Source: Gemmatimonadota bacterium (GTDB lineage: Bacteria; Gemmatimonadota; Gemmatimonadetes; Longimicrobiales; Gaopeijiaceae). Taken from it: a stretch of DNA of 64,000 nt. Below the pieces are notes generated by a model. That model searched no databases and was not told where the DNA came from. It was given only the letters and a program-made list of their open reading frames with translations. This document shows positions 1 to 64,000 of this stretch, piece after piece. The DNA lies in contig JAJCZZ010000063.1 in the NCBI GenBank assembly GCA_029262115.1, forward strand, positions 62,001 to 126,000, read 5' to 3'. The translations under genes and the position numbers were made by a program. The number at the start of each line of letters is the position of its first letter. Position 1 is the first letter of the stretch.

Positions 1-1
1 G

Positions 2-1282
2 GTCACGGGAGCCGCCGCGCTCGCGGGCACGGCGCCCGCGCTCCTGGCTCTCCGAACGGACCTCCGGAGCGTGATGGGGGGTCGATCCAGCGGCTCGGCA
101 CGGTCGGGCCGCCGCCTCGGCCGTTGGTTCCTCGCGACGCAGGTGACGCTGTCGACGGTTGGGCTCGTGGCTGCCCTCGTGATGGGCGGAGGCGTGCTCA
201 CGTCGGGTGACCTCATGGCCGACCTTCCGCTGGACGAGATCGTCCAGGGGCGGATCACTCCCGATCCCGAGCGGTATCCGAGCGCCGCGGATCGAGCGGT
301 TCTCGCACTCCTCGTAAGGGAGGCCGTCGAACAAGTGCCTGGGGTGACGACTGCCTCGGTCAGCGTGGGCATTCCCGTCTTCGGCAACCTGGGGGCACAA
401 CTGCGCCTTCCTGGTGACGACCCCGAACTACCAAAGCCTCAGGTCTTCCTCTGGGGCGGGGACGCACACACACCAGAGACGTACGGGCTGGAACTCCACT
501 CTGGTCGACTGCTGACCGACACAGACGGCGCGGCCGGCTCCGAAGCCGTGGTCGTCGTAAACGATGCCTTCGTGAAGCGATGGTTCGACGGTGGGAACGC
601 CCTCGGACGCAGGCTCAATCTCTCCGACGTTCACGGCGACGGAACATGGGCCACGGTCGTCGGGGTCGTTTCCGATCACTACCCGGACCGGCCGGGGCTG
701 CGTCCCGACCGCGTGATGGTGCCGCTGCATGCTCCAAAGGCGGAGTCCTTCTACGTGTCCGCACGTACGGGCGGCGATCCGGCGGAGCTGGTCCCCGCGC
801 TGCGTCGAGCAGTGGCGAACGTCGATCCCACGCTACCGTTGGACCAAACGCAAACGCTACGCGCCCTCACGGATTGGATGCAACGGATGCCCCGCTCCAT
901 GGCGCTCTTCGGCGCCCTCGGTGGCCTGGCCGGCGTTTTAGTTGCGGGCATTGGGCTGTACGGGATCGTGGCCTTCCAGGTCCGATCCCGGTTGAGAGAG
1001 ACCGGCGTGAGGATGGCGCTGGGTGCGCCCTCCGCGAGAATCTTGACAGAGATCCTGAGAGAGAGCCTCGTTCGGGTACTGCCCGCGACGGCCATCGGCT
1101 TGGCACTTGCCTACGTGATCGCTCCCGGGCTGGCAATGTTCGCCTTCGGGCGGCCACCGCGAGACGTGACCCCGTTCGTCGCCGCCGGCATGACGATGCT
1201 CATCATCACGCTCGTCGCGAGCTTCCTTCCGGCCCTCCGAGCGTCGCGGACCGAGCCACAACACGTCCTTCGGAGCGAATGA
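2..1282 (+). CDS. ADOP-family ABC permease, C-terminal part (partial)
   Basis: This is the end of a MacB/FtsX-type macrolide-export-like permease of the ADOP family. The frame is open to the first base of the window, so the gene begins upstream. The visible part has a transmembrane helix (LGRWFLATQVTLS region), a large periplasmic MacB-like core domain, and a C-terminal FtsX domain of three helices with the family phrase RLRETGVRMALGA. The stop overlaps the start of the following PadR gene (ATGA), so the two are very probably co-transcribed. The transported substrate cannot be told from the sequence; members usually act with a separate ATPase in efflux or envelope stress. Confidence 0.85.
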   Translation, partial: VTGAAALAGTAPALLALRTDLRSVMGGRSSGSARSGRRLGRWFLATQVTLSTVGLVAALVMGGGVLTSGDLMADLPLDEIVQGRITPDPERYPSAADRAVLALLVREAVEQVPGVTTASVSVGIPVFGNLGAQLRLPGDDPELPKPQVFLWGGDAHTPETYGLELHSGRLLTDTDGAAGSEAVVVVNDAFVKRWFDGGNALGRRLNLSDVHGDGTWATVVGVVSDHYPDRPGLRPDRVMVPLHAPKAESFYVSARTGGDPAELVPALRRAVANVDPTLPLDQTQTLRALTDWMQRMPRSMALFGALGGLAGVLVAGIGLYGIVAFQVRSRLRETGVRMALGAPSARILTEILRESLVRVLPATAIGLALAYVIAPGLAMFAFGRPPRDVTPFVAAGMTMLIITLVASFLPALRASRTEPQHVLRSE

Positions 1283-1605
1283 TGGGTCGAGACAATCTCG
1301 GTGAGTTCGAACAACTCCTCCTCATGGCCGTGCTGCACCTCGAGCCGGAGGCGTGGGGCTCGGAGATCCGCCGGGCGCTGAAAGAGCGGGCGGGTAGAAG
1401 GGCTTCGCTCGGAGCGATCTACGCCACCATCCGGCGGATGGCCGCCAAGGGCCTGGTCGAAGTCGAAGACGTCGCGTCTCCGAAGGGCGGACGGCCCCGT
1501 CGGTACGTCCGCGCGACGCCGGAAGGCATCGAGGCCGTTCGGCGCGCTCGCGAGTCTCTCATGGCGATGGCACACGGGCTGGACGAGCGTCTGGGGTCGA
1601 GTTGA
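1279..1605 (+). CDS. PadR-family transcriptional regulator
   Basis: A 108-residue winged-helix protein of PadR type. The N-terminal LGEFEQLLLMAVL helix, the recognition segment GAIYATIRRMAAKGLVEVE and the wing phrase GGRPRRYVRATPEG are typical. The ATG overlaps the stop of the upstream permease by four bases, which fixes the start; a second ATG follows at once. PadR proteins pair with ADOP permeases in many Gemmatimonadota and Acidobacteriota genomes and are presumed to repress the pair in response to a small molecule. Here the regulator follows its permease, the reverse of the order at 1656-4678. Confidence 0.9.
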   Translation: MMGRDNLGEFEQLLLMAVLHLEPEAWGSEIRRALKERAGRRASLGAIYATIRRMAAKGLVEVEDVASPKGGRPRRYVRATPEGIEAVRRARESLMAMAHGLDERLGSS

Positions 1606-1655
1606 GCCGGACGGGGCTGGGGGCTTGACGCAGCCGGCCCTCGTCAGCGCTGCCC

Positions 1656-4346
1656 CTACTCTCCCTTCAGGACTTCGGCAGGAGCGACGAGCCCTGCACG
1701 CCGTGCGGGAAGCACGGTCGAGACGACGGCCACGAGCAGGAGCGTCACCACCGCGGTACCAAATACCGCCGGATCGGTTGTTTCCACCCCGAAAAGAAGG
1801 TCGCGGACGGAACCCGTCAGGGCGAAGGCGACGACAAGGCCGGCTGCGATGCCGAGTCCGGTGAGGCCCACGGCGCGGCCCACCACCGACCTGAACAGTT
1901 GGCTGGCCTGGGCGCCCAAGGCGGCCCGGACCGCGAGGTCGCGCTTCCGCTGAGCAACATCGAAGGCCAGCAGAGCGTAGAGTCCCAGGGCGGCAACGAC
2001 TAGCGCCAGCCCGCCGAAGAGCCCGAACAGAACGGCCCCCAGGCGCCACGAGCGCGCTCGCAGATCGACAGCGTCCTGCAGCGGGGCAACCGAGGCGAAG
2101 CGCGCACTCGGAACGGCCGCGAGGAGCGTGCGACGAACGAGGTCGCTCGTACCGTTCGCTCCTTCAGCCATACGGACGACAAGCGTTTGGACGCGGAGGC
2201 CCTCGTTCGCCGGGTGGGCACCGGTGCTGTAGTAGAGCGGGCTCTCGGTTTCCAGGAGACCGGTCGAGCGGTGGTCGGCTATGACGCCGACCACGGTCGT
2301 GCACGGCACCTCTCCGTCCTCTCCTTCGCCGATGTAGATGCACCGTCCGAGGGCCCCGCCATCCGGGAAGGCCGCTGCGGCCAGGTCCTCCGTGAGAACA
2401 ACCACCGGCTGGGAGGCAAGCGCCATGTCGGCCTCGGTCAGCCCGCGCCCGCGTAGCACCCTCATACGCATCACGCCGAAGTAGTCCGCATCGGCGATGT
2501 AGTGGTACGGCCCGTGAGCGACGACGAGTGAATCCGCTCCTTCAGGGCGGAAGGTACGCCCCCATAGACCTCGCATTGGCGGAAGGCTGACCGTGGCGAC
2601 CCCGGCCACTCCCGGCAGTCCCGCAAGTCGCTCCGCGGCCTCTTGCACCCCCCGTGAGCTCTCCTCGCTGAACGTCCCACTTTCGGTCTCCAGCGTGGCT
2701 ACGAGTACACCCTCCGGATCGAAGCCGAGATCGAGGGAGTACACCTCCGCCAGGCTCTTCACGAACAGACCCGCTCCGACGAGGAGGACGACCGACATGG
2801 CCACCTGAGCGACCATGAGGCCGGACCGGAGACGGGCCGTGCGGGTCGACCTGGAGGCGGCCATACGGAGCTCGACGTCGAGGTTACCGCGTGCGGCCTG
2901 AACCGTCGGGAGGAGACCGGCCAGGGCCGTCGCGAGCACGGCCGCCCCGGCAGTGAACAGCATCACCCGCACGCCTCCCACGTCCGCCGCTCCAGCGAAG
3001 TCGGGAAGAAGAGTCCGGTAGAGGACCTCTCCTCCGATCCTGGCCGATACCAGCGCGGCCATCCCGGCAAACGCGGCCAGGACCGCGACCTCTGTGAGAA
3101 GCACAGTCCTGAGCGAGCGCTCGGAGATTCCCAGGGCCCGACGGATAGCCAGCTCCCTACGCCAACGGACTCCCCGGACGAGAAGCAGGTTGGCGACATT
3201 CGCGCAGGCGATGAGAAGGACGATCAGTGCCACGCCAGCGAGCCACCGCGTCACGGCGACCTCTCCGCCCGCGTTGAGCGCTCGCCCCGGCACGATGGAG
3301 CCTAGCGCCACCGATGCGTTCGAGTCGTACTGCCCCGCCTCGACGAGCTCGGCCCGACCCGCACGGTGCGCGGCCGTCGCCTCCGCCTCGGCTGCGACCA
3401 CCGACGATCCATCGGCGAGGCGGGCCACGACGGCCATCCAGAACCATCGGCGCGCGTTCTGCCATGCGGTGCCGCTACTGATTGCCTGAGCGGTTGTGAG
3501 TGGCACCCACACGTCCACCGGTGTCAGGATCGGGCCGGTGAAGCCGGGAGGGGCGACGCCGACAACCGTGTAGCGGCCGCCACCCAGGCGAACCTCGCTG
3601 CCGATCACACCGGGATCGCCTCCGAACCGACGCGTCCAGAAACCGTAGCTGAGGACGGTAGCAGGCTCGGGGGCGTCGATCACCTCCTCCTCGGGGCCGA
3701 AGAATCGACCCAGGTGAGGGCGCACGCCCAGGAGGGTGAAGAGGTTGCCTGCTGCGAGCTGCGCTTTCACACGTTCGGCAGACTCGCCGGAGCCGAGCGT
3801 CAGGGTGGTACCGCCGTACCCCGCCACCTCGGAGAAGCCGGTCAGCCCCACCAGATCCTGGTAGTCCGGATACGATGCGCTCGTACTGACCACCGGTCGG
3901 TCCGTGAACGGGGACACGCGATCGAAGTAGACCTGGACGACTTGGTCCGCGTCTTCCACATGCGCGGGCGGCTGGAGAAGAAGGCGGTCCACGACCGAGA
4001 ACATCGTGGCGTTCACACCGATGCCCAGCCCCAGCGTCGCGATCACTGTGAGCGCGAACCCGGGCGACCGCTTGGTGCTCCTCCAGGCGAAACGAAGACC
4101 GCTGACGATATCCGAACCCATCCGCCCCCTCCCCATGTCTCGACGTTGTCTCGATTCCGCCCGCATTCCGAGTGCGGGCGGCAACGATCTCAGTACCTGG
4201 CCCCAGTACCAGATTCGTGCGGCGATCCGACCATCGGCTCCTCGACGTGAGTACTCCTCCTGGAGATCGCCGAGGACCGGCCCGACCAGGTGATCCGGCA
4301 GCGCCCGCGAGAGCACCCACCTCGCCAGGCCGGGTGGCCGGCTCAC
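1656..4346 (-). CDS. ADOP-family ABC permease (full length)
   Basis: An 896-residue permease with the complete ADOP plan. Residues about 1-75 are the cytoplasmic prefix domain (start MSRPPGLARWVLSRALP), followed by a helix near 95-120, a MacB-like periplasmic core, a central FtsX domain, a second periplasmic domain and a C-terminal FtsX domain with RDLAVRAALGAQ. Its ATG overlaps the stop of the PadR gene at 4343 by four bases, so the order is padR then permease. The protein converges on the cassette at 2-1605 with about 50 bp between stops. The substrate is unknown; efflux or envelope stress is the family expectation. Confidence 0.92.
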   Translation of the reverse strand: MSRPPGLARWVLSRALPDHLVGPVLGDLQEEYSRRGADGRIAARIWYWGQVLRSLPPALGMRAESRQRRDMGRGRMGSDIVSGLRFAWRSTKRSPGFALTVIATLGLGIGVNATMFSVVDRLLLQPPAHVEDADQVVQVYFDRVSPFTDRPVVSTSASYPDYQDLVGLTGFSEVAGYGGTTLTLGSGESAERVKAQLAAGNLFTLLGVRPHLGRFFGPEEEVIDAPEPATVLSYGFWTRRFGGDPGVIGSEVRLGGGRYTVVGVAPPGFTGPILTPVDVWVPLTTAQAISSGTAWQNARRWFWMAVVARLADGSSVVAAEAEATAAHRAGRAELVEAGQYDSNASVALGSIVPGRALNAGGEVAVTRWLAGVALIVLLIACANVANLLLVRGVRWRRELAIRRALGISERSLRTVLLTEVAVLAAFAGMAALVSARIGGEVLYRTLLPDFAGAADVGGVRVMLFTAGAAVLATALAGLLPTVQAARGNLDVELRMAASRSTRTARLRSGLMVAQVAMSVVLLVGAGLFVKSLAEVYSLDLGFDPEGVLVATLETESGTFSEESSRGVQEAAERLAGLPGVAGVATVSLPPMRGLWGRTFRPEGADSLVVAHGPYHYIADADYFGVMRMRVLRGRGLTEADMALASQPVVVLTEDLAAAAFPDGGALGRCIYIGEGEDGEVPCTTVVGVIADHRSTGLLETESPLYYSTGAHPANEGLRVQTLVVRMAEGANGTSDLVRRTLLAAVPSARFASVAPLQDAVDLRARSWRLGAVLFGLFGGLALVVAALGLYALLAFDVAQRKRDLAVRAALGAQASQLFRSVVGRAVGLTGLGIAAGLVVAFALTGSVRDLLFGVETTDPAVFGTAVVTLLLVAVVSTVLPARRAGLVAPAEVLKGE

Positions 4347-4678
4347 GATCGGGCCCTGTCGCCGAGCGCGGGCAGGTCACCCCACAACCTGTCCAGGACC
4401 GCCCGATACGCGCGCAGAGCCTCCAGACCCTCAGGCTCGAGCCGGAAGTACTTCTTGGCCCGCCCTCCTCGTTCCGGCGTCGGATCTCCTACTGATCCGG
4501 CGATGTAGCCCCGCCGCTCCAGGCGCTCGAGCGCGGCGTAGACCGAACCGATCGCTACGTCGCGGCCGGTCCGAGCGGCCAGTTCTTCCCGAAGCCGTAC
4601 GCCATACGCGTCGGCGCCGAGGGTGGCCACCACCAGGAGAAGAATGTGTTCGAGGTCCGTCAGGGTCGGAAGCTCCAT
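4343..4678 (-). CDS. PadR-family transcriptional regulator (probably leaderless)
   Basis: A 111-residue PadR winged-helix regulator (MELPTLTDLEHILLLVVATL, then VYAALERLERRGYIAG and GGRAKKYFRLEPEG). It is the first gene of a two-gene unit with the downstream permease. There is no Shine-Dalgarno sequence before the ATG. A good sigma-70 promoter ends only five bases upstream, so the transcript probably starts at the start codon itself. A perfect dyad sits between the -35 and -10, which implies direct repression, most likely by PadR itself. Confidence 0.93.
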   Translation of the reverse strand: MELPTLTDLEHILLLVVATLGADAYGVRLREELAARTGRDVAIGSVYAALERLERRGYIAGSVGDPTPERGGRAKKYFRLEPEGLEALRAYRAVLDRLWGDLPALGDRARS

Positions 4679-4683
4679 GACGG

Positions 4684-4712
4684 TATTTATTCCTGTTGCA
4701 GGAATTTATCAA
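4684..4712 (-). promoter_or_regulatory. padR promoter with operator dyad in the spacer
   Basis: On the minus strand TTGATA (4712-4707) and TAAATA (4689-4684) are separated by exactly 17 bases. The spacer is filled by the dyad ATTCCTG-TTG-CAGGAAT at 4689-4705, with perfect 7-bp arms. The ATG begins five bases after the -10, where transcription should start, so the mRNA is predicted to be leaderless. The promoter and dyad are seen directly; PadR binding is inferred from position. Confidence 0.7.
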
Positions 4713-4778
4713 GAATGGAACGTGGTGCCGTGTAACACGCCCCGGTGGCTGCTCCCGCCAACCTACGTCGGGTGCGGA

Positions 4779-5408
4779 CTAATCCGTCTCGGGCGAGCCC
4801 AGCAATTCCAGCCAGGAGACCACCTTAGCATCGGCCGTGCGGCTCGTCGGATCCTCGGTCCCATCGGCGACACCTCCGGTCGCCGGGGCCCTGGATGAGT
4901 CGGGGCCCTCCATCACGATGATCTCTGCGGGCTCGCGGGGCCGGATCAGGCCGGAGGCTGGACCCTCGATCGCCGGGGGATCCGCCAGTTCCAACGCCAA
5001 CTCCTGTGAGTCGGTCACGACGAACGCATCAAAACGCTCCCGCAGGCGGGCGGGGCCCGACCAGCGATCTCCCGGTGGAGCCATCATCCACAGAATCAAC
5101 TTGGAATCGGGGTGCATTCTGCGAACTACCGGCAGCAGGTCCGGTGCGCCCACGAGGACCGTGGCGTAGGGACGGTTCGCACTCTCGTGTGGTAGCGCGC
5201 CCACGCCGTGGAGCATAAGTCCCGAATCGCTGACCTGGGATAGAGTCCGGACCTTCTGGAACAAGTGGCACTCGAACCTCTCGGACAGGCCCCTTGCAAC
5301 CCGCAGAACCGCGGCAGACACGGCGTCAGAACGGTTGATCGGATCGGTATCGCCCCCATACGGGAACGGTCGGTCCGGGTCGATGATGTGTATGATCGGT
5401 CGTTTCAC
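4779..5408 (-). CDS. Hypothetical protein, glycosyltransferase-like N-terminus
   Basis: I do not recognise this protein with certainty. It is 209 residues if started at the GTG at 5408, which has a GGAGG seven bases upstream; a longer ATG frame from 5447 has no such site. The N-terminus (KRPIIHIIDPDRPFPYGG) and the segment ATVLVGAPDLLPVVRRMHPDSK alternate beta strands and helices, as in the N-terminal Rossmann half of GT4-type glycosyltransferases. The usual C-terminal nucleotide-sugar domain is missing. The tail is acidic and proline-rich and probably disordered. It is divergent from the ANTAR regulator at 5625, which might regulate it or act with it. Confidence 0.6.
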   Translation of the reverse strand: MKRPIIHIIDPDRPFPYGGDTDPINRSDAVSAAVLRVARGLSERFECHLFQKVRTLSQVSDSGLMLHGVGALPHESANRPYATVLVGAPDLLPVVRRMHPDSKLILWMMAPPGDRWSGPARLRERFDAFVVTDSQELALELADPPAIEGPASGLIRPREPAEIIVMEGPDSSRAPATGGVADGTEDPTSRTADAKVVSWLELLGSPETD

Positions 5409-5624
5409 TCCACAGCCTCCGAGTCCATCGCCACCCATAAGAAACAATGGGGATGCGGTGGGCCCGAGCCGCCGTGGGTCGGATCCGCCTCGCCCTGAAA
5501 GTCCTCGCCCCCTTGGAGAGAACCCAGTCGAGCACCATCGACGTCGATGCGCTGTCAGTCTCGACAGTTACGTCGACCTGGAATATAGTCTTCGGCTCCC
5601 TCTGCTCAAACTGGACGAAGCCCC

Positions 5625-6230
5625 GTGGACTCACCCAGCCGTGTTCTCCTTGCCCACCGCGACGAGGGGGCTCGTGAGATTCTCGAGGCGATCCTCCACG
5701 CGCTGGGCCACACGATCCTTGCGACCGTATCCTCATACGACCGGCTCGTCGAGGAGGGCGAAAAGGGTGGTGCCGACGTCATCATCACGTCGGTGGAGAT
5801 CGAGGGCGGTGACGGGATCGACGCCCTGCTGAAGATCGCCGAAACGCACCCGGCTCCGGCCGTCGTGGTCGCCAAGCACAACCAGCTCGATCGGATCGAG
5901 AAGGCGCTGGAGGACCATGTGATGGCGTATCTCGTCGAGCCGATCAACGAAGATGAACTGCGGCCTACGATCTACCTGGTTCGCCGACGCTTTGCGCAGT
6001 TCGAGGAACTCAGAGAGCAGAACGAAACGCTCAAGGAGTCGCTGGAGGCTCGGAAGTTGGTGGAGCGAGCCAAAGGAAAGCTCATGGATCGCCACGACCT
6101 GACCGAGGAGGAGGCCTATCAGCGGCTACAGCGGACGGCGTCGAAGAACAGAAAAAAGCTCCGCGAGGTGGCCGAGGCGATCCTCATCACCGACGAGCTC
6201 GACGAGGAGAACGCGAAGGCGCGCGAGTGA
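5625..6230 (+). CDS. ANTAR-domain response regulator with degenerate receiver
   Basis: A 201-residue protein with a receiver-like fold (about 5-118), a coiled-coil linker (122-142) and an ANTAR RNA-binding domain (about 140-188, ERAKGKLMDRHDLTEEEAYQ). ANTAR proteins bind paired hairpins in mRNA leaders to prevent termination. The receiver has lost its chemistry. The phospho-acceptor position is Ser56 (ADVIITSVEI), the acidic pair is His11-Arg12, and the conserved Lys before Pro is Glu105 (YLVEPI). It therefore cannot work by normal Asp phosphorylation and is more like the pseudo-receiver of AmiR, which is controlled by protein binding. The start is a GTG. No two-hairpin target was found nearby. 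Confidence 0.9.
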   Translation: MDSPSRVLLAHRDEGAREILEAILHALGHTILATVSSYDRLVEEGEKGGADVIITSVEIEGGDGIDALLKIAETHPAPAVVVAKHNQLDRIEKALEDHVMAYLVEPINEDELRPTIYLVRRRFAQFEELREQNETLKESLEARKLVERAKGKLMDRHDLTEEEAYQRLQRTASKNRKKLREVAEAILITDELDEENAKARE

Positions 6231-6237
6231 GGACGCC

Positions 6238-7110
6238 TCAGCGTCCGGCTACCTCCAGTAGCCGTGTTCGTCGCTTCATGATGCGAGCGACTCCGTACAA
6301 CAGCGTCCCGACCGTTAGATAGGCGATCCACCCGCCGCTCAGTCGGCTCACCTCGGGATCCTGGACGGAGCGCACCACCACGACCGCCGTCGACGCGGCC
6401 ACGAATCCGTAGACCGCGGGATAGTCGCGACCGATCCATGCACGGATCGAGAACGTCAGGTCGGACGGCTGGAGACGGTGCAGGGCCGGCACGAACGCGG
6501 GGGTCCGGTCCGCCCACTCCCGGAACTGCGGTCCGAAGCGTTCCAGAAGAAAGCGCTCCTCGGCCATGATGACGCGTTCGTAGTAGAGCCAGAACGAAAA
6601 CAGGGTCACGCTGAGCCCGAGCAGGTGCCCCCCCAAGGCCGCGATGCCCATCCAGAGGAAGAAGTTCCCGAGGTAGAGCGGGTGCCGGACCACCGAGTAC
6701 AGGCCTCGCGTGTTGAGCGTCTCGGCCTTTGGCTCGGCCGTACCGCGACTGGACGTACCGCACGGGACCTTCCCCAGCGCCCACGCACGAACAAAGAGTC
6801 CGATAGCCCCAAGGAGCATACTCGCTCCTATCCACAGCGAGACTGCCCCCCCACCCCCCATGGGGTAGGGGTCGAGCGCCACTCCGGCCAGAATCACCGC
6901 CAGAACGAGCAGGGGCGCATAGCTGCGGCACCGAAACAGCATCTCCCCGGACCGGATGTACTCCGCGACGATGCCGGGGGCGGGCGGAGGTGGGCGCTCG
7001 GTGGGAGGCTCGGCCTCCACGGACAGGGCTGAGCGCTCCAGGTGGAGCCGCTGGGAAGCGGACGAAGGGCGTCCTTGACCGCCTCGGTCGGGCGCCGTGC
7101 TCCCCCTCAT
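6238..7110 (-). CDS. Isoprenylcysteine carboxyl methyltransferase-like membrane methyltransferase
   Basis: A 290-residue integral membrane protein of the ICMT/PEMT fold. The signature is the helix-turn RGLYSVVRHPLYLGNFFLW followed by EERFLLERFGPQFREWADRTP, which binds S-adenosylmethionine in this family. Two helices precede and two follow it. The ATG at 7110 overlaps the stop of the upstream S9 peptidase (ATGA) and has a G-rich ribosome site; an ATG at 7164 would overlap that gene by 58 bp and is less likely. The bacterial substrate is not known; phospholipid or isoprenoid methylation is possible. It converges with the ANTAR gene with seven bases between stops. Confidence 0.8.
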   Translation of the reverse strand: MRGSTAPDRGGQGRPSSASQRLHLERSALSVEAEPPTERPPPPAPGIVAEYIRSGEMLFRCRSYAPLLVLAVILAGVALDPYPMGGGGAVSLWIGASMLLGAIGLFVRAWALGKVPCGTSSRGTAEPKAETLNTRGLYSVVRHPLYLGNFFLWMGIAALGGHLLGLSVTLFSFWLYYERVIMAEERFLLERFGPQFREWADRTPAFVPALHRLQPSDLTFSIRAWIGRDYPAVYGFVAASTAVVVVRSVQDPEVSRLSGGWIAYLTVGTLLYGVARIMKRRTRLLEVAGR

Positions 7111-9179
7111 CTGCCCCCCGCCGCCCGGACGTCCCTCCGGGGCTTCAAGTAGGTCTCCCACCACCCAAGTTCGTTGATCATCCGATGGACACCGTTCCAG
7201 TGACCCCGAATCCCGTGTGCCATCCCTTCATAGATGATCATCCGCGTGGGAACCCTCTGTTTCTTGAGGGACGTGTATAACTGGATTCCCCCCTCCAGCG
7301 GCACCCGATAGTCCTCCGCTCCGTGGACGAAGAGCGTCGCGGCTTTCACGCCTCCGGAGTTCAAATAGGCGGATTGACGGATCATGATCTCCCGAGCACG
7401 CGGCTCCCACGGGCGTCCGAAGAATTCCAACTCCTTGGATCGGGCCACGTCCGAGAGCGCATAGTTGCTCGTCCAGTTCGAGGCGCCCGCTCCGCTGACG
7501 GCAGCCCGAAACCGATCTGGATACCGGGTGATGAGCCAGTTGGTCATGATGCCGCCATACGAATGCCCCGTGGTTCCTACCCGCTCGGAATCCACTGGAT
7601 ACGTAGCGATCAGATGGTCGACGCCAGCCATCACGTCCTCGCCGTCCTTGGTTCCCCAGGCTCCCCAGCTTCCCCACTTGAATGCGTCACCGTACCCGGT
7701 TGAACCCCGAAAATTCGGGAGGAATACGAAGTAGCCGTTGGCAGCGAACAGTTGATTCTTGAAGTTGAATCCGTATCCGGAAGCGGCGTGAGGGCCCCCG
7801 TGGTTCTGGACGATCAGCGGGTACGGACCGCCCTCAGGCGAGTATCCCCGGGGAAAGAGGAGGAAGCCTTCGACGGGCGTGCCGTCGTAGCTCGAGTAGA
7901 GAACGCGCTCCGCCGGCCGTGCCGTAACGTCGACCTCGGCGAGAAAGTCGCGGTGCACGTCAGTCAGGCGGCGCTCGCCGCTCCCGTCGACCGCCGCGAC
8001 CCACACGTCCGCGGGGCGGTCGAAGTCGCCCACCGTATACGACATGGTCCGGAAATCGCGATCGAAGGTGAGGTTCTGGATCCTCCGCTGGCCCGACGTC
8101 ACCTGCTCCACCGCGCCCGCCGCCGCGGACACACGAAAGAGGTGCTGAGCCCCGCCGACTCCCGCCGTCCAGTAGAGGTAGTTCCCCGCCGGATCCCATC
8201 GGGGGGACCCAGGATCCAGATCCCAGTCCGCCGTCAGATTCGTGCTCTCGCCCCCAGACGTCGGCCGAACGAAGAGGTCTCGCGAGCCTCCATGGTCGAG
8301 CTTCTGGTCGATGATCATATCGGAGCCCATGGACCGACTGTAGGAGATCCATCGACCGCCCGGCGAAAAGGCGGCATTGCTGTAGGTGTATCCGTCGTTG
8401 GTGAGCCGTGAGAGCGCCCCGTCGACGCTCACCACGAAGAGGTCGGTGCGCGCATATGCCAGTTCGTCGTGGATCGAGGGATCGGCAGAAAACAGGATGG
8501 ACGTACCATCAGGGCTCCAGGAGAGGTCGCTCACACGCAGGCCCAGACGGGTCAACTCTCGGGACGCGCTTCCTCCGGTCGCGGGCTCGATCGTCACCTC
8601 GAGGGCTGGCCTCTCGCGAGCGTCCGGGAGCGGGAAGCGCTGACCATCCCGACGGAAGGGATACCAGTCGAAGTCGTCGCCCTCGAACCGCTCCTGGTGA
8701 CGCCGCTCGAAGTCGGTCATGGACGGAGCAGGAGTCGGATCGGCGGTGACGGGGCGCGCCCGCGCGACCCACCGACCGTCTGGACTAACGACCCCCTCCA
8801 CCTCCTCAGGAGGATCGGTCGCCTCGGGCTCGGTCGGATCATTCGGGTCGACGAACCAGTACGTCGTGTCCGGCGCGACGACTCGCAGACGCCCGCCCTG
8901 GGTCCACTCGGGCGGCGCGGCATCTCCGATTTCCATACGCACGAGCTTCGGCGGGGACGCCCCATCCGTTGCAGCGACCCACACCTCGACCGCCGTGCCG
9001 TTCGTCTCCTCGATGGCGGTAAGCGCGGAGAACGCGACCCACCTTCCGTCCGGGGAGATCGTTGGAGCCACCACCGTTGTCATCCGGTAGTAGTCCTCGA
9101 TGGCCAGCGGTCGTTTCTGGGCCGCCAGGGGCGCCGTAACCAACACGACCAGCGCGGACGCGCTCAGAGCGCAACGCAT
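7107..9179 (-). CDS. Secreted S9 family peptidase (acylaminoacyl-peptidase/oligopeptidase type)
   Basis: A 690-residue secreted serine peptidase. The signal peptide starts MRCALSASALVVLVTAPLAAQ and follows a GGAGGA ribosome site, so I use the start at 9179 rather than upstream in-frame codons. An N-terminal WD/TolB-like beta-propeller (for example ISPDGRWVAFSA, SWSPDGTSILFSA) covers about residues 40-420. The alpha/beta-hydrolase domain carries the triad Ser540 (GHSYGG), Asp623 (HGAEDYRVP) and His655 (GMAHGIRG). It should trim oligopeptides outside the cytoplasm. The deacetylase gene lies 83 bp upstream and the methyltransferase overlaps downstream. Confidence 0.93.
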   Translation of the reverse strand: MRCALSASALVVLVTAPLAAQKRPLAIEDYYRMTTVVAPTISPDGRWVAFSALTAIEETNGTAVEVWVAATDGASPPKLVRMEIGDAAPPEWTQGGRLRVVAPDTTYWFVDPNDPTEPEATDPPEEVEGVVSPDGRWVARARPVTADPTPAPSMTDFERRHQERFEGDDFDWYPFRRDGQRFPLPDARERPALEVTIEPATGGSASRELTRLGLRVSDLSWSPDGTSILFSADPSIHDELAYARTDLFVVSVDGALSRLTNDGYTYSNAAFSPGGRWISYSRSMGSDMIIDQKLDHGGSRDLFVRPTSGGESTNLTADWDLDPGSPRWDPAGNYLYWTAGVGGAQHLFRVSAAAGAVEQVTSGQRRIQNLTFDRDFRTMSYTVGDFDRPADVWVAAVDGSGERRLTDVHRDFLAEVDVTARPAERVLYSSYDGTPVEGFLLFPRGYSPEGGPYPLIVQNHGGPHAASGYGFNFKNQLFAANGYFVFLPNFRGSTGYGDAFKWGSWGAWGTKDGEDVMAGVDHLIATYPVDSERVGTTGHSYGGIMTNWLITRYPDRFRAAVSGAGASNWTSNYALSDVARSKELEFFGRPWEPRAREIMIRQSAYLNSGGVKAATLFVHGAEDYRVPLEGGIQLYTSLKKQRVPTRMIIYEGMAHGIRGHWNGVHRMINELGWWETYLKPRRDVRAAGGR

Positions 9180-9262
9180 GAGTCCTCCAGGAAAATGGGT
9201 ACCGGGAGAAGATAGGGAGGTCAGCGATGACGCGGCCATTCGCCCACCGCTATCCAACCCGG

Positions 9263-10243
9263 TCACCTTCCGCCCGTGACCCTCCGATACGCGTCCAGGA
9301 CCCAGGTCGGGGGGTCCGGCTCCTCTCGCCACCGCTCGGGCAAGCCGAGGCCCACTCTCCACCTGTGAAGCCACGAAATGCCCGCAGGCCCCCGGTACTG
9401 GTCGGGCGTCTCGTACGCCCGATCCACCAGCGCTTCGTCGAGGGAGGCGAACCGATAGCCGCGATTCTCGATGCGCGTGAGCATCTGGTCCAGATAGGCT
9501 CCATTGATGTCATTGGCGTGGATCAGGAGGATCTGGGGGACGTCTCGGCCGAACGTCGCCTCCGAGATCTCCTCGGCAAAGTCGAGGGCCACGTCGAGTT
9601 GATGGAGATAGGCGTCACCGACCCGAGCGGCCATTGCCGTGTCTCCCACGCCGAGGGCGTCGACATAGAGGCGGTTGAAGACGTAGTCCGCGTGCTCGAC
9701 CGTGAACGGTGTCAGCCGATAGCCTCGATCAGCCAGAAACGCTTCGAGCCGCTCCCGATCTTCGTCCGAACGCCCGGCATGATTGAACGGGTGCCGATAG
9801 AAATGGGGACGGGCGCCGAACGACGCCATCACCCGCGAGGGCACCAGATCGCCTCGGACCAGGTCGTCCAGATACCGGGCCAGAGGCACTTCGTGGAAGG
9901 ACTCGTGAGAGAAGGAATGGTTCTCGAGCGTCGCACCGGCTCGCACCCAGTCCCTCAGCATGGCTTCGCGCGCATCGATCTGACCCGTCACGAAAACACG
10001 GCTCCCCGTGACGAAACCGGCGGCAGGCACCCGATGGGCGCGAAGGGCGGTGGTCATGCGCCATGTGACCTGCTCAGCGGCCCGCACGTCGTTGGATCCT
10101 CCCACGTACGGAAGGTCGTCGACGGTGATGACCATCAGTCGAGCCGTGGTTGAGACCGGAGCTTCCTGGCGAGCCGTGCCGTCCCCGGGAGAGAGGAAGG
10201 CGATAAGCGCCGCAAGGAGGAGAGTGGGACGACTTCGGCGCAT
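9263..10243 (-). CDS. Secreted polysaccharide deacetylase (CE4/NodB domain)
   Basis: A 326-residue carbohydrate esterase family 4 protein with a signal peptide (MRRSRPTLLLAALIAFL) and a NodB domain. Motif 1 TVDDLP provides the catalytic and metal-binding Asp residues (42-43). Motif 2 LENHSFSHESFH provides the metal-binding histidines (109, 113). Motif 3 is FYRHPFNHAG. A C-terminal QILLIHANDING motif is also typical. The likely reaction is removal of N-acetyl groups from peptidoglycan or another envelope glycan. A GGAG site precedes the ATG. It is transcribed in the same direction as the S9 peptidase downstream and the broken transporter upstream. Confidence 0.9.
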   Translation of the reverse strand: MRRSRPTLLLAALIAFLSPGDGTARQEAPVSTTARLMVITVDDLPYVGGSNDVRAAEQVTWRMTTALRAHRVPAAGFVTGSRVFVTGQIDAREAMLRDWVRAGATLENHSFSHESFHEVPLARYLDDLVRGDLVPSRVMASFGARPHFYRHPFNHAGRSDEDRERLEAFLADRGYRLTPFTVEHADYVFNRLYVDALGVGDTAMAARVGDAYLHQLDVALDFAEEISEATFGRDVPQILLIHANDINGAYLDQMLTRIENRGYRFASLDEALVDRAYETPDQYRGPAGISWLHRWRVGLGLPERWREEPDPPTWVLDAYRRVTGGR

Positions 10244-10305
10244 GGCACGACTCCGTTTCAGAGACAGTCAGAGACAGGATGACGAGCGCCCGACCAACGC
10301 CAGGA

Positions 10306-10781
10306 TCAAGGCGCGTTGTCCCTGCTGACCGGCCCCGACCGTGTGGCGAGGCTATCGCCCTCACCCTCCGGCTCCAGGAACTGCCCCACGTCCTCGGAGA
10401 CGGACTCGGCATTGTCCTGGAGCGTATTCATGAGCGCGAGCGACACGCCAGCCAGGGGAAGGAGGACCACGAGGAACACCGCAGTGGTGGTGAGCCCGGC
10501 TGACAGGCTCGGACGACCGATCCGCCCCAGAGGCCTTACGTACCACGGGTAGGCCAGGACGGCCATGACCAAAGCCGCCCCAAGACCGCCCGGGAACGGC
10601 CAGACCATGTGGGCAAGGAGGTAGGCCGCCAGGGCAGCAGGGCGAGCAGAACACTGAAGTTCAGACGCTGTCGCTGGGACGGCGCGACGTCGACCGGGAC
10701 TTCGGTCAGGTCGTGCGGCGGGTCGGAATCGACCGGATCGTGGCCGGCTTCGTCCCGTTCGGAGGGGGTAGAATCGCTCAT
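10306..10781 (-). pseudogene. AI-2E/PerM-family transporter remnant (frameshifted, truncated)
   Basis: Two overlapping frames join into the N-terminal part of an AI-2E family permease. The first starts at 10781 (MSDSTPSERDEAGHD) and runs to NFSVLLALL. The second continues LAAYLLAHMVWPFP and then a second helix pair (TTTAVFLVVLLPLAGVSLAL). One missing base near 10640 explains the switch. Even when joined the product is only about 157 residues, against roughly 350 for the family, and ends without the periplasmic domain or remaining helices. It is therefore a decayed gene even if the frameshift is a sequencing error. It lies 62 bp upstream of the deacetylase. Confidence 0.65.
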
Positions 10782-10880
10782 GATCGGGAAGAGTCCCGCA
10801 AGAGGGAGGCCAGCCTCACCTGAGGAACGACCCGGCTTCGTGGCGCTCCACAGACTGCTCCCCGCGGGCGGAATAGCATC

Positions 10881-12152
10881 CTACGGTCCGAGCAGGGCCG
10901 CCGGCACCACTCCGATCCCGTCCCGCCGTCGATACGCCGCCGGACCGGCCGTGACGACGATCGCATCCAGGAGGTCGTTACCTATGCGCTCCTTGGCCCA
11001 TCGCAAATGCTTCACGTCATCGTCCGTTACGGTGCCCGTGAGCTTCACCTCCAAGGCGAGCACCCGACCGTCTCGGCGCTCGACGATGAGATCGATCTCG
11101 TGCCGTCCTCCCTTGGTTCGCAGGTGCCTCACCTCGGCTTCGGCAGCCTGCGCGTACACACGCACGCTCTGGGTGACCAACGACTCGAACAGGTGGCCCA
11201 GGAGGGTCCCCGCGCGCGGAAGCGCTACCGTACCTTCATGCCCTTCCAACAGCCTGCCGGCGTCGATCCCGAGGAGAGCAGCGGCCAGAGCCGGATCTGC
11301 GAGGTGGTGCTTGTCGGGGTGGGCCAATCGCGAGAAATAGTTCCGGCTAGGAATCCACGCGGGAACCGGATCCAACAGCCAGAGGCGTTCGAGGGCGTCC
11401 CGGTACTGGATGACCGTGCTGCGGGCCGGCTTGTCCGCCTCACCGCCGGTGGCAGCGTCTCGGATACTCTCCAGGCTCGCGGTCGTGGATGTCGCTGCGC
11501 CGTACGCGGTAATCCAGCGGCGTAGAGTGTCGGGTCGGCGAACTTGGTGGCCGAGTTCCTCGAAGTCCTTGTCCACGACGCGGGCAAGATAGCCGTCGAG
11601 TTGCGCGCGGCGCGCGCGCGCGGGAAGGGGGCGTATCGCGGGGAAGCCCGAGGCCACGATCTCTTCAGCATACTCCACCAGGCCTACGGCCGTCTCACCA
11701 TGGAAATCAGGACCCCCTCCCGCGAGGAGCCCGCGAAGACTCACAGAGGGTGGCGCGACCCTACGTTCGACGAGACTCATCGGCCTCAGGCGGAGGCGAA
11801 CGATGGGCCCCGCCCCCGAATGGGTCGGAGGAGAATCGAGTGAGGCCGAACCTGTGATGAGGAAGCGGCCGGGGCTGGCGTCCGCGTCAACGGCGCGGCG
11901 AACCGCATCCCACGTCGCGGGCACCCGCTGCCACTCGTCGATCAGGACTGGCGGGTCGCCCGCAGTGACCCGGGTCGGGTCTACGCGAAGGACGGACGCC
12001 TGCCGGGGATCGTCGAGGCGACGGACAGTGTAGGCGCGCTGGAGGGCAGTTTCGGTCTTGCCGACTGCCTTGGGACCTTCGATGGACAGCGCCGGGAGAG
12101 CGGAAAACAACTCGTCGATCTCGTCATCGATGATACGACGGAGGTAAGCCAC
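10881..12152 (-). CDS. AAA ATPase with DUF4143 domain
   Basis: A 423-residue protein of the AAA_14/DUF4143 type. Walker A is GPKAVGKT at residues 26-33, Walker B-like VLIDEWQRVP follows near 70, and FLITGSAS is the sensor segment. The C-terminal half (DUF4143) ends in a nuclease-like core, GGRHEIDLIVERRDGRVLALEVKLT, resembling the D-E-x-K pattern of restriction-endonuclease folds. The role of this widespread accessory family is not established. A GTG start with a weak ribosome site is used. It is encoded alone, next to the damaged pair at 12408-13270, in a patch of mobile-looking genes. Confidence 0.88.
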   Translation of the reverse strand: MAYLRRIIDDEIDELFSALPALSIEGPKAVGKTETALQRAYTVRRLDDPRQASVLRVDPTRVTAGDPPVLIDEWQRVPATWDAVRRAVDADASPGRFLITGSASLDSPPTHSGAGPIVRLRLRPMSLVERRVAPPSVSLRGLLAGGGPDFHGETAVGLVEYAEEIVASGFPAIRPLPARARRAQLDGYLARVVDKDFEELGHQVRRPDTLRRWITAYGAATSTTASLESIRDAATGGEADKPARSTVIQYRDALERLWLLDPVPAWIPSRNYFSRLAHPDKHHLADPALAAALLGIDAGRLLEGHEGTVALPRAGTLLGHLFESLVTQSVRVYAQAAEAEVRHLRTKGGRHEIDLIVERRDGRVLALEVKLTGTVTDDDVKHLRWAKERIGNDLLDAIVVTAGPAAYRRRDGIGVVPAALLGP

Positions 12153-12407
12153 GATGGTCCACCCATGGTGAGGGGCTACTCCGGATACAATACATCTGGA
12201 CCACTCGTTGCGCTACAATCGGTCCATCGCTTAGACCCGACGTCTCCGCGGGTTCCTCACCACCAAAATCCTTGTACCACAGCCGAATCCGGGCCGCCTC
12301 TCATCGTCCAGTGAGCCTGTGGGGTCACTGGTAGCCAAGGGGCCGAGCGGGACCAAAGGACGCGGCTGCGTATGCAGGAACCGAAGGACCTGTGGTGCCC
12401 ATACTCC

Positions 12408-13158
12408 CTACCTCGAATGACGCCGGCCATGACGTAGCGCCTCCAACTCCGTCCGGAGCGGATTCCAGTAGGCGCGGTCTAGCGCGCGCGGGCCTCCGCC
12501 GCCGCAAGGTCCCTCCTGATCGCCTCAACATCTCGCGACAAAGCGGCCTCACCGGCCGTCCGCTCGCCGGACAGCCGGTGCGCGTCGTCGGGAAACCACC
12601 GCGTGCAATCGAGGAGGAGTGCCGGAGTGCGGAGTTCTCGAAGCCAGAACTCGATCCTTTCTGGCGTAGGATCCGAGAATCCAGTGTCGTAACTGACCTC
12701 GACCAAACGGCGAACCATCGGCCAATCCTTGTCCCGTTGTGTCTTCTTGGAGGCCACCAGGTCGGGCAGAAAGAGGGAGTCCATCTGGAATCCCTCGCGG
12801 AATCCCACGTCGTCCGGCGTGACCACAGCGCATCAAACGGGTCGACACCGCGCAAGCGCGCCATCACGTGAACACGAAAGTTCGCCACGTCCGGATGCGT
12901 GCATCGAAAGTGCACAGCATGTCCCCGCTCCAGGTACTGGCGCTCGAAGAGTGGCACAGCAATCACTTCGGCCTGGAGATCGTCCATCGCGCCACGAAGA
13001 CGTTCAAGGTTCTCATGCGAGGCAAGGACCGCGAAGTCCGCGTCTCGACTAAACTCCGCTGCGCCGTACAGCACGCACGCCTGGCCTCCCATCAGCAGGG
13101 CCTCCACGCCGTGCTCCTGCATCGTGGAAAGGGCTTTGGGTATCGGGCTCAGGCTCAA
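12408..13158 (-). pseudogene. DUF6036-type nucleotidyltransferase, frameshifted twice
   Basis: The first part (MSLSPIPKALSTMQEHGVEALLMGGQ, then AAEFSRDADFAVL) is the nucleotidyltransferase core with its G-G and D-x-D motifs. The frame is correct up to DALWSRRTT. Family similarity then continues in another frame with MDSLFLPDLVASKKTQRDKD, and again in a third frame with ALDRAYWNPLRTELEALRHG. A missing base near 12795-12815 and another in the GCGCGC run near 12481-12490 restore one protein of about 250 residues. The start could be 13158 or 13122; either overlaps the small gene upstream by 74-110 bp. It is either a decaying gene or an assembly with deletion errors. Confidence 0.7.
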
Positions 13159-13270
13159 GCTGGCCTCCCAGGAGGAAGAAGGTATTCCAGAGTCGCAGGC
13201 TCTCCGCCCAGCGTTCCTGCGGACTCATGCGGTACCATTCGAGGACCTCATCGTCGACGCACTCCTCCAT
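13049..13270 (-). CDS. Small partner protein of the nucleotidyltransferase (start damaged)
   Basis: A 73-residue acidic and hydrophilic protein (MEECVDDEVLEWYRMSPQER, later LGGQLEPEPDTQSPF). Proteins of this kind commonly precede the nucleotidyltransferase encoded downstream, so the two look like a two-gene module, perhaps antitoxin and toxin; that function is inference. The ATG at 13270 has no ribosome site. A better start is the ATG at 13314, preceded by AAGGAG, which encodes MDIPAPEPRPKH and joins the frame if the six-cytosine run at 13279-13274 had seven bases. That would be a third one-base loss in this locus. Confidence 0.6.
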   Translation of the reverse strand: MEECVDDEVLEWYRMSPQERWAESLRLWNTFFLLGGQLEPEPDTQSPFHDAGARRGGPADGRPGVRAVRRSGV

Positions 13271-13314
13271 GGCGGGGGGTGCTTCGGACGCGGCTCTGGG
13301 GCTGGGATGTCCAT

Positions 13315-13692
13315 GCGACTCCTTACGATTTCGGTACACGTACAGGCAGTATACCGTCGACGCACGAGATCGCGGAATGCCGATGGCCCGGTGGCGGTGG
13401 CGTGCAGTCCGCGCACGTAGTGTCCAGGCGGTCGGCGAGACCGAGCACCATGGACCACCGATGCGTTGAGACCGATCGCCGTACCTTGGTGGCCCTTCTC
13501 GCTCTTGGCCAAGGGGGGAACCGATGCGGCCTACCGGCTCGCCGCGCTGGAGGAGAATTGCGCCCCACCCGTCACCTTGCTCTTGGTCCCCCAGCCTCCT
13601 ACCGTCCGTCCGCACCTACCCGGTGCGGTTGGATGTGCCTATCTCCTGCCCTGGGACGCGGCCCCTCCACGACACTCTGCCGCGAGGCGTAG
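13315..13692. other. Intergenic region between the damaged pair and the histidine kinase
   Basis: No gene is supported here. On the minus strand an AAGGAG ribosome site lies at 13319-13324 and a TATACT candidate -10 at 13348-13353, both placed to serve the small protein gene; no convincing -35 was seen. On the plus strand GAGG at 13684-13687 serves the TTG start of the histidine kinase. The remainder is GC-rich with several spurious frames and no recognisable protein. Confidence 0.4.
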
Positions 13693-14880
13693 TTGACCCC
13701 GGATCACCAAGAGCCCGAGCCGTCCCAGGCCTCCGACGCACCGGAGGCTCCCGGGGCTCCGGTCGCCCTCGGTCGGTACCGGCAGATCTACGAAGGCGTG
13801 GCGCTCCCGGTCGTGATGATCGATGCAGAGTCCTGGCGCGTCGTCGCCGTCAACCAGGCCGCCGTGACGCAGTACGGGTACCCGCGCGACGAGTTCGTCG
13901 GGCTCTCCGCACTGAACCTACGCCCCCCGGAAGGGAAGGCCGAGGCGCGGAAAGTCTTGGTCGAGATGCCGCACGGATTCTGGAAGACGACCGCCGTCAA
14001 GCACTGCCGGAAGGACGGGTCGTTGTTGATGGTGGACGTCTGGTCGCAGGACACGGTGGTGGACGGACGGGCGGTGCGCGTCGCCACCATCAGCGACGTC
14101 ACCGAGCGCGTACAACTGCAGCACGAGTTGCAGCAGGCTCAGAAGATGGAAGCGGTGGGACGCCTCGCCGGGGGCATCGCCCACGACTTCAACAACGCCC
14201 TCACCTCCATCATCGCGAATGCAGAACTACTGCAGGGAAGCTTCGGCGACGATCCCGCTTGGTCCACCGAGTTGGCGGATATCCTGGACTACGCCGAACG
14301 TGCCGCGGAGCTCACCCGGCAGCTCCTGGCATTCAGCCGGAGGCGGGTAGTGAGCGTCGAGGTCGTGCCCCTCAACGACGTCGTGCTGCGCGCCGAAGCG
14401 TTGGTACGTCCCGCCATCGCCGAGCACATCGCGATCGAAAGCAGGATGGCTGTCGGCACGTGGTCCGTGCGCGTTGATCCCACTCAGTTGGAGCAGGCGA
14501 TCTTCAATCTGACCATGAACGCGCAAGACGCCATGCCCGGCGGCGGCACCCTGATCGTGGCTACCCGCAATGTCTCGCTGGGCCGGGACGCGATCACCGA
14601 CAGGTCGACCATTCCAGCGGGTGACTATGCGGAGCTCACCATATGCGACACCGGCATCGGGATGGACGACCTCACCCGCGACCGGGTCTTCGAGCCGTTC
14701 TTCACCACCAAGCCGCCGCCGGAAGGCACCGGCCTCGGCCTTTCCATGGCGTATGGGATCGTCCGCCAGTGCGGGGGCTATATCACCGTCGACTCCGCAG
14801 TCGGGCAGGGCGCCACCTTCCGCATCCTCCTACCGCGCGTCGGGCGTTCCGCTCCCCTCACCCATCTCCACGGTGATTGA
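13693..14880 (+). CDS. Orphan PAS-domain sensor histidine kinase
   Basis: A 395-residue soluble kinase without membrane helices. A PAS domain spans about residues 28-138 (VMIDAESWRVVAVNQAAVTQ). The dimerisation/phosphoacceptor helix has GRLAGGIAHDFNNAL with His164. The ATPase domain has an N-box (NLTMNAQDAM), a G1 box (CDTGIGMDD), an F-box (FEPFFTTK) and a G2 box (GTGLGLSMAYGIV). The GGIAHDFNN form is typical of HisKA kinases of the NtrB-like type. No response regulator is adjacent; the CheY-like protein at 48613 is the only plain receiver in this window. The TTG start follows a short GAGG site. Confidence 0.92.
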   Translation: MTPDHQEPEPSQASDAPEAPGAPVALGRYRQIYEGVALPVVMIDAESWRVVAVNQAAVTQYGYPRDEFVGLSALNLRPPEGKAEARKVLVEMPHGFWKTTAVKHCRKDGSLLMVDVWSQDTVVDGRAVRVATISDVTERVQLQHELQQAQKMEAVGRLAGGIAHDFNNALTSIIANAELLQGSFGDDPAWSTELADILDYAERAAELTRQLLAFSRRRVVSVEVVPLNDVVLRAEALVRPAIAEHIAIESRMAVGTWSVRVDPTQLEQAIFNLTMNAQDAMPGGGTLIVATRNVSLGRDAITDRSTIPAGDYAELTICDTGIGMDDLTRDRVFEPFFTTKPPPEGTGLGLSMAYGIVRQCGGYITVDSAVGQGATFRILLPRVGRSAPLTHLHGD

Positions 14881-15033
14881 CGATGAGATCGGAGCTAGTC
14901 CCCGGTCGGTCGTCGTCGTGCGGATCATCCATCGTCGTCTCGGCGGCACTCGGGGCTGAGCGCGCCATTGGACGCACGCCAAACGCCACGGGGTGGTGTG
15001 GGGCGCCAGAACTATTCGCAAGACGCGCGAACG

Positions 15034-15056
15034 CAAAAAGGGGGCTCCGCACCCAC
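15034..15056 (-). terminator. Possible terminator after the tRNA pair
   Basis: Read on the minus strand, downstream of tRNA-Val, a short GGG...CCC hairpin is followed at once by five thymines. The stem is short, so this is tentative. Confidence 0.3.
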
Positions 15057-15103
15057 CTTCCACAGGCAGGCACAGAACCCCTTCTCGGTCCCGGCTTGAA
15101 CTA

Positions 15104-15176
15104 TGGTCGCTGCAGGACTCGAACCTGCGACATCCACGATGTGAACGTGGCGCTCTACCAACTGAGCTAAGCGACC
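15104..15176 (-). tRNA. tRNA-Val (anticodon CAC)
   Basis: The complementary strand folds as a full cloverleaf. The acceptor stem is GGTCGCT/AGCGACC, the D arm GCTC-AGTTGGTA-GAGC, the anticodon stem-loop CCACG-TTCACAT-CGTGG, and the T arm GCAGG-TTCGAGT-CCTGC. The loop reads TTCACAT, so the anticodon is CAC for valine GUG codons. The discriminator is A and no CCA is encoded. It lies four bases after tRNA-Glu and shares its promoter. Confidence 0.97.
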
Positions 15177-15180
15177 AGCA

Positions 15181-15253
15181 TACCCCCACGGGGACTCGAA
15201 CCCCGGTCTTCGCCGTGAGAGGGCGATATCCTAGGCCACTAGACGATGGGGGC
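15181..15253 (-). tRNA. tRNA-Glu (anticodon CTC)
   Basis: A 73-base cloverleaf on the minus strand with acceptor stem GCCCCCA/TGGGGGT, anticodon stem-loop TCGCC-CTCTCAC-GGCGA and T arm CGGGG-TTCGAGT-CCCCG. The anticodon is CTC, reading glutamate GAG codons. It is the first of the pair, and the promoter is about 35 bases upstream. Confidence 0.97.
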
Positions 15254-15287
15254 GTGGCTTCCCTCATCCGGATGGAGAAGGGCCCCA

Positions 15288-15317
15288 ATTCTAAAAAGAG
15301 CGTGAGACAAGGGTCAA
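15288..15317 (-). promoter_or_regulatory. Sigma-70 promoter of the tRNA pair
   Basis: On the minus strand TTGACC (15317-15312) and TAGAAT (15293-15288) are 18 bases apart. Transcription would start near 15281, about 28 bases before tRNA-Glu. The match is close to consensus and there is no competing gene. Confidence 0.75.
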
Positions 15318-15460
15318 CCCCTCAACCCGATGGGGTTGTGGCGTGTCATGTCATTGCGAGGGACTCACAAGGGCCGACGCTTGGGAACAGCGCGGATCCG
15401 AAGGGTACAAATCGTTTGCATTCTTGAACTTACGGATTCATCGACCCATCTGGGGTATTC

Positions 15461-15751
15461 ATGGCCGACAAGTTGAACAAGGAATCGATTCAGGGCTGGC
15501 TACGGGATCGGGACGGTTGGAAGCGAAAATCGAACAAGTTGATCAAGGAGTTCGGGTTCGGCTCCTTCCGCGATTCCATCGTATTCGTGAACCGTGTCGC
15601 CACACTCGCGGACTCAGCGCACCATCACCCCGACATCGAAGTTCGTTTCGACGCGGTTACGCTGTCACTTTCGACGCACGATGCGGGCGGGATCACCGAG
15701 AAGGACCTGCAGCTCGCCGAGCAGATCGACTTCGCGACCTCGGCGCGCTGA
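15461..15751 (+). CDS. phhB: 4a-hydroxytetrahydrobiopterin dehydratase
   Basis: A 96-residue pterin-4a-carbinolamine dehydratase, the usual size. The signature is DSAHHHPDIEVRFDAV followed by LSTHDAGGITEKD, with the catalytic histidines in HHHP and the TH of STH. It dehydrates the 4a-hydroxy pterin made by aromatic amino acid hydroxylases so that it can be recycled. No hydroxylase gene is in the window. The start ATG follows a GGGG-containing site. The symbol is assigned by family; the name varies between genomes. Confidence 0.93.
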   Translation: MADKLNKESIQGWLRDRDGWKRKSNKLIKEFGFGSFRDSIVFVNRVATLADSAHHHPDIEVRFDAVTLSLSTHDAGGITEKDLQLAEQIDFATSAR

Positions 15752-15760
15752 CCACTGGGA

Positions 15761-15782
15761 CCAGGGCTCCGATTGGCCCTGG
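15761..15782. terminator. Hairpin between convergent genes
   Basis: CCAGGGC and GCCCTGG form a 7-bp stem with an 8-base loop, ten bases after the pterin dehydratase stop and between it and the convergent phosphatase gene. There is no thymine run, so it may be a weak bidirectional or factor-assisted terminator. Confidence 0.45.
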
Positions 15783-15871
15783 GCTGCCGGCCCCCGACCC
15801 TTTGGTTCCGGCCCGACTCCCCCTACCGCCACAGGCCGACGGCTCCCGCCGCGCATGAGACAGCGCCCCTC

Positions 15872-16537
15872 TCAGGGCCGTAGGCCGACCACCTCGTGGA
15901 TCTCTCGGAGTGTGGAGTCCGGCTCCTCCTCCGCCAGTCGAGCCGGCTCGTAGGGCCCCCATAGCACCGCCGCGGTCTGCGTTCCTGCCGCGCGCCCTGC
16001 GCGGATATCCCACGGAGCATCTCCGACGAAGAGCACCCGACCCGGGTCGGACAGGCCCATCCGGTCGAGTGTTTGGTGAACGGGCTCCGGGTCGGGCTTG
16101 CCCCGCACCACGTCGTCCGCGGACACGACCACCTCCAGTACCTCAGCGAACCCGCAGTGCTCGATGGTGCGCGTCGCCATCTCCCGACCCTTGCTGGTCA
16201 CTACAGCCAGAGGGACGCCTCGCTCCCTGAGCTGTGCCACCGCCCCGAGTGCACCCGGAAACGGCGCGATCATCCCGTCATGCACCCTGCGCTGGAAGGT
16301 GACGTACGTCTCCAGCATGTCGGCGGTCTCGCCCGCGTCTCGGGCGAAGAGAGCCAACTGCGTGCGCAGCGGTTGACCGATCGTTTCGAGCCACCGTTCG
16401 TCCGGGAGTGCCTCTCCCAGGTGGGTCGTCATGGTATGGCGATAGCAGTGCAAGATCAGCCCGACCGTGTCCGCGAGGGTCCCGTCCAGGTCAAAGAAGA
16501 CCGCGTCCCAATCGTTCGCTCTCACGCTCACCTCCAC
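15872..16537 (-). CDS. HAD-superfamily phosphatase (phosphoglycolate phosphatase-like)
   Basis: A 221-residue HAD hydrolase of subfamily IA. Motif I is FFDLDGTLADT with the nucleophile Asp and the acid Asp two residues later. Motif II is AVVTSKG, the motif III lysine lies in the VVRGKPDPEPV segment, and motif IV is FVGDAPWDI. A helical cap lies between motifs I and II. The sequence resembles Gph or PpaX, which hydrolyse phosphoglycolate or pyrophosphate, but the substrate is not certain. It is the last gene of the minus-strand run that starts near 21152 and follows the lipase by 46 bp. Confidence 0.88.
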   Translation of the reverse strand: MEVSVRANDWDAVFFDLDGTLADTVGLILHCYRHTMTTHLGEALPDERWLETIGQPLRTQLALFARDAGETADMLETYVTFQRRVHDGMIAPFPGALGAVAQLRERGVPLAVVTSKGREMATRTIEHCGFAEVLEVVVSADDVVRGKPDPEPVHQTLDRMGLSDPGRVLFVGDAPWDIRAGRAAGTQTAAVLWGPYEPARLAEEEPDSTLREIHEVVGLRP

Positions 16538-16583
16538 CTCGGGTTCACTTCACGGGCCGGTCCGCTCCCCGCCGTCCGCCGCC

Positions 16584-17345
16584 TCACCCACCCGCTCCTC
16601 CCCCGTCCTCGACCACGCCGTCCGCGAGGAAGCGCCGCACGATTCGGAAGACCTCGATGTCCCGCAGCAGACCCGAATGCCCGGGACAGCACACTGTGAC
16701 ATCGGGCACCCCTTCAATCACGGAACTCTCGTTCGGGAGAATGCGCGTGTCGACCGGAGTGCGCACCGTAAGCGCCTCCACGGCTTCGAAGACGTCGCGG
16801 CGCCTATTCAAACGCTCCAGGAACGGACTTCCCGGTCGCATCTCCTCACCGCCCTCGCCCCACGCCAGGTAGGCTGCCCAGGTCCCGTGATGCGGAGAGC
16901 CGAGGAACACTGCTCGGCGGACGCGATCCGTCTGCGCCAGGTACACGCGCGTCGCGAGCCCACCCATGGAGTGCGCGACGATATCGACATATCTCGCCCC
17001 CGTCACCTCGAGGAGTGAATCGACGGCGGCGCGGATCTCGAGCGCATGGTCGACGTTGCTTCCGGTGGGCACGCGGAAGGTCAGTGCGCGCACGGCCTCT
17101 GGCTCCCACCCCGCGCTGATGAGCCGGATGCGCAGAGCCGCCAGATCTCGCTCAGTATCGATCCACCCCGGGACGAGGAGAACGGGGATGTCGGTGGCCG
17201 TAGCGACCGGACCCGCCGGCGCGGCCGGTCGCGGCGCAACCCACTGAAGCGCGTGGTCCGAGGGCGGCGGGACCACGGCCTGCGTCGCCGCACCCGCCGA
17301 CGCAGACATCAGCGCCACGAGTACAACCCGACCGGCGTTCACCAC
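16584..17345 (-). CDS. Secreted lipase/esterase (alpha/beta hydrolase)
   Basis: A 253-residue alpha/beta hydrolase with an N-terminal signal peptide (NAGRVVLVALMSASAGAATQA). The oxyanion region is PVLLVPGWIDTERD and the nucleophile elbow is AHSMGG; the aspartate is probably in TRILPNESSVIEG and the histidine in VCCPGHSGLLRD. The layout resembles class 2 triacylglycerol lipases and phospholipase-like esterases. The GTG start overlaps the stop of the aminotransferase upstream, so the two are translationally coupled. Confidence 0.85.
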   Translation of the reverse strand: MVNAGRVVLVALMSASAGAATQAVVPPPSDHALQWVAPRPAAPAGPVATATDIPVLLVPGWIDTERDLAALRIRLISAGWEPEAVRALTFRVPTGSNVDHALEIRAAVDSLLEVTGARYVDIVAHSMGGLATRVYLAQTDRVRRAVFLGSPHHGTWAAYLAWGEGGEEMRPGSPFLERLNRRRDVFEAVEALTVRTPVDTRILPNESSVIEGVPDVTVCCPGHSGLLRDIEVFRIVRRFLADGVVEDGGGAGG

Positions 17346-18973
17346 CCGACCTCCCGGACCGCGCGAATCACCGACTCGACCGCGTAGTCCTCTTGCTCGG
17401 CGGTCAGCACCACGGGCGGCATGAGCTCCACCACGTGCCCGTGGGCACCGGCCGGCAGGACGATCACCCCGTCGGCAAGCGCCCGCTCCGCAACCCGGAC
17501 GGCCGCACCCTCAGCCGGCCGGTCGTCGGCGCCCACCAGGTCGATCCCGAGGAGCAGCCCCAGTCCGCGGACCTCGCGAACACCCGGGGTGCCGGCCAGC
17601 CCGCCTCGCAGACGTGTCAGGAGGCGAGGACCGAGACGCTGGACCCGGCTCATGGCGTCGCGGTCGGTCACATCGCCATCCGCCACGGGGCCACCCGCCA
17701 CGACAGCACCCACCACAGCACCCACCATGCCGTCCTCTCCACCGTCCAGGAGAGACAGAACCGCGAGGCCCGCCGCGCACGCCAGCGGGTGGCCCAGAAA
17801 CGTGCTGGTGTGGACGGCTTCACCCTCGCTCTCGGGCCACGCATCCATCACACTGGCGCGGCCCGCGCACACGCTCAGGGGCACGCCGCCACCCAACGCC
17901 TTGCCCAGAGCGACGATATCGGGCTCCAACCCGACCAGTGTCGACGCGAGCATCGCCCCGCACCGGCCTGACCCGGTAAGGATCTCGTCCGCGACCACCA
18001 ACGCGCCGCGATCGTGGGCCAACTCCGACAGTTGCTGCATGAACCCACCAGGTGGAATCCGTACCCCAGCGCGTCCCTGAATGGGCTCCACGACCACCGC
18101 ACCAATCCGGTCGCCGTTCGGTGCGCCCCGCTCGAGTGCCTCGGCGATTCGTTCGAGCGCCTCGGCGGCACGGTCGAGACCCAGGCCCGACGTCTCGGCG
18201 ACCTGCTCGCGACCCCTGGCGGCTGACGCCTCGGCCCCGTTGTCGAGATCCGTACCGCCCTCCCCAGTCGCATCGCGGCCGCGATTGCCCCCACCTCCGC
18301 CGCCCGCCTCGGGCGGTCCGTCCGGGAACGGAACGAAGCGGACGCCCCGGTGGAGCGTTGACTCGAAGGGGCCGCGAAAATGCGTCCGATGGGTCATTGC
18401 CAACGCGCCCAGCGTCAAGCCGTGGTAGGAGCCCTCGAACGCCAGTACGCCCGGAGAATCCGTGGCCAAGCGGGCCGTCTTGAGCGCGATCTCCATGGCC
18501 TCGGACCCCGTGGAGGCCATGACCGAGCGACTGTCCGGCCAGGGCAGCGCCGCGGAGAGCCGCTCCAGGAAGTCGACCTTGATCGCGGGCGGCTGCACGT
18601 CACCCATGCCGTGCACGAGCCGACCAGACTGCTCGCGAAGTGCACGCACGACGTGCGGGTGCGCATGACCGTGCAGCGCCACTCCGAAGGCACCGGTCAG
18701 ATCCAGGTAGACGTTGCCGTCGGCATCCCGCACGTTCGCGCCGAGTGCCTCGGTCCAGAAGATCGGGCCCGTCTCATCGACGTACGTGACGTTCTTGGAC
18801 TCCACCGTGCGCAACCGCTCGGCCAGGTCGCGAGAGATCGGACCCAGACCACCGGCCATACGCACGTCCGCATCGGCACCCGGGCCATCCGCCCCAACAG
18901 CCTTGCCACTGCCCGCCGTACGGCCCACCGTCACGCCTGCCACACCCGGAAGCGCCTCGCCGAACACCGTCAT
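17339..18973 (-). CDS. Class III aminotransferase with low-complexity insertions
   Basis: A 544-residue PLP-dependent aminotransferase of the acetylornithine/4-aminobutyrate class. The cofactor-binding Asp329 lies in VVADEILTGSGRCG and the Schiff-base Lys358 in VALGKALGGG. The family usually has about 400-450 residues. The excess comes from an N-terminal tail (about 1-45), a Gly-rich and charged insertion at about 222-285, and an insertion at about 411-443 (DGMVGAVVGAVVAGGPVADG) holding a perfect 12-bp tandem duplication. The core is intact, so the enzyme is probably active; the amino donor is unknown. FabI is encoded 57 bp upstream and the lipase overlaps downstream. Confidence 0.87.
   Translation of the reverse strand: MTVFGEALPGVAGVTVGRTAGSGKAVGADGPGADADVRMAGGLGPISRDLAERLRTVESKNVTYVDETGPIFWTEALGANVRDADGNVYLDLTGAFGVALHGHAHPHVVRALREQSGRLVHGMGDVQPPAIKVDFLERLSAALPWPDSRSVMASTGSEAMEIALKTARLATDSPGVLAFEGSYHGLTLGALAMTHRTHFRGPFESTLHRGVRFVPFPDGPPEAGGGGGGNRGRDATGEGGTDLDNGAEASAARGREQVAETSGLGLDRAAEALERIAEALERGAPNGDRIGAVVVEPIQGRAGVRIPPGGFMQQLSELAHDRGALVVADEILTGSGRCGAMLASTLVGLEPDIVALGKALGGGVPLSVCAGRASVMDAWPESEGEAVHTSTFLGHPLACAAGLAVLSLLDGGEDGMVGAVVGAVVAGGPVADGDVTDRDAMSRVQRLGPRLLTRLRGGLAGTPGVREVRGLGLLLGIDLVGADDRPAEGAAVRVAERALADGVIVLPAGAHGHVVELMPPVVLTAEQEDYAVESVIRAVREVGW
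17704..17727. repeat. 12-bp tandem duplication inside the aminotransferase gene
   Basis: CAGCACCCACCA occurs twice head to tail and encodes the repeated VGAV-VGAV segment on the minus strand. It lies in the second insertion of the enzyme, which suggests the insertion grew by slippage. Confidence 0.85.
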
Positions 18974-19030
18974 ACGAACACGGTCACACCAACACCGTCG
19001 CCCGGGCGCCCTCAGCGCTTCCGCGCATAT

Positions 19031-19933
19031 CTACTCGCCGGGCTTCAAGGTGGGCGCGGCCGACATCCCCATCGCGTGGTACCCGTTGTCGACGTGAAGC
19101 GTCTCCCCGCTGATTCCAGCGCCCAGGGGGGAGCACAGAAACGCGGCCGCATGCCCGACGTCCGACGCCGTGTTGCAGCCCGGAAGCGGCGCGTTGGCTT
19201 CGTAGTACTCGACCATGGCGTCGATCTTTCCGATGGCGCGTGCCGCACGGCTGGCCAGCGGCCCCGCGCTGATCGTGTTGACGCGCGCTCCCCACTTCCG
19301 ACCCGCCTCGAAGGCGAGCGTACGGGTGTCTGCCTCGAGGGCCGCTTTCGCCGAGCTCATGCCACCGCCGTAGCCCGGAACGACCCGCTCGGCCGCAAGG
19401 TAGCTGAGGGACACGACGGCACCACCTTCTCGAAGCAGCGGGCCGAACCGCTGCACCATGCTCACCAACGAGTAAGCGCTGGCGCTGACCGCGGCGAGGT
19501 ATCCCCCTCGAGACGTTTCCAGGAGATCGTTCTGAACCTCTGGACCGTTCGCGAGGGAGTGCACGAGGACGTCGAGGCACGGGCTCCCGAAGTCGGACTC
19601 CATGGCGGCCGCCACCTCCTGAATCGTGTAGTCCGACACCTCCGCGTAGCGCTTGTCTTCCCGTACGGAGGCAGGCACCGCGTCAGGCGTGTCGTACACA
19701 GCGTCCAGAGGGTAGATCTTCTCGAACTCGATCTCGCCCCCACCAGGCAGCGACAGGTCCAACTTCCCGCGCTCGAGACTCATGGTGAAGATGCGCATGG
19801 TCGGCGGCCACGTACCCACGCAGACCGAGGCCCCAGCGGCGGCGAGCGCGCGAACGATTGCCCAACCGTAGCCGCGGTCGTCCGCGACACCGGCCACGAA
19901 AGCGCGCTTGCCGGTGAGATCGATGGGAAGCAT
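19031..19933 (-). CDS. fabI: Enoyl-ACP reductase, plant-type
   Basis: A 300-residue NADH-dependent enoyl-acyl carrier protein reductase, the last reductive step of fatty acid elongation. It resembles the longer chloroplast/MOD1 form rather than E. coli FabI. Characteristic phrases are [23 protein letters not shown] with a long extra loop, [24 protein letters not shown] and [15 protein letters not shown]. The likely catalytic residues are Tyr178, Tyr188 and Lys196. The start at 19933 has AAGGAG upstream; longer in-frame extensions lack similarity. It lies between the DUF2157 gene and the aminotransferase. Confidence 0.95.
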
Positions 19934-19985
19934 CAGACAGACTCCTTGGGGGGCGCGGCCATGAGCGGGGACGGAGACCTGAAAG

Positions 19986-21152
19986 CTATGGAAGCCCGTC
20001 TCCACTACCAGGGGTTTCGGCTTCGGCCGCACCGCGTCGGCCCGAGTAGAAGAACAGGAGCCCGGCTGTGAGGAGGAGGGCGCCGACCGCGCCCAGCGGA
20101 CCGCCGGCTTCGACCGCCCAGAACCAGAGACCTACGATGAAGCACAGGGCCGCGGCACGAAGAAGCGCCTGAAACCCCCGGCGGTCCGCATAGAGGAACG
20201 CGACGACCGCCGGAGCGCTCAACAGGAGCGGTCCCCCCACGAGCGCGCCGTCGAACAGGTCGAAGAGGGTCCAAAGACCCAGCGCGATCCAGACAAGGGT
20301 CAGCGTGGCGAGGTGATGGGGAAACCAGTCCCGGCGGAGAGCGGCCGGGGCGGCTTCGATAGCCCAGAGCGTCAGCGCTACCATGGCCCAGAACCAGAGG
20401 TTCAGCGGAACCGTCACACCGTCGTCGATATCGAACAACTCGACCGAGCTGAGCCAGACCATCAGGAGCCCAGCGTAGAGCGCGGTCAGCATCGCCTGCA
20501 ACGCCCAGGGCGCCTCCTCGCCGGACGGATCTCGACGGACCACACCGGCAAGCACGACGAGCACGCCGGCAATCACCAGATCGAGCACGAAAATTACCTG
20601 AGTCATCTCGAGTTCGAGCGCGCGGTCGAGGAACACCGCCAAATAGACCAACCCGAACGCGAGATGGGCCGCGGGCATGACTGCACCGGTGCGTAGTGAT
20701 CGAGCAGCCGACAAGAGCGCGAAGACGAGGCCTCCGGCGCTCAGCAGCACGGCGTTCATCGACCGGTCCGCCCACACGGTCTCCGAGTACAGCAACGCGA
20801 TCAAAAACAGAGTCAGCCCGGTGACCTGGAGCAGGTGGGCCGCGGGCTTCCAGGTCCACGTGGACTCGAAGCGGCCCCCGGCGAGGCGGGCTGCGACACC
20901 GGCCCCAGCGAGGAAACCGGCCCGGGTGGGCTGATCAAATCGTGGCCACGCCCACGAAAGAAACACGCCTACGGCCAGGAGCACCGTGACCGCGGCAGTT
21001 GCGGCAATCACGTACTGGGACGCTCGGACCGACTCTCCCCTGGAGACGTCCTCCGCTTCGGCCCGAAGCGTCTCCGCAAGTTCGGGGGCAATCAGGTCCT
21101 TCTCGACCCAGCGGGCAATCGCCGCGCGGACCGGACCCATCGTGTCGCTCAT
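19986..21152 (-). CDS. DUF2157-type multipass membrane protein
   Basis: A 388-residue protein. The N-terminal soluble part (about 1-45, [23 protein letters not shown]) is the short helical domain of the DUF2157 family. About ten hydrophobic segments follow from residue 46 to the end, with short loops and a Pro/Gly-rich tail. No enzymatic residues are recognisable, and the function of the family is not known. It is the first gene of the minus-strand run that continues with fabI, 52 bp away. The next gene upstream, at 21384, is divergent. Confidence 0.8.
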
Positions 21153-21383
21153 CTCGGGCGCCTCCCGGTGCCACCGGCTCAGGTTCCAGACCCTCCCAGG
21201 TCCACGGTAGTGGCCTCGCCGGAGATCCGACAGCGGAAGCGGTCACCAGACGTGTGTGCCCCCAAACGCTGTTACGACGCCCCTACGTCATCACTCCCGC
21301 GGCCCGTACGCGCTGTTACCCACATGTGCGGACGCCGAACTCTCCAGGTTCAGGAGGAGCTCCCAGAGCCTGGAGATGATGAC

Positions 21384-21947
21384 ATGGTCCGAAAGACGCG
21401 CATACTGCTCGCGGCTACCGCCGCCACGCTCTCTTTTCATGCTCCCGCGACGGCACAGGAAGGGGTCGACGACGGGTGTGATGTGGTCACGGTGGTGAGC
21501 CGACACGCTGGGGTCCCGCAGCGCTACCACCTCCGATCCGGGGCGACGATCCAGGGAAGCCACAGAGGCGCGGAGAGGGAGTGGCTCCTCCTGCACACGA
21601 ACGGGCGGGTCCTCGCGATCGATCCCACCGACGTGGTGCAGATCGACACCGCCCACTCGACCCCGGTCGAAGGGTTCGCCGTCGGATGGGTGCTCGGGGG
21701 ACTCATCCCGGACCGGCTGACGCCAGTCATTCCCGGAATTCCGCCTCGGCTTGCAGCACGCGTGGCCGCCGGTACACTGGGCGGCGTTGTCGGAGCCGGT
21801 AGGAAATGGAGCGAGGTGTGCCGCGTGCCCGACATGGACTTAGTCACCGCCTCAGAAATCCCCACCGCGAAGAAGGCACCGCACTCGCGCGAAGCGCGGT
21901 GCCAGCCGGGCACCCGACAAGGAGATCCCACCAACCAAAGCGCCTAA
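21384..21947 (+). CDS. Secreted hypothetical protein
   Basis: I do not recognise this 187-residue protein. It has a clear signal peptide (MVRKTRILLAATAATLSF, cleaved after ATA before Gln) and a ribosome site GGAG. The mature part contains a small beta-rich segment (YHLRSGATIQGSHRGAEREW) resembling loop-and-strand patterns of Sm-like or PDZ-like modules, then a Gly-rich hydrophobic segment (VGWVLGGLIPDRL) that might be membrane-associated, and a charged tail. It stands alone, divergent from the DUF2157 gene and convergent with the antiporter. Confidence 0.7.
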   Translation: MVRKTRILLAATAATLSFHAPATAQEGVDDGCDVVTVVSRHAGVPQRYHLRSGATIQGSHRGAEREWLLLHTNGRVLAIDPTDVVQIDTAHSTPVEGFAVGWVLGGLIPDRLTPVIPGIPPRLAARVAAGTLGGVVGAGRKWSEVCRVPDMDLVTASEIPTAKKAPHSREARCQPGTRQGDPTNQSA

Positions 21948-22044
21948 GGAAATCCACCAGCCCACCGCACCCCCCGCCACCCCACCCTCCCGCGAGGACG
22001 CGTCAGATCGGATTCAGGAGTAGGCGCGCAAGGCGAGCGAGTGA

Positions 22045-22144
22045 GACGTAGGGGGCACCCACACCGGAGGTGAAGGGTCGCTACGTCGCAACGAGTCGAG
22101 ACCGCAGCGCAACGACGGGGTACCCGCGACCAAAGGTCGTGGGT
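22045..22144. other. Structured intergenic element between convergent genes
   Basis: GACGTAG (22045-22051) can pair with CTACGTC (22081-22087), enclosing a tight hairpin CACC-GGA-GGTG (22062-22072). Further on, a 10-bp stem with an AAA loop (22122-22144, one G-T pair) forms. The stretch has no credible gene. It may be a terminator region, a dispersed repeat or a small RNA. Confidence 0.4.
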
Positions 22145-22166
22145 CGGACCGATATGTCGCGTTCGA

Positions 22167-23129
22167 CTAAAGGAGCCAGAAGCCGATTCCAAGATACGAC
22201 CCCAACAACAGCGCCCCTTCCCATCGCTGAATCCGCCACTCCGTCCGCAGCAGTGGAAACACCAGCACGGACAGGATGAGAACGGCGGGCAACTCTCGGG
22301 TCAGAACCGTCGGGCTGAAGTCGAGAGGGGCCAGCACCGAAGCCGTGCCGAGAATGGCAGCCACGTTGAAGATATTGGAGCCGATCACATTCCCCACCGC
22401 AAGGTCGGCCTCGCGGCGCATGGCGGCCACAAGCGCCGTCGCAAGCTCCGGAAGGCTGGTTCCGACGGCGACCACGGTCAACCCGATCACCACCTCCGAG
22501 ATGTTCAGGCTGGAGGCAACCGCCAACGCACCTTCCACGATCGCGCGCCCGCCGAGGACGAGCCCCCCGGAGCCGGCAAGCACCAGGCCGAGATCTCGCC
22601 AGTCGACGTTCCGCTCCAACTTGTCGGCCGCCTCCATGAACTCCTGGTATTCGTCCAGGATCTCCGGCACTTCCTCATCGACCGTGCGGAAGACGAAGAG
22701 CAGATACGCGACCAGGACGCCCAGGAAGATGAAGCCGTCGACCCGACTCAGCCCGCCGTCCCACGCCAACGGGTAGATGAGCGCAGTCACGAGGAGCATG
22801 ATCGGGACCTCGCGGCGGACGACACGGGTCGCGACGTCGAGGGGGCGTACCACGGCCGTCAGCCCCAGGATCAGCCCGATGTTGGCGAGGTTCGAGCCCA
22901 TGACGTTGCCGACCGCCAGGTCGGGCTTTCCACCGAGCGCGGCCATGGTCGCGACCACGAGCTCCGGCGCGGACGTTCCGAACGAGACGACGGTAAGACC
23001 CACGACGATCGGGCTCACGCCGAGCGACGCGGCCAGACGAGCGGACCCTCTGACGAGCCACTCGGCCCCGAAGTAGAGCACCCCGATCCCGCCCACGAGG
23101 AGCAGGATGTCGAAGATCAGGGCGGACAC
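22167..23129 (-). CDS. Calcium/sodium antiporter (CaCA family, YrbG-like)
   Basis: A 320-residue inner-membrane protein with the two inverted alpha-repeats of the cation/Ca exchanger family. The first is VVGLTVVSFGTSAPELVVA followed by GNVMGSNLANIG; the second is VIGLTVVAVGTSLPELATA followed by GNVIGSNIFNVA. The acidic residues in the two PEL motifs bind the cation. It exchanges Na+ or H+ for Ca2+. It starts 12 bp after the polX stop and is the third gene of ligA-polX-antiporter. Confidence 0.93.
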   Translation of the reverse strand: MSALIFDILLLVGGIGVLYFGAEWLVRGSARLAASLGVSPIVVGLTVVSFGTSAPELVVATMAALGGKPDLAVGNVMGSNLANIGLILGLTAVVRPLDVATRVVRREVPIMLLVTALIYPLAWDGGLSRVDGFIFLGVLVAYLLFVFRTVDEEVPEILDEYQEFMEAADKLERNVDWRDLGLVLAGSGGLVLGGRAIVEGALAVASSLNISEVVIGLTVVAVGTSLPELATALVAAMRREADLAVGNVIGSNIFNVAAILGTASVLAPLDFSPTVLTRELPAVLILSVLVFPLLRTEWRIQRWEGALLLGSYLGIGFWLL

Positions 23130-23141
23130 CTCAGGCCTCGC

Positions 23142-24905
23142 TCACGTAGCGCGACGGTCCAGCCAGCTCGTGAACTCCGAGAGAGTCGCGGTATTCAGGA
23201 CGTCGCCCGGTTCGAGCCACCCCCGACGCGCCTGATCGACTCCGAAGCGCATGTCGGCCAGGCCCTTCGGGGAGTGGGCATCCGTCGAGATGACCACCTT
23301 CACGCCCAACTCCTTCGCCCGATATACGTGCACATCGCTCAGATCCAGACGGTTGGGGTTGGCGTTCAGTTCGACTGCTACGCTCAATTCGGCCGCGGCT
23401 TCCAGCACTGCCTCGACGTCCATCGCGAACGCATCCCGCTTGCCCAGCCTGCGGCCGGTCGGGTGACACAGGATGTCCACCTCCGGGTTCTCCATCGCTC
23501 GGATGACCCGGTCCGTCATCGCCTTCTTCTCAAGATCCATGAAGGAGTGAACCGAAACGACCACCAAGTCCAGTCCCGCAAGGATCTCGTCGGGCATGTC
23601 GAGGGTCCCGTCCTTCAGGATGTCGACCTCACACGACTTGAGAATCCGGATCTCACCGATCCGCTCCTGCACTTCGTCGATCTCAACCCACTGAGCACGT
23701 GCCCGTTCAGGCGTGAGGCCCTGCACCATTGCCATCGCCTGACTGTGGTCGGTCAGCGCAAGATACTGATACCCCCGAGCCTCGCACGCACGTGCCATCT
23801 CCTCGACAGTGGCCTTTCCGTCACTCCACGTGGAGTGCATCTGAAGATCACCGAGGATGTCGTTCACCGTGACGAGAGCAGGGAGCGTGCCCGACACCGA
23901 CGCTTCGACCTCGCCCCGATTTTCCCTGAGGACGGGCGGCATCCACGCCATCCCCAGCGCCTCGTACACGCCCTCCTCGGTGGCACCGGCCACGCGCTCG
24001 CCCGAGGTCGGCCCGAGATCTTCGGCGTCGACTTCCTCCGGAACACGGAAGACACCCCACTCGTTGACGCGCAGCCCCTGCTTCACAGCGCGGGTCCGCA
24101 TGGCCACGTTGTGCTCCTTCGAACCCGTGAAGTACTGAAGCGCGGCACCGAACGACTCGGACGGGATCACACGGAGGTCGATCGACAAACCCGAGTGCAG
24201 GGCGATGTTGCCCTTGGTGTCGCCCTGGGCTTCCACGCGAGCGGCGCCCGGGTAGGACACGAAGTGATCGACGACCGCCCCGCCATCTCCATCGGACTCC
24301 GCGAGGATGTCGATGTCGCCGATCGTTTCCTTTCGCCGCCGGAAGCTCCCCGCCACCTCCACACGCCCCACACCCGACGCGGCCGAGAGGTGCTCGAGAA
24401 CCCCGGCAATGAGCTTTTCGACCTCATCCAGCAGGAAGCGGTCGACACGATTCCGGTGGCGCTCGATGGCGGCGGTAATCTTCTCGGCGCTCTTCTTGCC
24501 GAAGCCGCCGAGCGTCTGCACGGTCCCGGCCTCCAGTGCCTCCGCCAGGTCATCGACCGTACGGATCTGTAGCTCCTCGAAGAGTTTACGCGCCTTCTTG
24601 GGACCGACGCCGCTCAACCGCGTGAGGTCGATGAGCGAGCGTGGAAACTCCGTCGTCACCTCCTCCATGCGGGAGATCCGGCCGGTCGTGAGGAGTTCCT
24701 CGACGGCTTTTGCAACGGACGCCCCGACCGAAGGGAGCGCGGTAAGATCCTCGCCCTGATCGACCATGTCGCGGACGGGGCGCGTCACCGACTCGATCGT
24801 CCGAACCGCGTTGCGGTACGCCCGGATCTTGAACGGGTTGGCACCCTGGATCTCGAGCAGATCGGCCAGATCCTCCAGAACCGCAGCAATTTCGAGATTC
24901 TCCAT
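23142..24905 (-). CDS. polX: Family X DNA polymerase with PHP exonuclease domain
   Basis: A 587-residue bifunctional repair enzyme. The N-terminal helix-hairpin-helix and fingers region contains LSGVGPKKARKLFEEL and TLGGFGKKSAEKI. The nucleotidyltransferase palm has IGDIDILAES with the metal aspartates. The C-terminal PHP domain (from about 350, DLQMHSTWSDGKATVEEMA, then ALTDHS) is a 3'-5' exonuclease or AP endonuclease. It fills gaps in base excision repair. The gene lies between ligA and the antiporter with only about ten bases on each side, so repair synthesis and sealing are co-expressed. Confidence 0.95.
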   Translation of the reverse strand: MENLEIAAVLEDLADLLEIQGANPFKIRAYRNAVRTIESVTRPVRDMVDQGEDLTALPSVGASVAKAVEELLTTGRISRMEEVTTEFPRSLIDLTRLSGVGPKKARKLFEELQIRTVDDLAEALEAGTVQTLGGFGKKSAEKITAAIERHRNRVDRFLLDEVEKLIAGVLEHLSAASGVGRVEVAGSFRRRKETIGDIDILAESDGDGGAVVDHFVSYPGAARVEAQGDTKGNIALHSGLSIDLRVIPSESFGAALQYFTGSKEHNVAMRTRAVKQGLRVNEWGVFRVPEEVDAEDLGPTSGERVAGATEEGVYEALGMAWMPPVLRENRGEVEASVSGTLPALVTVNDILGDLQMHSTWSDGKATVEEMARACEARGYQYLALTDHSQAMAMVQGLTPERARAQWVEIDEVQERIGEIRILKSCEVDILKDGTLDMPDEILAGLDLVVVSVHSFMDLEKKAMTDRVIRAMENPEVDILCHPTGRRLGKRDAFAMDVEAVLEAAAELSVAVELNANPNRLDLSDVHVYRAKELGVKVVISTDAHSPKGLADMRFGVDQARRGWLEPGDVLNTATLSEFTSWLDRRAT

Positions 24906-24915
24906 CAGCGCACCC

Positions 24916-27060
<2,145 letters not shown>

Positions 27061-27099
27061 TCAATAATAACGCCTTCCAACCCCGACCCTGGAGGCACG

Positions 27100-28740
27100 A
27101 TGAAGTGGACTCGCCCGGTGGTTCGCGCCGCCCTGACCGCCGTGATTCTGGCGACCCTGGCCGGAGACGCTTCGGCACAGATGGACGTGACGAATCCCCG
27201 GCGCGCAGACGAGGGAGACGGCCCGCACGAACGGCTCATCCTTCGCGGCGCCACGATCATCGACGGCACCGGGGCCCCGCCCCAGGGTCCGGTGGACATC
27301 GTCGTCGAGAACGACCGGATCGTCGAGATCCGGTCCGTCGGCTTTCCCGGCGTGCCCATCAACGAGCGCAGCCGTCCGGACGGCGCAACCCGTGAGATTG
27401 ATGTTGGGGGGATGTTCGTCATGCCGGGCTTCGTCGACATGCACGTGCACACAGGGGGTGCCGGAAAGGCGCCCCAGGCCGAATACACGTACAAGCTGTG
27501 GATGGGCCACGGGGTCACGACCACCCGCGGTGTGGGACACGGACCGATGATGTGGGCCCTCGGCGAGAAGGCGAAGGCCGCCCGTAACGAGATCGTCGCG
27601 CCGCGCATGGTCGTGTACGTCCGCCCCGGCGAGGCGTGGGATCGTGGTTCGATCGACGCACCCGAAAAGGCGAGGGAGTGGGTCCGGTGGGCCGCCCAGC
27701 AGGAGGTTGACGGGCAGCAGATCGACGGGCTCAAGCTCAGCTCGTTCGACCCGCCTATCATGGAGGCGCTCATCGACGAGGCCCATCAACACGGACTGGG
27801 CACGGTTGCGCACCTGGCGCAGATGGGTGTGTCCCGCATGACGGCGCTGGACGCGGCCGAGGTCGGCCTCGACATGATGACCCACTACTACGGGCTCATG
27901 GAGTCGATGCTCACCGATTACTCGATCCAGGACTGGCCGCTCGACTACAACTACAACGACGAGCAGCACCGGTTCGGACAGGTCGCCCGGCTGTGGAATC
28001 AGAGCGCCGAGCCGGGTTCCGAAGAATGGGACGCCCTGATCGACCGCTTTCTGGAGTTGGACTTCGCCATCGATCCCACGATGACGATCTACGAAGCGAG
28101 TCGGGACGTCATGCGAGCCAGCCGAGCCGAATGGCACGACGAGTACACACTCCCGACGCAGTGGGACTTCTACCAGCCGAGCCGCCGAGCCCATGGATCG
28201 TACTGGTTCTACTGGACCACCGAGGACGAATACCACTGGAAGCGGTTCTACCAGAAGTGGCAGCACTTCCTGAACGACTTCAAGAACCGAGGAGGCGTGG
28301 TCACCACGGGGTCGGACTCGGGCTTCATCTACAAGCTGTACGGCTTCGACTACATCCGCGAGTTGGAGCTCCTCCGGGAAGCCGGCTTCCACCCGCTCGA
28401 GGTCATCCGCTCCGCCACCTACTACGGGGCGCTGCAGATCCACAAGCCCAAGGGGATGGCGGATCGACTCGAGTACGGGATCCTTCGCCCCGGACTCAAA
28501 GCGGACATGGTCGTCGTAGAGGAGAACCCGCTCCAGAACCTGAAGGTACTGTACGGTACCGGTGCGGTGAAGCTGAACGATGTGACCGGCGAAGTGGAGC
28601 GCATCGGCGGCGTGAAGTACACGATCAAGGACGGAATCGTATACGACGCGAAGCAACTCCTTGCCGACGTCCGTGAGATGGTCCGGAAGCAAAAGGCCGA
28701 GCGATCCATCACGCAGGATGCGCCGATGGGCGGGCGGTAG
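27100..28740 (+). CDS. Secreted amidohydrolase-family protein
   Basis: A 546-residue metal-dependent hydrolase with a signal peptide (MKWTRPVVRAALTAVILATL, cleaved at ASA before Gln) after a GGAGGC ribosome site. The imidazolonepropionase/dihydroorotase-like barrel has the metal motif GFVDMHVHTGG, a later His in LGTVAHLAQMG, and the Asp in VTTGSDSGF. The LRPGLKADMVVVEENPLQNL segment is the usual C-terminal composite domain. Substrates of these secreted members are not known; cyclic dipeptides or aryl-dipeptides are candidates given the many peptidases nearby. The class V aminotransferase follows by 33 bp. Confidence 0.9.
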   Translation: MKWTRPVVRAALTAVILATLAGDASAQMDVTNPRRADEGDGPHERLILRGATIIDGTGAPPQGPVDIVVENDRIVEIRSVGFPGVPINERSRPDGATREIDVGGMFVMPGFVDMHVHTGGAGKAPQAEYTYKLWMGHGVTTTRGVGHGPMMWALGEKAKAARNEIVAPRMVVYVRPGEAWDRGSIDAPEKAREWVRWAAQQEVDGQQIDGLKLSSFDPPIMEALIDEAHQHGLGTVAHLAQMGVSRMTALDAAEVGLDMMTHYYGLMESMLTDYSIQDWPLDYNYNDEQHRFGQVARLWNQSAEPGSEEWDALIDRFLELDFAIDPTMTIYEASRDVMRASRAEWHDEYTLPTQWDFYQPSRRAHGSYWFYWTTEDEYHWKRFYQKWQHFLNDFKNRGGVVTTGSDSGFIYKLYGFDYIRELELLREAGFHPLEVIRSATYYGALQIHKPKGMADRLEYGILRPGLKADMVVVEENPLQNLKVLYGTGAVKLNDVTGEVERIGGVKYTIKDGIVYDAKQLLADVREMVRKQKAERSITQDAPMGGR

Positions 28741-28773
28741 ACTGGCCTCCGGCTCCTTCGGCAGCACCCCGAC

Positions 28774-29967
28774 GTGGACGTAGCGGCCCTCCGGGCGGAC
28801 ACGCCGGGGTGCGCCCATCGGGTGCACCTGAACAACGCAGGTTCGTCGCTCATGCCCTTCCCGGTCGTGAGTGCGTTGAAGGATCACATCGACCTCGAAG
28901 CACGCATCGGGGGCTACGAGGCGGCTGCCGAAGCGCGCAGCGCCATTGAGGCGGCCTATAAGGACGTGGCGACCCTCCTCGGGTCGTCCGCCCATCAGGT
29001 GGCGTTCACCGAACACGCCACCGCCTCGTTCGTGGCCGCCCTCTCCTCGGTCCCCTTCTCGAAGGGCGACGTCCTGGTCACCACGCGCAACGACTACATC
29101 TCGAACCAGATCCAGTACCTGGCTCTCGCGCACCGGTTCGGGGTCGAGATCGTGCGCGCTCCAGACTCCGAAGAGGGAGGCGTCGACCTGGACGCCATGG
29201 AAGGGCTGATCCATCGAAGGCGTCCGAAGGTCGTAGCGGTTACGCACGTTCCAACCAACTCCGGGCTCGTTCAGGATGTGGCAGCCATCGGGGCGATGTG
29301 TCGCGCCCGCGACATCCTCTACCTGGTGGACGCATGCCAGTCGGTTGGACAGATGCCGGTCGATCCGGACGCCATCGGATGCGACTTTCTGTCGGCCACC
29401 GCCCGCAAATTTCTCCGGGGGCCGAGGGGCGCGGGCTTCCTGTGGGTGTCCGAGCGGGTGCTCGACCGGAATCTGGAGCCGCTCTTTCCCGACATGAGGG
29501 GCGCCGACTGGGTTGCGGAAGATCTCTACCAACCCGCCCCGACCGCCCGACGCTTCGAGACCTGGGAATTCGCCTGGGCGCTGGTCCTGGCGACGGGAGC
29601 CGCCGCACGGTATGCGAACGCAATCGGACTGGACAAGATCCACGAACGGGTTCAGGGCCTCGCGACCGGTCTACGTACCTCCCTGAGGGGGGTCGACGGC
29701 GCCCGGGTGCTCGACCGGGGGCCCGAGCTGGCCGCGATCGTGAGCATGGCAGTCGACGGCGTCTCGCCCGTCGCGGTGATGGAAGGGCTGAGAAGGCGGA
29801 AGGTGAACACCACCGCCCAGGACGCCTCCGACGCGCTTATCGATTTCGAGCAGAGGGGCGAGACCGGGTCCCTTCGGTTCTCCCCCCACTACTTCAACAC
29901 AGAGGCCGAACTGGAGCAAGCGGTGGAGTCACTACGCGAGGTCCTGAGAGACCAGGCCAGAGTCTGA
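28774..29967 (+). CDS. Class V aminotransferase (cysteine desulfurase/isopenicillin epimerase-like)
   Basis: A 397-residue PLP enzyme. The N-terminus HRVHLNNAGSSLMP, the phosphate-binding TEHATASF, the Asp-containing YLVDACQSVGQMP and the Schiff-base region FLSATARKFLRGPRGAGF (Lys of RKF) are clear. It resembles EgtE or selenocysteine-lyase-like members rather than IscS, because the active-site Cys loop of desulfurases is not evident. The GTG start is close to the upstream stop, so it probably shares a transcript with the amidohydrolase. The substrate is not determined. Confidence 0.88.
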   Translation: MDVAALRADTPGCAHRVHLNNAGSSLMPFPVVSALKDHIDLEARIGGYEAAAEARSAIEAAYKDVATLLGSSAHQVAFTEHATASFVAALSSVPFSKGDVLVTTRNDYISNQIQYLALAHRFGVEIVRAPDSEEGGVDLDAMEGLIHRRRPKVVAVTHVPTNSGLVQDVAAIGAMCRARDILYLVDACQSVGQMPVDPDAIGCDFLSATARKFLRGPRGAGFLWVSERVLDRNLEPLFPDMRGADWVAEDLYQPAPTARRFETWEFAWALVLATGAAARYANAIGLDKIHERVQGLATGLRTSLRGVDGARVLDRGPELAAIVSMAVDGVSPVAVMEGLRRRKVNTTAQDASDALIDFEQRGETGSLRFSPHYFNTEAELEQAVESLREVLRDQARV

Positions 29968-30040
29968 AGGCATCGGCCCGCACCCGTTGAAGAAGTCCCG
30001 TGCCCCTACCGTAGTACGGCACACACGTGAAGGAGACCCG

Positions 30041-30607
30041 TTGCAGCCGGACCTGGAAAGAGAGCTGATTCGCAAATGCAAGGCCGGGGATTCCCGGTTC
30101 TACGAGCCCCTCGTTCGCGCTTACGAACCGTCCGGGCTCCGTCTGGCGTTGGCGATGATGGGAAACCGCGAAGATGCCCGTGACGCGCTTCAAGACGCCT
30201 TCGTGAAGACCTATCAGGCCCTCAACCGATTCGACCTACGTAGACCGTTCGGGCCCTGGTTCTTCCAGATCCTGCGCAATCAATGCCGCGACCGCCTACG
30301 GAGCCGACAGGCCCGCTTCAAGGTGGAAGCGCTGGACGAACGGCTCGAAGCGCGACCCGCAGATCGGGAAAAGGGCCCTGAACGGCTCCGGGAGCGGTCG
30401 GCCGCCAAAGAGGTGCTGTGGCAAGCGCTGGAGCAGATCGGTGAAGATCACCGTGAAGTAATCGTATTGAAGGAACTACAGGGATTCCGCTACCACGAGA
30501 TCGCGCAGATTCTGGACGTTCCGGAAGGCACCGTCGCCAGTCGGTTGTTCCACGCGCGCAAGGCATTGAAGGACCAGTTGGAAAAGCTCGGCGTCACCTA
30601 TCCGTAG
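30041..30607 (+). CDS. ECF RNA polymerase sigma factor (RpoE-like)
   Basis: A 188-residue sigma-70 family ECF factor. Region 2 is RDALQDAFVKTYQALNRFD with FGPWFFQILRNQCRD, and region 4 is HREVIVLKELQGFRYHEI followed by GTVASRLFHARKALK. I place the start at the TTG at 30041 because AAGGAG (30030-30035) is well spaced; a further upstream TTG at 29987 has no site. It is followed by its likely anti-sigma factor after 11 bp and then by a YbjQ protein, forming a three-gene operon. Confidence 0.92.
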   Translation: MQPDLERELIRKCKAGDSRFYEPLVRAYEPSGLRLALAMMGNREDARDALQDAFVKTYQALNRFDLRRPFGPWFFQILRNQCRDRLRSRQARFKVEALDERLEARPADREKGPERLRERSAAKEVLWQALEQIGEDHREVIVLKELQGFRYHEIAQILDVPEGTVASRLFHARKALKDQLEKLGVTYP

Positions 30608-30618
30608 AGAATCTCCCA

Positions 30619-31044
30619 ATGACTGACCCCATCACCCGCGATGAGCTGATGCTCTACCTCGACGGCGAGCTGCCGCCGGAGGAGCGGGGGCGAGTGGACG
30701 CCGCGCTCGAGCGGTCCACTGAACTCCAGCGGGAGCTCGCCGTGTTCCGTTCGATGAAGGGTGATGTGCAGGGCCTCGATCTGCATCAGTCCGACTACAA
30801 CCGCTCGGTCTGGGATGACGTGAACACTCGGTTGACCCGGCCGGTCGGCTGGGTGCTCGTCGTCGTCGGGGTGCTCGTGTGGAGCCTCTACGGCACCTAC
30901 CTCTTCGCCACCGGACCGTCCGACGTCTGGGAGAAGCTCGCCACCGGCGCCATCGCCATCGGCATTCTGCTTCTCCTGGCCAGCGTGATCTTCGAGCGGT
31001 ACCGGGAATGGCTCACCGATCCTTATCGGGACGTCTATCGATGA
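30619..31044 (+). CDS. Putative membrane anti-sigma factor
   Basis: A 141-residue protein. The N-terminal part (DELMLYLDGELPPEERGRVD) matches the beginning of zinc-finger anti-sigma domains, but the usual His and Cys ligands are absent, so it would be a zinc-less variant. Two transmembrane helices (about 75-97 and 105-125) end in a short charged tail. Position directly after the sigma gene and before YbjQ, with overlap at 31041-31044, supports the role; the target sigma is presumed to be the 30041 product. Confidence 0.75.
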   Translation: MTDPITRDELMLYLDGELPPEERGRVDAALERSTELQRELAVFRSMKGDVQGLDLHQSDYNRSVWDDVNTRLTRPVGWVLVVVGVLVWSLYGTYLFATGPSDVWEKLATGAIAIGILLLLASVIFERYREWLTDPYRDVYR

Positions 31045-31367
31045 TCGTGGTCACCACTCCCACCATCGCCGGAATGCGGGTGACTCAGTCGCTCGGCCTG
31101 GTGCGTGGCAATTCGATTCGTGCGCGCCACCTCGGCAAGGACGTGCAGGCGTTCCTCCGCAACCTTGCCGGCGGCGAGATCCGCGAGTACACCAAGATGA
31201 TGGCCGAGGCGCGAGAGCAGGCGATCGATCGGATGATTGAGGAGGCTGAGTGCCTGAACGCTGACGCGGTCGTCTCGGTTCGCTTTCAGACGGCCGAGGT
31301 CATGTCCGGTGCCGCAGAGATGCTGTGCTACGGCACCGCGGTGCGCTGCAAACGAGAAGAATCCTAG
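31041..31367 (+). CDS. YbjQ-family protein (UPF0145)
   Basis: A 108-residue protein of the YbjQ/heavy-metal-binding-domain family. The typical start is VTTPTIAGMRVTQSLGLVRG, the middle AREQAIDRMIEEAECLNADA and the end ADAVVSVRFQTAEV followed by CYGTAV. These form pentameric barrels of unknown function. The ATG overlaps the stop of the anti-sigma gene (ATGA), fixing the start and tying this protein to the sigma operon. Confidence 0.88.
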   Translation: MIVVTTPTIAGMRVTQSLGLVRGNSIRARHLGKDVQAFLRNLAGGEIREYTKMMAEAREQAIDRMIEEAECLNADAVVSVRFQTAEVMSGAAEMLCYGTAVRCKREES

Positions 31368-31441
31368 AGCACCCCTCTCCACGGAGCGGAGGCGCCGGCC
31401 CGCCCCGCAGTAGGGCAGGATGCGCGTGCGCTTGCTGAGGG

Positions 31442-31470
31442 GGACGGTGCGCAGCACCTTCGCACTGTCC
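31442..31470 (+). terminator. Strong hairpin downstream of the sigma operon
   Basis: GGACGGTGCG and CGCACTGTCC form a 10-bp stem (one G-T pair) with a 9-base loop, extendable by three pairs on the outside. It lies between the YbjQ stop and the next start. No thymine run follows, so it may be a terminator, an mRNA-stability hairpin or a leader structure of the next gene. Confidence 0.4.
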
Positions 31471-31502
31471 TCCCCAGGGACCCCTCATCGCCCCCTCGAA
31501 CG

Positions 31503-32279
31503 TTGGCGTTACTTGCCGTTTTTCAGCCCGATCAACGGATCGCCGCGCGTTTGACCCAGGCGCTGATCCGCGAGCACCGTATTGCTCATCCGAAAAGCTG
31601 GTCGGACCTCGAGCGGATGTTGTCGACCGCCGGGGCGGACGGATGCATCGTCGACGCCGATTATCCTTCGCGTGAGGAGGCTCTCACGCATGTGCGGCGA
31701 ATTCGAAGTGCGCATCCCGGTCTTGCCATCGTCGTGGTCGCCGACCTCGAGGCAGGAGACGCATGGGCGTTCAGGCTTGGGGAGAACGGGGTGGACGGCC
31801 TGCTTCCCAGTTTCGGGAAAGCGGGCGAACGGTCGACACGCGGAGCCGTCGCGGCTGCGCTCGACTCGGCCCGTGCCGGGCAGGTCGCCCGGGTGCTGGA
31901 GGGTCGCCTTGACTCTCACGCGCTCATGGCCGTCGTATGGGCCTTCGAGAACGCGCGACAGCGTCCAACCGTCGGGAACTTCGCCACCGCCATGACCAGG
32001 ACCTCGCGGGGGCTTCGGCAACTGCTGCAGAAGTCGGGTCTACCCCACCCGAGCCGACTCCTTCTCTGGGGTCGGCTCCTTCATGCCGCCGCGCGCCTGG
32101 AGCGGGACCGTTGTACCGTTGAGGAGGCCGCACTCGCGCTCCAGTACTCCACGGGTCAGGCGCTCGCGCGCGCGATGAAGCGCGAGACGGGCTTGAGGCC
32201 GGGAGAAGTCGTGCAACGGGGAGGGCTGGCCGCGGTGCTCACGATCCTGTTTCCTCGTACTCGGAATTCCGCCTTCTGA
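31503..32279 (+). CDS. Receiver-like protein with AraC-type HTH
   Basis: A 258-residue protein with a TTG start. The N-terminal half looks like a receiver domain (ADGCIVDADYPSREEALTHV, with an aspartate in the expected place, then LAIVVVADL), but the conserved lysine near FGKAG is uncertain. The C-terminal half (about 165-240) is a single or double AraC-like helix-turn-helix (DRCTVEEAALALQYSTGQAL, ARAMKRETGLRPGEVVQRG). It may regulate the following genes; dacB starts two bases after its stop. No partner kinase is adjacent. Confidence 0.7.
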   Translation: MALLAVFQPDQRIAARLTQALIREHRIAHPKSWSDLERMLSTAGADGCIVDADYPSREEALTHVRRIRSAHPGLAIVVVADLEAGDAWAFRLGENGVDGLLPSFGKAGERSTRGAVAAALDSARAGQVARVLEGRLDSHALMAVVWAFENARQRPTVGNFATAMTRTSRGLRQLLQKSGLPHPSRLLLWGRLLHAAARLERDRCTVEEAALALQYSTGQALARAMKRETGLRPGEVVQRGGLAAVLTILFPRTRNSAF

Positions 32280-32281
32280 TT

Positions 32282-33763
32282 ATGCTGCGAAGACGTCCCT
32301 CGAAATGGCTCGGCATCGCCCTGGTATCGGGTGGCTGCGCCTCGGCCGGCACCGGGCGGCCCGCGGCGTCGCCAGTTGATGCTGTCCTGGATACGCAGCC
32401 TCTGGACCAGGTCTCGTTCGGCGTGCTCGCGGTGGACGCCGAAACGGGAGCCGTTCTGTATGAGCGGAACGCCCACAGGAAGTTCATTCCGGCTTCCAAC
32501 CAGAAGGTGCTCGTCACCGCCGCGGCTCTTTCGCTCCTCGGGCCGGACTACCGGTGGGAAACGGGACTTTGGGCCATCGGGCCGGTTCAGGGTGATGTCC
32601 TCGACGGAAACCTCGTGCTGATCGGATCGGGCGACCCGACGCTTTCCAGTCGCTACCACGAGTCAGGACCGGCCGCACTCGCCACCCTGGCTGACCAGGT
32701 CGGCGCTTCCGGGATCCGCGAGGTCACGGGCGAGTTGGTCGTTGACGCGTCCGCCTGGGACTCGACCACCATCGGAAACAGTTGGGAGGTGGCGGACCTG
32801 CCGTATCGCTACGCGGCCACCGGAGGCACGTTCGCGATCGATGAGGGTGAGCTTCAGGTCGTTGTCCGGGGGACGATGACTCCCGGGAACGCTCCAGCGG
32901 TTTCGTGGTCGCCGCTCGGGGAAGACGGGTTCGTCCATTCGCGCCTCACCACCGTCCACCGGGATTCGACGACCCGCGTGCGCGCTTCCTACCTGCCCGA
33001 GACCCGCCGCATCGAGCTCGTTGGACGGGTCGCCGCGGGCGCCACGGACACGGTCACGTTCGCGCAGCGCGACCCCGTTCGTCAGGCCACCGCATCGCTC
33101 CATCGAACGCTTCGTCGGGACGGGATCCGGATCGGTGGAGGCGCGCGAGTCGTGTGGGATTCGACCTCCGAGATCGCCAATGGCTGTCGGGCGGGTGGGG
33201 TGCCATCCTGCCCCACCACGCGCCGGGTCGCCTCACTCACGTCGCCCCCGCTCTCGGAAGTCATCGAGGGGATCCTGGAGCCCAGTCAGAACTGGATGAC
33301 GGAGCAGCTCGTTCGGACGCTCGGAGCGGAACGCGGTGAGGTGGGGAGCTGGTCGGAGGGGCTTGGCACGATCGTCTCGTTTTTGCGAGACGAGGTCGGT
33401 GTCGACTCGCTGGACGTAGCACCGCGCGACGGATCGGGCCTGTCTGCTTACAACCTCGTGACGCCGCGGGCCCTGGTCGCCATTTTGGCGTACATGCGGT
33501 CCGGACCGCACGCCGACCTCTATCGTGAAGCAATGGCCGAGCCGTTCGAGGATGGGTCGACCCTGTCCAGGCGCCTGGAAGGGTTCGAGGGCCGGGTGTA
33601 TGCCAAGACCGGAACGATCTCCAACGTGAACTCTCTTTCGGGGTATCTCGTAGGGGATGATGGAAGGGAGATCATCTTTTCGATTCTCTCCAACGGGTCC
33701 GGGCTTCCCTCCGCCACTGTGCGGGGAGCCCTCGACGACGTGGTGAGGGTCCTGAGCAGGTAG
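32282..33763 (+). CDS. dacB: D-alanyl-D-alanine carboxypeptidase/endopeptidase (PBP4 type)
   Basis: A 493-residue class C low-molecular-weight penicillin-binding protein. The SxxK motif is ASNQK with Ser72 and Lys75, the S-x-x-N region is DGSGLSAYNL, and the KTG motif is YAKTGTI near 442. The insert domain between the first two motifs is typical of PBP4. The N-terminus is hydrophobic with a Cys at position 19 in VSGGC, so it may be a lipoprotein, though the lipobox is poor. It cuts D-Ala-D-Ala bonds or cross-links of peptidoglycan. The upstream regulator ends two bases before it and the M28 peptidase begins nine bases after. Confidence 0.92.
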   Translation: MLRRRPSKWLGIALVSGGCASAGTGRPAASPVDAVLDTQPLDQVSFGVLAVDAETGAVLYERNAHRKFIPASNQKVLVTAAALSLLGPDYRWETGLWAIGPVQGDVLDGNLVLIGSGDPTLSSRYHESGPAALATLADQVGASGIREVTGELVVDASAWDSTTIGNSWEVADLPYRYAATGGTFAIDEGELQVVVRGTMTPGNAPAVSWSPLGEDGFVHSRLTTVHRDSTTRVRASYLPETRRIELVGRVAAGATDTVTFAQRDPVRQATASLHRTLRRDGIRIGGGARVVWDSTSEIANGCRAGGVPSCPTTRRVASLTSPPLSEVIEGILEPSQNWMTEQLVRTLGAERGEVGSWSEGLGTIVSFLRDEVGVDSLDVAPRDGSGLSAYNLVTPRALVAILAYMRSGPHADLYREAMAEPFEDGSTLSRRLEGFEGRVYAKTGTISNVNSLSGYLVGDDGREIIFSILSNGSGLPSATVRGALDDVVRVLSR

Positions 33764-33771
33764 ATTACAGC

Positions 33772-36666
33772 ATGAAAGACGACAACTCGGTTCCGGATCT
33801 GCCGTCGGACGACGAACTCGGAATCACAGAGGACGACATCAAGGCGTGGGAGGCCGAGCAGGCCGGCGACACCCCGCCGGCTTCCGTCACCGCCGTCGAG
33901 GAGCAGGATCCCCTTGGCGAGACAACCGACCCGCCAAAGGTTCCACCGGGAGCGGCGGAGCCACCGAAAGCACCGGCGGCTCCTGCGCCCGCAGGCGGGT
34001 TCCGCGGGCCGATCACCCTTGGAGTCCTCTTCTTGATCGCGGTGCTCTCACTCGGATGGCGGGCCATGCCTTCGCCCGTACCGGCGAACGCACCGGCCGA
34101 CGAGTTCTCTTCGTCGCGGGCCATGGCGAACCTCGTGGAGGTCGCGCGCGAGGCGCATCCGCCTGGATCGCCTGAACACGACCGGGTTCGTGACTACCTC
34201 GTCCGTCGGCTTCAGAGCATGGGAGTCGAGCCGACCATTCAGGAGACGACCTCGATGTTGCGTGGGGGCGAGCTGCTTCGCGCCGCAACGGTCCGCAACA
34301 TTGTCGCGCGCGTGCCGGGCACGGCATCAACCGGCGCGATCCTGGTGACCGCCCATTACGACAGTCGGGAGCTGTCGCGCGGTGCCGGCGACGACGGCGT
34401 GGGCGTCGTCACCATCCTGGAGACCATACGGGCACTTCAGGGAAGTCCGCTCCGCAACGATCTGATCATTCTCATCACGGATGCGGAAGAACTCGGCCTG
34501 CTAGGGGCGCGCGCATTCGTCGATCAGCACCCGCTCATGCAGGAGGTAACGCTCGCGATTTCGATCGAAATGCGCGGCGGCGGTGGCCCGTCGATCATGT
34601 TCGAGACCGGCTCCGACGGCGGCTGGATGGTCGAACGGTATGCGGCATCCGCCAGCGCTCCGGTAGCCAATTCGCTGACCGCCGACGTGTACCGCCGGCT
34701 GCCCAACGACACCGACTTCACGCCGTTCCGTGACGCGGGCGTCCAGGGGCTGAACTTCGCGGGCATCGGCCGGGCCAACATCTATCACCAGGCGTACGAC
34801 GCCCCGGAAAACGTCTCCGAAGCCACCATCCAGCACCACGGCGACCAGCTTCTTTCCGTCCTTCAGCTCGTGGGCAACGAAGAACTCGGAGTGGTGGACG
34901 CCCCGGACCTCGTCTACTTCAGCGTACCCTTCTTCGGGCTCGCCACCTATCCCGGGTCGTGGGCGTTCCCCCTCGGCATGCTCGTGGCGCTATTCGCCGT
35001 GGCTGCGGTGCTTTCCGCGATGGCACGGGGCGCGCGGATCTCAGGCATTTTGGTCGGTTTCGGTATCTCGATCGTCATTGGCGCGTTGACGTACGGGGCC
35101 GGGCTGGGATTGATGGCGTGGCTCCCCCGCTTCCACCCGGAGATGGGCGCGCTTCACGCAGGGGCCTTCCACTCCGAAGGGTGGTACGTGCTCGCGTTGC
35201 TGGGACTGGTCTTCTTCCTGGTCACGGGGCTTTTCGGGATCGCTCGCGGGCGCTTCGGGCTCGGGGAACTCGGGCTGGGCGCGGCTGTGATCCCGGTTGC
35301 AGCCGCCCTCGCCGCGACCTTCGCTGTGCCGCTCGGAGCGATGAACCTTCAGTGGCCCGTGATGGCCGGACTGATGTCCGTGGCGGTCCTGTCGGGTGTC
35401 GGCCCGGGCCAGCGACCCGGTATCCTCACCTGGCTCGTGTCAATCATTCTTGCGATTCCTGCAGTGATCTTCCTGGCTCCGGTGATCGAGCTGCTTTGGG
35501 TCGCCCTCAGTCTGGACGTTGCCGGCGCCCTCGGCGTCCTCGTCGCCATCGGGTTCTTCATCGTCTTGCCGGTGCTGGACGTGATGCGAGAGCCCAATCG
35601 CTGGTGGGCGCCCGTGCTCGGCCTGGCCGCTCTCGCAGCGTTCATCGGGGTCGGGATCGTGGCGGCCCGCCCTTCGGATGAGCGCCCAACCCCCAGCACG
35701 TTGGTCTACGCGCTCGACCGGGAAACCGGCCAGGCCGTGTGGGGCACTCAACCGGTCTTCGGAGACGACGCGGAGGCGGATCCCGCGCGGGCTTGGGCGG
35801 TCAATCGCGCCGGCAACGACTTTGGTGAGGCCCAGCCGATGGACGCGTTCCATCCGTATTCCGCCGACCTGCTCACTGCACCCGCGACCGCGTATCCGGT
35901 GCCACCCTTTGCGGCCGTGGTCACGGCCGTGTCGACCGGCCCCTTGCCTCCGCCTCGGAGCGGAATGGGCGCACCGGCCGCCGGAGACTCGAGTGGGACG
36001 GGCGGGCAGGCGCTCGACACCCAGGCCGCTGGGCCGTCTCAGGCGGTGCGTCGCACGGTTCGTGTGGGGCTCCGGTCCGCGCTGGGGGCGGAAGTGATGA
36101 CCGTCTGGCTTCCGGACGGAGCGAGTTCGACCGTCGTGGCCGTGAACGGGCACCCGATCGATGCCGCCTTCGTCCGCGACGGCGCGGCCGCGCAGCCCAG
36201 GATCATCGAGCACTGGGGTCGTCCGGACTCGATGGTCTACGTGGACTTCCAGGTTCCGCCGACCGCCACGGAGCTCATGATGGACGTGGTGGAGCAGAAG
36301 TACCGCGGAGATGGCATCGTGCCGGCGGGGACCTTCGACCGGCCACCCGGGCTCGCACCCAACGTCCGGCTGAACAGCGACCGCGCCTGGATCCGCACCC
36401 CGGTCCGGTTGAGGCTCACTCCCGGTGCGACCAATGCCTGGTCGCCCGCGACCGCGGCGGACACTCTCGACGGCGTGGCCCCGGTGCTCGAAAGCCCCGA
36501 CACCGTGGGAGCCCCCAGCGACAGCGGGCTCGAACTTCCCGTAACGGACTCGACCGCGGCGCCGGTTCTGGCCCCGGATGCGTTGATCCCGGACACGTTG
36601 ATCTCCGATACGTTGATCTCCGATACCATCCCGGCCGCCCAGCCACCGCAGGCCGATCGTCGGTGA
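33772..36666 (+). CDS. Membrane-anchored M28-family metallopeptidase
   Basis: A 964-residue protein. A disordered Pro/Ala-rich acidic N-terminus leads to a transmembrane helix near 80-100, then an M28 domain. The metal ligands are in VTAHYDSRE (His195), GAGDDGVG, and ILITDAEELGLLG; a later His is in IYHQAYDAPE. About eight further helices span residues 390-640, and a beta-rich extracytoplasmic tail follows. The plan resembles ERMP1/Fxna-type peptidases. The last 40 residues include a LIPDT-LISDT-LISDT repeat. The next gene overlaps by four bases. Peptides are the probable substrate. Confidence 0.88.
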   Translation: MKDDNSVPDLPSDDELGITEDDIKAWEAEQAGDTPPASVTAVEEQDPLGETTDPPKVPPGAAEPPKAPAAPAPAGGFRGPITLGVLFLIAVLSLGWRAMPSPVPANAPADEFSSSRAMANLVEVAREAHPPGSPEHDRVRDYLVRRLQSMGVEPTIQETTSMLRGGELLRAATVRNIVARVPGTASTGAILVTAHYDSRELSRGAGDDGVGVVTILETIRALQGSPLRNDLIILITDAEELGLLGARAFVDQHPLMQEVTLAISIEMRGGGGPSIMFETGSDGGWMVERYAASASAPVANSLTADVYRRLPNDTDFTPFRDAGVQGLNFAGIGRANIYHQAYDAPENVSEATIQHHGDQLLSVLQLVGNEELGVVDAPDLVYFSVPFFGLATYPGSWAFPLGMLVALFAVAAVLSAMARGARISGILVGFGISIVIGALTYGAGLGLMAWLPRFHPEMGALHAGAFHSEGWYVLALLGLVFFLVTGLFGIARGRFGLGELGLGAAVIPVAAALAATFAVPLGAMNLQWPVMAGLMSVAVLSGVGPGQRPGILTWLVSIILAIPAVIFLAPVIELLWVALSLDVAGALGVLVAIGFFIVLPVLDVMREPNRWWAPVLGLAALAAFIGVGIVAARPSDERPTPSTLVYALDRETGQAVWGTQPVFGDDAEADPARAWAVNRAGNDFGEAQPMDAFHPYSADLLTAPATAYPVPPFAAVVTAVSTGPLPPPRSGMGAPAAGDSSGTGGQALDTQAAGPSQAVRRTVRVGLRSALGAEVMTVWLPDGASSTVVAVNGHPIDAAFVRDGAAAQPRIIEHWGRPDSMVYVDFQVPPTATELMMDVVEQKYRGDGIVPAGTFDRPPGLAPNVRLNSDRAWIRTPVRLRLTPGATNAWSPATAADTLDGVAPVLESPDTVGAPSDSGLELPVTDSTAAPVLAPDALIPDTLISDTLISDTIPAAQPPQADRR
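36583..36627 (+). repeat. Three 15-bp tandem units in the M28 peptidase gene
   Basis: TTGATCCCGGACACG, TTGATCTCCGATACG and TTGATCTCCGATACC lie head to tail and encode LIPDT/LISDT/LISDT. The last two are identical except for the final base. Confidence 0.85.
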
Positions 36667-37718
36667 CGCCGAACTCGGCCGGGCCCGCACAAGCCCTGCT
36701 TCTTCTCGTGCTCACCTCGTGCACGGCGGACAACGGACGGGCCGACACCGCCTCGGCCCGTTCGGACGTGCGCTTCGAGGTCCCGGAGCCCTTCTCTGGA
36801 TCGTGGTACAAGGGCAACACGCACACGCATACGACGGCGAGCGACGGGGACACGCCGCCGGACGAGGTGGCGCGCTGGTACCGGGACCACCGCTACGCGT
36901 TTCTGGTCCTTTCCGACCACAACACCTTCGTGGATCCCGAGAGTCTGGCGAACCTCACCAACTCGGCGTTCCTCCTCATTCCCGGGCAGGAGGTGACCTC
37001 CTCCTTCGACGGGACACCCGTTCACGTGAACGGGTTGAACCTGCCTGGACTCGTCGAGGCGCGGACGTCGCCGACCCTGGTCGGAACCGTGCAGGCAAAC
37101 GTCGACGCCGTTCGCGAGGTCGAGGGCGTCCCCCACATCAACCACCCGAACTTCCGGTGGGCCTTCGGTACGACGGAGCTGCGACAGGTCGAGCGCTATC
37201 GGCTGCTCGAGATCCACAACGGACATCCCCAGGTCCACAACCGGGGCGGTGGCGGCACGCCTGGCGTGGAGGCCGTTTGGGATTCCCTGCTGACGGACGG
37301 ACGCCGCGTCTACGGGATCGCCGTCGACGATGCGCACCACTTCCAGGGAGAGTTCGCGCCCGATCGTGCCAACCCGGGGCGAGGTTGGGTTTCGGTGAAC
37401 GCGCCGGAGCTCGAGCCTGGAGCCATCATGGAGGCGTTGGAGAACGGTCGCTTCTATGCGAGCGGCGGCGTGGAGCTGTCCGACATCGTGGTCTCGAACC
37501 GACGTATCGAAGTGCACATCGCCACACGAGACGACTTCCGGTACACGACCACCTTCGTCGGCGCAGGCGGGCGGGTACTGGGACGCTCGGTCGAGAACCC
37601 GGCCGTGTACGAACTGCACGACGACGTCAGCTACGTTCGGGCCCGGGTCGAGGACAGCATGGGATACGAGGCGTGGACGCAGCCCGTTTTCGTGCTTCCT
37701 GACACCATGATTCCGTAG
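36663..37718 (+). CDS. PHP-domain lipoprotein (CehA/McbA-like)
   Basis: A 351-residue protein with a lipoprotein signal (PAQALLLLVLTSC, lipobox LTSC). The polymerase-and-histidinol-phosphatase metal site is GNTHTHTTASDGDTPPDEVA, then VLSDHNTF, with further histidines in GVPHINHPNF and AVDDAHHF. These match CehA/McbA-like phosphoesterases, whose substrates include carbamates. The GTG start overlaps the stop of the M28 gene (GTGA), so the lipoprotein is coupled to that peptidase. It should face the periplasm. Confidence 0.85.
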   Translation: MTPNSAGPAQALLLLVLTSCTADNGRADTASARSDVRFEVPEPFSGSWYKGNTHTHTTASDGDTPPDEVARWYRDHRYAFLVLSDHNTFVDPESLANLTNSAFLLIPGQEVTSSFDGTPVHVNGLNLPGLVEARTSPTLVGTVQANVDAVREVEGVPHINHPNFRWAFGTTELRQVERYRLLEIHNGHPQVHNRGGGGTPGVEAVWDSLLTDGRRVYGIAVDDAHHFQGEFAPDRANPGRGWVSVNAPELEPGAIMEALENGRFYASGGVELSDIVVSNRRIEVHIATRDDFRYTTTFVGAGGRVLGRSVENPAVYELHDDVSYVRARVEDSMGYEAWTQPVFVLPDTMIP

Positions 37719-37730
37719 CCGGGGACGCAC

Positions 37731-38423
37731 GTGAGACAGACCCAGAGTCGGATCCCCGTCCTCCGCCTGGCGGTCACCGCCGCTTTTCTGCTCATGGCGG
37801 GCGCCATCGTGTGGTCGGCCTTCTGGGTGGGAGCCGACACGCCGTGGGGCAACGTGCTGGTCAACCTGGGCACCGAGACGTTCGGCATTGTCCTTACGGT
37901 CGCGGTGGTCGAATGGTTCTTCGAAAAGCGCCGGCATGCCACCCGGGGCCGTCAGCTCGCATGGGACGCCCTGCACGCAGTCGAGAGCGCGGTGTGGGTG
38001 TGGCAGGGCGGACCCCGCGAGCTGGAGACCGACGAACTATTGGGTATCCTGCGCGCGGTCGGCGAGGACGACCCGCTGCCCGACTTCACGGAGGGGCTGT
38101 TTCTCAACATCGGCACACGGAGCCGTCGGCTGCTGACGAACGAGCCGTACGCGGTCGAGGCCTTGCCCGGCTTCATGAACGCGCTGGAGGACCTGGGGCG
38201 GTTGAGTGCGATTCGTGATGGAAAAGCCAGGATGCCGGCGCGGAAAGTCGCCGACATCCTCGAAGAGGGTACACGGTCGCTCGCTCGCGCCCTCGGTCAG
38301 CCGACGGAGCGACATCTCGCCAGCCTTATCCGGTACCGTGATCCGTCCACCGAAGGTCAGGAGCGGCGCAACTTCGGCGAGCAGTCGGCGCAGTCGTTCC
38401 GGCCGCCGGAGCAGGTGATATAG
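37731..38423 (+). CDS. Small membrane protein of unknown function
   Basis: I do not recognise this 230-residue protein. It has two N-terminal helices (about 9-33 and 48-64, the second in GIVLTVAVVEWFF). A soluble helical domain follows (LAWDALHAVESAVWVWQGG, KVADILEEGTRSLARALG), and a short acidic tail. It starts with GTG 12 bases after the PHP gene and so is likely to be in its operon. The pattern of two helices and a cytoplasmic helical domain would suit a sensor or scaffold, but no family motif is visible. Confidence 0.7.
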   Translation: MRQTQSRIPVLRLAVTAAFLLMAGAIVWSAFWVGADTPWGNVLVNLGTETFGIVLTVAVVEWFFEKRRHATRGRQLAWDALHAVESAVWVWQGGPRELETDELLGILRAVGEDDPLPDFTEGLFLNIGTRSRRLLTNEPYAVEALPGFMNALEDLGRLSAIRDGKARMPARKVADILEEGTRSLARALGQPTERHLASLIRYRDPSTEGQERRNFGEQSAQSFRPPEQVI

Positions 38424-38484
38424 GGAGCGCGGCCGTGGCCTCGCTGCTCGTTGCACACCACCCCTGACCGAGGAAGCACAACCG

Positions 38485-39012
38485 ATGGCCAGACGCGTGT
38501 GGTTCAAGAGGACGTTTCCGCTCGGTCTTCCGACGTTCGCCCACCCCGAAGTCGTGGAACGCCTCCGCGGAACCCCGGCCCGGTTGGTCGAGCGCCTGAA
38601 CGGGCTGTCCAGGGAGCAGTCGGTCAAGCGCCCGGAGTCCGGCTGGTCGATTCAGGAGCAGGCGGGACATATGGCCGACCTCGAGCCGCTGTGGATCGGC
38701 CGAGTCGAGGACCTGCTCGAGAGAAAGGGCACGTTGCGCTCCGCCGACCTCGACAATCGGGCCACCTGGGAAGCGGAGCACAACCGGCGCCCCGCCGGGG
38801 ACATCCTCGACGAGTTCGGACGGCGGCGGCGCCGGTTCGTGGAGTTGGTGGAAGGCCTCGGCGAGAGAGATCTCGCCCGGACCGCCCTGCACCCGCGGCT
38901 ACGGCAGCCGATGAGCGTGGTGGATCTGTGCTACTTCGTGGCCGAACACGACGATCACCATCTGGCGACCATCACGGCACTCAGGAAGTCGGCGCATCTT
39001 GCGGGCACTTAA
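38485..39012 (+). CDS. DinB-family protein
   Basis: A 175-residue four-helix bundle protein. The metal-binding residues of the DinB/YfiT superfamily are visible: His62 in SIQEQAGHMADLEP, and the HDDHHLATI motif near the end. Members are putative metal-dependent transferases or bacillithiol/mycothiol-dependent enzymes; the substrate here is unknown. The typical GWSIQEQAGH element supports the call. It is 61 bp after the previous gene on the same strand, so is likely the last gene of the operon. Confidence 0.88.
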   Translation: MARRVWFKRTFPLGLPTFAHPEVVERLRGTPARLVERLNGLSREQSVKRPESGWSIQEQAGHMADLEPLWIGRVEDLLERKGTLRSADLDNRATWEAEHNRRPAGDILDEFGRRRRRFVELVEGLGERDLARTALHPRLRQPMSVVDLCYFVAEHDDHHLATITALRKSAHLAGT

Positions 39013-39097
39013 CGTCCCAATGGTCACCGGACTCTTGTGATCAGGACGCGGGTGGAGCAGCGTCGATTTGTGGACACAACGTACGCAGGAGGATGAG

Positions 39098-39847
39098 ATG
39101 ATGAGCATGAAGACCCTTGTATGCATCGGCGCCGTGGCGGCCCTCGCCGCATGCGAGGACGGGGTAGAACCGGAGATCTCCGACGAGATGGTCGCGGACA
39201 TGGCTCTCGTTGCCGCCGACGCTCTGCTGGAGGACGTATCCTTGATGACGTCCTCCTTCGGGTTCGCTCAAGGCGTGCATGGCGGCATACCGGGCGACGG
39301 GATCGGGACCGCCCGATCGGGAACCCGCTCGGCCACCTTTTTCGATGCATCCGGGAACGAGCAGGACGGCTACGATGCGGAAACGACCGCGTCGATCCAC
39401 TACTTCATGGAGTTCGAGCGGTCGGCGAACCGGGAATCATGGAGCGCGCTCATCTCGCGGACGCGGGACATGACCGTCAGCGGGCTCGAGGGTGCAGAGG
39501 CGACCCGGACCTTCAACGGGACGGGCACCGACATGGTGTCCCGTAGCCGCCATCTGGACGACGGTGACCGGAGCTACACGATGGACGGCGACTTCACGAA
39601 GTCCGATGTCGTCGTGCCGGTGCCCGGCTCTGATCCACGTTGGCCGCTCTCAGGCACGGTGCACCGCACCATGACGGTGACCCGCACCGGGACAGCGGAC
39701 GGGGACGCCACCCGCACCCTGGAAATGACCATCACTTTCGATGGCGACGAGACCGCGACCGCCGTTATCAATGGAGAGGTCATCGAAATCGACCTGTCAG
39801 CGCGCCACGGAGAAAACCCGATGCATGGGAGGCCGGCGGGGAGGTAG
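39098..39847 (+). CDS. Lipoprotein of unknown function
   Basis: A 249-residue protein that I cannot place in a family. The start follows AGGAGG and begins MMSMKTLVCIGAVAALAACE, a good lipoprotein signal with lipobox LAAC. The mature part is acidic and low in hydrophobic residues, with beta-strand patterns (RTMTVTRTGTADGDATRTLE). ATGs at 39101 and 39107 are also possible starts. It converges with the MerR regulator, with 28 bases between stops. Confidence 0.75.
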   Translation: MMSMKTLVCIGAVAALAACEDGVEPEISDEMVADMALVAADALLEDVSLMTSSFGFAQGVHGGIPGDGIGTARSGTRSATFFDASGNEQDGYDAETTASIHYFMEFERSANRESWSALISRTRDMTVSGLEGAEATRTFNGTGTDMVSRSRHLDDGDRSYTMDGDFTKSDVVVPVPGSDPRWPLSGTVHRTMTVTRTGTADGDATRTLEMTITFDGDETATAVINGEVIEIDLSARHGENPMHGRPAGR

Positions 39848-39850
39848 GCA

Positions 39851-39866
39851 GCCTCTCCCGGGAGGC
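39851..39866. terminator. Short hairpin between convergent genes
   Basis: GCCTC and GAGGC form a 5-bp stem around TCCCGG in the 28 bases between the lipoprotein and MerR stops. There is no thymine run; weak. Confidence 0.25.
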
Positions 39867-39875
39867 CGTCAGCGG

Positions 39876-40637
39876 CTAGTCGCCGGCGGCCTCCAGCGCG
39901 GCTCCGGCCGTACTCATGTACTCCCATAGGCCTTCGGGTAGCTCGATCCCGTGCGCCTGCATCATCTTTGGGGCGCCCTCCGTCTCGTAAAGGCGGCCCA
40001 AAGATGCGCGGACGCCGGCGTCGTCCCCCGTGAACTCTTCTACGAGGAGCTTCGCCTTTCGTGCGAGAGCGAGTACCTCGACGTCCGTCGGTTCGGCCCC
40101 CTCATCCATCGCGCGTCCGAAGTCCGCGAACAGTTCGGTCCACTCGTCCTGGGCGGAGCGCATTCGTTCGGGTCCCACCCGCTTGCCACGCTCTTCGAGC
40201 GCCGTCAACTGCTCGGGCGTATAGTACTGATCGACCCTCAGGCTCAATTCGATAGCCTGCGTCAGATCCGAAATAGACGGCGGCTGATCCGCCGCCACGC
40301 GCTCCTTGAGTCTCTCGAGCAACGCACAGAGACGAGCCTGTTCCGCCATTTCTTCGCGGATACGGCGTATGTGTAGGCTCACGGTGTGCTCGAAGGAGTA
40401 GACCCCCTGCTCGAGACACCTGGCTATATCGCCCAGCGACAGCCCGATTCGACGAAGGGAGGCGATCTGTTGGAGGCGACCTACTTCTTCCGCTCCGTAC
40501 AGCCGGTGACCGGACGACGTTCGCCCGGCCGGGCGTAGCAGCCCGATCTCGTCATAGTGATGAAGCGTTCGGACGGACAGCCCTGTGCGGCGAGCGAGGT
40601 CGCCTACCTTCAGGGTCTCGGTCGACTGTACGGTCAT
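39876..40637 (-). CDS. MerR-family regulator with TipAS-like C-terminus
   Basis: A 253-residue regulator. The MerR winged-helix domain is LKVGDLARRTGLSVRTLHHY, DEIGLLRP, HRLYGAEEVGRLQQI. A coiled coil follows, then a helical TipAS-type ligand domain (about 110-250) like those binding thiopeptides or other drugs. The start is the ATG at 40637: an in-frame ATG at 40679 would be upstream of the -10, and the promoter places the transcript start near 40672. The promoter is the MerR type described at 40678-40708, so it is probably self-regulated. No transporter gene is adjacent; the divergent neighbour is a DUF922 protein. Confidence 0.92.
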   Translation of the reverse strand: MTVQSTETLKVGDLARRTGLSVRTLHHYDEIGLLRPAGRTSSGHRLYGAEEVGRLQQIASLRRIGLSLGDIARCLEQGVYSFEHTVSLHIRRIREEMAEQARLCALLERLKERVAADQPPSISDLTQAIELSLRVDQYYTPEQLTALEERGKRVGPERMRSAQDEWTELFADFGRAMDEGAEPTDVEVLALARKAKLLVEEFTGDDAGVRASLGRLYETEGAPKMMQAHGIELPEGLWEYMSTAGAALEAAGD

Positions 40638-40677
40638 GGGAGTCGATTCATGGCGATGTCTGATGGGATGGCGCCTC

Positions 40678-40708
40678 ACGATAGCGCCTCACGTAACGTG
40701 AGGGTCAA
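40678..40708 (-). promoter_or_regulatory. MerR-type promoter with 19-bp spacer and palindrome
   Basis: On the minus strand TTGACC (40708-40703) and TATCGT (40683-40678) are separated by exactly 19 bases, the elongated spacing that MerR activators correct by bending DNA. The spacer contains CCTCACGT-A-ACGTGAGG (40687-40703), a perfect 8-bp inverted repeat. This is direct from sequence; binding by the neighbouring MerR protein is strongly inferred. Confidence 0.85.
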
Positions 40709-41393
40709 GGGGCGTCGGCGCGCAATCTCGCTTCCGGGGCGGGCAGGACCGTCCCTCGTGTTCGCCGTCCTCATGAGTTGGACTGCGGTACCCTCGATGC
40801 CCCTCACGGCGCAAGCGACCTCAGCCCACCCGGTACAGTTGGCCGGACGACCGATCGTGAACCCGGTCTACGCGAGTTCCGCGGCCACGGACGACGGGAT
40901 GCGCGTCCTCGTGAGCGTCGACCACCTGATTCTGCAGGCGGCGTCGTATCGGGGAGCCCGGCGCGAACTCGAACGCGTCGGCCCCCTCGCGGCGTCTGGA
41001 GAGTTGGCGAACGGTGTGACCGATTACGATCTCAATCCGCGCCTGAAGCCCCAGAGCGATGGGACCACCTGCCACGCAACGGCCGTGGTGGTTGATGTTT
41101 CCGTGCGGATACTCCTGCCCGAGTGGCTGGGGGCCTCTCTCGTTCCGGTAAAGCAGTACGATCGGTGGCGGACCTTCATCACCACGCTGACCTCCCACGA
41201 GAACGCGCATCGCGATGTCACCATCCGCGCAGCCGAAACGTTGCGGGCCCGACTCGCCGACCTCTCCGAGCCAACGTGCCCGCGACTCATCCGGAAGGTG
41301 GAGCGGACGATGCATACGGCGCGGGCCGAACTCGATGCCGCCCACGCCGCCCTTGACCGGGCCGACGCCACGGCGGTGGCCGTTCGTTGGTGA
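40698..41393 (+). CDS. DUF922 secreted zinc protease-like protein
   Basis: A protein of about 231 residues with a signal peptide (KGRRRAISLPGRAGPSLVFA, cleaved near AQA). The DUF922 domain has TTCHATAVVVDVSVRILLPEW, a Trp-Phe helix, and the zinc motif SHENAHRDV (HExxH). It is a predicted secreted protease whose substrate is unknown. The start is uncertain: the GTG at 40698 lies inside the MerR palindrome and has no ribosome site, while the ATG at 40650 follows GGGAG but would begin inside the 5' region of the MerR transcript. A GTG at 40758 would lose the charged N-terminus. Confidence 0.75.
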   Translation: MRVKGRRRAISLPGRAGPSLVFAVLMSWTAVPSMPLTAQATSAHPVQLAGRPIVNPVYASSAATDDGMRVLVSVDHLILQAASYRGARRELERVGPLAASGELANGVTDYDLNPRLKPQSDGTTCHATAVVVDVSVRILLPEWLGASLVPVKQYDRWRTFITTLTSHENAHRDVTIRAAETLRARLADLSEPTCPRLIRKVERTMHTARAELDAAHAALDRADATAVAVRW

Positions 41394-41453
41394 CCGCCGG
41401 GCCCCCCGGGCGATGTTCGTCGCTCCCAGGGGGCCCGCTCCGATCAACGTGGC

Positions 41454-43811
41454 TCAGTTCGAGGGCCTCGTGATCTCGTAGTCGACGGGTGGCTCCGCGC
41501 CGAGGAGGTGCTCGACGAAGTAGTCCCATCGCCGACGAATAAAGTACGGTTCGTTCAGCCCATGTGCCCGATTCGGCGCCATGATCAGATCGAAGTTCTT
41601 GTTCGCTTTGATCAGCTCATCGACGAGCTGGATGGTCATGGCGGGGTGGACGTTGTCGTCCATGTCGCCGTGCATGAGGAGAAGCTTGCCGCGGAGCCCT
41701 TCCACGTGGGACTTGTTGGCCTCCTCGGCGAAGTTCGTCTCGCCGGTCTTTTCGTCGCGCGTGAGCTCCCCCTGATACTTCTCCGACCAGTAGATGTTGT
41801 AGGTCGCGTTGTCGTGGTTGCCGGCGCCGGCCACGCCGACCTTGAAGAACTCGGGCCAGCGGAACATCGCGTCCGCCGTGGCGAAACCGCCTCCTGAATG
41901 CCCATAGATGCCGACGCGGTCGATGTCGATGAATGGGTAGCGCGCACCGAGCTGCTGGATGGCGGTGACGTGGTCCGGAATACCGTTGTCGTTGAAGTCG
42001 CCGTAATAGGCATCGTGGAACGCCTTCGAGCGGAACGGCGTGCCCATATGGTCGAGTTGGATGACGACGAAGCCGAGCTGGGCCAGCGCGAAGTCCTCAC
42101 CGCCGCCTCTGAAATTCCAACTGCGACCCACCGAACCGACCTGAGGGCCCGGATAGATGTGGGTGATGATCGGGTACTTCTTGCTCGGGTCCAGATCAGG
42201 CGGCAAGTAGAGCAGTCCGTACAGATCGGTCACACCGTCCCGTGCCTTCACGGTGAAGACCTCGGCCGGCTTGAAGTCCAACTCCTCGGTCAATCGTGAG
42301 ATGTCGGCCTCTTCCAGCGTCATGACGGTGCGCGCATCCGGAACCGCGCGCACGACGGTCACAGGGGGCGCGTCGATCGGCGAGTAACGGTCCACGAAGA
42401 AGCGGCCGTCCGGAGCGAAGTCGATATCGTGGTGACCGGCCTCAGGAGTGAGTAGTGTCACTCCGGAGCCGTCGACGTTCACGCGATAGAGGTGGGAGAA
42501 GTACGGATTGCGATCGCCTTCCCGTCCCCGCGCCGTAAAGTAGATCTGCCCGCGGGCTTCATCGACATGGCGCACCATGTCCACCATCCACGGTCCGGAG
42601 GTGAGTTGGCGCTTGCTCTCGCCGTCGGGACCGAGAAGATAGAGATGACCCCAGCCGTCGCGCTGGGACCACCACAGCACATCGCCTGAATCGAAGACAT
42701 ACCACTGGGCCGGGGTCAAACGGGCGCCGTGGGACATCTCCACGTAGGTCTTGCCCGACTCGTGCGCCAGGACACGAGAGCTTCCTGTATTGGCGTCGAC
42801 GGCCGTCAACCACATGTCCTTGTAGCCGCGGTTCGTGGAGGACACATACAGCGTGGACCCGTCGTCGCTCCAAGCGGAGTCCGGTGTCGAGCCCGTAAAG
42901 GAGGTCTGCAGCGGTCGCGCCGGAAAGTCCACGTCGACGTTCGACACCATGCGAGGGAGTGCGACCTGCAACCCGCCATCGCCTTCGGTATCACTGATCG
43001 TTCGCGCGACCTCCAACGTGATGACGTTCACCCCCGGATTGGGAATGATGGAGTCACCCGGAAGCGCGTAGGGCGCCGAGTAGTGGACGGGCCGCTGGGA
43101 CGTCATGGAGATGTAGTGGTGGTGCTCCACATCCCGCTCGTCCTGTCGAGCGACGGCGATTCTCCGCGAGTCCGGCGACCAGCGAAGGTTGGGACGACGT
43201 GGGGTCTTGTTGCGGATCTGGTTGGGACGCGGCGCGGAGAGCCCGTAGGCCCAGAATTCTTCGCCGTCGTTCGTAATCCGAACCGAGTCGCCACCCCCCT
43301 TCGGCCTCACCCAAAGGTCGTACTCGACGACGAAGGCCTCCCACCGATCGTCCGGAGACGCGACGTAGCTGCGCTCGTCGGGCAGGGTGTCTCCGACCAT
43401 GCAGGTATACTGGACGATGTCGCACTCGAACCGTTTTTTGCGAGCCTTGAACTCGATCGATCGTGGCTCGTCGACAAAGTCGAAGTCGCTGAACGGGAGC
43501 TTGGTGCCCACGTAGGACGTGTCGTCCGCAAGCGACATCGCCGCCGCGATCCGATGGTGATCGAACAGGGGCGTCTTCGACGTACGGGTCGGGTCGACCA
43601 GGACGAACTCGTTGCCCTCGCCAAGCTTGTTCCGGTACCAGAACCGGGTCCCGTCTTCGAGCCACTCCGGGTTCACCTGGTCCCCTGAGACCATTCGAGA
43701 CGTGTGCCAGTTCAGGAACCGCTCGGCGCGGTTGTAGTCCACCTCCTGGGCACCGAGGTACCCGGGCACGATCACCAACGCCGTAAGAATCGAGGCGATG
43801 CAACGCTTCAT
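41454..43811 (-). CDS. Secreted dipeptidyl peptidase IV-like S9 peptidase
   Basis: A 785-residue secreted serine peptidase. The start at 43811 has AAAGGAG and begins MKRCIASILTALVIVPGYLG, cleaved at LGA before Gln. The N-terminal eight-bladed propeller is of the DPPIV type. The alpha/beta-hydrolase domain has Ser639 in YGHSGGG, the Asp in HGDMDDNVH, and the His in NRAHGLNEP. It removes dipeptides from oligopeptides outside the cell. The frame upstream of this start is open far back but has no family similarity. It diverges from the ADOP permease at 44109. Confidence 0.94.
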   Translation of the reverse strand: MKRCIASILTALVIVPGYLGAQEVDYNRAERFLNWHTSRMVSGDQVNPEWLEDGTRFWYRNKLGEGNEFVLVDPTRTSKTPLFDHHRIAAAMSLADDTSYVGTKLPFSDFDFVDEPRSIEFKARKKRFECDIVQYTCMVGDTLPDERSYVASPDDRWEAFVVEYDLWVRPKGGGDSVRITNDGEEFWAYGLSAPRPNQIRNKTPRRPNLRWSPDSRRIAVARQDERDVEHHHYISMTSQRPVHYSAPYALPGDSIIPNPGVNVITLEVARTISDTEGDGGLQVALPRMVSNVDVDFPARPLQTSFTGSTPDSAWSDDGSTLYVSSTNRGYKDMWLTAVDANTGSSRVLAHESGKTYVEMSHGARLTPAQWYVFDSGDVLWWSQRDGWGHLYLLGPDGESKRQLTSGPWMVDMVRHVDEARGQIYFTARGREGDRNPYFSHLYRVNVDGSGVTLLTPEAGHHDIDFAPDGRFFVDRYSPIDAPPVTVVRAVPDARTVMTLEEADISRLTEELDFKPAEVFTVKARDGVTDLYGLLYLPPDLDPSKKYPIITHIYPGPQVGSVGRSWNFRGGGEDFALAQLGFVVIQLDHMGTPFRSKAFHDAYYGDFNDNGIPDHVTAIQQLGARYPFIDIDRVGIYGHSGGGFATADAMFRWPEFFKVGVAGAGNHDNATYNIYWSEKYQGELTRDEKTGETNFAEEANKSHVEGLRGKLLLMHGDMDDNVHPAMTIQLVDELIKANKNFDLIMAPNRAHGLNEPYFIRRRWDYFVEHLLGAEPPVDYEITRPSN

Positions 43812-44108
43812 CGTATCTGCTCCTTTCCGTCGTCCAGTTGCGTCAGCGTCGAGTCGTGGCCACTCGGAGCGGCGACCGGTCGACGATGCATCAGGGCCGG
43901 GGAATGTAGGAGCCGGTGCCGGACGGGGACACCGGGCACGGAAGCGTCCAGGGGGTCGGCTCCGGAACTCGCCTCCGCCGGTGGGGGGGCTTCGGTCCGA
44001 CATCGTGTGAGATCGAGCATCGTCATTCGGGAGACTAAACCCGGATGGGTGGCATGCCCGTCTTTTTACCGTGGATGATCCGACCGCACCATCGTGGAGG
44101 GAGGAGCT

Positions 44109-46529
44109 TTGCGAACCATCGCCGCTGAAGTCCGCCTTGCCCTTCGGGGCTGGATACGAACACCAAGCGTGACTCTGGCAGCCACGACGTCGATCGCATT
44201 GGGGGTCACGTCGGTTACGGTGGCCTTTAGTCTCGTAACGGCGGTGCTCTTCCGTCCCCTGCCGGGGACGGACACCCCGGGGCTGATCCGCGTTCAGGGA
44301 GACGCCACCCGTGAGCCGGTTCTGGTCATCTCCCACCCGGAATTCGTAGCCCTCAAAGACGACTCGGGGGTCTTCGAGACGCTTACTGCGGAGCGAGTCA
44401 ACTCCTTGGCGATCGCGATCGACGGCCAGGCGCTGTCGGTCGGGGTGGCGGTGGTCTCGCGTGACTACTTCGATGTCCTCGGCGTGACGTTGCCTTTGGG
44501 TCCAGGATTCGCACTCGATGCGAGGTCGCTGCGAGATCCGGTCGTGGTCATCAGTCACGACCTGTGGCAGGCCGTGCTCGGAGGGGACCCTGGGGTGCTC
44601 GGGCGCACCATTCAGGCCAGGGGCATGGAGTTCGTGATCGTGGGCGTCGCCGCCCCTGAGTTCACGGGCGCGTTTCCCGGCTTTCGCACGAGTGCGTGGT
44701 TCCCCCTGGACTTTCTTGTGGACGTCCTGCCTGACGATGGGGATCCGCTTCGAATCGACGACCGCTTCCTCAACGCACTGGGAACGCTGAGTGCGGGCCT
44801 CGACGAGGGCGAAGCGCACGCGCGGCTCGCCAGCCTGGCGAGGCGTCTGTCGGCGCAGCCGGACTTCGGCGCCGATCGGACGTTTCAGATCGTGTCGGCC
44901 GGCGGTGTCCACCCCAGCCTCGAGCCTGTCGTTGCGGTGATCTTCAACGCCCTGCTCCTGCTCTCGTTCACCGTCCTTCTGATCACGTGTGCCAATGTGG
45001 CCGGCCTACTCCTCGCCCGGGCCGAGGCTCGCCAGGGTGAGATGACGTCTCGCGTGGCGCTCGGAGCCCGGCGCTCGCAGCTCGTCCGCCAGCACCTCGT
45101 GGAGAGCACGGTCCTCGGTCTGATGGGCGTCGTCCCCTCCATTGTGCTCAGCACGTGGGTAATGCAGGTCCTGTCCGCGGCCCGGCCCATCCCAGGCATG
45201 TCCGTGGGCCTGACGGTGTCACTCGACGGCCCGATGCTCCTGTTCTCGGCGTCGGTCGGCGTCGGGGCCGCCATGGTGTTCGGAATCCTTCCGGCCGTCG
45301 CGGGATCGCGGAGTGACCTCGGGACGAACCGGCGGCGGGGGTCCCGCGGGGAGGTGGGGAAGTCGTGGGCCCACAGGCTACTGGTCGCCGTCCAGCTCTC
45401 CGTCACGGCCGTCCTCCTGGTCGGCGCAGGACTGATGATTCGGAGCCTGGACCGCATGGCCTTCCTCGATCCCGGCTTCGGGAGAGACGAGGTGCTGACG
45501 GCCGAAGCTGATCTCTCCGGCGTCGACGCAGAGACCAGACGGGCGTTCTGGGCGCGCGCGGCCGAGGCAGCCACGGGCGTCCCCGGAGTGACGTCGGCGA
45601 GCCTCGGTCAGTTCGTCCACCTCGGCGACCGAGCCGACCAGATGCTGGTGGAGGCCGGCGACGGCGCACCCGATGCCGCGCCCCTCGGTCCCGTGAACTA
45701 TTCCATCATCGAGAGGGACTTGCTGGCGCTCCTCGGCATTCCGATCGTCGCAGGACGACCCTTCGGAGTGGGTCTCCTGGCCGCGGACCCTGACGAGGTT
45801 CTAATCAACCGGGTCCTCGCCGATCGCCTCTGGCCCGATCAGGACCCCGTCGGGCGCATCCTTCGCATGGGGGACCGCGACGGTGTGCGGACCGGCCACG
45901 TCGTCGGCGTGGTGGAGACGGTCAACTACCGACGGCTCAACGAGGCCCCGACTCCCTTCTTCTACTTGCCGTACCGCCAGTGGGACCGCGCGAAGATGGT
46001 GTTGCACGTCAAGTACGATGGAAACGTAGATGTGGTGCGAGAAGGCCTGTCGCGCCGGCTCCGTGCCATCGACCGACGAACTCCCATCACGGTACGCCGC
46101 ATGAACGACCATCGAACCGTGTCGGTAGCCGTGGCGCGCTTGCTGCGCGTCGTGCTGTCCGCCGCCGGACTCATGGGTCTAATCATCGCCGCAGTCGGGG
46201 TGTTCGGCCTCGTCTCCTATACGACGGAACGTCGGCTGCGCGAGCTTGCCATCCGCATGGCGGTCGGGGCGTCGGGGCCGCGTGTGCGGCGTGGCGTGAT
46301 CCTCGAGTCGCTGACATCGCTCGGCCTCGCTCTGGTATTCGGCATCGGGCTTTCCCTGCTCGTAACGCCGACCCTGGGGACGCTTCTCTACGGCGTATCT
46401 GCACGCGACGTTCCGACGCTCTTGATGGTGACCGGCGCAATGGGCGCGGTCGTCGTTTTAGCGTCCTGGCTCCCCGCCCGCCGCGCGACTGTGACGTTGA
46501 ATCTCGCCCAGTTCCTGAGGGACTCATGA
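44109..46529 (+). CDS. ADOP/MacB-like ABC permease without prefix domain
   Basis: An 806-residue permease of two FtsX domains with two periplasmic MacB-core domains, lacking the N-terminal prefix domain found in the 1656-4346 copy. The TTG at 44109 follows GGAGGAG; a GTG at 44094 lies upstream of that site. Family phrases are EVRLALRGWIRTPSVTLAAT, MTSRVALGARRSQLVRQ and RELAIRMAVGAS. No PadR gene is adjacent. The stop overlaps the next start (ATGA), so it belongs to the operon with the membrane protein and sigma/anti-sigma genes. The substrate is unknown. Confidence 0.9.
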   Translation: MRTIAAEVRLALRGWIRTPSVTLAATTSIALGVTSVTVAFSLVTAVLFRPLPGTDTPGLIRVQGDATREPVLVISHPEFVALKDDSGVFETLTAERVNSLAIAIDGQALSVGVAVVSRDYFDVLGVTLPLGPGFALDARSLRDPVVVISHDLWQAVLGGDPGVLGRTIQARGMEFVIVGVAAPEFTGAFPGFRTSAWFPLDFLVDVLPDDGDPLRIDDRFLNALGTLSAGLDEGEAHARLASLARRLSAQPDFGADRTFQIVSAGGVHPSLEPVVAVIFNALLLLSFTVLLITCANVAGLLLARAEARQGEMTSRVALGARRSQLVRQHLVESTVLGLMGVVPSIVLSTWVMQVLSAARPIPGMSVGLTVSLDGPMLLFSASVGVGAAMVFGILPAVAGSRSDLGTNRRRGSRGEVGKSWAHRLLVAVQLSVTAVLLVGAGLMIRSLDRMAFLDPGFGRDEVLTAEADLSGVDAETRRAFWARAAEAATGVPGVTSASLGQFVHLGDRADQMLVEAGDGAPDAAPLGPVNYSIIERDLLALLGIPIVAGRPFGVGLLAADPDEVLINRVLADRLWPDQDPVGRILRMGDRDGVRTGHVVGVVETVNYRRLNEAPTPFFYLPYRQWDRAKMVLHVKYDGNVDVVREGLSRRLRAIDRRTPITVRRMNDHRTVSVAVARLLRVVLSAAGLMGLIIAAVGVFGLVSYTTERRLRELAIRMAVGASGPRVRRGVILESLTSLGLALVFGIGLSLLVTPTLGTLLYGVSARDVPTLLMVTGAMGAVVVLASWLPARRATVTLNLAQFLRDS

Positions 46530-47287
46530 TCTCGAGAATCGTGGGAAATTTCTGGAAGTGGATCATCGTCTGGACGGTCGCCGGCACCGCCCTCTTTGTG
46601 GGCGTCGGGGTGATGACCATCGAAGCGTATGCTCCGCTGCGGACCGCACCCGTGTGGCTCGGCATGGCCCTGGTGCTCGCCGCGTATCCGGCGGGAATCG
46701 CGACGGCTGCTCACGTATGGGAGGAGGGGCGCTTCTCCCTCGAACGGCTCGCCGTGTTCGCGGGCGCCGCGATCAGCGTCAGCGTGGTGGCCTTCGTACT
46801 CGCGAACGGGGTGGCGCCGAGGGCGCTCTCGCCGGATCCGGTGTTGGAGGCGACGTCCGCTCTGTCTTTGACACTCGGGGAGCTGCGCGATTCGCTTCAT
46901 GTTCTCAGCCGGGCTCTCCCCACCGAGCCGTCCGACGCGGAGGCATGGCTCCCGTACAATCACCTCGCCTATCACTACGTTCGCCGCACCGACGGCATGC
47001 TTCTCCCCGCCCTGTTCGCGTGGGTCGGCCTGTTCGTGGGGTACTGGTCGGCTGGAATCCATGAGGCGTTGCTCCGACGCCTCCCGCAGTGGGGTCTGGG
47101 AGCCTTCCTCCTGGTCAGCACCTACTTCGCGGGAGAGAACGGGTACGAAATGATCGTGCTACGCAGCGCTGGCCGAGCCGAGTTCGTCGCCGACCTCGTG
47201 CTCATTGTGCCGGGCACCCTGCTCATCGGGCTCGGAGTGGCGACGGTGGCACACGCGTGGCGGGCGGGCGAGGCTTCGCCGGAGTGA
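46526..47287 (+). CDS. Multipass membrane protein, possibly LptF/LptG-like
   Basis: A 253-residue protein with about six hydrophobic helices: near 9-32, 44-67, 73-99, 155-175, 180-200 and 220-245. The N-terminal FWKWIIVWTVAGTALF and the central LPYNHLAYHYVRRTDGML, with a later hydrophobic LFVGYWSAG, recall parts of LptF/LptG permeases, but the periplasmic beta-jellyroll is missing. I therefore treat the family as uncertain. The ATG overlaps the stop of the ADOP permease. The sigma factor begins 22 bp downstream. Confidence 0.65.
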   Translation: MISRIVGNFWKWIIVWTVAGTALFVGVGVMTIEAYAPLRTAPVWLGMALVLAAYPAGIATAAHVWEEGRFSLERLAVFAGAAISVSVVAFVLANGVAPRALSPDPVLEATSALSLTLGELRDSLHVLSRALPTEPSDAEAWLPYNHLAYHYVRRTDGMLLPALFAWVGLFVGYWSAGIHEALLRRLPQWGLGAFLLVSTYFAGENGYEMIVLRSAGRAEFVADLVLIVPGTLLIGLGVATVAHAWRAGEASPE

Positions 47288-47309
47288 AGTACAGAATGGT
47301 GCGTAGCTC

Positions 47310-47852
47310 GTGACGAGCCCCAGACGGCCCGAGGAGTTTGAAGAGTTCGATGCCTCGAGCTTTCGCGCTCTTGTACGCGAGCACACCGGTTCCGTGCTCC
47401 GGTGGGTGCACCGATACGCGAACGGCCCGGACGAAGCCGAGGACCTCGTGCAGGAGGTGTGGCATCGCGTGGTCGTCAAAGGCCGCGGACAGCGGGCGAC
47501 CGGCAGCTTTCGGGGCTGGCTCTACACGGTGACTCGGAACGTCTGTATCGATGCGGTCCGAAGTGAGGCGACTCGGCGCCGGGCTGAAACCGCTGCCGCG
47601 CTCGAGTCCGTAAACGCGAGCCGGAACGTGGACGGCCCCGCCTCGCTCGTCCTGGACTCGGCCGGCGAGGTCCGGGACGCGCTCGAGTCGCTGCCTCCAC
47701 GACAACTGGAGACGGTCACCCTGCGGGTCCTCGACGGTCTGACCACGCGGGAGACCGCCGAGGTGATGGAATGCTCACCCGGTACCGTGAAGGCCTCTTT
47801 GAGCCAGGGGCTCGTCAACCTGAAACGTCGTCTCGAAGGGGATCGCCCATGA
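47310..47852 (+). CDS. ECF sigma factor
   Basis: A 180-residue sigma-70 family ECF factor. Region 2 contains EDLVQEVWHRVVVKGRGQRA and GWLYTVTRNVCIDAVRS; region 4 contains LPPRQLETVTLRVLDGLTTR and GTVKASLSQGLVNLKRR. The start is a GTG. It overlaps the anti-sigma gene by four bases (ATGA) and follows the ADOP permease pair, so the permease operon and this sigma may form an envelope-stress circuit. Confidence 0.92.
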   Translation: MTSPRRPEEFEEFDASSFRALVREHTGSVLRWVHRYANGPDEAEDLVQEVWHRVVVKGRGQRATGSFRGWLYTVTRNVCIDAVRSEATRRRAETAAALESVNASRNVDGPASLVLDSAGEVRDALESLPPRQLETVTLRVLDGLTTRETAEVMECSPGTVKASLSQGLVNLKRRLEGDRP

Positions 47853-48340
47853 AGAAACAAGACAACCCGGCCTGCCCTGACGTGAGCCGGATCGTGGATG
47901 CATGTGCGGCCCTCGACGGCGATCCAATCGAGGCGTTGACACACGTCGAAGAATGCGACCGGTGTCGGGTGGTTGTGGAGACACTCTCTGCGCTCCACCG
48001 ACTTCGCACCGACGGACCCGGCACTACGGATTCGGTTGAGCACCTCGCGGATCGAGTAAGCGCACGGCTCCTCGCGGCGGATCAGGTCGACCTCCGACTT
48101 CTCCCAACCGATCGCCTGGCCCCCGCACCCGGGAGGTTTTGGCCGCGTTGGGGGCTGGTCGCCGCGAACTGGGCCGGTGCGGTCATGGCGGGATTTTGGG
48201 GCGTGCTCTTGATGAGCTCGGGAACGACTGTCGCGATCGGCCCCGGGGGCGCCGCCGTGGCCGCCGTTCTGGCCGGCTTTATCCCCTTGGCATCAGAGCT
48301 GAGAACTCGCCCTCCGCGGCCCGCTTCGACACCGCGTTGA
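47849..48340 (+). CDS. Anti-sigma factor with zinc-binding motif
   Basis: A 163-residue protein. The N-terminal cytoplasmic domain has ALTHVEECDRCRVVVE, the H-x3-C-x2-C zinc anti-sigma pattern. Two hydrophobic segments near 105-150 (NWAGAVMAGFWGVLLMSSG, AAVAAVLAGFIPLA) follow, so it is probably membrane-bound. The ATG overlaps the stop of the sigma gene. It should hold that sigma factor until an envelope signal causes release. Confidence 0.85.
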   Translation: MKKQDNPACPDVSRIVDACAALDGDPIEALTHVEECDRCRVVVETLSALHRLRTDGPGTTDSVEHLADRVSARLLAADQVDLRLLPTDRLAPAPGRFWPRWGLVAANWAGAVMAGFWGVLLMSSGTTVAIGPGGAAVAAVLAGFIPLASELRTRPPRPASTPR

Positions 48341-48612
48341 GCGAGCCTTGTGTTGACGTCTACCAGGCTGGGCTTCGTCTTCACATTACGCGCCCCCGGG
48401 TGGCGACACGCGCCCTTCCTGTCGGAACCGTCACGGCGCTCCACGTGGTGGCCCTGGCCACCGCGATGGGTTCGATCTCATCGCCCAGACCGGGCTGACC
48501 TCAGACAGCGACGGTTCCGCTACGTAACCGGCGGCGCACTCTACGTACCGAAAAGAGAGTGACCGGGTGGGGAAGTGGTGCCATCTTCAGATAAACTCTC
48601 TGAAGCCATGTC

Positions 48613-49059
48613 ATGAGCCCATTCAATCTGACCCGTAGACCCATCGTCCTCGTCGTGGAGGACGACCAGGACGACGCAGCCTTGATCCAAGCTGTGTTCT
48701 CCTACGGTGCACCGCACGCGTCCGTCCACGTGACCGGTTCGAGTGAGGAGGCCATGGACTACCTCCGGGGCGAGTGGCCGTTCTCCGATCGCCTCCGGTA
48801 CCCTCTGCCCGAGGTGATCATTCTGGACATCGGGCTCCCGGGAATGGACGGCATCGGCTTCCTGCGGTGGCTTTCCGGGCGCACGGACCGATGGAGCGAC
48901 ACCCCCGTCGTGGTGTTCACGCGCTCGTCCGATAAAACGACCACGCACCTTGCGTTCGCGTTCGGCGCACGGGAGGTGAAGGTGAAGCCGTCCGACTTCA
49001 ACGAGTTGGTGGAAGTGGTTCAGCGGGTTCTGACGCGCTGGAAGACCGACATCGCGTAG
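48613..49059 (+). CDS. Single-domain response regulator (Rcp1/CheY-like)
   Basis: A 148-residue receiver without an output domain. The acidic pair is VVEDDQDD, the phospho-acceptor Asp is in VIILDIGLPGMDG, the Thr is in VVVFTRSSD and the Lys in VKVKPSDF, so all phosphorylation residues are present. The long LRYPLPEVIILD insertion before the Asp resembles Rcp1-type partners of hybrid or phytochrome kinases. No kinase is adjacent; the orphan kinase at 13693 is a candidate by elimination only. Confidence 0.9.
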   Translation: MSPFNLTRRPIVLVVEDDQDDAALIQAVFSYGAPHASVHVTGSSEEAMDYLRGEWPFSDRLRYPLPEVIILDIGLPGMDGIGFLRWLSGRTDRWSDTPVVVFTRSSDKTTTHLAFAFGAREVKVKPSDFNELVEVVQRVLTRWKTDIA

Positions 49060-49300
49060 GGGCAGGCTCGCTCCGGCCGATCACGGCCCGAACCACACCT
49101 GAATGCATGTCGCGCGGGTGCCCACGTGGGCACCCGGCCGGCCATCCCACGCACCTCGCGCGCTTGACCGTGCCAGGACCCTTCCGGGCGGCGGACCGCT
49201 GCCGTCGTGCTTGTCCGCACCCTCTCGGGATCGTACCGTCACAATGTTTCGCAGCCCGCCCCGCCTTGCCGGCTGCTCGTACCGCACATGGACCGCGCTC

Positions 49301-51808
49301 ATGAATCGACGGACTCGACACCTCGCCCTCGCCGCCACGGTCCTGCTTCCTGTCTACGGATGCACGCAGGCGCAGGCGGAAACCGCTCCCTCTCCAGCAA
49401 ACGGCCCGTCCGCGCAGCAGGCCGGTTCCCGCGAGAGCGGCGCGGCTGGCCGGAACGGATCGTCCGACGGGCCGAAGGCCTACGAAGAGGTGATCACGGA
49501 CGAGGCCGTCACCCAGGACGGAATGTTCAAGGTCCACAGGATCGGCGACGATCTGTTCTTCGAGATCCCGACCGGGGAACTCATGAAGGAGATGCTGCTC
49601 ATCCAGCGGCCCGTCGAGTCGACCCTGCAGAATCCAGGTGGCTTCTTCGGCGGCGGACCTCGCCTCGTGGTCCAATGGGAACGGATGGGCAACCGGATCG
49701 TGCTTCGGGAGCGTGAATACGACCTGATGGCCGACTCGACCCAGTCCATCTACCGCGCGGTTCGGCCGTTCACGAAAGGGCCGGTCCTGGCCGCGTTCGA
49801 CGTGGAAGCGTACGGCCCCGATAGCGCTGCGGTCGTCGACGTGAGCGACCTGTTCGTCTCGAACATCCCCGAGCTCGGTCCGGTGGAAGGCATCAACCGT
49901 GAACGGAGTTGGATCGAGCAGACATGGGCGTTCCCTCGGAACGTCGACATCGAAGTGACGCAGACCGGTCAGGCGCGTCCTGGCGGCCCCGGTGGACCGG
50001 GTGGTGGACCCGGAGGGGCGAACCGCCAGCCGCAGACGCAGACGGTGCGAGCCCACTTCAGCATGCTCCGCCTGCCCGACGATCCGATGATGCCCCGGTG
50101 GGAAGATGAGCGCGTCGGCTTCATCTCCAGCGACGCGTGGGATTTCTCTCGCCCGAACAATCGCCTGGAGGAGGTGAGCTTCATCCATCGCTTCCGGCTG
50201 GAGAAGCGTAACCCGAACGCTGTCATGTCCGATCCCGTCGAGCCGGTCGTCTATTGGATTGATCCGGCCACACCCGAATGGCTCCAGCCGTGGATCGTGT
50301 CGGGGGTGAACGCCTGGCAGCCCGCCTTCGAGAACGCGGGCTTCAGCAATGCGATTTTCGGTCGGGTCGCCCCGACGCCCGAGGAAGATCCGGACTTCTC
50401 GCTGTATGACGCCCGCCACTCGGTGATCTACTGGCGCCCCTCCACGGTGGCCAACGCCACCGGTGGACAGACGGTCGACCCGCGCACGGGGGAGATCCTG
50501 AAGGGCGAGGTCAACATGTACCACAACATCATGGACCTCCAGAAGAACTGGTACTTCATCCAGGTCGGTCCCCTGGACGAGCGGGCGCAGCAACTCCCTC
50601 TCCCGGATTCCCTGATGGGCGAGTTGGTGGAGTACGTCGTAGCCCACGAAATTGGGCACTCGATCGGCTTCCCGCACAACATGAAGGCGTCGGCCATGTA
50701 TCCGGCGGACTCGATCCGTAGCGCGTCGTTCCTGGAGCGGATGGGAGGGCATGTAGCCACCCTGATGGACTACTCGCGCTTCAACTACGTGGCGCAGCCA
50801 GAGGACAACATTCCGCCCGAGCTCTTGATCCCGCGTATCGGGCCCTACGATATGTTCGCTGTGAAGTGGGGATACGCCCCGATCCCCGGCGCCACCACTC
50901 CGGACGAGGAGCGGCCGACGCTGGACCAGTGGGCGCGGCAGCAGGACGACATGCCATGGCTCCGCTTCACAACCCCGGACGCGCGCGGAAGCGACCCATA
51001 CGCCCTGACGGAGGCGGTCGGCGACGAGGACGCGGTCAAGTCGACGCGCCTGGGTATGCGGAACCTGGAGCGCGTCATGGACATGATGCTGCGCGTGGCG
51101 GAGCGGCCGATGTCCAACTACGACGAGCTCGAAGAACTCTACGGACAGGCGGTCGGTCAGTGGGGCCGGTATATGGGCCACGTCGCCGCGATCGTCGGTG
51201 GCGCGTACACACAGGAGCGGTACGGGACGGGCACCCGCTTCACTCCCTTGGAGAAGGCTCGCCAGCGTGAGGCCGTCCGCTACCTCAACGAGACCGCATT
51301 CCACGTGCCGGACATGTTCCTCGACGCAGAAATCCTGCGTCGGATCGAGAACGAGGGTGTCGTGGAGCGATTCCGTGTGCAGCAGGCACGGGTGATCAAC
51401 AGCCTGCTCAACCAGAACCGCCTCAAGCGGCTGGTCGAGTTCGAGGCGACCGCCGCGAACCCCGCCAACGAGTATACGATCACCGATCTCATGTCGGACA
51501 TGCGCGCGGGCATCTGGGACGAACTCGACGACCGCCCGGTCCGGATCAACGCGTATCGGCGCAACCTGCAGCGCTCGTTCCTGTCGACCGTCGATAACCT
51601 TCTCAACCCCAGCGAGGCGGCGCTCGAGCGGCCGTTCAATCCGGCGGTCGACCCTGCGACCACGGACGCCCGGGCCGTGCTGATGGCCGAGTTGGAGGAC
51701 ATCGACGGTATGGCGGAGCGGGCGCTGAGCCGGGCGGGCAACCCAATCACCCGGGCGCACCTCCGGGACGTCCGACGTGAGATCGCCCGGATCGTGAATC
51801 CAGACTGA
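49301..51808 (+). CDS. Secreted metalloprotease (DUF5117/DUF4953 type)
   Basis: An 835-residue zinc metalloprotease. The signal begins MNRRTRHLALAATVLLPVYG and has a Cys in VYGC, so it may be a lipoprotein. The N-terminal DUF5117-type region is followed by a catalytic domain with VVAHEIGHSIGFPHN (His449) and MDYSRFNYVAQPEDN, the Met-turn-like phrase of this group. A Gly-rich stretch near 225-240 (GGPGGPGGGPGG) is a linker. An upstream in-frame start at 49103 would add 66 residues before the signal and is unlikely. It lies 66 bp before the penicillin acylase gene. Confidence 0.9.
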   Translation: MNRRTRHLALAATVLLPVYGCTQAQAETAPSPANGPSAQQAGSRESGAAGRNGSSDGPKAYEEVITDEAVTQDGMFKVHRIGDDLFFEIPTGELMKEMLLIQRPVESTLQNPGGFFGGGPRLVVQWERMGNRIVLREREYDLMADSTQSIYRAVRPFTKGPVLAAFDVEAYGPDSAAVVDVSDLFVSNIPELGPVEGINRERSWIEQTWAFPRNVDIEVTQTGQARPGGPGGPGGGPGGANRQPQTQTVRAHFSMLRLPDDPMMPRWEDERVGFISSDAWDFSRPNNRLEEVSFIHRFRLEKRNPNAVMSDPVEPVVYWIDPATPEWLQPWIVSGVNAWQPAFENAGFSNAIFGRVAPTPEEDPDFSLYDARHSVIYWRPSTVANATGGQTVDPRTGEILKGEVNMYHNIMDLQKNWYFIQVGPLDERAQQLPLPDSLMGELVEYVVAHEIGHSIGFPHNMKASAMYPADSIRSASFLERMGGHVATLMDYSRFNYVAQPEDNIPPELLIPRIGPYDMFAVKWGYAPIPGATTPDEERPTLDQWARQQDDMPWLRFTTPDARGSDPYALTEAVGDEDAVKSTRLGMRNLERVMDMMLRVAERPMSNYDELEELYGQAVGQWGRYMGHVAAIVGGAYTQERYGTGTRFTPLEKARQREAVRYLNETAFHVPDMFLDAEILRRIENEGVVERFRVQQARVINSLLNQNRLKRLVEFEATAANPANEYTITDLMSDMRAGIWDELDDRPVRINAYRRNLQRSFLSTVDNLLNPSEAALERPFNPAVDPATTDARAVLMAELEDIDGMAERALSRAGNPITRAHLRDVRREIARIVNPD

Positions 51809-51874
51809 CTTCTTCCGCCTGGACGTAGGCGCCGTGTCGTACGAACGGCTTCGGATCTCGAGAAGGTCGATGTC

Positions 51875-54040
51875 ATGATCACCATCGGCGCCGCCGTTCT
51901 GGCCACGTTGACCTCGGGTGCGAGCCTCGGCCTGCCCTCCGACTCCGTATACGAAGCAGCCCTGGCCGATCGAGTCGAGATCGTGCGCACCGAATACGGG
52001 GTCCCTCATGTCTACGCGGAGGACCTGGAGTCCTTCGGCTTCGCGATGGGGTGGCTCCAACTCGAGGACTACGGCTCCGACGTGGCCATCGGCCTCGTCA
52101 AGGCACGTGGCGAGTACGGGCTCTACGCGGGCAAGGACTCGATCGACGGTGACTTCGTCGCGAGAGAGATCTACCAGCGGGCCATGGAGACGCACGGGTT
52201 GCTACATCCCGACACCCGCTCGGTGTACGGGGGCTTTGCCGCCGGGGTGAACTACTGGGTCCGCCTCCACCCGGACCGGGTTCCCCGCTGGATGACCCCG
52301 ACCTTCACCGCGTACGACACCCACGCACGGGACGTCCAGACCTGGAGTCGGGGCGACGGCCGGGCCTTCGTACGTAACTTGGAGGAGCGTCTGGAGCGGC
52401 CGCGACCAACCCCGTGGCAGGGACTGGCCGAGGACGATCCGGACGCATACGACCTCGACGGCTCCAACGCGTGGGCCTTCTCCGGCACCCGGACAACGAC
52501 GGGCAACGCGATCCTCCTGCGCAATCCACACCTCACGTGGGGCGCGGGCTACTACGAGGCCCACGCGGTGGTGCCGGGTGTGTTGGAGTTCTATGGCGAC
52601 TTCCGCATCGGGGGCGCGTTCGGGATTATCGGGGGGTTCAACCGGAATCTCGGGTGGGCCACCACGAACAACTACCCGACGTATTCCCAGGTCTACCGGC
52701 TGGACCTCGCTCCGAGCCGGCCTGACCACTACCTCCTGGACGGAGTGGCTCTCCCGCTGCGAGAGCGCTCGGTGACCGTTCAGTACGGCCGAGAGGGAAG
52801 ACCCAGCGGAGCGGAGACGCGCAGCACCTGGTGGACGTCGATCGGACCCGTGATCCACCGCACCGACGAGCACGTCTACGTTCTCAAGGATCCGCGCGAC
52901 GGGGAGTTCCGCCGCGGCGAGCAATTTCTGCGCATGATGCGCGCAACGAACTTGGAGGAGTGGCTCGACATCATGACGATGCGGGCGCATCCGAGCTCGA
53001 ACTTCACGTATGCCGATGCGGTCGGAAACGCGGTCCACTACTACAACGCGCGCCTTCCTCTGCTCCCGCACGCTCCCACGGGCGACACGGCGGCCATCGC
53101 GCGACACTCCACCGATGTCTGGACGGAACTGGTCCCCTTCGAGGCACTGCCGCTCTACGTGAACCCGCCGGGTGGGTACGTCCAACAAGCCAACGACACA
53201 CCGGACTACACCAATCTGAACGTACCGATGGACCGGGACACGATGCCGGCCAACCTCCCACCCCGACGACTCCGGCTACGCAGCCAACTGTCGCTCGACC
53301 TCGTCCACGGGACCGGGCCGATCTCCCTGGAAGAGGTCGTGGCCCGGAAGCACAGCCCGCGAATGCTGTTGGCCGAGCGAACGACCGACGAGCTTCTCGC
53401 GCTTCTGCGGACCGACCGATCAACCCTGGGCACCGAGGCGACCGCCGCGCGTGCCGTGCTGGAGCGTTGGGACCGGACGGCCGCTTCGGACAGCCCGGGC
53501 GGAGTGCTGTTCGAGGAATGGTGGGAGATCTACTCCGAGGCCGTCGATGGGCAGCACCTCTTTGCCCAGCCCTGGTCCGTGCTGGCGCCGACCTCGACGC
53601 CGCGCGGCAGCGGCGATGCCGCCGCGGCTCGGGCCGCCTTCGGGCAGGCGGTAGTCAACCTGAACGCTCGGGGAGTCCCCCTCGATGCCCCCTGGGGCGA
53701 CGTCCATCGAGTCATCCGAGGCGATGTGGATGCGCCGGTGTCGGGGTGCGAAGGCACAATGGGCTGCTTTCGCACACTGTCGTTCGAAGAGACGGCCGAT
53801 GGACGGCGCGCGGCCAACCGCGGAGACGCATGGATGTTCGCGGTGGAGTTCGCGCAGGTGCCCCGAGCGTATACGGTGCTCGCGTACGGACAGAGTCCCG
53901 ACGAGGCATCTCCATACTTCGATGACCAGGCGGGCCTCTTCGCGCGCGGCGAGTTGAAACCCGTCCGGTGGTCTCGGGCCGATGTGGAACAGCACGCGGT
54001 TCGTCGGTACCGACCCGGTCAGGAGCAGGACGGACGGTGA
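51875..54040 (+). CDS. Penicillin acylase-fold Ntn hydrolase
   Basis: A 721-residue protein that should mature by autoproteolysis. The alpha part contains VEIVRTEYGVPHVYAEDLES; the beta chain would begin at Ser197 in DLDGSNAWAFSG, where the Ser becomes the N-terminal nucleophile. Asn and Arg regions such as FNRNLGWATTNN follow. Family members hydrolyse amides such as penicillins, acyl-homoserine lactones or cyclic lipopeptides; the substrate here is open. An N-terminal hydrophobic stretch suggests export. The GTGA overlap couples it to the desaturase gene. Confidence 0.87.
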   Translation: MITIGAAVLATLTSGASLGLPSDSVYEAALADRVEIVRTEYGVPHVYAEDLESFGFAMGWLQLEDYGSDVAIGLVKARGEYGLYAGKDSIDGDFVAREIYQRAMETHGLLHPDTRSVYGGFAAGVNYWVRLHPDRVPRWMTPTFTAYDTHARDVQTWSRGDGRAFVRNLEERLERPRPTPWQGLAEDDPDAYDLDGSNAWAFSGTRTTTGNAILLRNPHLTWGAGYYEAHAVVPGVLEFYGDFRIGGAFGIIGGFNRNLGWATTNNYPTYSQVYRLDLAPSRPDHYLLDGVALPLRERSVTVQYGREGRPSGAETRSTWWTSIGPVIHRTDEHVYVLKDPRDGEFRRGEQFLRMMRATNLEEWLDIMTMRAHPSSNFTYADAVGNAVHYYNARLPLLPHAPTGDTAAIARHSTDVWTELVPFEALPLYVNPPGGYVQQANDTPDYTNLNVPMDRDTMPANLPPRRLRLRSQLSLDLVHGTGPISLEEVVARKHSPRMLLAERTTDELLALLRTDRSTLGTEATAARAVLERWDRTAASDSPGGVLFEEWWEIYSEAVDGQHLFAQPWSVLAPTSTPRGSGDAAAARAAFGQAVVNLNARGVPLDAPWGDVHRVIRGDVDAPVSGCEGTMGCFRTLSFEETADGRRAANRGDAWMFAVEFAQVPRAYTVLAYGQSPDEASPYFDDQAGLFARGELKPVRWSRADVEQHAVRRYRPGQEQDGR

Positions 54041-55080
54041 GTCATCGCGCGCCCGACCGTGCCACCGTGCGGAAGTGGAACGCGATCCTTCGGCCCTACT
54101 TGGGCGCGGATACGCGGCGAAGCGCCACTCAACTGTTGACGTCGGCGCTCCCCTTTGCGGCACTCTGGTACGCAATGCTGTGGAGTCTCGACGTGGGATA
54201 CTGGCTCACGTTGCTCCTGGCGGTGCCCGCGACCGGATTCATGATGCGGCTTTTCATGATCCAGCACGACTGCGGACATGGGTCGTTTTTCAATTCGAGA
54301 CGGGCGCGAAATGCAGTCGGGTTCGTGATCGGTGTGCTTCTCCTGACGCCGTACGACTACTGGCGGAAGACCCACGCGTACCATCACGCCCACTCCGGCG
54401 ATCTCGATTTCCGGGGCTTCGGCGACATCGACACGTTCACGGTCCGTGAGTATCTGTCGTGGACACCGTGGGAGCGCCTCAAGTACCGGATGTATCGTCA
54501 CCCGCTCGTGCTGTTCACGATCGGCCCGGCGTTCCACTTCATCGTGAAGCACCGCTTTCCGTGGGACATTCCCCGGGACTGGAAACAGGCGTGGCGGAGC
54601 GTCTGGCTCACCAACCTGGCCATTGGCGGGATCCTCACGCTGGCGTGGGCGACGGTCGGGTTGGGTCGGTTCTTCCTCGTGCAGACCCCCATCACGCTCA
54701 TGGCTTGTTCACTCGGGGTCTGGCTCTTCTACGTACAGCACCAGTTCGAGCACACCTACTGGGACGAGCACGAAGAGTGGGATTACTACGAGGCGTCTCT
54801 ACACGGCAGTTCCTTTCTCAAGCTTCCAGGACCTCTGCAGTGGATCACCGCGAACATCGGTGTTCACCATGTGCACCATATGAGCGCGCGCATCCCGAAC
54901 TACAAACTTCAGGAGGTGCACGACCAGAATCCGGAATTCCACGCCGTGACCACCCTGACCGCGCGTGACTCGTGGCGACTGATCTGGCTGGCCCTCTGGG
55001 ATGAGGACAGCCGCCGCCTGATCCGCTTCAAGGATGTCGGGGAAGCGGCCGCGACAGCGCGCTTCGAAGAGGCTGCGTGA
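54037..55080 (+). CDS. Membrane fatty-acid desaturase
   Basis: A 347-residue di-iron desaturase. The three histidine boxes are HDCGH (77-81), HAYHH (113-117) and HHVHH (near 275-279), with about four membrane helices between. The RMYRHPLVLF and QHQFEHTYWDEHEEWDYYEA segments resemble acyl-lipid desaturases of the omega-6/delta-12 type. It would introduce a double bond into a lipid chain. The GTG start overlaps the penicillin acylase stop, and the next gene begins eight bases after its stop. Confidence 0.92.
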   Translation: MSHRAPDRATVRKWNAILRPYLGADTRRSATQLLTSALPFAALWYAMLWSLDVGYWLTLLLAVPATGFMMRLFMIQHDCGHGSFFNSRRARNAVGFVIGVLLLTPYDYWRKTHAYHHAHSGDLDFRGFGDIDTFTVREYLSWTPWERLKYRMYRHPLVLFTIGPAFHFIVKHRFPWDIPRDWKQAWRSVWLTNLAIGGILTLAWATVGLGRFFLVQTPITLMACSLGVWLFYVQHQFEHTYWDEHEEWDYYEASLHGSSFLKLPGPLQWITANIGVHHVHHMSARIPNYKLQEVHDQNPEFHAVTTLTARDSWRLIWLALWDEDSRRLIRFKDVGEAAATARFEEAA

Positions 55081-55087
55081 GCGCGGC

Positions 55088-56845
55088 ATGACGCCTCCCG
55101 AGCGAGCGGCCCCCACGTCGGGCCCCAGCTCGCTCATCGGACTGGCCGTCGTGGTCGTCACGAGCCATCTGATGGTGCTTCCCAAGCTGGCGAGCCTCGA
55201 CGGCTTCTATCACATCGGACACGCGGCTCGGTACCTCGAGTCGGGGCCCCTCGACACATCGTTCCCCTGGGCGACCCAGTCCGTGATCAGGACCCTCGGA
55301 GCCGACCTCTGGTGGGGCTTCCATGTGATTCTCATGCCGTTCGCCGCCATGGGGGACCCAGGGCTCGCAGCGGCGCTGGCGGCCCTGATCCTCACCGCCG
55401 TGCTGGCGGCCACGCTCTACGGAGTCCTGAAACGGGCCGGCGTCCGCTGGGCAGGCTGGTGGGCCGCCGCCGGCATGGTGGCCGTGCCCAACGTGCTCTA
55501 CCGATGGGTCATGCTCCGGCCTCATGTGCTCTCGATGGCGGCGGCGTTCGTCGTCCTGGAGGCCCTGTGCACGGGGCGGTTTCGGCGGGCGGGCGTAGCG
55601 GCGGCGATCCTGACGTGGCTGCACCTGGGACTCTTCTGGATGCCGATGGGCCTGATCGGGGCGTGGTTGTTGGGCCAGGTGGTGCTCGGGGCAGTGGGCA
55701 CCGGGAACACGGTCGGCGCCGGGAACGCCGTCGGGAACGATGTGGGCGCCGGCCTGGTGGACGGTCGATCCGGAGCACGAAGGGCTACCCAGTTGACCCG
55801 GGCCCTGGCGGGGGTCGCCTGGGTGGTGGGCGGAGCGATGGTGGGATGGCTGCTTCGCCCGCATCCCTTCGCTACCGTAGAGCTCGCCTGGATCCAGATC
55901 GTCGAGTTGTTCGCTACCAAGGGCACCGACCAGCCGCTCGGTTTCGCGGTCGAGTTGGATCCACTCCCCCTGACGGAGCTGTTCCGGACGTCGTGGTTCT
56001 TTGTCGTACTGTGGCTTCTCACGGTGGGACTTTGGTGGAAGTGGACGCGACGGGGGCCGCAGGCAGACACGGGGAGGGCCGCGACGGTTGCGAGTAAGGA
56101 GCCGCACGTGCCGGCCCACACCCCACTTCTGGCGACCTCCGCGCTCCTCTGCTCGGCGGTTTTCTTGGCGTTGGCGCTCGTCTCCGCGCGGAGGGCGCAG
56201 GTGGAGTGGGTGGGCTTCGGCCTCCTGGCCATCCCTCCGATCCTCGGCCGGGCGATCGAGACGGCGATGGACAGGACGGCCGGGGTCGATCGTGCGGCCG
56301 TGACCATGATCGGCTCCAGGGCCCGGCCCCGCGGCGCGGGCTGGGTCGCCCTTGCGGGCGCCGTCCTCCTGGTCGCTCACATCCCCTGGGCCGTTTACCG
56401 GCACAGCCTCAACGCCCGTCTGGTCGCCTTCCAACCCAACCTACTCGCCGGCGCGTCGGCATGGCTTCGCGACAATACGGCCGAAGGCGATGTTGTTTTT
56501 CACTCCAGATGGGACAACTTCGGTCCCCTCTTCGCGCGCAACCGTCACAACCGATACGTGAGCGGGATGGATCCCATCTTCTTCTACTCGCACGACCCGG
56601 CGCGGTATTGGGAGTACTTTTACCTGTCCATGGACGCGACCACGGAGTACACCTGCGACGCCTTTCCGTGTGACGCAGGGGTCGCCACGGAGACGCATGA
56701 CGCGATACGTGACCACTTCGGTGCTCGCTGGGTCGTCGTGGAGCCGCAGCGTAATCCGAAGCTGACCAGGTACCTGCGAGGCGCGGCGGGCTTCCGACTC
56801 GCCGTGGACACGGGCCGTGAAGTGGTGTTCGAGGTGATGCCGTGA
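55088..56845 (+). CDS. Polytopic membrane protein, GT-C-like
   Basis: A 585-residue protein with about 10-12 hydrophobic helices. The N-terminal loop GFYHIGHAARYLESGPLDTS, with a YHIGHAA motif, and the C-terminal extracytoplasmic domain (from about 460, NRHNRYVSGMDPIFFYSHDP) resemble polyprenol-dependent glycosyltransferases or dolichyl-mannosyltransferase-type GT-C enzymes, but the usual Asp-containing first-loop motif is not certain. A low-complexity insertion TGNTVGAGNAVGNDVGAG occurs near 205-225. It lies between the desaturase and lutA and overlaps lutA by GTGA. Confidence 0.65.
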   Translation: MTPPERAAPTSGPSSLIGLAVVVVTSHLMVLPKLASLDGFYHIGHAARYLESGPLDTSFPWATQSVIRTLGADLWWGFHVILMPFAAMGDPGLAAALAALILTAVLAATLYGVLKRAGVRWAGWWAAAGMVAVPNVLYRWVMLRPHVLSMAAAFVVLEALCTGRFRRAGVAAAILTWLHLGLFWMPMGLIGAWLLGQVVLGAVGTGNTVGAGNAVGNDVGAGLVDGRSGARRATQLTRALAGVAWVVGGAMVGWLLRPHPFATVELAWIQIVELFATKGTDQPLGFAVELDPLPLTELFRTSWFFVVLWLLTVGLWWKWTRRGPQADTGRAATVASKEPHVPAHTPLLATSALLCSAVFLALALVSARRAQVEWVGFGLLAIPPILGRAIETAMDRTAGVDRAAVTMIGSRARPRGAGWVALAGAVLLVAHIPWAVYRHSLNARLVAFQPNLLAGASAWLRDNTAEGDVVFHSRWDNFGPLFARNRHNRYVSGMDPIFFYSHDPARYWEYFYLSMDATTEYTCDAFPCDAGVATETHDAIRDHFGARWVVVEPQRNPKLTRYLRGAAGFRLAVDTGREVVFEVMP

Positions 56846-57597
56846 GGGTGACGCTCTTCCCGACCTGTCTCGGCGAGCGCTTCTTCGCGGAGGCCGCCGC
56901 GGACGCCGTCCGGCTGTTGCGACACCTGGGCGTGGAGGTCGAAGTCCCGGCGGGCGCGACGTGCTGCGGACAGCCCGCGTTCAATTCCGGCCACAGGGAC
57001 GAGGCGGTCCGCATGGTTCGCCACACGCTCTCCGTGCTGAACGGAGCGGACCACGTGGTTCTTCCGTCCGGCAGTTGCGCCGCGATGCTGCGCCACCACG
57101 CGCCCGACCTCGTGGCCGAGGACGATCACGAGCTGGCGGTCTCGGTCGCCGAACGTACCTGGGAACTGTCTCAGTTTATCGTCCAGGTGCTCGGCAACCC
57201 GCACATCGGCAACGGGCTGCGGGGCTGGCGGGTCGCATATCACCACGGGTGCCATGCGCTTCGCGACCTCGGCGTCCGGGAGGAACCCCTCACGTTGCTT
57301 CGTGCGGCCGGCGCGACCGTGGTCGCGTGGACGGCCGACCAGGAGTGCTGCGGCTTCGGCGGCCTGTTCAGCGTCAAGCTGCCGGAGGTGGCGACGGCCA
57401 TGGCCGACCGGAAGCTCGACACGCTTCCGGCGGTCGACCTCGTCACATCTGCGGACGGAGGGTGCCTCATGCAGTTGGGAGGCAGGGCCGCCCGGCGGGG
57501 AGGTGCCCCGGAGTTCCGACATCTCGCGTCCGTCCTGTGGGAGGCTGCGGCTGGCGCCTCGGGTCCGGCGGATGCTGGTGGCGGCACCGATGTCTGA
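56842..57597 (+). CDS. lutA: Lactate utilisation protein A (CCG-domain)
   Basis: A 251-residue iron-sulfur heterodisulfide-like subunit. It has the CCG domains: TLFPTCLGERFFAEAA and GATCCGQPAFN in the first repeat, VAYHHGCHALRDLG and DQECCGFGGLFSV in the second. LutABC oxidises L-lactate to pyruvate. The GTG start overlaps the preceding gene, and the stop overlaps lutB by eight bases. Confidence 0.93.
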   Translation: MRVTLFPTCLGERFFAEAAADAVRLLRHLGVEVEVPAGATCCGQPAFNSGHRDEAVRMVRHTLSVLNGADHVVLPSGSCAAMLRHHAPDLVAEDDHELAVSVAERTWELSQFIVQVLGNPHIGNGLRGWRVAYHHGCHALRDLGVREEPLTLLRAAGATVVAWTADQECCGFGGLFSVKLPEVATAMADRKLDTLPAVDLVTSADGGCLMQLGGRAARRGGAPEFRHLASVLWEAAAGASGPADAGGGTDV

Positions 57598-58984
57598 CGC
57601 GACGCCCTCGGGCTACGCCCGCGCGACCCGTGACCTCCTTCGCGACCAGCCCGGCGTACGGAGCGCCATCACGAAGGCGACGACGGAGTCCAACCACCAT
57701 CGCGATGACGCGTACGCCCAGGTGGACATCGACGCCTGGCGCGACTGGGCGCGGGACGTGAAGACCCACGTCCTGACGAATCTGGAGGACTATCTCGTCC
57801 AGGCGGAGGATGCCCTCGTCGCGAACGGGGTGCGTGTCCACTGGGCCGAGGGAGCCGAAGACACCCTGGACATCCTGCGCACCATCGCCCACGACAACGG
57901 GGTCCGGCGTGTGGTGAAGGGCAAGAGCATGCTCAGCGAGGAGCTGGGTGTGAACCGCGGTTTGGAAGCGGACGGGATTCACGTCCGAGAAACCGACCTC
58001 GGGGAGTACATCATCCAGCTTCGCGGCGAGCCGCCCAGCCACATCGTGGGTCCGGCGCTCCATCTGAGCCTGGATGACTGCCAGGCGCTGTTCCACGATG
58101 TCCTGGAAACGCCGCGCGACGCATCCGCGGAAGTGATCGCGGCCGCGGCGCGACAAGCGCTCCGTCAGGAGTTCCTGGACGCCGACATGGGCATCTCCGG
58201 GGGGAACTTCCTCGTGGCCGAGACGGGGACGGTGGCCCTTATCGAGAACGAGGGGAACATCCGGCTGTCGACCTCGCTGCCCCACGTTCACGTGGCCCTG
58301 GTGGGCATTGAGAAGCTACTCCCGACCCTGGACGACCTCGCGGGCTTCTTGCAGCTGACCGCGCGCGCTGCAACGGGTCAGGGAATCGGCAACTACGTGT
58401 CCCTGGTCCAGGGTCCACGACAGGCCGGAGAGATCGACGGACCCGACCAGGTGCACGTGATCCTCGTCGACAACGGACGCTCGGGCCTCCTGGCGGACGA
58501 CGCGGCATGGGAGGCACTCCGATGCGTCCGATGCGGGGCGTGCCTGAACATCTGCCCGGTGTATCGACAGACCGGTGGGCATCCGTACGGGTGGGCGTAC
58601 TCGGGACCGATCGGCGCCATCCTCGCGCCCGGACTTCTCGGCCTCGAAGCGTCGCTCCCGCTTCCGTACGCCTCCAGCCTGTGCGGCGCATGCGCTGACG
58701 TATGCCCCGTCCGCATCCCCATCCCCGACCTCCTCGTCTACTGGCGGGAGCGGGCCGTGGAGGAGGGACTCGTGCCCAAGTCCGAGTCCCTCGCCATGAA
58801 GGCATTCTCGGCCACCGCCACGAGGCCCGCCCTGTTCAAGGCGATGGCGAGTACGCTTCGCCACCTCCCTGTCGAGAAAGGTGGGCGTGCCTTACCCGTA
58901 TTGAAGGACTGGGCCGCCACGCGGGATCTACCCGATACGGACGGCCCCACCTTCTCGACGCTGTGGAAGAGGGGGATCGAATGA
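57590..58984 (+). CDS. lutB: Lactate utilisation protein B (ferredoxin-like)
   Basis: A 464-residue subunit. The DUF162-type domain (RRVVKGKSMLSEELGVNRGL, VAETGTVALIENEGN) is followed by two Fe4S4 motifs, CVRCGACLNICPVYRQTGGH and CGACADVCPVRIPIPDL. It transfers electrons from lactate oxidation to LutC or the membrane. The ATG at 57590 overlaps the lutA stop and is closely followed by lutC. Confidence 0.94.
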   Translation: MSDATPSGYARATRDLLRDQPGVRSAITKATTESNHHRDDAYAQVDIDAWRDWARDVKTHVLTNLEDYLVQAEDALVANGVRVHWAEGAEDTLDILRTIAHDNGVRRVVKGKSMLSEELGVNRGLEADGIHVRETDLGEYIIQLRGEPPSHIVGPALHLSLDDCQALFHDVLETPRDASAEVIAAAARQALRQEFLDADMGISGGNFLVAETGTVALIENEGNIRLSTSLPHVHVALVGIEKLLPTLDDLAGFLQLTARAATGQGIGNYVSLVQGPRQAGEIDGPDQVHVILVDNGRSGLLADDAAWEALRCVRCGACLNICPVYRQTGGHPYGWAYSGPIGAILAPGLLGLEASLPLPYASSLCGACADVCPVRIPIPDLLVYWRERAVEEGLVPKSESLAMKAFSATATRPALFKAMASTLRHLPVEKGGRALPVLKDWAATRDLPDTDGPTFSTLWKRGIE

Positions 58985-59598
58985 CCTCCGATGTGCGTGC
59001 GCGGATCCTGGAACGGGTGAGCACGGCGGTGGATAAGCGGCCGCGCCGGCCTCACCCCGGGCCGTTCGGCGGATGGCGGCCCGCGCAGGCAGGGGGGACG
59101 CACACCGCCGCCCAGGCGTATGGGGCCTGGCCGGTCGACGCCTTTATCGCGCGCTTCACGGAAGCCGGGGGCGAAGTCGTTCGCCTGGGTAGCGAGTTGG
59201 AGGCGCGGGCGTGGTTGGCGTCGATCACAGCCGACGTCGTAGGCGTTTCGTTCGGCACGGGCGTCTCGGCCTCCCTCCGTCCAGACGTGACCACCGCCCC
59301 GCCCGAGGACGCGGCCATCGGGATCTCCCGGGCGCGCGGCGCGGTCGGCGAGACGGGCTCGCTCATCATGGACGCACGGGATGGGCGGGCGGCCCAGTTG
59401 CTCCCGCCAACGCACATCATCCTCGTAGACGCCACCACCGTGCATGCGACACTGGCCGAGGCGTTCGAGGCCATCGGGAAAGACCTCCCGTCGGCCATCG
59501 GGCTGCACTCCGGACCCAGCAAGTCGGCGGACCTCGGAAAGATCATGGTCACGGGTGTGCACGGCCCGGGTCGGGTAGTGGCCGGGATCATCGGCTGA
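58981..59598 (+). CDS. lutC: Lactate utilisation protein C
   Basis: A 205-residue LUD-domain protein. SRARGAVGETGSLIMDAR and LLPPTHIILVDATTVHAT, and the C-terminal SGPSKSADLGKIMVTGVHGP, are diagnostic. The ATG overlaps the lutB stop (ATGA). It completes the lutABC set, and a permease of the APC type follows after about 150 bp. Confidence 0.94.
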   Translation: MTSDVRARILERVSTAVDKRPRRPHPGPFGGWRPAQAGGTHTAAQAYGAWPVDAFIARFTEAGGEVVRLGSELEARAWLASITADVVGVSFGTGVSASLRPDVTTAPPEDAAIGISRARGAVGETGSLIMDARDGRAAQLLPPTHIILVDATTVHATLAEAFEAIGKDLPSAIGLHSGPSKSADLGKIMVTGVHGPGRVVAGIIG

Positions 59599-59747
59599 CG
59601 GTGCGCGTGGTCACCGCCTGCTTCGGGATTGCCGGCGCGGTCGGCTCGAGCTCGAACCGGACCAGACATTGGATCTCACGCTAGAGCTTCTGTCGGTTTC
59701 CGCGTGTTCCGAGCATGTTGGGCCGATTCCCCCAGAGGAGAGATCCG

Positions 59748-61073
59748 GTGACCGAGGCCCACAAGCTTCATCGCGTGTTGAGGATCAGAGACGGAATGGC
59801 GGTGACGGTCGGCATCGTCATCGGGGCCGGCATCCTCCGCACCCCCGGCCTGATCGCCGGGTACCTCGGCAACGGCTGGGTCATCCTCGCCGTCTGGTTC
59901 TTCGGTGGCGTAGTCGTCGCGCTGTCCACGCTCGTCCTGGCGGAGATGGCCGCGGCGCTCCCCGAAGCGGGTGGGAAGTACGTCTACGCACGCGAGGCGT
60001 GGGGCCCATTGATGGGCTTCGTAGCGGGCTGGTCGGAGCTCCTCGTGTCCCGGGGCTTCTCCGGCGCGGTGAAGGCGGTCGCGATCGCGGAGTACATCCG
60101 CATTCTCGTCGGCGGTCGCGGCTCCGTTCCGATCCTGGCCGGGGCGGTGGTTCTCGGATTCTTCCTCCTCCACACGAGGGGGCTGAAGGCCAGTACCGTG
60201 TTCCAGAACGTGACCACCGCCATCAAGGTGTTGATCGTCGTCCTCATTGCCGCGGCAGGCATCGCGGCTGGCGACTTCGCCGGCTTCAGCACTCCGACTC
60301 CCCAAGCGACGGGTGCCACGGCCGGGCTGCTCGGATTCGCCCTCGCGTACCAGTCGATCTCCTTCGCGTACTATGGATGGGAAGACGCGGCCAAGATGGC
60401 GGAGGAGGTCAAGGACCCGGGCCGGGCGCTGCCCCGGATCCTCGTGGGCGGGTCGCTCGCGGTCATGGTGCTGTACCTCTTGATGAACGTCGCCTTCCTG
60501 GCCGCTCTGACCCCCGCCGAGATGGCCGGTTCGGAGTTGGTCGCCCGGGACGCGATCGCCGCCGTGTTCGGGGAGATGGCCGGCGTGATCGTGGTCATCG
60601 CGTCGCTCCTGATCCTCATAAGCAGCGCAAACGTGAACTTCCTCGGCCTTCCTCGCGTCGCGTACGGCCTGGGCAGGAACGGCCTCGCGCCGCGTGCGTT
60701 CACGCAGGTCGACGAACGGGGCACGCCTCGCAACGCCCTCTACTTCATCTCGGCCTGGATCGGAATCCTGGCGCTTTCTGGAGCGTTCGAACTGCTCGTT
60801 CGCTTCATGATGACGGTCGCGATCACCGTCGACACCATGGTTCTGCTGGGTTACTTCCGACTGCGGGCCCGCAAGCCGGACATGGCGCGCCCCTTCACCA
60901 TGCCGGGGCATCCCTGGCTCCCCGCCGTGACGGTGGCGCTGTATGTCGGCATCCTCGTGATCCTCGTTTCGACGCAGCCGGCTCTCGCCCTCGGGGCAGC
61001 GGGCATGCTGTTGGCGATCCTCGTGGCGGGGGTCGTTACCATTCGATCCGACGAATACGGCCGGCAGTCCTGA
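59748..61073 (+). CDS. APC-family amino acid permease
   Basis: A 441-residue permease with 12 helices. The amino-acid/polyamine/organocation signature is GIVIGAGILRTPGLIAGYLG in the first helix, and KYVYAREAWGPLMGFVAGWS in helix 3. The GTG at 59748 follows GAGGAG; an ATG at 59715 has no ribosome site. Its closest type is the LAT/YfnA group, but the substrate is not determined. It may be involved in amino acid uptake alongside the secreted peptidases. Confidence 0.88.
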   Translation: MTEAHKLHRVLRIRDGMAVTVGIVIGAGILRTPGLIAGYLGNGWVILAVWFFGGVVVALSTLVLAEMAAALPEAGGKYVYAREAWGPLMGFVAGWSELLVSRGFSGAVKAVAIAEYIRILVGGRGSVPILAGAVVLGFFLLHTRGLKASTVFQNVTTAIKVLIVVLIAAAGIAAGDFAGFSTPTPQATGATAGLLGFALAYQSISFAYYGWEDAAKMAEEVKDPGRALPRILVGGSLAVMVLYLLMNVAFLAALTPAEMAGSELVARDAIAAVFGEMAGVIVVIASLLILISSANVNFLGLPRVAYGLGRNGLAPRAFTQVDERGTPRNALYFISAWIGILALSGAFELLVRFMMTVAITVDTMVLLGYFRLRARKPDMARPFTMPGHPWLPAVTVALYVGILVILVSTQPALALGAAGMLLAILVAGVVTIRSDEYGRQS

Positions 61074-61084
61074 CGGCTTAACGA

Positions 61085-61101
61085 ACGCCCCGCACGGGCG
61101 T
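61085..61101 (+). terminator. Hairpin after the APC permease
   Basis: ACGCCC and GGGCGT form a 6-bp stem with a 5-base loop, 12 bases after the permease stop; CCTATT follows. A plausible weak terminator. Confidence 0.4.
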
Positions 61102-61112
61102 CCTATTCATGA

Positions 61113-61133
61113 CGGGAGGAGCACTTCCTCCCG
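61113..61133 (+). promoter_or_regulatory. Leader hairpin upstream of the Spy-like gene
   Basis: CGGGAGGA and TCCTCCCG form a perfect 8-bp stem around GCACT, 30 bases before the ATG and separate from the GAGGAG ribosome site. It could mask an alternative ribosome site or stabilise the leader; the role is not known. Confidence 0.35.
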
Positions 61134-61163
61134 ATGAGAAGGACCATGTGAGGAGACGCTATC

Positions 61164-61757
61164 ATGAAGATCAACGGAAGGACTTTCCTGGCACTCGCGA
61201 CCGTCGCGCTGATCGCCCCCACCACCGTGCAGGCGCAGCGCCCCGGCGGCCAGGGGCCGGGTGCCCGACAGGGCCAGGGAATGCGCGGTGACGCCATGCA
61301 GCACCGAGGGCCGAGAGCCGGAATGCAGCGCGGCGGTGGAGTCGAGGGAATCATGCGAATGCGTGAACGCCTCGATCTGACGGAAGACCAGGTCAGCCAA
61401 CTCGACGCCGTTCGGCGCGAGACGGTCGCGGAACGGAGCGCCCGGCAGGCCGAGATGGCCGAACTGCGTTCGCGTGTCGAAGCCGGCCAGATGGAGCGGT
61501 CCGCGCTTCGCGAGATGATGGAGGGTCGGCGCGAGGCTCATGAAGCGCTCAGTTCCGCCCACCGCGAACGCATCCAATCCATCCTCACGGAGGACCAGCG
61601 GGCCCAGGTCGAGCGCTTGGTCGGACAGGCCCGGGCGTTTCAACGAGGACGCGCCAGCGCGATGCGGGGCAGCAGAGGTATGCGGGGTGAGCGCGGCTTC
61701 CGCGGTGGGCAAGGGCGCCGGGGGCCCGGTGGGTCCGACGGGGCAGCGGGTGCGTAG
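61164..61757 (+). CDS. Spy/CpxP-like periplasmic protein
   Basis: A 197-residue secreted protein with a signal peptide (MKINGRTFLALATVALIAPT, cleaved near VQA before Gln). Two LTxxQ-type motifs, LDLTEDQVSQLDAV and ILTEDQRAQVERL, surround a helical, charged middle (AERSARQAEMAELRSRVEAG), as in the Spy/CpxP/LTXXQ family of chaperone-like or metal-responsive proteins. Gly/Arg-rich segments flank the domain and are probably disordered. A GAGGAG ribosome site precedes it. Confidence 0.82.
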   Translation: MKINGRTFLALATVALIAPTTVQAQRPGGQGPGARQGQGMRGDAMQHRGPRAGMQRGGGVEGIMRMRERLDLTEDQVSQLDAVRRETVAERSARQAEMAELRSRVEAGQMERSALREMMEGRREAHEALSSAHRERIQSILTEDQRAQVERLVGQARAFQRGRASAMRGSRGMRGERGFRGGQGRRGPGGSDGAAGA

Positions 61758-61781
61758 TCACCCTCCTGAAGGCAAAAACCA

Positions 61782-61811
61782 GAGGGCCCCGGGCGTCTTG
61801 CCGGGGCCCTC
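61782..61811. terminator. Bidirectional rho-independent-type terminator
   Basis: An 11-bp perfect stem, GAGGGCCCCGG and CCGGGGCCCTC, encloses GCGTCTTG. On the minus strand it is followed by TGGTTTTTG, so it fits the end of the Fic gene; on the plus strand it follows the Spy-like gene by 24 bases. Confidence 0.8.
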
Positions 61812-61857
61812 TCGGTCGGAGGTGGGTGGTGGTTTGGTGGCGGCTCTACGATCGCCC

Positions 61858-62910
61858 TCAGGCGGGCCGATCGCTGTCATCGAAGAGGTCGAGGTACTGA
61901 GCGAAGGCGAACCGCCGGTACGTCTTCTTCCCGGTGATCTCGCGGAGGATGCCCACGGCCTCCATCGCATTGGTCAGAGCGTTCGCAGCCGGTTGGGAGA
62001 GGCCGGTTATCGTCCTCACTCGGGCCACGTTGACGATGGGGTTCTGGAATAGTTCCTCCAGCAGTTGAAGCGCCGGGGCCGCGCGGCGACCCAACGTTTG
62101 ATGGATCTCCGATCTGGTCGACTCCCGAAGTCTTACGATTTTTCGGGCGGTATCGGTCGCCTCTTCCGAAACCGAAGCCACGCCCTCCAAAAAGAACGCG
62201 ATCCACCCCTCCCAATCACCCCTCTCACGAATAGCCTGAAGCCGATCGTAGTAGTCCTGGCGGTGACGCTTGAAGAAGATCGAGAGATAGAGAATCGGCT
62301 CCCTGAGAACCTTCTCCTCAACCAGGATGAAGGTGATCAGGAGACGCCCTATTCTCCCGTTCTCGTCCAGAAACGGGTGGATCGTCTCGAACTGAGCATG
62401 GGCGAGGGCGACGCGTACCAGAATGGGTAGGTCCGACTCGGCATGCAGGAAGTCCTCCAGTTCGTGGAGCGCGGACGTCATGGCGGGAACCGGCGGCGGC
62501 ACGTATCGCGCGGTGGCAGGGGTGGGGCCTCCAATCCAATTCTGAGAGCGCCGGAACTCGCCGGGCGTCTTCGCAGGCTCCCCACCCCGTACGCCGTGCA
62601 TGAGCTTCCCGTGAATCTCCCGGATCAGCCGGAGCGAAAGGGGAAGGTTCTCCACTCGCTCCAAGCCGTACCGCAACGCACCGACGTAGTTGGCGACCTC
62701 CCTCACGTCGACCTTCCTATCCGCTCGCTCGAGCTGAGCCTCGTACTCGAGGAGGTCTACCAGCGAGGCCTCGGTACCCTCGATCTGGCTCGAGAGAACG
62801 GCTTCCCTCCTCACGTACATGTAGACGAAGAGATCAGGGTCGGGCAGGATTTCGGCAGACCCGACCAGCCTCCCCAGCGCCAGGGTCGCACGCTCGAGTT
62901 GGTCCGCCAT
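61858..62910 (-). CDS. Fic-family protein
   Basis: At least 350 residues. The Fic core has HPFLDENGRIGR with His178. The inhibitory motif SSQIEGTEAS (Glu44) is N-terminal, so it is a class II Fic protein in which the helix is in the same chain. A winged-helix domain near residues 285-340 (IVNVARVRTITGLSQPAANA) is DNA-binding-like. The likely reaction is AMP transfer from ATP to a protein hydroxyl. In-frame residues upstream of this ATG (QRAGSFRKQPAGFEAFAPAR) look like the usual Fic N-terminus and continue to 63018 without ATG, GTG or TTG. The true start may be a CTG at 63018 or may be lost. Confidence 0.88.
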   Translation of the reverse strand: MADQLERATLALGRLVGSAEILPDPDLFVYMYVRREAVLSSQIEGTEASLVDLLEYEAQLERADRKVDVREVANYVGALRYGLERVENLPLSLRLIREIHGKLMHGVRGGEPAKTPGEFRRSQNWIGGPTPATARYVPPPVPAMTSALHELEDFLHAESDLPILVRVALAHAQFETIHPFLDENGRIGRLLITFILVEEKVLREPILYLSIFFKRHRQDYYDRLQAIRERGDWEGWIAFFLEGVASVSEEATDTARKIVRLRESTRSEIHQTLGRRAAPALQLLEELFQNPIVNVARVRTITGLSQPAANALTNAMEAVGILREITGKKTYRRFAFAQYLDLFDDSDRPA

Positions 62911-63035
62911 CCCGTCCAGTTGGAGGTCGGCCGGCGGAAATCGCGCGGGGGCGAAGGCCTCGAACCCGGCAGGCTGTTTGCGAAAGGACCCGGCTCGCTG
63001 GTCGTGGGAAGTGGACAGGGCGTCGCTTGCCTAAG

Positions 63036-63103
63036 CTTATGTGACGAAGGGGCTCCCATAAGAATAACGTACAAACCTTATTTTACGGCACCCCTTTCAT
63101 AAG
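63036..63103. promoter_or_regulatory. Two 27-bp dyads upstream of the Fic gene
   Basis: Element A (63036-63062) has arms CTTATG and CATAAG with 15 bases between. Element B (63077-63103) has CTTATT and CATAAG, also 15 apart, and a CCTTAT/ATAAGG outer form. Each is 27 bp and centres are 41 bp apart, about four helical turns. The stretch is AT-rich unlike the surroundings. A TATTCT candidate -10 (63066-63061, minus strand) overlaps element A. The arrangement suggests binding by a dimeric repressor, perhaps the winged-helix end of the Fic protein itself. Confidence 0.6.
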
Positions 63104-63145
63104 GCAGCACAGATCCCGGGGTAGCCCGTGCATCCACCACCCCTC

Positions 63146-64000
63146 TCACCCGCCTGAACGAATCCATGCCCGCAGGTCCCCCACATCGAAGCGGCCGTTT
63201 CCGTTGCCCAGGAAGTCCAGATAGAGCGCCTCCGCCCGACTGAGCGGATCATCCGAGCGGCCCAGCAGGACATCCACGAGCCGCTCGCGGGTGACCGACC
63301 ACGCACCTGCGCTCAGAGGCAGCTGGATGGTCTGAGACGGGACACCCCGGCTGTCACGGACCGACAGGGTCAGATCGTGCACGCCGGAGTCCGTGATGCT
63401 CCCGCCGATCACCAACTCATCGCCCTGGGCACTCGCGAACACCCCATCCGGTAGCTCCACGACCGGCTCGTAGGGCATCGCCCCCCCGGTAATCGGGATC
63501 CGTGCCTCGAAATGCTTGAGCTGCTCGACCTCGAGGGGCGCGGCAGGTGCAGACAGGAGCGGCTCGGGAGCCGTCGACAAGCGGATCAGGGCCCTCCCCC
63601 CCTCCACCCGGATCGAGTGGATGGCCACCGTGCTGGGTGACCCGTCGTTTCGGCGTGAGTTCGGCGCGGTCATCGCGTTGAGCTTTCGATCCGTGCCACC
63701 CCACATGTCCGTCGCCTCACCGCGGTCACCGCCCTGTACCGCCGTCCGGATCAATCCGTTGTTGTCGTCCTGCTCGAGGAGCGAGAGGAAATACGTCTCC
63801 GCACTGTTGGGATTCGGACGGAACCGACCCTCGAAGTCCTGGTGGTAGATCACGACACCCTCCCCTGGCAGGTCGCGATCGAAGCCGGCGCGCGTCCGGT
63901 ACTCCATGATCAGGAATTCGCGACCCAGTGTGTCGAGAGGGATCCGGAGCGCCTCCTCGGACTGCTGAACGGGTGCCAACTCGATCGTTTCGTTCCGGAC
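63146..64000 (-). CDS. M6-family metalloprotease, C-terminal part (partial)
   Basis: The last 284 visible residues of a secreted protein whose frame is open to the end of the window. EFLIMEYRTRAGFDRDLPGE, followed by GVVIYHQDF, is typical of the C-terminal part of the M6 catalytic domain (immune inhibitor A-like). An immunoglobulin-like domain with PYEPVVELPDGVF and a tail LDFLGNGNGRFDVGDLRAWI follow. That tail resembles a single dockerin or EF-hand-type calcium loop (NGNGRFDVGDL). The zinc motif is not in the window. Confidence 0.75.
   Translation of the reverse strand, partial: VRNETIELAPVQQSEEALRIPLDTLGREFLIMEYRTRAGFDRDLPGEGVVIYHQDFEGRFRPNPNSAETYFLSLLEQDDNNGLIRTAVQGGDRGEATDMWGGTDRKLNAMTAPNSRRNDGSPSTVAIHSIRVEGGRALIRLSTAPEPLLSAPAAPLEVEQLKHFEARIPITGGAMPYEPVVELPDGVFASAQGDELVIGGSITDSGVHDLTLSVRDSRGVPSQTIQLPLSAGAWSVTRERLVDVLLGRSDDPLSRAEALYLDFLGNGNGRFDVGDLRAWIRSGG

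What the first reader, a model, noticed from the sequence alone, without database searches (positions are those of the whole stretch)
63036..63103. Tandem 27-bp dyads with identical geometry upstream of fic
Both elements have CTTAT...ATAAG ends at a fixed spacing and share further bases inside. They are 41 bp centre to centre and lie in an AT-rich island over the predicted fic promoter. The C-terminal winged-helix domain of this Fic protein makes autoregulation plausible. I know of no described operator of this form.
Basis: partly seen in the sequence, partly recalled or inferred. Interest (0 to 1): 0.6.

Follow-up and report, generated by a model that had tools for sequence, protein, structure and literature searches.

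The report
Tandem self-repression sites before fic toxin
The two repeated DNA sites in front of this fic (AMP-transferase toxin/defence) gene are real and very probably where the protein's own DNA-binding tail lands to hold its gene in check; the same spaced-repeat layout, written in different letters, sits in front of about half of the related genes examined across many phyla.

Summary
Two 27-bp CTTAT-N17-ATAAG dyads lie at 63036-63062 and 63077-63103, 41 bp apart. The 68-bp composite occurs once in the 5.45-Mb genome, even allowing 3 mismatches. Only 2 of 20,000 shuffles of the intergenic region gave a comparable tandem pair. The gene behind them encodes a SoFic-type Fic protein (PADLOC E=4.7e-118) with a modelled C-terminal winged helix.

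The layout recurs across the family. In 109 upstream regions of homologues, inverted repeats are enriched, and direct repeats pile up at offsets of 30/31 and 40/41 bp (plus a small peak at 15). A held-out set of 72 (phage contigs, named plasmids) repeats the 31 and 41 peaks and adds 51: three, four and five DNA turns. The spacing stays fixed while the repeated words differ. It is absent from coding, downstream and further-upstream DNA.

Best explanation: cooperative autorepression by Fic dimers on same-face tandem operators. There is one experimental precedent, CccR of Yersinia (PMC9755527), with a different operator layout. I found no description of the tandem 31/41/51-bp pattern. Covariation with the recognition helix was tested and not shown. 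DNA binding itself is inferred. New variant of a known kind.

The parts
63077..63103 (.). Distal dyad (-85 to -59 from the fic start), CTTAT-N17-ATAAG; putative Fic operator 1
   Evidence: Sequence; tandem pair 2/20,000 in shuffles; spacing class conserved in the family
63036..63062 (.). Proximal dyad (-44 to -18 from the fic start), CTTAT-N17-ATAAG; putative Fic operator 2
   Evidence: Same as the distal dyad; 17 of 27 positions identical to it at offset 41
63036..63103 (.). 68-bp composite of the two dyads, unique in the genome
   Evidence: Whole-genome pattern search with up to 3 mismatches, one place only
61858..63018 (-). fic coding sequence (386 aa), SoFic type; start assigned to CTG at 63018 by homology
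   Evidence: Pfam Fic_N and Fic, PADLOC SoFic, start alignment
62776..62793 (-). Inhibitory motif SSQIEG (class II Fic, residues 76-81)
   Evidence: Translation; S77, E80, G81 invariant in the alignment
62353..62379 (-). Catalytic Fic motif HPFLDENGR (residues 214-222)
   Evidence: Translation; invariant positions in the alignment
61888..62091 (-). C-terminal winged helix (residues 310-377); recognition helix residues 342-354 at 61957-61995
   Evidence: Structure model, pLDDT 88 overall; fold match to SoFic 3eqx

Best explanation
The two dyads are operators for the Fic protein encoded just downstream. A Fic dimer is proposed to place its two winged helices on the two CTTAT half-sites of each 27-bp dyad, whose centres are 22 bp or about 75 Angstrom apart. 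Two dimers would sit on the same face of the DNA four helical turns (41 bp) apart and bind cooperatively. They would cover the promoter between -85 and -18 and repress transcription, keeping a potentially toxic AMP-transferase at a low set level. Other SoFic-family genes use the same layout, with two or three dyads at 31, 41 or 51 bp, while the operator sequence has diverged. Shown: the dyads, their rarity, the family-wide phased spacing, the winged helix in the model. Inferred: that this protein binds them, that binding is cooperative, and that the result is repression.
For: (a) Dyads real and unique in the genome. (b) 109 non-redundant homologue upstreams: exact 6-bp-arm inverted repeats enriched at spans of about 17-34 bp (span 27: 26 seen, 3.3+-1.5 shuffled); direct repeats enriched at 15, 30, 31, 40 and 41 bp only (41: 18 against 1.7). 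(c) 44% of fic upstreams carry a 30/31/40/41-bp repeat, against 10% of control genes and 6% of shuffles. (d) The peaks persist when homologues are clustered at 70% identity (39 clusters). (e) Held-out 72 sequences: 31 bp 23 against 2.4, 41 bp 21 against 1.6, 51 bp 8 against 1.6. (f) Combined 181: secondary peaks at 62 (2x31) and 72 (31+41); 14 three-copy arrays; signal in -120..+6 only (55%, against 12-17% elsewhere). (g) 130 different 6-mers make up the repeats of 47 sequences, so geometry is conserved more than letters, as expected of private operators. (h) Nearest relative L063 keeps ATAAG at -61 and -20, 41 bp apart; L065 has CTTATTTATACGTATATATAAATAAG repeated at 40 bp. (i) Confident model with a winged helix. 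(j) Published autorepression by the Fic-HTH protein CccR, with footprint, EMSA and lacZ fusion.
Against: Covariation between recognition helix and operator was tested twice and not shown; the helix did no better than other protein segments. No sigma-70 consensus promoter was found. One clade (helix LSAPTVA/LSGPTVA) mostly lacks the AT-rich dyads in the assigned upstream region. The CccR operator is a single inverted repeat with a 26-bp spacer, not tandem dyads. Coxiella Fic2 binds random DNA with high affinity, and SoFic DNA binding was undemonstrated as of 2023 (PMC10628234). The L063 copy keeps only one arm of each dyad exactly.
Confidence: 0.78

Rival explanations
1. The dyads are operators of a different transcription factor, encoded elsewhere, that controls fic; the Fic winged helix does something else.
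For: No binding by Fic was shown; recognition-helix covariation was not demonstrated.
Against: The composite site occurs once in the genome, so such a factor would serve fic alone. Across lineages the words differ while the spacing stays, which suits a regulator carried with the gene. CccR is a self-regulator.
Confidence: 0.1
2. The stretch works as RNA: the 68 nt form a hairpin in the fic leader that controls translation or transcription.
For: The 68 nt fold with z -4.26; the 81-nt stretch has z -2.65.
Against: The same stretch of the nearest relative does not fold (z +1.6) although the ATAAG sites are kept; no Rfam match; no terminator-like site. Half-sites that alternate CTTAT/ATAAG pair with one another anyway, so some folding follows from the operator layout.
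Confidence: 0.07
3. Chance or neutral repeats: an AT-rich intergenic stretch that happens to hold two similar dyads, or remnants of a small mobile element.
For: A single 5-bp-arm dyad of this kind is expected about once by chance in a genome of this size; the reversed control pattern also occurs once per strand.
Against: Tandem pair in 2/20,000 shuffles; spacing class replicated in 181 homologue upstreams including a held-out set; no other copy in the genome.
Confidence: 0.05

Closest known systems
CccR of Yersinia pseudotuberculosis (class II Fic + C-terminal HTH; PMC9755527; I take PDB 7xux to be its structure)
   Same: [quoted passage not shown] experimentally a negative autoregulator. The window's half-site centres are about 75 Angstrom apart.
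   Different: Distant relative (7xux: phmmer E 1.9e-14; TM-score 0.57). Its operator is one 46-bp AGATAATCAT-N26-ATGATAATCT inverted repeat, not two tandem 27-bp dyads 41 bp apart.
SoFic (SO_4266; anti-phage defence protein; structures 3eqx, 3zcn)
   Same: Same domain layout and fold (TM-score 0.75-0.79); PADLOC SoFic model at 4.7e-118.
   Different: Only about 26% identical, and below NCBI's SoFic equivalog cut-off (161.8 against 550 bits). DNA binding by SoFic was not demonstrated as of 2023.
Tandem-operator autoregulation of toxin-antitoxin systems (Phd/Doc, AbiE)
   Same: Several repeats in the promoter bound cooperatively by the system's own regulator (general knowledge; AbiE abstracts).
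   Different: There the antitoxin is a separate DNA-binding protein; here toxin and putative repressor are one chain.
Coxiella burnetii Fic2 (8cil)
   Same: Fic protein with a winged helix that binds DNA.
   Different: Bound random DNA; no operator is known (PMC10628234).

Membership tests
SoFic-type Fic proteins (anti-phage defence) | Fic_N and Fic domains with catalytic motif HPFx[D/E]xN and inhibitory motif S/TxxxEG | tested here: met
   Pfam Fic_N 4.4e-26, Fic 1.2e-17; HPFLDENGR and SSQIEG present and conserved
SoFic-type Fic proteins (anti-phage defence) | Match to the PADLOC SoFic model | tested here: met
   E 4.7e-118; all 26 aligned members match
SoFic-type Fic proteins (anti-phage defence) | NCBIfam equivalog NF046030 cut-off (narrow SoFic) | tested here: not met
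   161.8 bits against a cut-off of 550: a relative, not an orthologue
SoFic-type Fic proteins (anti-phage defence) | Protects against phage; AMPylates a target | not testable with these tools
   Needs phage challenge and an AMPylation assay
Fic-HTH autorepressors (CccR type) | C-terminal HTH/winged helix on a Fic protein | tested here: met
   Model pLDDT 88; helices 310-323, 331-338, 342-354 and wing strand 369-371
Fic-HTH autorepressors (CccR type) | Inverted-repeat sites in the gene's own promoter region | tested here: met
   Two dyads at -85..-59 and -44..-18; family-wide enrichment
Fic-HTH autorepressors (CccR type) | CccR-like operator: 10-bp boxes with a 26-bp spacer | tested here: not met
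   Here 5-bp arms with a 17-bp spacer, in tandem
Fic-HTH autorepressors (CccR type) | Binding of its own promoter and repression | not testable with these tools
   Needs EMSA/footprint and a reporter
Fic-HTH autorepressors (CccR type) | Operator changes together with the recognition helix | tested here: inconclusive
   Partial correlations weak and no higher than for other protein segments

The most novel reading that the evidence does not exclude
A whole superfamily of one-chain toxin/repressor Fic proteins, widespread in bacteria and on plasmids and phages, uses a common phase-locked operator grammar. Two or three dyads are set at 31, 41 or 51 bp, so that Fic dimers stack on one face of the DNA. 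Each lineage has its own recognition sequence but the spacing is kept, so expression of these defence toxins is set by cooperative self-assembly on DNA.
Probability: 0.6. Interest if true: 0.72.

Novelty: new variant of a known kind. Interest (0 to 1): 0.6.

Why it matters
Fic-winged-helix proteins are common and include an anti-phage defence family, yet in the literature I could search, control of their own expression through DNA binding has been shown in one case only (CccR). DNA binding by SoFic itself was noted as undemonstrated in 2023 (PMC10628234). A spacing rule that holds across distant lineages gives a direct, testable handle. It predicts operators for about half of the family from sequence alone and predicts dimer-dimer contact on DNA. 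It also offers a reason why these toxins could be carried without a separate antitoxin gene.

Tried and rejected
Recognition-helix/operator covariation: partial Mantel-type test and sliding-window scan along the protein. The helix was not special; the linker control scored alike and the peaks lay elsewhere, so I make no claim. Operator words are short and AT-rich, which limits the test.

Regulon search with the literal motif: only the fic site.

Consensus promoter and terminator scan: none. Rfam: none.

RNA hairpin: significant in the window but not kept in the nearest relative.

Replaced by viral contigs and plasmids as the held-out set.

The ORF start at ATG 62910 was rejected in favour of the homologous start at 63018.

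A first print of upstream regions read the wrong side of minus-strand loci from the genome search; it was redone in the right orientation and one search is not used for statistics.

Full report
OBSERVATION. The window holds two 27-bp dyads, CTTATGTGACGAAGGGGCTCCCATAAG (63036-63062) and CTTATTTTACGGCACCCCTTTCATAAG (63077-63103), both CTTAT-N17-ATAAG and 41 bp apart. In register they share 17 of 27 positions. CTTAT-N15..17-ATAAG occurs nowhere else in the 5.45-Mb genome. The 68-bp composite occurs once even with three mismatches, and its reversed control not at all. Of 20,000 dinucleotide shuffles of the 127-bp intergenic stretch, 2 gave any tandem pair of dyads with the same arms and span.

THE GENE. 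The gene on the minus strand is a Fic_N + Fic protein. Its closest defence-system model is SoFic (E 4.7e-118); NCBI's narrow SoFic equivalog cut-off is not reached. The 350-aa ORF that starts at ATG 62910 lacks the conserved N-terminus, and no ATG, GTG or TTG lies further upstream in frame. The codon aligned with the ATG of the closest relative (L063/L031, 71-73% identical) and with the TTG of a truncated paralogue in the same genome (L088) is CTG at 63018. From that start the dyads lie at -85 to -59 and -44 to -18. An AlphaFold model from 26 sequences (mean pLDDT 88.4) ends in a winged helix (residues 310-377, recognition helix 342-354). It matches SoFic 3eqx best (TM-score 0.75-0.79) and 7xux, which I take to be CccR, less well (0.57).

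FAMILY TEST. I collected homologues (most 44-73% identical) from the window's phylum and other bacteria, set start codons by alignment, and kept 109 non-redundant upstream regions of about 126 bp. Exact 6-bp-arm inverted repeats are enriched at spans of about 17-34 bp (span 27: 26 seen, 3.3+-1.5 in shuffles). Direct 6-mer repeats rise at offsets 30, 31, 40 and 41 (10, 13, 11 and 18 seen, about 2 expected each), with a smaller peak at 15, and nowhere else. The 30/31/40/41 signal is present in 44% of fic upstreams, 10% of control genes and 6% of shuffles; strong inverted repeats (score 10 or more) in 27%, 8.5% and 0.7%. The peaks persist after clustering homologues at 70% identity (39 clusters). 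The repeats of 47 sequences are made of 130 different 6-mers, so the spacing is conserved much more than the letters.

HELD-OUT REPLICATION. A separate set, 80 loci from viral contigs and 12 named plasmids (Cyanobacteriota, Alphaproteobacteria, Deinococcota, Enterobacterales, Bacillota and Halobacteria), gave 72 non-redundant regions. Direct repeats stood at 31 bp in 23 (2.4 expected), at 41 bp in 21 (1.6 expected) and at 51 bp in 8 (1.6 expected); 45 of 72 carried a 30/31/40/41-bp repeat. In all 181 regions there are also peaks at 62 and 72 bp (31+31, 31+41), and 14 sequences have three copies. The signal is confined to -120..+6 (55% of sequences); coding, downstream and further-upstream stretches of equal length give 12-17%. 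Offsets of 31, 41 and 51 bp differ by about one helical turn, so the sites face the same side of the DNA.

CLOSEST COPIES. L063 keeps ATAAG at -61 and -20, again 41 bp apart, with only one arm of each dyad exact. L065 (62% identical) has CTTATTTATACGTATATATAAATAAG, a 26-bp dyad of the same half-sites, part of which is repeated at 40 bp. The recognition helices of the window protein and L063 are identical over LSQPAANALTN. L023/L060, a fic with an internal deletion that removed the catalytic motif and recognition helix, has none of these sites upstream; this is a single case and only suggestive.

MECHANISM. The most likely working is autorepression. Fic dimers would bind each dyad (half-site centres 22 bp, about 75 Angstrom apart, close to the 70 Angstrom between the DNA-binding helices of CccR), and two dimers four turns apart would bind cooperatively and cover the promoter. 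The published precedent is CccR. Its footprint is AGATAATCAT-N26-ATGATAATCT, binding needs the C-terminal domain, mutation of the palindromes abolishes it, and the deletion mutant derepresses a lacZ fusion 3.3-fold (PMC9755527). Binding, cooperativity and repression are inferred here. DNA binding by SoFic itself was stated to be undemonstrated in 2023 (PMC10628234).

WHAT DID NOT WORK. I could not show that operators change together with the recognition helix; two tests gave weak values no higher for the helix than for other segments. One clade with helix LSAPTVA/LSGPTVA mostly lacks the AT-rich dyads. No consensus promoter was found. The 68-nt stretch could fold as an RNA hairpin (z -4.26), but the nearest relative's does not.

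LIMITS. Homologues are related to one another, so shuffles alone overstate significance; clustering, control genes, control regions and the held-out set are the answers to that. Start codons were set by alignment, not mapped. The taxonomic make-up of the viral contigs is not known, and some may be host DNA.

NOVELTY. A Fic-HTH protein repressing its own gene through inverted repeats is known once. Across six literature searches I found no description of tandem operators at 31/41/51 bp as a general rule of the SoFic family. The library is open-access only, so a report elsewhere cannot be excluded. I therefore call this a new variant of a known kind.

Noticed in passing
window 63016-63018 (- strand): fic has no ATG, GTG or TTG at its homologous start; CTG stands where the closest relative has ATG and the own-genome truncated paralogue TTG. 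A rare start codon or a weakened start.
   Followed up: partly
window 63036-63103: The 68 nt also fold as one long imperfect RNA hairpin (AAAGGGG/CCCCTT and CCGTAAAATAA/TTATTCTTATGG), z -4.26; not kept in the nearest relative.
   Followed up: partly
L088 (G000:C50:3000-6500), match 1288-1569 on the minus strand: The window's genome holds a second, truncated fic (residues 1-95, 65% identical) with its own CTTAT/ATAAG sites upstream.
   Followed up: partly
L023 / L060, from position 148: A Gemmatimonadetes MAG has a fic with an in-frame internal deletion joining about residue 95 to about 360; it lacks the catalytic motif and the recognition helix, and its upstream region has no AT-rich dyads.
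   Followed up: partly
L114, L121, L097 upstream regions: The clade with recognition helix LSAPTVA/LSGPTVA seems to use other inverted repeats (TTCGTTAG...CTAACGAA or similar) further upstream instead of AT-rich dyads.
   Followed up: no
L018, L019, L020, L089 upstream regions: More distant Fic-winged-helix paralogues (about 30% identical) also appear to have private repeats upstream, for example GACATGTCGTC twice in L019 and TGAACTAA...TTAGTTCA in L020.
   Followed up: no
combined homologue set: A small extra direct-repeat peak at 15 bp (10 of 109 sequences, about 2 expected), half of the 30/31-bp spacing; not seen in the held-out set.
   Followed up: no
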